Part shown: positions 1 through 10,156 of the stretch, in pieces
Position numbering within the stretch: the first letter of the stretch is position 1
How the letters are laid out: the number at the start of each line of letters is the position of its first letter
From: an uncultured Porphyromonadaceae bacterium
Lineage (GTDB): Bacteria > Bacteroidota > Bacteroidia > Bacteroidales > Muribaculaceae
Direction: 5' to 3'
Length of the DNA: 10,156 nt
Assembly: GCA_902494595.1 (NCBI GenBank)
Contig: CABUTY010000022.1
Span: 1-10,156 of the forward strand
Translations under genes and position numbers: made by a program
The notes under the pieces: model-generated
Told to the model about the DNA's origin: nothing
Databases searched by the model: none
The model's input: the letters and a program-made list of their open reading frames with translations, nothing else

Positions 1-5
1 GATTG

Positions 6-79
6 ATGTGGCGTATGTGATTTATGTATCGTATGTGGCGTATGTCACATCTCTGACCTCCGTCACATCTCTGACATAC
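6..79. repeat. Cluster of short direct and inverted repeats downstream of pgk
   Basis: A 13-bp word (ATGTGGCGTATGT) occurs at 6-18 and 33-45. A 14-bp word (GTCACATCTCTGAC) occurs at 44-57 and 62-75, an 18-bp period. An 8-bp inverted repeat (GTATGTCA at 40-47, TGACATAC at 72-79) encloses the second pair. The stretch follows the pgk stop codon and could form a hairpin in its 3' end, but there is no T-tract, so it is not a convincing terminator. It may be the edge of a longer tandem array outside the window. Function unknown. Confidence 0.6.
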
Positions 80-86
80 ATTACCT

Positions 87-1337
87 CTATTCGCCGATGG
101 CGGCTACGCCTGGGAGCGTTTTGCCCTCGATGGCTTCGAGCAGGGCGCCGCCGCCGGTAGATACGTAGCTGACGCTGTCGGCAAGGCCGAACTTGTTGAT
201 GCAGGCCACGGAGTCGCCGCCACCTACCAGCGAGAAGGCTCCGTTCTGGGTGGCCTCTACTATGGCATCAGCTATGGCTTTGGAGCCGGCTGTGAACTTG
301 TCGAACTCAAAGACGCCGGCGGGACCGTTCCAGAGGATGGTCTTGGCCGGAAGAATGGCCTCGCGGAATGCCAGGATGGAGTCGGGACCGGCATCCATGC
401 CTTCCCATCCCTCGGGTATGTCCATCACTGAGCATACCTGCGTGTTGGCGTCGTTGCTGAAAGCGTCGGCAGCCACGCAGTCGGTGCCCAGCACAAGCTT
501 CACGCCTTTCTCCTCGGCAAGCTTGATGATGTCGAGAGCCAGCTGGAGTTTGTCGTTCTCCACGATGGAGTTGCCAATCTTGCCTCCGCGGGCTTTTGCG
601 AACGTGAATGTCATGCCGCCGCACAGAATCAGATTGTCAACCTTGTCCATGAGGTTCTCGATGATGCCAATCTTGGTGGATACCTTGGAGCCACCCATTA
701 TGGCGGTGAAGGGGCGTTTGATGTCCTTCATGATTTTGTCGACAGCAGCCACTTCCTTTTCCATGAGGAAACCGAGCATCTTGTCCTGCTGGTCGAAGTA
801 GTCGGCAATCACGGCCGTGGAGGCGTGGCGACGGTGGGCTGTGCCGAAAGCGTCGTTGACGTATACATCGGCATAGCTGGCAAGTACCTTGGCAAATTCT
901 TTCTGACGCTCTTTCATCTCCTTCTTGGCGGCGTCATATCCCGGGTCGGCTTTGTCGATGCCTACAGGCTTTCCTTCCTCTTCGGGGTAGAAACGGAGGT
1001 TCTCGAGCAGCAGCACCTCACCCGGCTTGAGCTCTTTGGCTGCCTCCTGGGCTTTCATGCAGTCGGGAGCGAACTTCACGTCGCGGCCAAGTGCCTTGGC
1101 CACTGCATCCTTAATCTGCGAAAGACTCAGCTTGGCATTCACTTTCCCTTTGGGTTTGCCCATGTGCGACATGAGGATAAGGCTGCCTCCGTCGTCAAGA
1201 ATCTTCTTAAGAGTGGGGAGGGCGCCACGGATACGGGTGTCGTCGGTGATGTTGCCGTTCTCGTCCAAGGGTACGTTGAAGTCCACGCGGACTATCGCTT
1301 TCTTTCCCTTGAAGTTGTAATCTTCAATCTTTGCCAT
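87..1337 (-). CDS. pgk: Phosphoglycerate kinase
   Basis: Cytosolic glycolytic enzyme that interconverts 1,3-bisphosphoglycerate plus ADP with 3-phosphoglycerate plus ATP. The 416-residue product is full length. The N-terminal substrate domain shows RVDFNVPL (17-24), SHMGKPKG (57-64) and [14 protein letters not shown] (161-174). The C-terminal nucleotide domain shows [10 protein letters not shown] (215-224), NGPAGVFEF (337-345), GGGDS (372-376) and STGGGA (393-398). A charged insertion at about 119-150, before the [12 protein letters not shown] stretch, is usual for Bacteroidota PGKs and is not a defect. The ATG start follows an A/T-rich leader with no strong Shine-Dalgarno, normal in this phylum. 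The gene appears monocistronic, is divergent from the kinase-RapZ gene, and is read from the promoter near 1481-1511 through a structured leader. The stop is TAG. Identification is secure. Confidence 0.98.
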
Positions 1338-1381
1338 TTAATTTATCTAAACTTTGGATTTGTCAGTTTTTTCTCAAGAAC

Positions 1382-1466
1382 GGAGCCTCGAAAGTTGTAT
1401 GTAAGACTCCTAACAGGTAACACTTATTCCGGGCTATAAGTTTGGTGTCGCCCGGCGGTGACTCCC
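1382..1466 (-). promoter_or_regulatory. Structured pgk 5' leader with competing hairpins (candidate cis-regulator or small RNA)
   Basis: Reading the minus strand, CCGGGC (1455-1450) pairs with GCCCGG (1434-1429) around a 15-nt loop. ACUUAU (1441-1436) pairs with AUAAGU (1427-1422) around an 8-nt loop. Because these pairings interleave, they are either mutually exclusive or form a pseudoknot. GGAGUC (1410-1405) pairs with GGCUCC (1387-1382), and an upstream copy of GGAGUC (1465-1460) can compete for the same partner. The last stem contains a U-G wobble that would be a C-A mismatch in the opposite strand, so the minus-strand RNA is the likely structured one. No known family was recognised. Confidence 0.45.
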
Positions 1467-1480
1467 TACTTTTCGCCACG

Positions 1481-1511
1481 CAAAATTAACAAAAAAATAG
1501 AACCTGGGCAA
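1481..1511 (-). promoter_or_regulatory. Bacteroidota-type promoter for pgk
   Basis: The minus strand carries TAATTTTG (1488-1481), a perfect TAnnTTTG -7 box, with TTG (1511-1509) 20 bp upstream as the -33 element. Transcription should start near 1475, giving a leader of about 140 nt before the pgk ATG. Confidence 0.65.
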
Positions 1512-1571
1512 CATAGGCTCTACACATATTTGATTCTTTTACGTTTCTTTAGAGATAGAAGGAAAATATAG

Positions 1572-2972
1572 ATGGAAGACAAGGATATATTGCGGGGTTT
1601 GTATCGGAATTATTATGGCTCGGATGCCGATGAGATGCAAAAGCTTGCCGGCTCGGGTGGCGACAGGGTGTATTACCGCATGAAGTCATCGGCGGGCGTG
1701 TGTATAGGCACTGTCGGCGATTCATTGTCCGACTGCAGGGCTTTTACAGGGTTGTCACGGGTTTTCCGGCGTCACGGTATAGATGTGCCGGAGGTGTATG
1801 CCGTATCCGATGACGGGCTTCATTATATACAACAGGATCTTGGCGACACGTCGCTGTTGTCGTTGCGCGGCACGGAGGAATGGCGACAAATGGCGACTAT
1901 GGCGATGCAGTCGCTGGCACGCATGCAGACGGTGGATGGCTCCGAATGGAAGGATATTGTGGCTTACAGACCTTTTTCACGCCGACAGGTTTTGTGGGAT
2001 CTGAACTATTTTAAATATGAGTATCTAAAGCCTTTGCGGGTATCTTTCGACGAGGAGCTGCTGGAGGATGATTTCGAGAGATTGGCTTCGCGGCTCACGG
2101 GGGATAGCGCCGGTCCGTGGGGTTTCATGATGCGCGATTGCCAGAGCCGGAATGTGATGGTAAGCGGCGGCAAGCCATGGTGGATTGATTTTCAGGGAGG
2201 ACGGCGCGGCCCTGTGGCGTATGACGTGGTGTCGATGCTCTGGCAGGCTAAAGCGGGTTTGTCGGATAATGAAAAAAAGGAATTGGCTGCTGTATATGCC
2301 GCCGAATATGAGAAAATCACGGGCAATGATGCGGGCCGGTTGCTGGATGCGCTCCCGCTGCTGGCTTTCTTCCGTACGCTTCAGGTGCTGGGCGCTTATG
2401 GATTCCGCGGCCTGGTGGAGAAAAAGGCCCATTTTATAGAGAGCATAGATCCGGCGTTGAGGAATCTGGAAAATCTCTATCAGCGAGCTACGGGAGATGA
2501 TTTGCCCGAGCTCAGGAGAGTCTGCTCCTATGTATGTGCCCATTCACCTTCGCCGGCACCTCACGACGGGCTGCTGGTAAAGGTCTACAGTTTCTCTTAC
2601 AAGAAGGGTTATCCTGCCGACTTTACGGGTAATGGGGGTGGCTTTATGTTCGACTGCCGTGGAATGCACAATCCGGGCCGCTATGATGAGTACAAGCCTC
2701 TCACCGGTCTTGACCTACCGGTGCGTGAATTTCTGGAGGAGCGGGGCGAGGTGCAGAAATTCGTGGCTGAAGCCTTTGATATGGTGTCTCCGTCGGTGGA
2801 GTGTTATCTTCGTCGTGGTTTCTCTGACCTGCAGGTGGGTTTCGGCTGCACGGGAGGACGACACCGGTCGGTTTATTGCGCGGATATGCTGGCTCGCGGG
2901 ATTGCTGCGGCTTTCCCCGATGCAAAGGTTATGGTGATACATCGCGAACAAAACATCACGGAAACATTATGA
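1572..2972 (+). CDS. AmgK/APH-type sugar kinase fused to a RapZ C-terminal domain
   Basis: A two-domain cytosolic protein of 466 residues. Residues 1 to about 320 are an aminoglycoside-phosphotransferase-fold kinase. It has a phosphate-loop-like GSGGDRVYYRM (27-37), hinge YIQQDLGD (85-92), catalytic-loop motif RDCQSRN (188-194, proposed base D189, N194) and metal-binding D206 in WWIDFQGG. Residues about 334-459 match the RapZ C-terminal domain: FDCRGMHNPGR (360-370), PLTGLDLPV (376-384) and GCTGGRHRSVY (425-435). The P-loop N-terminal domain of RapZ is absent. The next gene is a sugar-phosphate nucleotidyltransferase overlapping by ATGA. That pairing matches AmgK-MurU, where AmgK phosphorylates MurNAc or GlcNAc at the anomeric carbon. 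The substrate is therefore inferred from context. In this motif the usual His two residues before the catalytic Asp is Met187. The start is the ATG preceded by an AGAAGGAAAA-like purine stretch. Another sugar or small-molecule kinase remains possible. Confidence 0.85.
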   Translation: MEDKDILRGLYRNYYGSDADEMQKLAGSGGDRVYYRMKSSAGVCIGTVGDSLSDCRAFTGLSRVFRRHGIDVPEVYAVSDDGLHYIQQDLGDTSLLSLRGTEEWRQMATMAMQSLARMQTVDGSEWKDIVAYRPFSRRQVLWDLNYFKYEYLKPLRVSFDEELLEDDFERLASRLTGDSAGPWGFMMRDCQSRNVMVSGGKPWWIDFQGGRRGPVAYDVVSMLWQAKAGLSDNEKKELAAVYAAEYEKITGNDAGRLLDALPLLAFFRTLQVLGAYGFRGLVEKKAHFIESIDPALRNLENLYQRATGDDLPELRRVCSYVCAHSPSPAPHDGLLVKVYSFSYKKGYPADFTGNGGGFMFDCRGMHNPGRYDEYKPLTGLDLPVREFLEERGEVQKFVAEAFDMVSPSVECYLRRGFSDLQVGFGCTGGRHRSVYCADMLARGIAAAFPDAKVMVIHREQNITETL

Positions 2973-3724
2973 ACGCAATGATAATGGCCGCCGGTATGGG
3001 CACCCGGCTGAAGCCGTGGACGCTCAGTCATCCCAAAGCATTGGTGCCTGTGGATGGTGTGCCGGCGTTAGAACGGCTTATTTATAAGTTGAGAGGGGAG
3101 GGGTTTGGTCATGTCACGGTGAACGTGCATCATTTCGCCGGTCAGATTATGGACTATCTCGGCAGTAAGGATTTCGGCATCGACATTGAGGTGAGCGATG
3201 AAAGCGAGGCGCTTCTCGACACGGGAGGAGGAATAGCCAAATGCGGCCGGAGCCTCGTTCCCGACGGCAAGCCGTTGTTGGTGCATAATGCCGATATATT
3301 GAGCAATGCCTGTCTGAAAGATGTTGTGAAGGCGCATGAGGCCGGCGGTACCGATGTGACGCTACTCACCAGCGGACGCGACAGCAGCAGGCGACTGGTG
3401 TTTGATGATGACGGACAATTACGTGGCTGGCATAATATGACCTCTGGGGAGTGGCGTCCTGAGGGATTCATACCGCGTGCCGACATGCATGCGAATGCGT
3501 TCAGCGGCATTTATGTGCTCTCGCCCCGCGCTATAGATGACATAGTGAGGTATGCAGAGGATTCGGGAAAGACAAAATTCTCCGTGGTGGAGTACTTCTT
3601 ATCCTTCCCTAAGGGTATAAGCATAAGGGAGCATTACAATCCGGAGCTTCAGCTGCTCGACATCGGGAAGCCGGAGACGCTTGCGCGAGCCTCAGAGTTT
3701 CTGAGACTCTGTCAACGACGGTAG
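2969..3724 (+). CDS. MurU-like sugar-1-phosphate nucleotidyltransferase
   Basis: A cytosolic NTP transferase of 251 residues with a Rossmann-like GT-A fold. It shows the signature GMGTRLKPWT (9-18), the PKALVPV lysine motif (22-28), DTGGGI (84-89), metal-binding Asp109 in HNADI, FSGIYVLSP (178-186) and a second acidic site at Asp231 in LLDIGKPE. The length matches short MurU/RmlA-like enzymes without an added acyltransferase domain. The start is set at the ATG overlapping the upstream TGA (ATGA), where the family begins (MNAMIMAAG). Further upstream in-frame starts would add residues foreign to the family. Tight coupling to the anomeric kinase suggests that it turns that enzyme's sugar-1-phosphate into an NDP-sugar, most simply MurNAc-1-P plus UTP to UDP-MurNAc. 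The substrate and nucleotide cannot be read from sequence, and GDP-mannose- or glucose-1-P-type activities remain possible. Confidence 0.85.
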   Translation: MNAMIMAAGMGTRLKPWTLSHPKALVPVDGVPALERLIYKLRGEGFGHVTVNVHHFAGQIMDYLGSKDFGIDIEVSDESEALLDTGGGIAKCGRSLVPDGKPLLVHNADILSNACLKDVVKAHEAGGTDVTLLTSGRDSSRRLVFDDDGQLRGWHNMTSGEWRPEGFIPRADMHANAFSGIYVLSPRAIDDIVRYAEDSGKTKFSVVEYFLSFPKGISIREHYNPELQLLDIGKPETLARASEFLRLCQRR

Positions 3725-3897
3725 CGGGTTGTGCGCTGGCGCTGTTTAACCACATTGAACTGGAATATGCAGCCGAGAATCAGGAATACTACCGAGATGC
3801 CTCCTACAATCCATGTGGCTGTGGTACCGGTAAGGAAACACGACACTATCAGCATTACAGAGCCGATGATATAGAATATTATTGACAACGTTTTCAT
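3712..3897 (-). CDS. Small two-helix membrane protein, unknown function
   Basis: A 61-residue product, not recognised as a known family. It has two hydrophobic helices at about residues 5-22 and 28-47, separated by a short TGTTAT turn, and a strongly basic tail (KQRQRTTRYRR). The positive-inside rule would place that tail in the cytoplasm, with both termini inside. The ATG is preceded by AGAGAAGG at a usable distance, which supports translation. Its 3' end overlaps the convergent nucleotidyltransferase gene by 13 bp. It lies downstream of rpsP on the same strand but beyond the rpsP terminator. No convincing -7 box was found, so expression could come from terminator read-through. The hydrophobic pattern and ribosome site make it likelier real than chance, but it could be spurious. 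Confidence 0.5.
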   Translation of the reverse strand: MKTLSIIFYIIGSVMLIVSCFLTGTTATWIVGGISVVFLILGCIFQFNVVKQRQRTTRYRR

Positions 3898-3995
3898 AGC
3901 CTTCTCTTATTATTCGTTTTAATGGAATAACAAAGAATGGGCAGAAAAGTGCGAAAGATATTAGGAAAGCGACCAAAGAGAGAGGTCTAAAAGAC

Positions 3996-4025
3996 AAAAA
4001 AAAGTCCATGCTTTGGGCATGGACT
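3996..4025 (-). terminator. Rho-independent terminator of rpsP
   Basis: A perfect 9-bp stem (4003-4011 with 4017-4025, AGTCCATGC/GCATGGACT) with a 5-nt loop is followed on the minus strand by seven or eight T residues (to 3996). It lies about 20 bp after the rpsP stop. Confidence 0.9.
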
Positions 4026-4045
4026 CAGGAGAATCGTCAGGATGC

Positions 4046-4594
4046 TTACTCAGCGGCAGCCTCAGTGTTGGCATCAGCATTAGCGTTTTCAGCTTCGAGG
4101 GCAGCCTTTGCGGCAGCCTCCTCAGCGGCTAATTTCTCAGCCTTTTTCTTGGCTACTTCCTCGCCTTTGAGGCGGTTTTTCTCCGCTTCGGCGTCGAAGC
4201 GGGCTTTGGCATCCTCAGCTGCCTTGGCCTCGTTCCTGGCCTTGGCTGCCTGAGCCTCTTTGTCGCGGGCTCCCTTCCAGGCATCGAAGCGCTTCTGTGC
4301 CTCGGCCTCGTCGAACGCTCCCTTTCTTACGCCGCCGCGAAGGTGCTTCATAAGCATTACTCCCTCTCTCGACAGAAGTGAACGTACGGTGTCCGTGGGC
4401 TGGGCGCCCTGCTCTACCCAATACAAAGCACGGTCGAAGTCTAAACTTATTGTAGCAGGATTAGTGTTCGGATTATAAGAACCTATCCTCTCAATAAATC
4501 TACCATCTCGTGGTGCCCTGCTATCGGCGACTACAATTGGATAAAAAGCGTAGCCTTTGCGGCCATGTCGCTGTAATCTGATTTTTGTTGCCAT
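4046..4594 (-). CDS. rpsP: 30S ribosomal protein bS16 with long C-terminal extension
   Basis: A small-subunit ribosomal protein that binds 16S rRNA during early 30S assembly. The first 85 or so residues are the bS16 core: [20 protein letters not shown] (3-22), [19 protein letters not shown] (24-42) and a [21 protein letters not shown] segment (58-78). Residues about 95-182 are a low-complexity tail rich in Ala, Lys and Glu with coiled-coil-like spacing. It roughly doubles the family's usual 80-90 residues. Such tails are common in Bacteroidales bS16, so this is a lineage trait rather than a fusion or frameshift. The gene stands alone, without the rimM-trmD-rplS neighbours of Proteobacteria. 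It has its own promoter, short leader hairpin and terminator, and diverges from prfA. Confidence 0.96.
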
Positions 4595-4625
4595 AAACTT
4601 GCCGGTTTATTGATTCGGTTTCTGT

Positions 4626-4663
4626 GCTAACTCCCGGTAAGGACCATCCTCCCTTCGGTTAGC
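4626..4663 (-). promoter_or_regulatory. Hairpin at the 5' end of the rpsP leader
   Basis: Minus-strand GCUAAC (4663-4658) pairs with GUUAGC (4631-4626). Inside lie CCG/CGG and a bulged AAGGGA/UCCUU stem. The hairpin begins at about the predicted transcription start and fills roughly half of the 68-nt leader. Ribosomal-protein leaders often bind the encoded protein. Whether this one does is inference. Confidence 0.4.
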
Positions 4664-4668
4664 GACTG

Positions 4669-4699
4669 CAAAGTTAAGCCTATTTACCCAAACCGCCAA
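4669..4699 (-). promoter_or_regulatory. Bacteroidota-type promoter for rpsP
   Basis: Minus-strand TAACTTTG (4676-4669) is a perfect -7 box, with TTG (4699-4697) 20 bp upstream. Predicted transcription start near 4663. It is back to back with the prfA -7 box 19 bp away, so the two genes likely share one compact divergent promoter region. Confidence 0.65.
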
Positions 4700-4717
4700 G
4701 TTTTTCAACTTTTTTTG

Positions 4718-4725
4718 TAATTTTG
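4718..4725 (+). promoter_or_regulatory. -7 box of the prfA promoter
   Basis: TAATTTTG fits TAnnTTTG exactly. No clear TTTG is present about 20 bp upstream, so the -33 element is weak. Transcription would start near 4731, leaving a short A-rich leader of about 18 nt before the ATG at 4750. Confidence 0.5.
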
Positions 4726-4749
4726 CAGTGTAAAAAGAAGAGAATATCC

Positions 4750-5859
4750 ATGTCATCCACCAGCATACTTGACCGCCTGGAGGGCTTTGAGTCCCGTTTC
4801 GAGGAGGTGTCCACGTTGATAACAGACCCGTCGGTGATAGCCGACCAGGCTCGCTATGTGAGGTTAACAAGGGAATACCATGACCTTGACGCCATTCTGG
4901 CCATGAAACGCCGATACCAGGCTGCCCTTGACGCCATAGACGAGTCAAAGGAGATTCTCGCCACCGAGCAGGACGAGGAGATGCGTTTGCTGGCACGCCA
5001 GGAACTCGATGACGCACAGAAGGAGATTCCCGACATTGAGGAGAGTATAAAACTCCTTCTTATTCCCGCCGACCCTGACGATGCCAAGAATGCCGTTGTG
5101 GAAATCCGCGGCGGCACTGGTGGCGATGAAGCTGCCCTTTTTGCCGGCGACCTCTTCAAGATGTACCAGAAATTTGCAGACACCAAGGGGTGGCATCTGG
5201 CTGTCTCGTCGGTGTCGGAAGGAGCTGCCGGCGGTTACAAGGAAATCGTCTTCACCCTCACGGGCAGCGGAGTATATGGAGTAATGAAGTATGAGAGCGG
5301 CGTCCACAGAGTGCAGCGAGTGCCGGCTACGGAGACGCAGGGTCGTGTGCATACTTCCGCCGCAACAGTGGCCGTGCTCCCGGAGGCCCAGGAGTTTGAG
5401 GTGGAGATTCATGAAGGTGAAATCAAGTGGGACACCTTCCGTTCGGGAGGTGCGGGAGGCCAGAATGTCAACAAGGTAGAGTCGGGTGTGCGGCTGAGGT
5501 ACCACTGGAAGAATCCCAACACGGGCCAGACCGAGGAGATATTGATAGAGTGTACCGAGACCCGCGACCAGCCAAAGAACAAGGAGCGTGCACTGACGCG
5601 TCTGCGCACGTTTATATACGACCGCGAGCATCAGAAATATCTCGATGACATAGCGAGCCGCCGCCGCACCATGGTAAGCACCGGCGACCGCTCGGCAAAA
5701 ATCAGAACATACAATTATCCTCAGGGACGTGTCACCGACCATCGTATCAACTATACGATGTATAATCTTCCGGCATTTGTCAGCGGCGACATCCAGGAAT
5801 GCATCGACAAGCTGACCGTGGCAGAAAACGCCGAAAAGCTGAAAGCCGCCGAGCTATAG
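4750..5859 (+). CDS. prfA: Peptide chain release factor 1
   Basis: A class I release factor that reads UAA and UAG in the ribosomal A site and triggers peptidyl-tRNA hydrolysis. At 369 residues it is near the family's usual 360. The N-terminal helical domain runs to about 105. The domain-2 motif GGTGGDEAALFAGDLFKMY lies at 121-139. The tripeptide anticodon PAT (192-194) marks RF1 rather than RF2 (SPF). The catalytic GGQ is at 236-238 in GGAGGQNVNKVESG. The ATG at 4750 is chosen over an upstream in-frame TTG at 4723, which lies inside the promoter -7 box and would add nine lysine-rich residues foreign to the family. The gene is monocistronic and divergent from rpsP. Its own stop is UAG, a codon only RF1 can read, so RF1 activity is needed to finish RF1; no programmed frameshift is seen. 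Confidence 0.97.
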   Translation: MSSTSILDRLEGFESRFEEVSTLITDPSVIADQARYVRLTREYHDLDAILAMKRRYQAALDAIDESKEILATEQDEEMRLLARQELDDAQKEIPDIEESIKLLLIPADPDDAKNAVVEIRGGTGGDEAALFAGDLFKMYQKFADTKGWHLAVSSVSEGAAGGYKEIVFTLTGSGVYGVMKYESGVHRVQRVPATETQGRVHTSAATVAVLPEAQEFEVEIHEGEIKWDTFRSGGAGGQNVNKVESGVRLRYHWKNPNTGQTEEILIECTETRDQPKNKERALTRLRTFIYDREHQKYLDDIASRRRTMVSTGDRSAKIRTYNYPQGRVTDHRINYTMYNLPAFVSGDIQECIDKLTVAENAEKLKAAEL

Positions 5860-5930
5860 CCACCCGACTTGCCTACGCTATTGGTCTTATTATAGGTAAA
5901 ACAGAAAGTATTTGTGCATTATGTGAATAC

Positions 5931-6003
5931 GATGCGCTGTAGCGTCCGCATCCGTTGAAATTACACTCTTCATTCCGGATGCGCCATGGTGCGTCCCTAC
6001 AGC
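5931..6003. repeat. REP-like composite inverted repeat in the prfA/tRNA-Glu gap
   Basis: The 252-bp gap after prfA contains a nested palindrome. GCTGTAG (5936-5942) pairs with CTACAGC (5997-6003), and inside it CGCATCCG (5947-5954) pairs with CGGATGCG (5976-5983). Each arm can also fold alone: GATGCG/CGCATC at 5931-5952, and a 10-bp near-palindrome with wobbles at 5977-5996 (GGATGCGCCATGGTGCGTCC). The arm-plus-spacer build resembles dispersed intergenic REP or small MITE elements. Genome copy number cannot be tested here. It might also act as a bidirectional 3'-end structure for prfA, though it lacks a T-tract. Confidence 0.5.
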
Positions 6004-6073
6004 AAATGCACATTAACTTTGTTGTCATACTATAATTAGCTATAATTAATCACATCTCGCTTGCTGCCATCAC

Positions 6074-6106
6074 AAAGAAAAAGGGACTATCTTTCGATAA
6101 TCCCTT
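6074..6106 (-). terminator. Rho-independent terminator of tRNA-Glu
   Basis: On the minus strand an 11-bp stem (6106-6096 with 6091-6081), including one U-G wobble, closes a GAAA tetraloop and is followed by UUUCUU. It begins five bases after the tRNA discriminator base. Confidence 0.88.
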
Positions 6107-6111
6107 GGTAG

Positions 6112-6183
6112 TAGTCGATCCGGGACTCGAACCCGAGTCTCCACCGTGAGAGGGTGGCGTGCTAACCGCTACACTAATCGACC
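6112..6183 (-). tRNA. tRNA-Glu (anticodon CUC)
   Basis: A 72-nt cloverleaf. The acceptor is GGUCGAU/AUCGACU (closing G1-U72 wobble), the D-stem GUGU/GCAC, the anticodon stem CCACC/GGUGG with loop CUCUCAC (U33, anticodon CUC), and the T-stem UCGGG/CCCGG with loop UUCGAGU. The discriminator is A, and CCA is not encoded. CUC reads the GAG glutamate codon. Promoter and terminator flank it closely, so it is a single-gene transcript. Confidence 0.93.
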
Positions 6184-6202
6184 TTGTTTCCTTTTGACAC
6201 TG

Positions 6203-6234
6203 CAAAATTAGTGCTTTTATCTGAATCCACCAAA
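6203..6234 (-). promoter_or_regulatory. Promoter of tRNA-Glu
   Basis: Minus-strand TTTG (6234-6231), a 20-bp spacer and TAATTTTG (6210-6203) form a textbook Bacteroidota promoter. The start would fall near 6197, about 14 nt before the tRNA. It sits just downstream of the murB-MBL stop codon. Confidence 0.8.
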
Positions 6235-6264
6235 TTTTCAGGTCATTTTCTTCAAAAAAAAATT

Positions 6265-8052
6265 TCAGACCTTGATTTTGAGGCCGTCATAGCATGGGTG
6301 CACGTTGGGCGGCAGCTGGTCGTCGAGCCATGCGTGCAGACCCGCTTCATGGTTCATGTGGGTCAGGAAAGCCTGCCGGGGCTTAAGCTCATCAATAAGC
6401 CCGAGAGCCTCGGGAATGGTGAAATGGGCGAAATGCTCCTCATATCGCAAGCCGTTCACTATCAGCGTGTCCAGACCATGGAGCTTCTCCTTTTCCGTTT
6501 CGCTGATGCTTTTGGCGTCCGTGATATATGCAAACCGTCCGATACGGTAGCCGTAGATGGGTTTGGAGCCGTGAAGCACTTCCACAGGCTCGATCTTGAG
6601 GCCATTGATGTAGAACGGGAAATTGTCGACCTCGTGCATGTCGAAAGTCGGCACGCCGGGGTAATGGTGTTCCCGGAAACAATAGTCGAGTTTCTTGCGC
6701 AGTTCCACAGCTACGTCAAGGCGAGTGTAAAGAGGTATGTCGCCGGTCAAGCAGAATGGGCGCAGGTCGTCGATGCCTCCCACGTGGTCATAATGGATAT
6801 GCGTCACGAGCACTGCATCGATATCGAATATTTTATTGTCGAGAGCCTGTTGCCTGAAATCGGGCGAAGGGTCGATGAGAATGTTCATGCCATGGGTCCT
6901 GACGAGAACCGATGCTCTGAGCCGTTTGTCGCGGACATCTTGGGAGCGGCATACTTCGCATTCGCATCCTACTTCAGGAATGCCTTTTGACGTGCCGCTG
7001 CCGAGGACGGTCACCTCAATGGAAGTGTCGATGAAATTGACTTCCGGATAGAGGTCGATAAAGAACTTTCGGCGTACCGCCGAACGGATTTCCTGCACGA
7101 GGTGCAGCACATCATGGGCAGATGCATTGCCGGCGTTCACAATCACGAGGGGCTGTTTCTCCCAAACCAAAGCGCCGCCGTAACGGTGACCTTTCATTCC
7201 GGCATGGTCTATTAGCCATGCGGCGGAAAGCTTCATGCGGCCATCGTCGGTGACATGGGCCGGTATTTCGCAGCCGGAGCGGTGACACAAGCTGTCGTAA
7301 TGGGGTTTGCTGACCACGGGATTCTTGAAGAAGCTGCCAGCGCTCCCGGTCACACGAGGATCGGGCAGTTTGGCGCCCCGTATTCGTCGTACCTCGGCGG
7401 CAATCTCTCTGATGGAAGGGGCGTGGCCCAGACTTACGGCATATTCCCTGACCGGTTTGTATTCAAAATTGACGGCAATATCCGACTGTCGCAGCCTATA
7501 GCATACACGCAGCACGATATAACGCTCTTTGCCTTCATGTTTGAAAAATGAGTCGCGATAACCGAATCTACATTCCTCGGCGGTGAAAGTGCGGGTGTTG
7601 CGGGTAAGGGTGTCGAAGCATTCCACCCTGTATATCACATCCTTGGCCTCCACGCCATAGGCGCCGACGTTCTGCACGGCGGAAGCCCCGACGGTACCCG
7701 GGATGCCCGCCATATTCTCTACGCCGCCATATCCATGGTCGATACACCAGTCGACAAACTCGTCCCATTCCACGCCGGCACCGGCAATCACGTATATGGT
7801 ATCAGTGTCTTTGGAATAGCTCTTGATGTCGGAGATGCGCGAACGGAGCACGAGCCCATTGTATTCGCCGACGAACAGAAGATTGCTTCCCGACCCGATG
7901 TTGAGCACTTCATTATTGATGAATACCTCGGAGCGCGAGATCTTGAGAAGTTCTTCTTTGGAGGCATACTCGGCATACCATCGGGCCGAAGCGGGAATTC
8001 CGAAAGTGGTGAGAGAGGTTATGTCCTTATGTTGTTCAAAAATGGGAGACAT
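6265..8052 (-). CDS. murB: MurB fused to a PhnP-like metallo-beta-lactamase-fold hydrolase
   Basis: A single uninterrupted 595-residue frame. Residues 1-341 are a type I MurB, the flavoenzyme that reduces UDP-GlcNAc-enolpyruvate to UDP-MurNAc with NADPH. Visible FAD-site motifs are NIGSGSNLLF (51-60) and NMAGIPGTVGASAVQNVGAYG's core (113-131). Others are FGYRDSFF (163-170), the catalytic Ser240 in GSAGSFFKNP, and Glu337 in PEVNFI, which normally ends MurB. Residue 345 onward begins a complete MBL-fold domain, VTVLGSGTSKG (347-357). It has a PhnP-type Cys cluster (C363, C365, C368), the metal motif HIHYDH (418-423), later ligands His494, Asp512 and His565, and an intact C-terminus. All key residues of both enzymes are kept. 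The MBL substrate is unknown; PhnP relatives cleave cyclic ribose phosphates or nucleic-acid ends. The gene follows the lipoprotein gene by 5 bp, so the two are probably co-transcribed. Confidence 0.93.
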   Translation of the reverse strand: MSPIFEQHKDITSLTTFGIPASARWYAEYASKEELLKISRSEVFINNEVLNIGSGSNLLFVGEYNGLVLRSRISDIKSYSKDTDTIYVIAGAGVEWDEFVDWCIDHGYGGVENMAGIPGTVGASAVQNVGAYGVEAKDVIYRVECFDTLTRNTRTFTAEECRFGYRDSFFKHEGKERYIVLRVCYRLRQSDIAVNFEYKPVREYAVSLGHAPSIREIAAEVRRIRGAKLPDPRVTGSAGSFFKNPVVSKPHYDSLCHRSGCEIPAHVTDDGRMKLSAAWLIDHAGMKGHRYGGALVWEKQPLVIVNAGNASAHDVLHLVQEIRSAVRRKFFIDLYPEVNFIDTSIEVTVLGSGTSKGIPEVGCECEVCRSQDVRDKRLRASVLVRTHGMNILIDPSPDFRQQALDNKIFDIDAVLVTHIHYDHVGGIDDLRPFCLTGDIPLYTRLDVAVELRKKLDYCFREHHYPGVPTFDMHEVDNFPFYINGLKIEPVEVLHGSKPIYGYRIGRFAYITDAKSISETEKEKLHGLDTLIVNGLRYEEHFAHFTIPEALGLIDELKPRQAFLTHMNHEAGLHAWLDDQLPPNVHPCYDGLKIKV

Positions 8053-8057
8053 ACTTA

Positions 8058-9008
8058 CTATTGTTTAAACTCGGTGAGTTTGTCATCGATAAACACGAGG
8101 AACATGCCGTTCTCATACTTCCAGTAATCGATGAGCACGTCCCAGTTGTGGCCATGTTCCACCTCTTTGGGATTTCCTACGGCGAGCTTGCATTCTGTTT
8201 TGGTCATTCCTAAGGCGAGTCTGCCGTGACATATGAGGTTCCATGTTTCCGGGGTTATCGCGGGATAGGACTCCTTGGGGTCGGAGAGATAGAATAAAGA
8301 AGGGAACACGCGAGACACGAAAGAAGAGCTTTTGTCGGAGGCGTTCATGGGTATGAAGGCCACGGCATCATCGCTGCGGAATTTGACATTCAGTGGGAAT
8401 ATTGCATTGCCGGGCATGACGTCGAGAATTTCCACGGGGATGAATTTGGTGCCGGTTAAGGGTTCGCCCTTGTCGGAATACCATAGGGGGGTCTTTATCC
8501 ATAAAGTTTTGCCCGTGAGCAGCGAGCGGAAACTCTCCACGAGGTCAAGGTCTACAAGCATCGGGAGGTTGTTCCAGTCGATTGAAGCAGCCTTGACAGC
8601 CGGGCGGTTGGTGTTGTAGGAAACAGTTTTGCCTGTAGCCGGATGGGTGAAATTGATTTTGATGGCGGTAGAGCCGTCGGGAGCAGTATAATCGGCAACG
8701 TCGCGGAAGATTATTGTCTGGCCGGCGAGCGAGTCGTCATGCAGCCTCATGCCGTTCTTGTCGCTGATCTCATATATGAGAGCAGCTTTGTTGTCGGTTA
8801 CCAGAAAGCGTTTTCCCGGTTTCCACCTTCCCAAAGAGTCGGCATGGACGTTGCTGATGAAAATCTCTTCGGGCGTCTGTTGCAGCAGGCGTCGGTCGTC
8901 ACGGTTGGGCGTTACCCGTCGGGTGCCTTCGATACCGGTGCTGCATCCCGATATGGCAATCATTGCCGACACGAGAATCGCGATGTATGTTAATTTATTG
9001 ATTGTCAA
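8058..9008 (-). CDS. Predicted lipoprotein with BamE/SmpA-like C-terminus
   Basis: A protein of 316 residues from the chosen TTG start; no ATG precedes the signal sequence. The N-terminus is a lipoprotein signal peptide: a Lys, a hydrophobic stretch (YIAILVSAMIAI) and lipobox ISGC with the acylated Cys at residue 22. A Ser-Thr-Gly follows, with no early Asp. The mature part has no recognised catalytic motif. Its last 55 or so residues (LALGMTKTECKLAVGNPKEV, then WDVLIDYWKYENG and a closing beta-strand pair) resemble the short BamE/SmpA/OmlA fold, with its G-x-T-x-x-E and GxP signatures. This is a resemblance only. An upstream TTG at 9041 would extend the frame by 11 residues but lies too near the predicted transcript start. 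It is read with murB-MBL and so may belong to envelope biology. Function unknown. Confidence 0.8.
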   Translation of the reverse strand: MTINKLTYIAILVSAMIAISGCSTGIEGTRRVTPNRDDRRLLQQTPEEIFISNVHADSLGRWKPGKRFLVTDNKAALIYEISDKNGMRLHDDSLAGQTIIFRDVADYTAPDGSTAIKINFTHPATGKTVSYNTNRPAVKAASIDWNNLPMLVDLDLVESFRSLLTGKTLWIKTPLWYSDKGEPLTGTKFIPVEILDVMPGNAIFPLNVKFRSDDAVAFIPMNASDKSSSFVSRVFPSLFYLSDPKESYPAITPETWNLICHGRLALGMTKTECKLAVGNPKEVEHGHNWDVLIDYWKYENGMFLVFIDDKLTEFKQ

Positions 9009-9054
9009 TGTCTTAAGTTGAGTTTGGTAAGCGGATACCAACGGTAATCCGATA

Positions 9055-9062
9055 CAAAATTA
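9055..9062 (-). promoter_or_regulatory. -7 box for the lipoprotein-murB operon
   Basis: Minus-strand TAATTTTG fits the -7 consensus. Only a T-rich stretch, not TTTG, lies at -33. Start near 9048, about 40 nt before the chosen TTG. The -33 zone coincides with that of the divergent tRNA-Met promoter. Confidence 0.5.
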
Positions 9063-9081
9063 GAAAAAAATCCTCTAAAAC

Positions 9082-9112
9082 TTGTCAGGTTCTCAAATTT
9101 TATATAACTTTG
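9082..9112 (+). promoter_or_regulatory. Promoter of tRNA-Met
   Basis: TTG (9082-9084), a 20-bp spacer and TAACTTTG (9105-9112) match the Bacteroidota consensus. The tRNA begins 11 bp later. Confidence 0.78.
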
Positions 9113-9123
9113 CAGTCGCAAAC

Positions 9124-9197
9124 GGCGGGATAGCTCAGTTGGTTAGAGCGTCGGATTCATAACCCGGAGGTCTCGAGTTCAATTCTCGATCCCGCTA
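9124..9197 (+). tRNA. tRNA-Met (anticodon CAU, probably elongator)
   Basis: A 74-nt cloverleaf. The acceptor is GGCGGGA/UCCCGCU with a G1-U72 wobble, so it lacks the C1-A72 mismatch of initiator tRNA. The D-stem is GCUC/GAGC, the anticodon loop UUCAUAA, and the T-stem UCGAG/CUCGA with loop UUCAAUU. The anticodon stem UCGGA/CCCGG has an A31-C39 mismatch. The discriminator is A and CCA is not encoded. CAU could also belong to tRNA-Ile2, whose C34 is modified to lysidine. I favour elongator Met from overall resemblance but cannot exclude Ile2. Confidence 0.88.
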
Positions 9198-9202
9198 CAG
9201 AG

Positions 9203-9231
9203 GAGGATGCGTTCGCATCCTCTTTTTCTTT
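9203..9231 (+). terminator. Rho-independent terminator of tRNA-Met
   Basis: GAGGATGC (9203-9210) and GCATCCTC (9215-9222) form an 8-bp stem with a 4-nt loop, followed by TTTTTCTTT. It starts five bases after the tRNA. Confidence 0.92.
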
Positions 9232-9295
9232 ATATGCCTCAATACTTTTTAGCTAAAATTTTGTTAAATAAAGGAGGAGCCAAAATAAAGAGCAT

Positions 9296-9973
9296 ATGCA
9301 GACGATGTATGAAAAGCTGATGACGTTGACGGTGTTCAAGGGGATAGGCGCCGAGCAGCTGTCGTCGATATTGGAAAAGACGCATCTGGAGTTCGCCTCT
9401 CATGATGCCGGCGAATATATAAAGGAGTCCGGGGAGGAATGCCGGGAAGTCACGAGTGTGCTGTCGGGGGAGATAGAGACAGAGACATCGATAGCCGGCG
9501 GCCGTTCGTTGATGGTATGCCGTTATGGGTCAGGCAAGGTGTTCGGCCTCGAATATCTTTTCGGTATGGAGAACAAATATGGCAGTTCATTGCGGGCCGT
9601 GACGCGCACGGGCACAATGAGCTTTTCCAAGCAGCAGTATATGCAGATGCTCAGCGGCAATTCCATATGCATGATTAATTTCCTTAACTATCTCAGTTTC
9701 AAGTCGCAGCGTATCTCGCAGTACGTGGATGCCATATGTTCCGACGATTTTTCAAGGCGGTTGGCGGCGATAGTCACGCTGATGAGCGACCGCGATTGCG
9801 ACGAGATAAGGATAGAGAATATACGGGGCGTTTCCGACAGCACATGTCAGGCACATACATATGAAGAGGTATTGAAGAGATATGAGGATGCCAGCATACT
9901 GCATATGGAAGGAGATACCCTCATCATACCGTCGCGTAACGATTTCCTGACCTTTTGTTCTGAACCCTGTTGA
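9296..9973 (+). CDS. Crp/Fnr-like protein with atypical DNA-binding half
   Basis: A 225-residue cytosolic protein. Residues about 10-125 read as a cyclic-nucleotide-binding-type beta-barrel (FKGIGAEQLSSIL at 14-26, SVLSGEIETE at 54-63, KVFGLEYLFG at 81-90). The family's phosphate-cassette arginine context is not evident, so cAMP binding is doubtful. A dimer-helix-like segment follows (about 118-146). The C-terminal part keeps the end of a winged helix (YEEVLKRYEDASILHMEGDTLIIPSRNDFL, within 189-218). The usual first helix and turn are replaced by IENIRGVSDSTCQAHT (173-188), which does not read as a classic LA-x-x-LG turn. It may be a divergent regulator or a ligand sensor with weakened DNA binding. 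An AAGGAGGAG stretch lies about 16-25 bases before the ATG, further than usual. The stop is followed closely by a promoter for the next transcript. Confidence 0.75.
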   Translation: MQTMYEKLMTLTVFKGIGAEQLSSILEKTHLEFASHDAGEYIKESGEECREVTSVLSGEIETETSIAGGRSLMVCRYGSGKVFGLEYLFGMENKYGSSLRAVTRTGTMSFSKQQYMQMLSGNSICMINFLNYLSFKSQRISQYVDAICSDDFSRRLAAIVTLMSDRDCDEIRIENIRGVSDSTCQAHTYEEVLKRYEDASILHMEGDTLIIPSRNDFLTFCSEPC

Positions 9974-9980
9974 TTATTTT

Positions 9981-10010
9981 TTGAAAGCACGGTATTATTT
10001 TGTAATTTTG
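9981..10010 (+). promoter_or_regulatory. Strong promoter after the Crp-like gene
   Basis: TTG (9981-9983) within a T-run, a 19-bp spacer and TAATTTTG (10003-10010) match the Bacteroidota promoter closely. Transcription should begin near the GGGG at 10017-10020 and continue past the window edge. Confidence 0.7.
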
Positions 10011-10016
10011 CGCAAC

Positions 10017-10156
10017 GGGGTTTGACGTGCGCCGACATGTCGGTGCATCGGGTATAAGAGCGCGTTCCTTAAAATTTCGAGGCCATAGGGGCGGCTTTTT
10101 TCGAGCAGATTTTTCGAGTCGGGGAGGGAGCGATGCGGGCATCGTGACCGACGATA
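10017..10156 (+). other. Non-coding structured transcript start (leader or small RNA), running off the window
   Basis: No credible coding start was found in these 140 bases. TGCGCCGA (10028-10035) pairs with TCGGTGCA (10040-10047) around CATG. Near the edge, GTCGG (10118-10122) pairs with CCGAC (10148-10152) and encloses CGATGC/GCATCG (10131-10136, 10139-10144). The 7-mer TTTCGAG occurs at 10075-10081, 10099-10105 and 10112-10118. It may be a long 5' leader or an independent RNA. No known RNA family was recognised. Confidence 0.4.

Follow-up and report, generated by a model that had tools for sequence, protein, structure and literature searches.

Why should a putative sugar kinase carry, on the same polypeptide, the C-terminal domain of RapZ (RapZ_C), the part of the E. 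coli protein that binds glucosamine-6-phosphate (GlcN6P)? The question is raised by a fusion gene in the 10,156-nt stretch of DNA from an uncultured gut bacterium of the Porphyromonadaceae analyzed here as a whole (the window). The answer we favor, at about an even chance of being right, is that the fusion and the overlapping MurU-like gene form a module for the salvage of cell-wall amino sugars, with RapZ_C placing the kinase under ligand control; judged from the sequences, the gene pair probably recycles cell-wall sugar. The kinase part would phosphorylate MurNAc, perhaps GlcNAc too, at the anomeric carbon, and the MurU-like enzyme would convert the resulting sugar-1-phosphate to UDP-MurNAc, and perhaps to UDP-GlcNAc as well, thus bypassing MurA and MurB. 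RapZ_C would be the third element, its ligand most likely an amino-sugar phosphate (GlcN6P, GlcNAc-6P or MurNAc-6P); once bound, it would set kinase activity where wall building and sugar catabolism branch, through direct protein contact rather than RNA. Domain architecture, gene order, residue conservation, co-occurrence and retention of the module where MurA and MurB go undetected are observed, and substrates, ligand and direction of control are what we infer; the sections below set out the observations on which this model leans and those that weaken it.

The fusion gene and its partner

The preliminary description of this DNA had proposed an APH-fold kinase joined to RapZ_C, with an ATGA overlap leading into a nucleotidyltransferase gene, and both proposals hold (Table 1). 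A single open reading frame carries the two Pfam domains, APH (PF01636; 54.3 bits against a cut-off of 23.2) and PF22740 (107.4 against 27), the latter part also having the features of a RapZ fold; the downstream transferase matches PF00483 (51.5 against 21.2). The transferase frame is already open from a TTG at 2876, and the ATG at 2969 yields the tabulated protein. The kinase motifs RDCQSRN and IDFQGG, whose catalytic roles we assume from the APH family, fall in columns (RDxQxRN and IDxQ) that are invariant across 12 aligned rows. A pattern scan of positions 1340–4050 returned promoter-like sites at chance level (3 versus 2.4) and terminator-like sites at 5 versus 2.6.

Table 1. Features of the fusion gene and the overlapping transferase gene (positions in the window)
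Feature	Position	Strand	Remarks
Fusion gene: APH-fold, anomeric-sugar-kinase-like, plus RapZ C-terminal domain	1572..2972	+	466 aa, ATG start
Kinase domain, residues 31–248	1662..2315	+	Pfam APH; contains RDCQSRN and IDFQGG motifs
RapZ C-terminal domain, residues 335–460	2574..2951	+	PF22740
GNGGG loop, residues 353–357	2628..2642	+	insertion relative to E. coli RapZ
GCTGGRHRS motif (C-x5-R-S), residues 425–433	2844..2870	+	aligned with E. coli RapZ 246–254, within the phosphate/malonate pocket
ATGA start/stop overlap of kinase and transferase genes	2969..2972	+	
MurU-like sugar-1-phosphate nucleotidyltransferase	2969..3724	+	251 aa

The likeness to AmgK and MurU, also claimed at the outset, stands as to family and falls short as to degree. 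Among 30 NCBIfam families the transferase scores best with MurU (NF045761; 88.8 bits), as do the transferases of three relatives (146.6, 141.4 and 115.8 bits), all below the equivalog cut-off of 250; AmgK (NF045759), the best family for the kinase, gives 43.9 bits in the window and 55.2, 66.5 and 74 in the three relatives, with a cut-off of 550. That these are the best matches throughout supports the salvage model, and that neither enzyme reaches its equivalog cut-off weakens it. NCBIfam names AmgK a MurNAc/GlcNAc kinase. Like AmgK–MurU of Pseudomonas, the module pairs an anomeric-kinase-like with a uridylyltransferase-like gene; unlike it, the Bacteroidota module adds RapZ_C, either as part of the kinase polypeptide or as a gene lying between the other two. 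Compared with RapZ of E. coli and its relatives, the fusion has an APH kinase in place of RapZ's own N-terminal domain, and it matches the full-length RapZ family (NF003828) at 91.4 bits, under the cut-off of 244, over profile positions 157–277 of 278 only.

Recurrence, split forms and genomic company

The joining of kinase and RapZ_C is not a chance assembly. Precomputed Pfam annotation places PF22740 in 120 of 120 and PF01636 in 118 of 120 relatives (the 120 listed of 8,000 candidates scored). Gene order was compared in 80 loci, the best among 590 confirmed stretches; since the retrieval had used peptide patterns drawn from the fused family, the fused state of all 80 is no independent count. 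The expectation that the architecture recurs in Bacteroidales was borne out: the transferase lies directly downstream of the fusion in 62 of the 80 loci, with the same 4-base overlap as in the window in 24 of those 62, and is fused to it in 2. This linkage supports the salvage model, which is in turn weakened by the 4 loci with the transferase elsewhere and the 10 in which none was found within 3.7–8 kb of downstream flank. Beyond the two enzymes, no gene family occurs in more than nine of the compared loci, and ten annotated neighbor families (RNA methyltransferase, glutamate dehydrogenase, Clp and RecQ among them) are unrelated to wall recycling. In the Tannerellaceae genome G285, too, the two annotated neighbors of the fusion, one for a FecR protein and one for an M49 peptidase, are not wall-recycling genes, which also weighs against the model.

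Genomes of the Chryseobacterium type encode the RapZ part as a gene of its own, in the order kinase, RapZ_C, transferase; this order, found in 4 of the 5 stand-alone RapZ_C cases in a 238-genome sample of the phylum, again favors salvage. The stand-alone proteins of Chryseobacterium and Kaistella share the GNGGG loop with the fused domain and in three loci (L102–L104) are encoded between the kinase and transferase genes; they differ in being separate polypeptides. The count stands at 105 fused against 4 split forms, including L087, the same locus as L020, which was kept out of the trees. The free RapZ_C protein of this three-gene cluster had escaped the preliminary description, and its source names read RNase adapter RapZ, ATP-binding protein or UPF0042.

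A domain search of the 238 Bacteroidota genomes found RapZ_C in 27, every one of which also has a kinase of the fusion type, and this co-occurrence supports the model. Two genomes weaken the model: one (G026) has the kinase–transferase pair without RapZ_C, and another (G288) has, besides the adjoining transferase, a more distant match at 31% identity.

According to the portion of PMC5790795 drawn on here, T. forsythia is without murA, murB, glmS and glmU and needs a route from MurNAc to the wall, uncharacterized at the time. G285 and G288 each keep one fusion with the transferase adjoining, neither MurA nor MurB was detected in them, and no second kinase of the fusion type appeared at E ≤ 0.001; with the fusion as sole such kinase, salvage of MurNAc to UDP-MurNAc is favored. 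Furthermore, no GlmS scored above cut-off in 4 of 4 Tannerellaceae genomes examined, all of which retain RapZ_C, and this weakens a simple role for the domain in GlmS control.

What the RapZ_C domain may do

The residues of RapZ_C were read from an alignment of 73 rows, namely the window and 72 of the 80 loci (L012, L016, L021, L026, L040, L054, L060 and L066 were left out). The phosphate pocket is largely conserved, as anticipated: five of its six residues, C247, T248, G249, H252 and R253 in E. coli numbering, occur in 73 of 73 rows. Together with the GlcN6P binding of the E. coli domain, this supports an amino-sugar-phosphate ligand, and the sixth position, H190, weakens the model by being Gly in all 73 (certain RapZ_C sequences outside this set have Tyr or Phe there). 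The GNGGG loop, its last three glycines present in every row, is an insertion relative to the E. coli and other non-Bacteroidota RapZ_C sequences examined. Along with the H190 change and the loop, loss of the basic RNA-binding tail sets the domain apart from E. coli RapZ.

Might RapZ_C instead be a passive dimerization or folding module, kept by history? We think this unlikely, though it has points in its favor: the equivalents of F181, D182 and R184 are kept in 73 of 73 rows, the E. coli domain dimerizes unaided (PMC5737377, in the section used here), and G026 does without RapZ_C altogether. A passive module, however, would sit poorly with five invariant pocket residues and with split forms that retain a RapZ_C gene beside its partners.

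Distinctly unlikely, in our estimate, is the idea that RapZ_C is a CX5R cysteine-dependent sugar-phosphate phosphatase feeding the attached kinase, for example with MurNAc from MurNAc-6P. If it were, RapZ_C would occupy the place that MupP, the MurNAc-6P phosphatase, holds in Pseudomonas; MupP is a HAD-type enzyme, unlike the cysteine chemistry proposed here. The pattern C-x2-G-x2-R-S, present in 240 of 240 relatives among the matches listed (120 fusion, 120 short) and likewise in RapZ of alpha-, actino- and clostridial origin, is consistent with such chemistry, as is the occurrence of RapZ_C as a free-standing third gene. In the structure predicted from the 73 sequences (pLDDT 93.8, replacing a poor single-sequence model with pLDDT 56), a strand reaches the Cys and a helix begins at the Arg, so that the C-x5-R loop lies between strand and helix as in PTP/DSP phosphatases. 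From the excerpted text of PMC9841335, both C247A and C247S abolish E. coli RapZ activity, and its authors suggest a specialized catalytic thiol function as possible. Neither profile comparison nor a fold search gave the phosphatase idea support. In a PDB hmmsearch with the RapZ_C alignment RapZ alone was significant, and the 11 matches at E ≤ 10 included no phosphatase; against 36 dual-specificity-type phosphatases the RapZ_C profile reached an hhalign probability of 0.10 of 100. PTP homology, which scored under both controls (an unrelated kinase profile and a reversed sequence), was rejected. A bolder version, in which RapZ_C would be an amino-sugar-phosphate phosphatase with CX5R chemistry independent of the PTP family, completing with kinase and transferase the path from MurNAc-6P to UDP-MurNAc, and E. 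coli RapZ a re-used enzyme with C247 a relic or still catalytic, strikes us as improbable. Replacement of MupP was also sought through an association with AnmK and dropped, AnmK occurring in 18 of 27 RapZ_C genomes and 164 of 238 overall; this lack of enrichment weakens the salvage model as well.

We regard it as quite unlikely that the module mainly makes UDP-GlcNAc rather than UDP-MurNAc, converting GlcNAc to GlcNAc-1P and uridylylating it in place of GlmU. Five of five genomes examined have no GlmU above cut-off, in four of them the fusion-adjoining transferase is the best match to the GlmU uridylyltransferase half, and the name of the AmgK family covers GlcNAc. Yet this evidence comes from five genomes only, the window transferase scores 33.1 bits with GlmU (TIGR01173) against its 88.8 with MurU, and a module found in just 27 of 238 genomes cannot be the general GlmU of the phylum.

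The suggestion that the kinase might bind RNA is not supported by residue mapping. Of seven RNA-path residues in E. coli RapZ named in the part of PMC9841335 consulted (K170, R184, K194, R196, R211, R238 and K251), four stay basic in the window (R196 as Lys, K251 as Arg), whereas K194, R211 and R238 are Glu, Glu and Phe; Lys or Arg fills K170 in 70, R184 in 73, R196 in 54, R238 in 0 and K251 in 7 of the 73 rows, K194 and R211 being variable, and the K251 position is Arg in 80 of the 120 close relatives listed though Gln in 66 of the 73 wider rows. The tail residues K270, K281, R282 and K283 are Ala, Ile, Thr and Glu in the window, all four non-basic, and over the 73 rows mostly V/I, I and E, with the K283 position mixed. 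With the basic tail lost, a tail that PMC7073468, in the passage available, confines to Enterobacteriaceae, and with no GlmY/GlmZ match inside the window, an RNA-regulating enzyme in the manner of E. coli RapZ is highly improbable.

Meaning for RapZ and for wall salvage

The fusion places the sugar-phosphate-sensing half of RapZ directly on an enzyme, which suggests that enteric RapZ acquired its RNA role late, on top of an older function in amino-sugar metabolism. Genomes of the Chryseobacterium type, where RapZ_C and the kinase are separate proteins, would allow such a function to be tested on the two in purified form. In an NCBI record at least one fusion bears the name "RNase adapter RapZ", which hides the kinase. 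For Tannerella-type bacteria lacking MurA and MurB, the fusion and its MurU-like partner would offer a concrete gene pair for the route from MurNAc to the wall, which published work, as far as the portions drawn on here go, had assigned only by expectation.

The kinase–nucleotidyltransferase pair and its recurrence

The fusion of an APH-fold kinase with a RapZ C-terminal domain (RapZ_C), together with the MurU-like nucleotidyltransferase that adjoins it, forms a genuine variant of the AmgK–MurU-type pair that is both widespread and conserved. The preliminary description placed and characterized both genes correctly, as judged by the open frames and by the Pfam and NCBIfam matches. The N-terminal part of the fusion matches AmgK and the C-terminal part RapZ, while MurU is the top NCBIfam match of the transferase, in which Pfam recognizes a nucleotidyltransferase domain; all three NCBIfam matches score below their equivalog cut-offs. 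The PDB sequence nearest to the transferase (62.2 bits) is 4y7t, titled merely "Nucleotidyl transferase", which we take to be Pseudomonas MurU; 8hhd, titled N-acetylmuramate alpha-1-phosphate uridylyltransferase, is also matched. The window further encodes a cNMP-binding domain protein with no other Pfam match at E <= 0.001 and none that is DNA-binding.

Coordinates of the gene pair, its variants and other features considered
Feature	Position	Strand	Remarks
Fusion ORF	window 1572–2972	+	466 aa
Transferase ORF	window 2969–3724	+	251 aa; ATGA overlap with fusion ORF
APH kinase domain	fusion residues 31–248		Pfam
RapZ C-terminal domain, PF22740	fusion residues 335–460		Pfam
MurB/metallo-beta-lactamase-fold ORF	window 6265–8052	-	595 aa; PF12706 at residues 390–566
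cNMP-binding domain protein	window 9296–9973	+
Triple fusion kinase/RapZ_C/transferase			P0042
Triple fusion kinase/RapZ_C/transferase	L060:7920–10262
Triple fusion kinase/RapZ_C/transferase	L066:8016–10298
Kinase–transferase pair of G026	G026:C44 (L119:6090–7801)		Next gene, TonB_C/MORN protein
Parabacteroides distasonis fusion	L118:2963–4393		WP_005858754.1
Streptomyces plasmid RapZ_C	L111:6001–6483
Streptomyces plasmid RapZ_C	L112:3986–4381
Streptomyces plasmid RapZ_C	L113:4328–4765

PF22740 is present in all 120 relatives listed and PF01636 also in 118, one of the 120 bearing a Muribaculaceae label. The suspicion that the architecture recurs in Bacteroidales was borne out when genome contigs were scanned with an alignment of the fused family: 590 stretches were confirmed, and the best 80, which were compared, are labeled mostly with Bacteroidales families or genera (Bacteroides, Phocaeicola, Parabacteroides, Mediterranea, Alloprevotella, Leyella, Paludibacter and Tannerella among them; one record is titled Paenibacillus). 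The two fusions scoring highest against that of the window (L001 and L002) come from Muribaculaceae MAGs. In 62 of these 80 loci the transferase lies immediately 3′ of the fusion in the same orientation, and in two it is joined to the fusion in one chain; it is elsewhere in the locus in four and not found in ten, and in the remaining two the contig stops too early. The relative P0042 (714 aa) likewise unites all three domains. No further gene family occurs near the fusion in more than nine of the loci compared, and the annotated neighbor families bear no relation to wall recycling. In a plasmid-collection record of Parabacteroides distasonis, the fusion is titled "RNase adapter RapZ", hiding its kinase domain, and is followed by a "nucleotidyltransferase family protein". 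AmgK and RapZ were not found together in the literature searched, outside which most subscription journals fall, and an earlier description is possible.

Amino-sugar routes in genomes with the pair

The host is presumably able to make UDP-MurNAc de novo, as the window carries a MurB domain as well. This MurB (FAD_binding_4 and MurB_C) shares a single open frame with a metallo-beta-lactamase-fold domain, and tblastn found no relatives of that frame among the other loci compared.

According to the available text of two reports, Tannerella forsythia is a MurNAc auxotroph without glmS, glmU, murA and murB that must have a further route from MurNAc to the wall (PMC5790795), for which AmgK and MurU are named with reference to another work, no AnmK being predicted (PMC7670621). 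Among 59 Tannerellaceae genomes, MurA was found in 55 and RapZ_C in 49. Neither MurA nor MurB was found in G285 (3.3 Mb) and G288 (2.8 Mb), each of which has one fusion with every motif intact and the transferase following it, and no second kinase of this type at E <= 0.001. The adjoining transferase is the sole transferase match in G285, which resembles T. forsythia and whose fusion has an M49 peptidase and a FecR protein as two of its neighbors; in G288 contig ends interrupt it, and there is also another, more distant match at 31% identity. G259 (1.6 Mb) and G261 (1.9 Mb), small and possibly incomplete, are also without MurA and MurB, RapZ_C being present in the former and absent from the latter.

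The pair may instead, or also, have a role in UDP-GlcNAc formation. No GlmS scored above cut-off in the four Tannerellaceae tested (G285, G288, G011 and G301), nor did any GlmU in these and G001 (Bacteroides timonensis), and in four of the five genomes GlmU's uridylyltransferase half is matched best by the fusion-adjoining transferase.

Pocket and RNA-path residues, and separability of RapZ_C

As reported in the available text of three papers, the C-terminal domain of E. coli RapZ binds GlcN6P on its own with a KD of 10 nM (PMC7073468), and its pocket, occupied by malonate or sulfate, comprises H190, T248, G249, H252 and R253 with C247 nearby (PMC5737377, PMC9841335). Across 73 aligned Bacteroidota domains, the equivalents of C247, T248, G249, H252 and R253 are invariant, as are those of F181, D182 and R184. 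The H190 position is Gly in all 73 and is followed in all by Lys or Arg, and F-D-x-R is preceded by an inserted Gly-rich loop (GNGGG), which is absent from five full-length RapZ (E. coli, two alphaproteobacteria, one actinobacterium and one clostridium) and from three Streptomyces plasmid RapZ_C copies. From these alignments we infer that the ligand would be a related but different phosphorylated sugar, perhaps a larger one.

The proposal that the domain may let the kinase bind RNA was not supported. Along the RNA path, the window retains Lys for K170 and Arg for R184, and has Glu for K194, Lys for R196, Glu for R211, Phe for R238 and Arg for K251 (Gln in 66 of the 73 domains); in the RNA-binding tail, K270, K281, R282 and K283 are replaced by Ala, Ile, Thr and Glu. 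With three path residues and all tail residues non-basic, RapZ-type RNA binding is unlikely.

The motif GCTGG(K/R/Q)HRS fits C-x2-G-x2-R-S, the signature loop of cysteine phosphatases, and a reading of RapZ_C as such a CX5R-type phosphatase, which we consider improbable, draws on several observations. The pattern occurs in all 240 relatives listed and extends to RapZ from other phyla (with CVGGRHRS in one Streptomyces plasmid copy and the degenerate CAGGRRRA in another), the predicted structure has a strand ending at the Cys and a helix beginning at the Arg, and the available text on E. coli reports that C247A and C247S both abolish activity and suggests a specialized catalytic function of the -SH group (PMC9841335). 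However, profile comparison with phosphatases revealed no homology and scored below both controls, fold matches are weak, and RapZ_C is not associated with AnmK (18 of 27 RapZ_C genomes vs. 164 of 238 overall). We know of no phosphatase activity of RapZ_C. The words "phosphatase" and "tyrosine" are absent from the main texts of PMC5737377 and PMC9841335, the titles and abstract openings searched contain no proposal of such a role for RapZ/YvcJ, and no link of RapZ with a cysteine phosphate-binding loop or CX5R was found in the literature searched.

In 238 genomes chosen evenly across the phylum, PF22740 occurs in 27. A kinase-domain search matched 79 at E <= 1e-15, 28 of them at E <= 3.5e-74, namely all 27 RapZ_C genomes and G026; the other 51 match more weakly (E 6e-40 to 3e-20) and none has RapZ_C. 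In G026 the kinase adjoins the transferase and RapZ_C was not found; the domain is thus dispensable to the enzymes, provided that this assembly is complete. Five of the 27 carry RapZ_C as a stand-alone frame of just 134–149 aa, four in the order kinase (338–343 aa), RapZ_C, transferase (235–237 aa) on one strand; in the fifth, G197, RapZ_C, the kinase and the best transferase match each lie on different contigs. In one of the four, L091, only an in-frame TAA-TTT-ATG junction parts kinase from RapZ_C, which may reflect a recent mutation or a sequence error. Short relatives of the RapZ_C of L103 abound: out of 2,384 candidates, 2,380 reached E <= 0.001, the named ones among the best 120 being almost all Chryseobacterium or Kaistella. 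In trees with modest support at several nodes, L091 and the L102–L104 group are placed apart among fused forms and G197 away from both, suggesting that the domain may have separated more than once, the order of the genes being retained in four of the five. Small stand-alone RapZ_C (131–160 aa) also occur on Streptomyces plasmids, with no kinase or transferase match within the 8–12 kb examined.

The RapZ sensor-type domain, whose function is putative, is a third, separable element of the pair, and the persistence of the fusion in Tannerellaceae in which neither MurA nor MurB was found favors a role in salvage of MurNAc to UDP-MurNAc.
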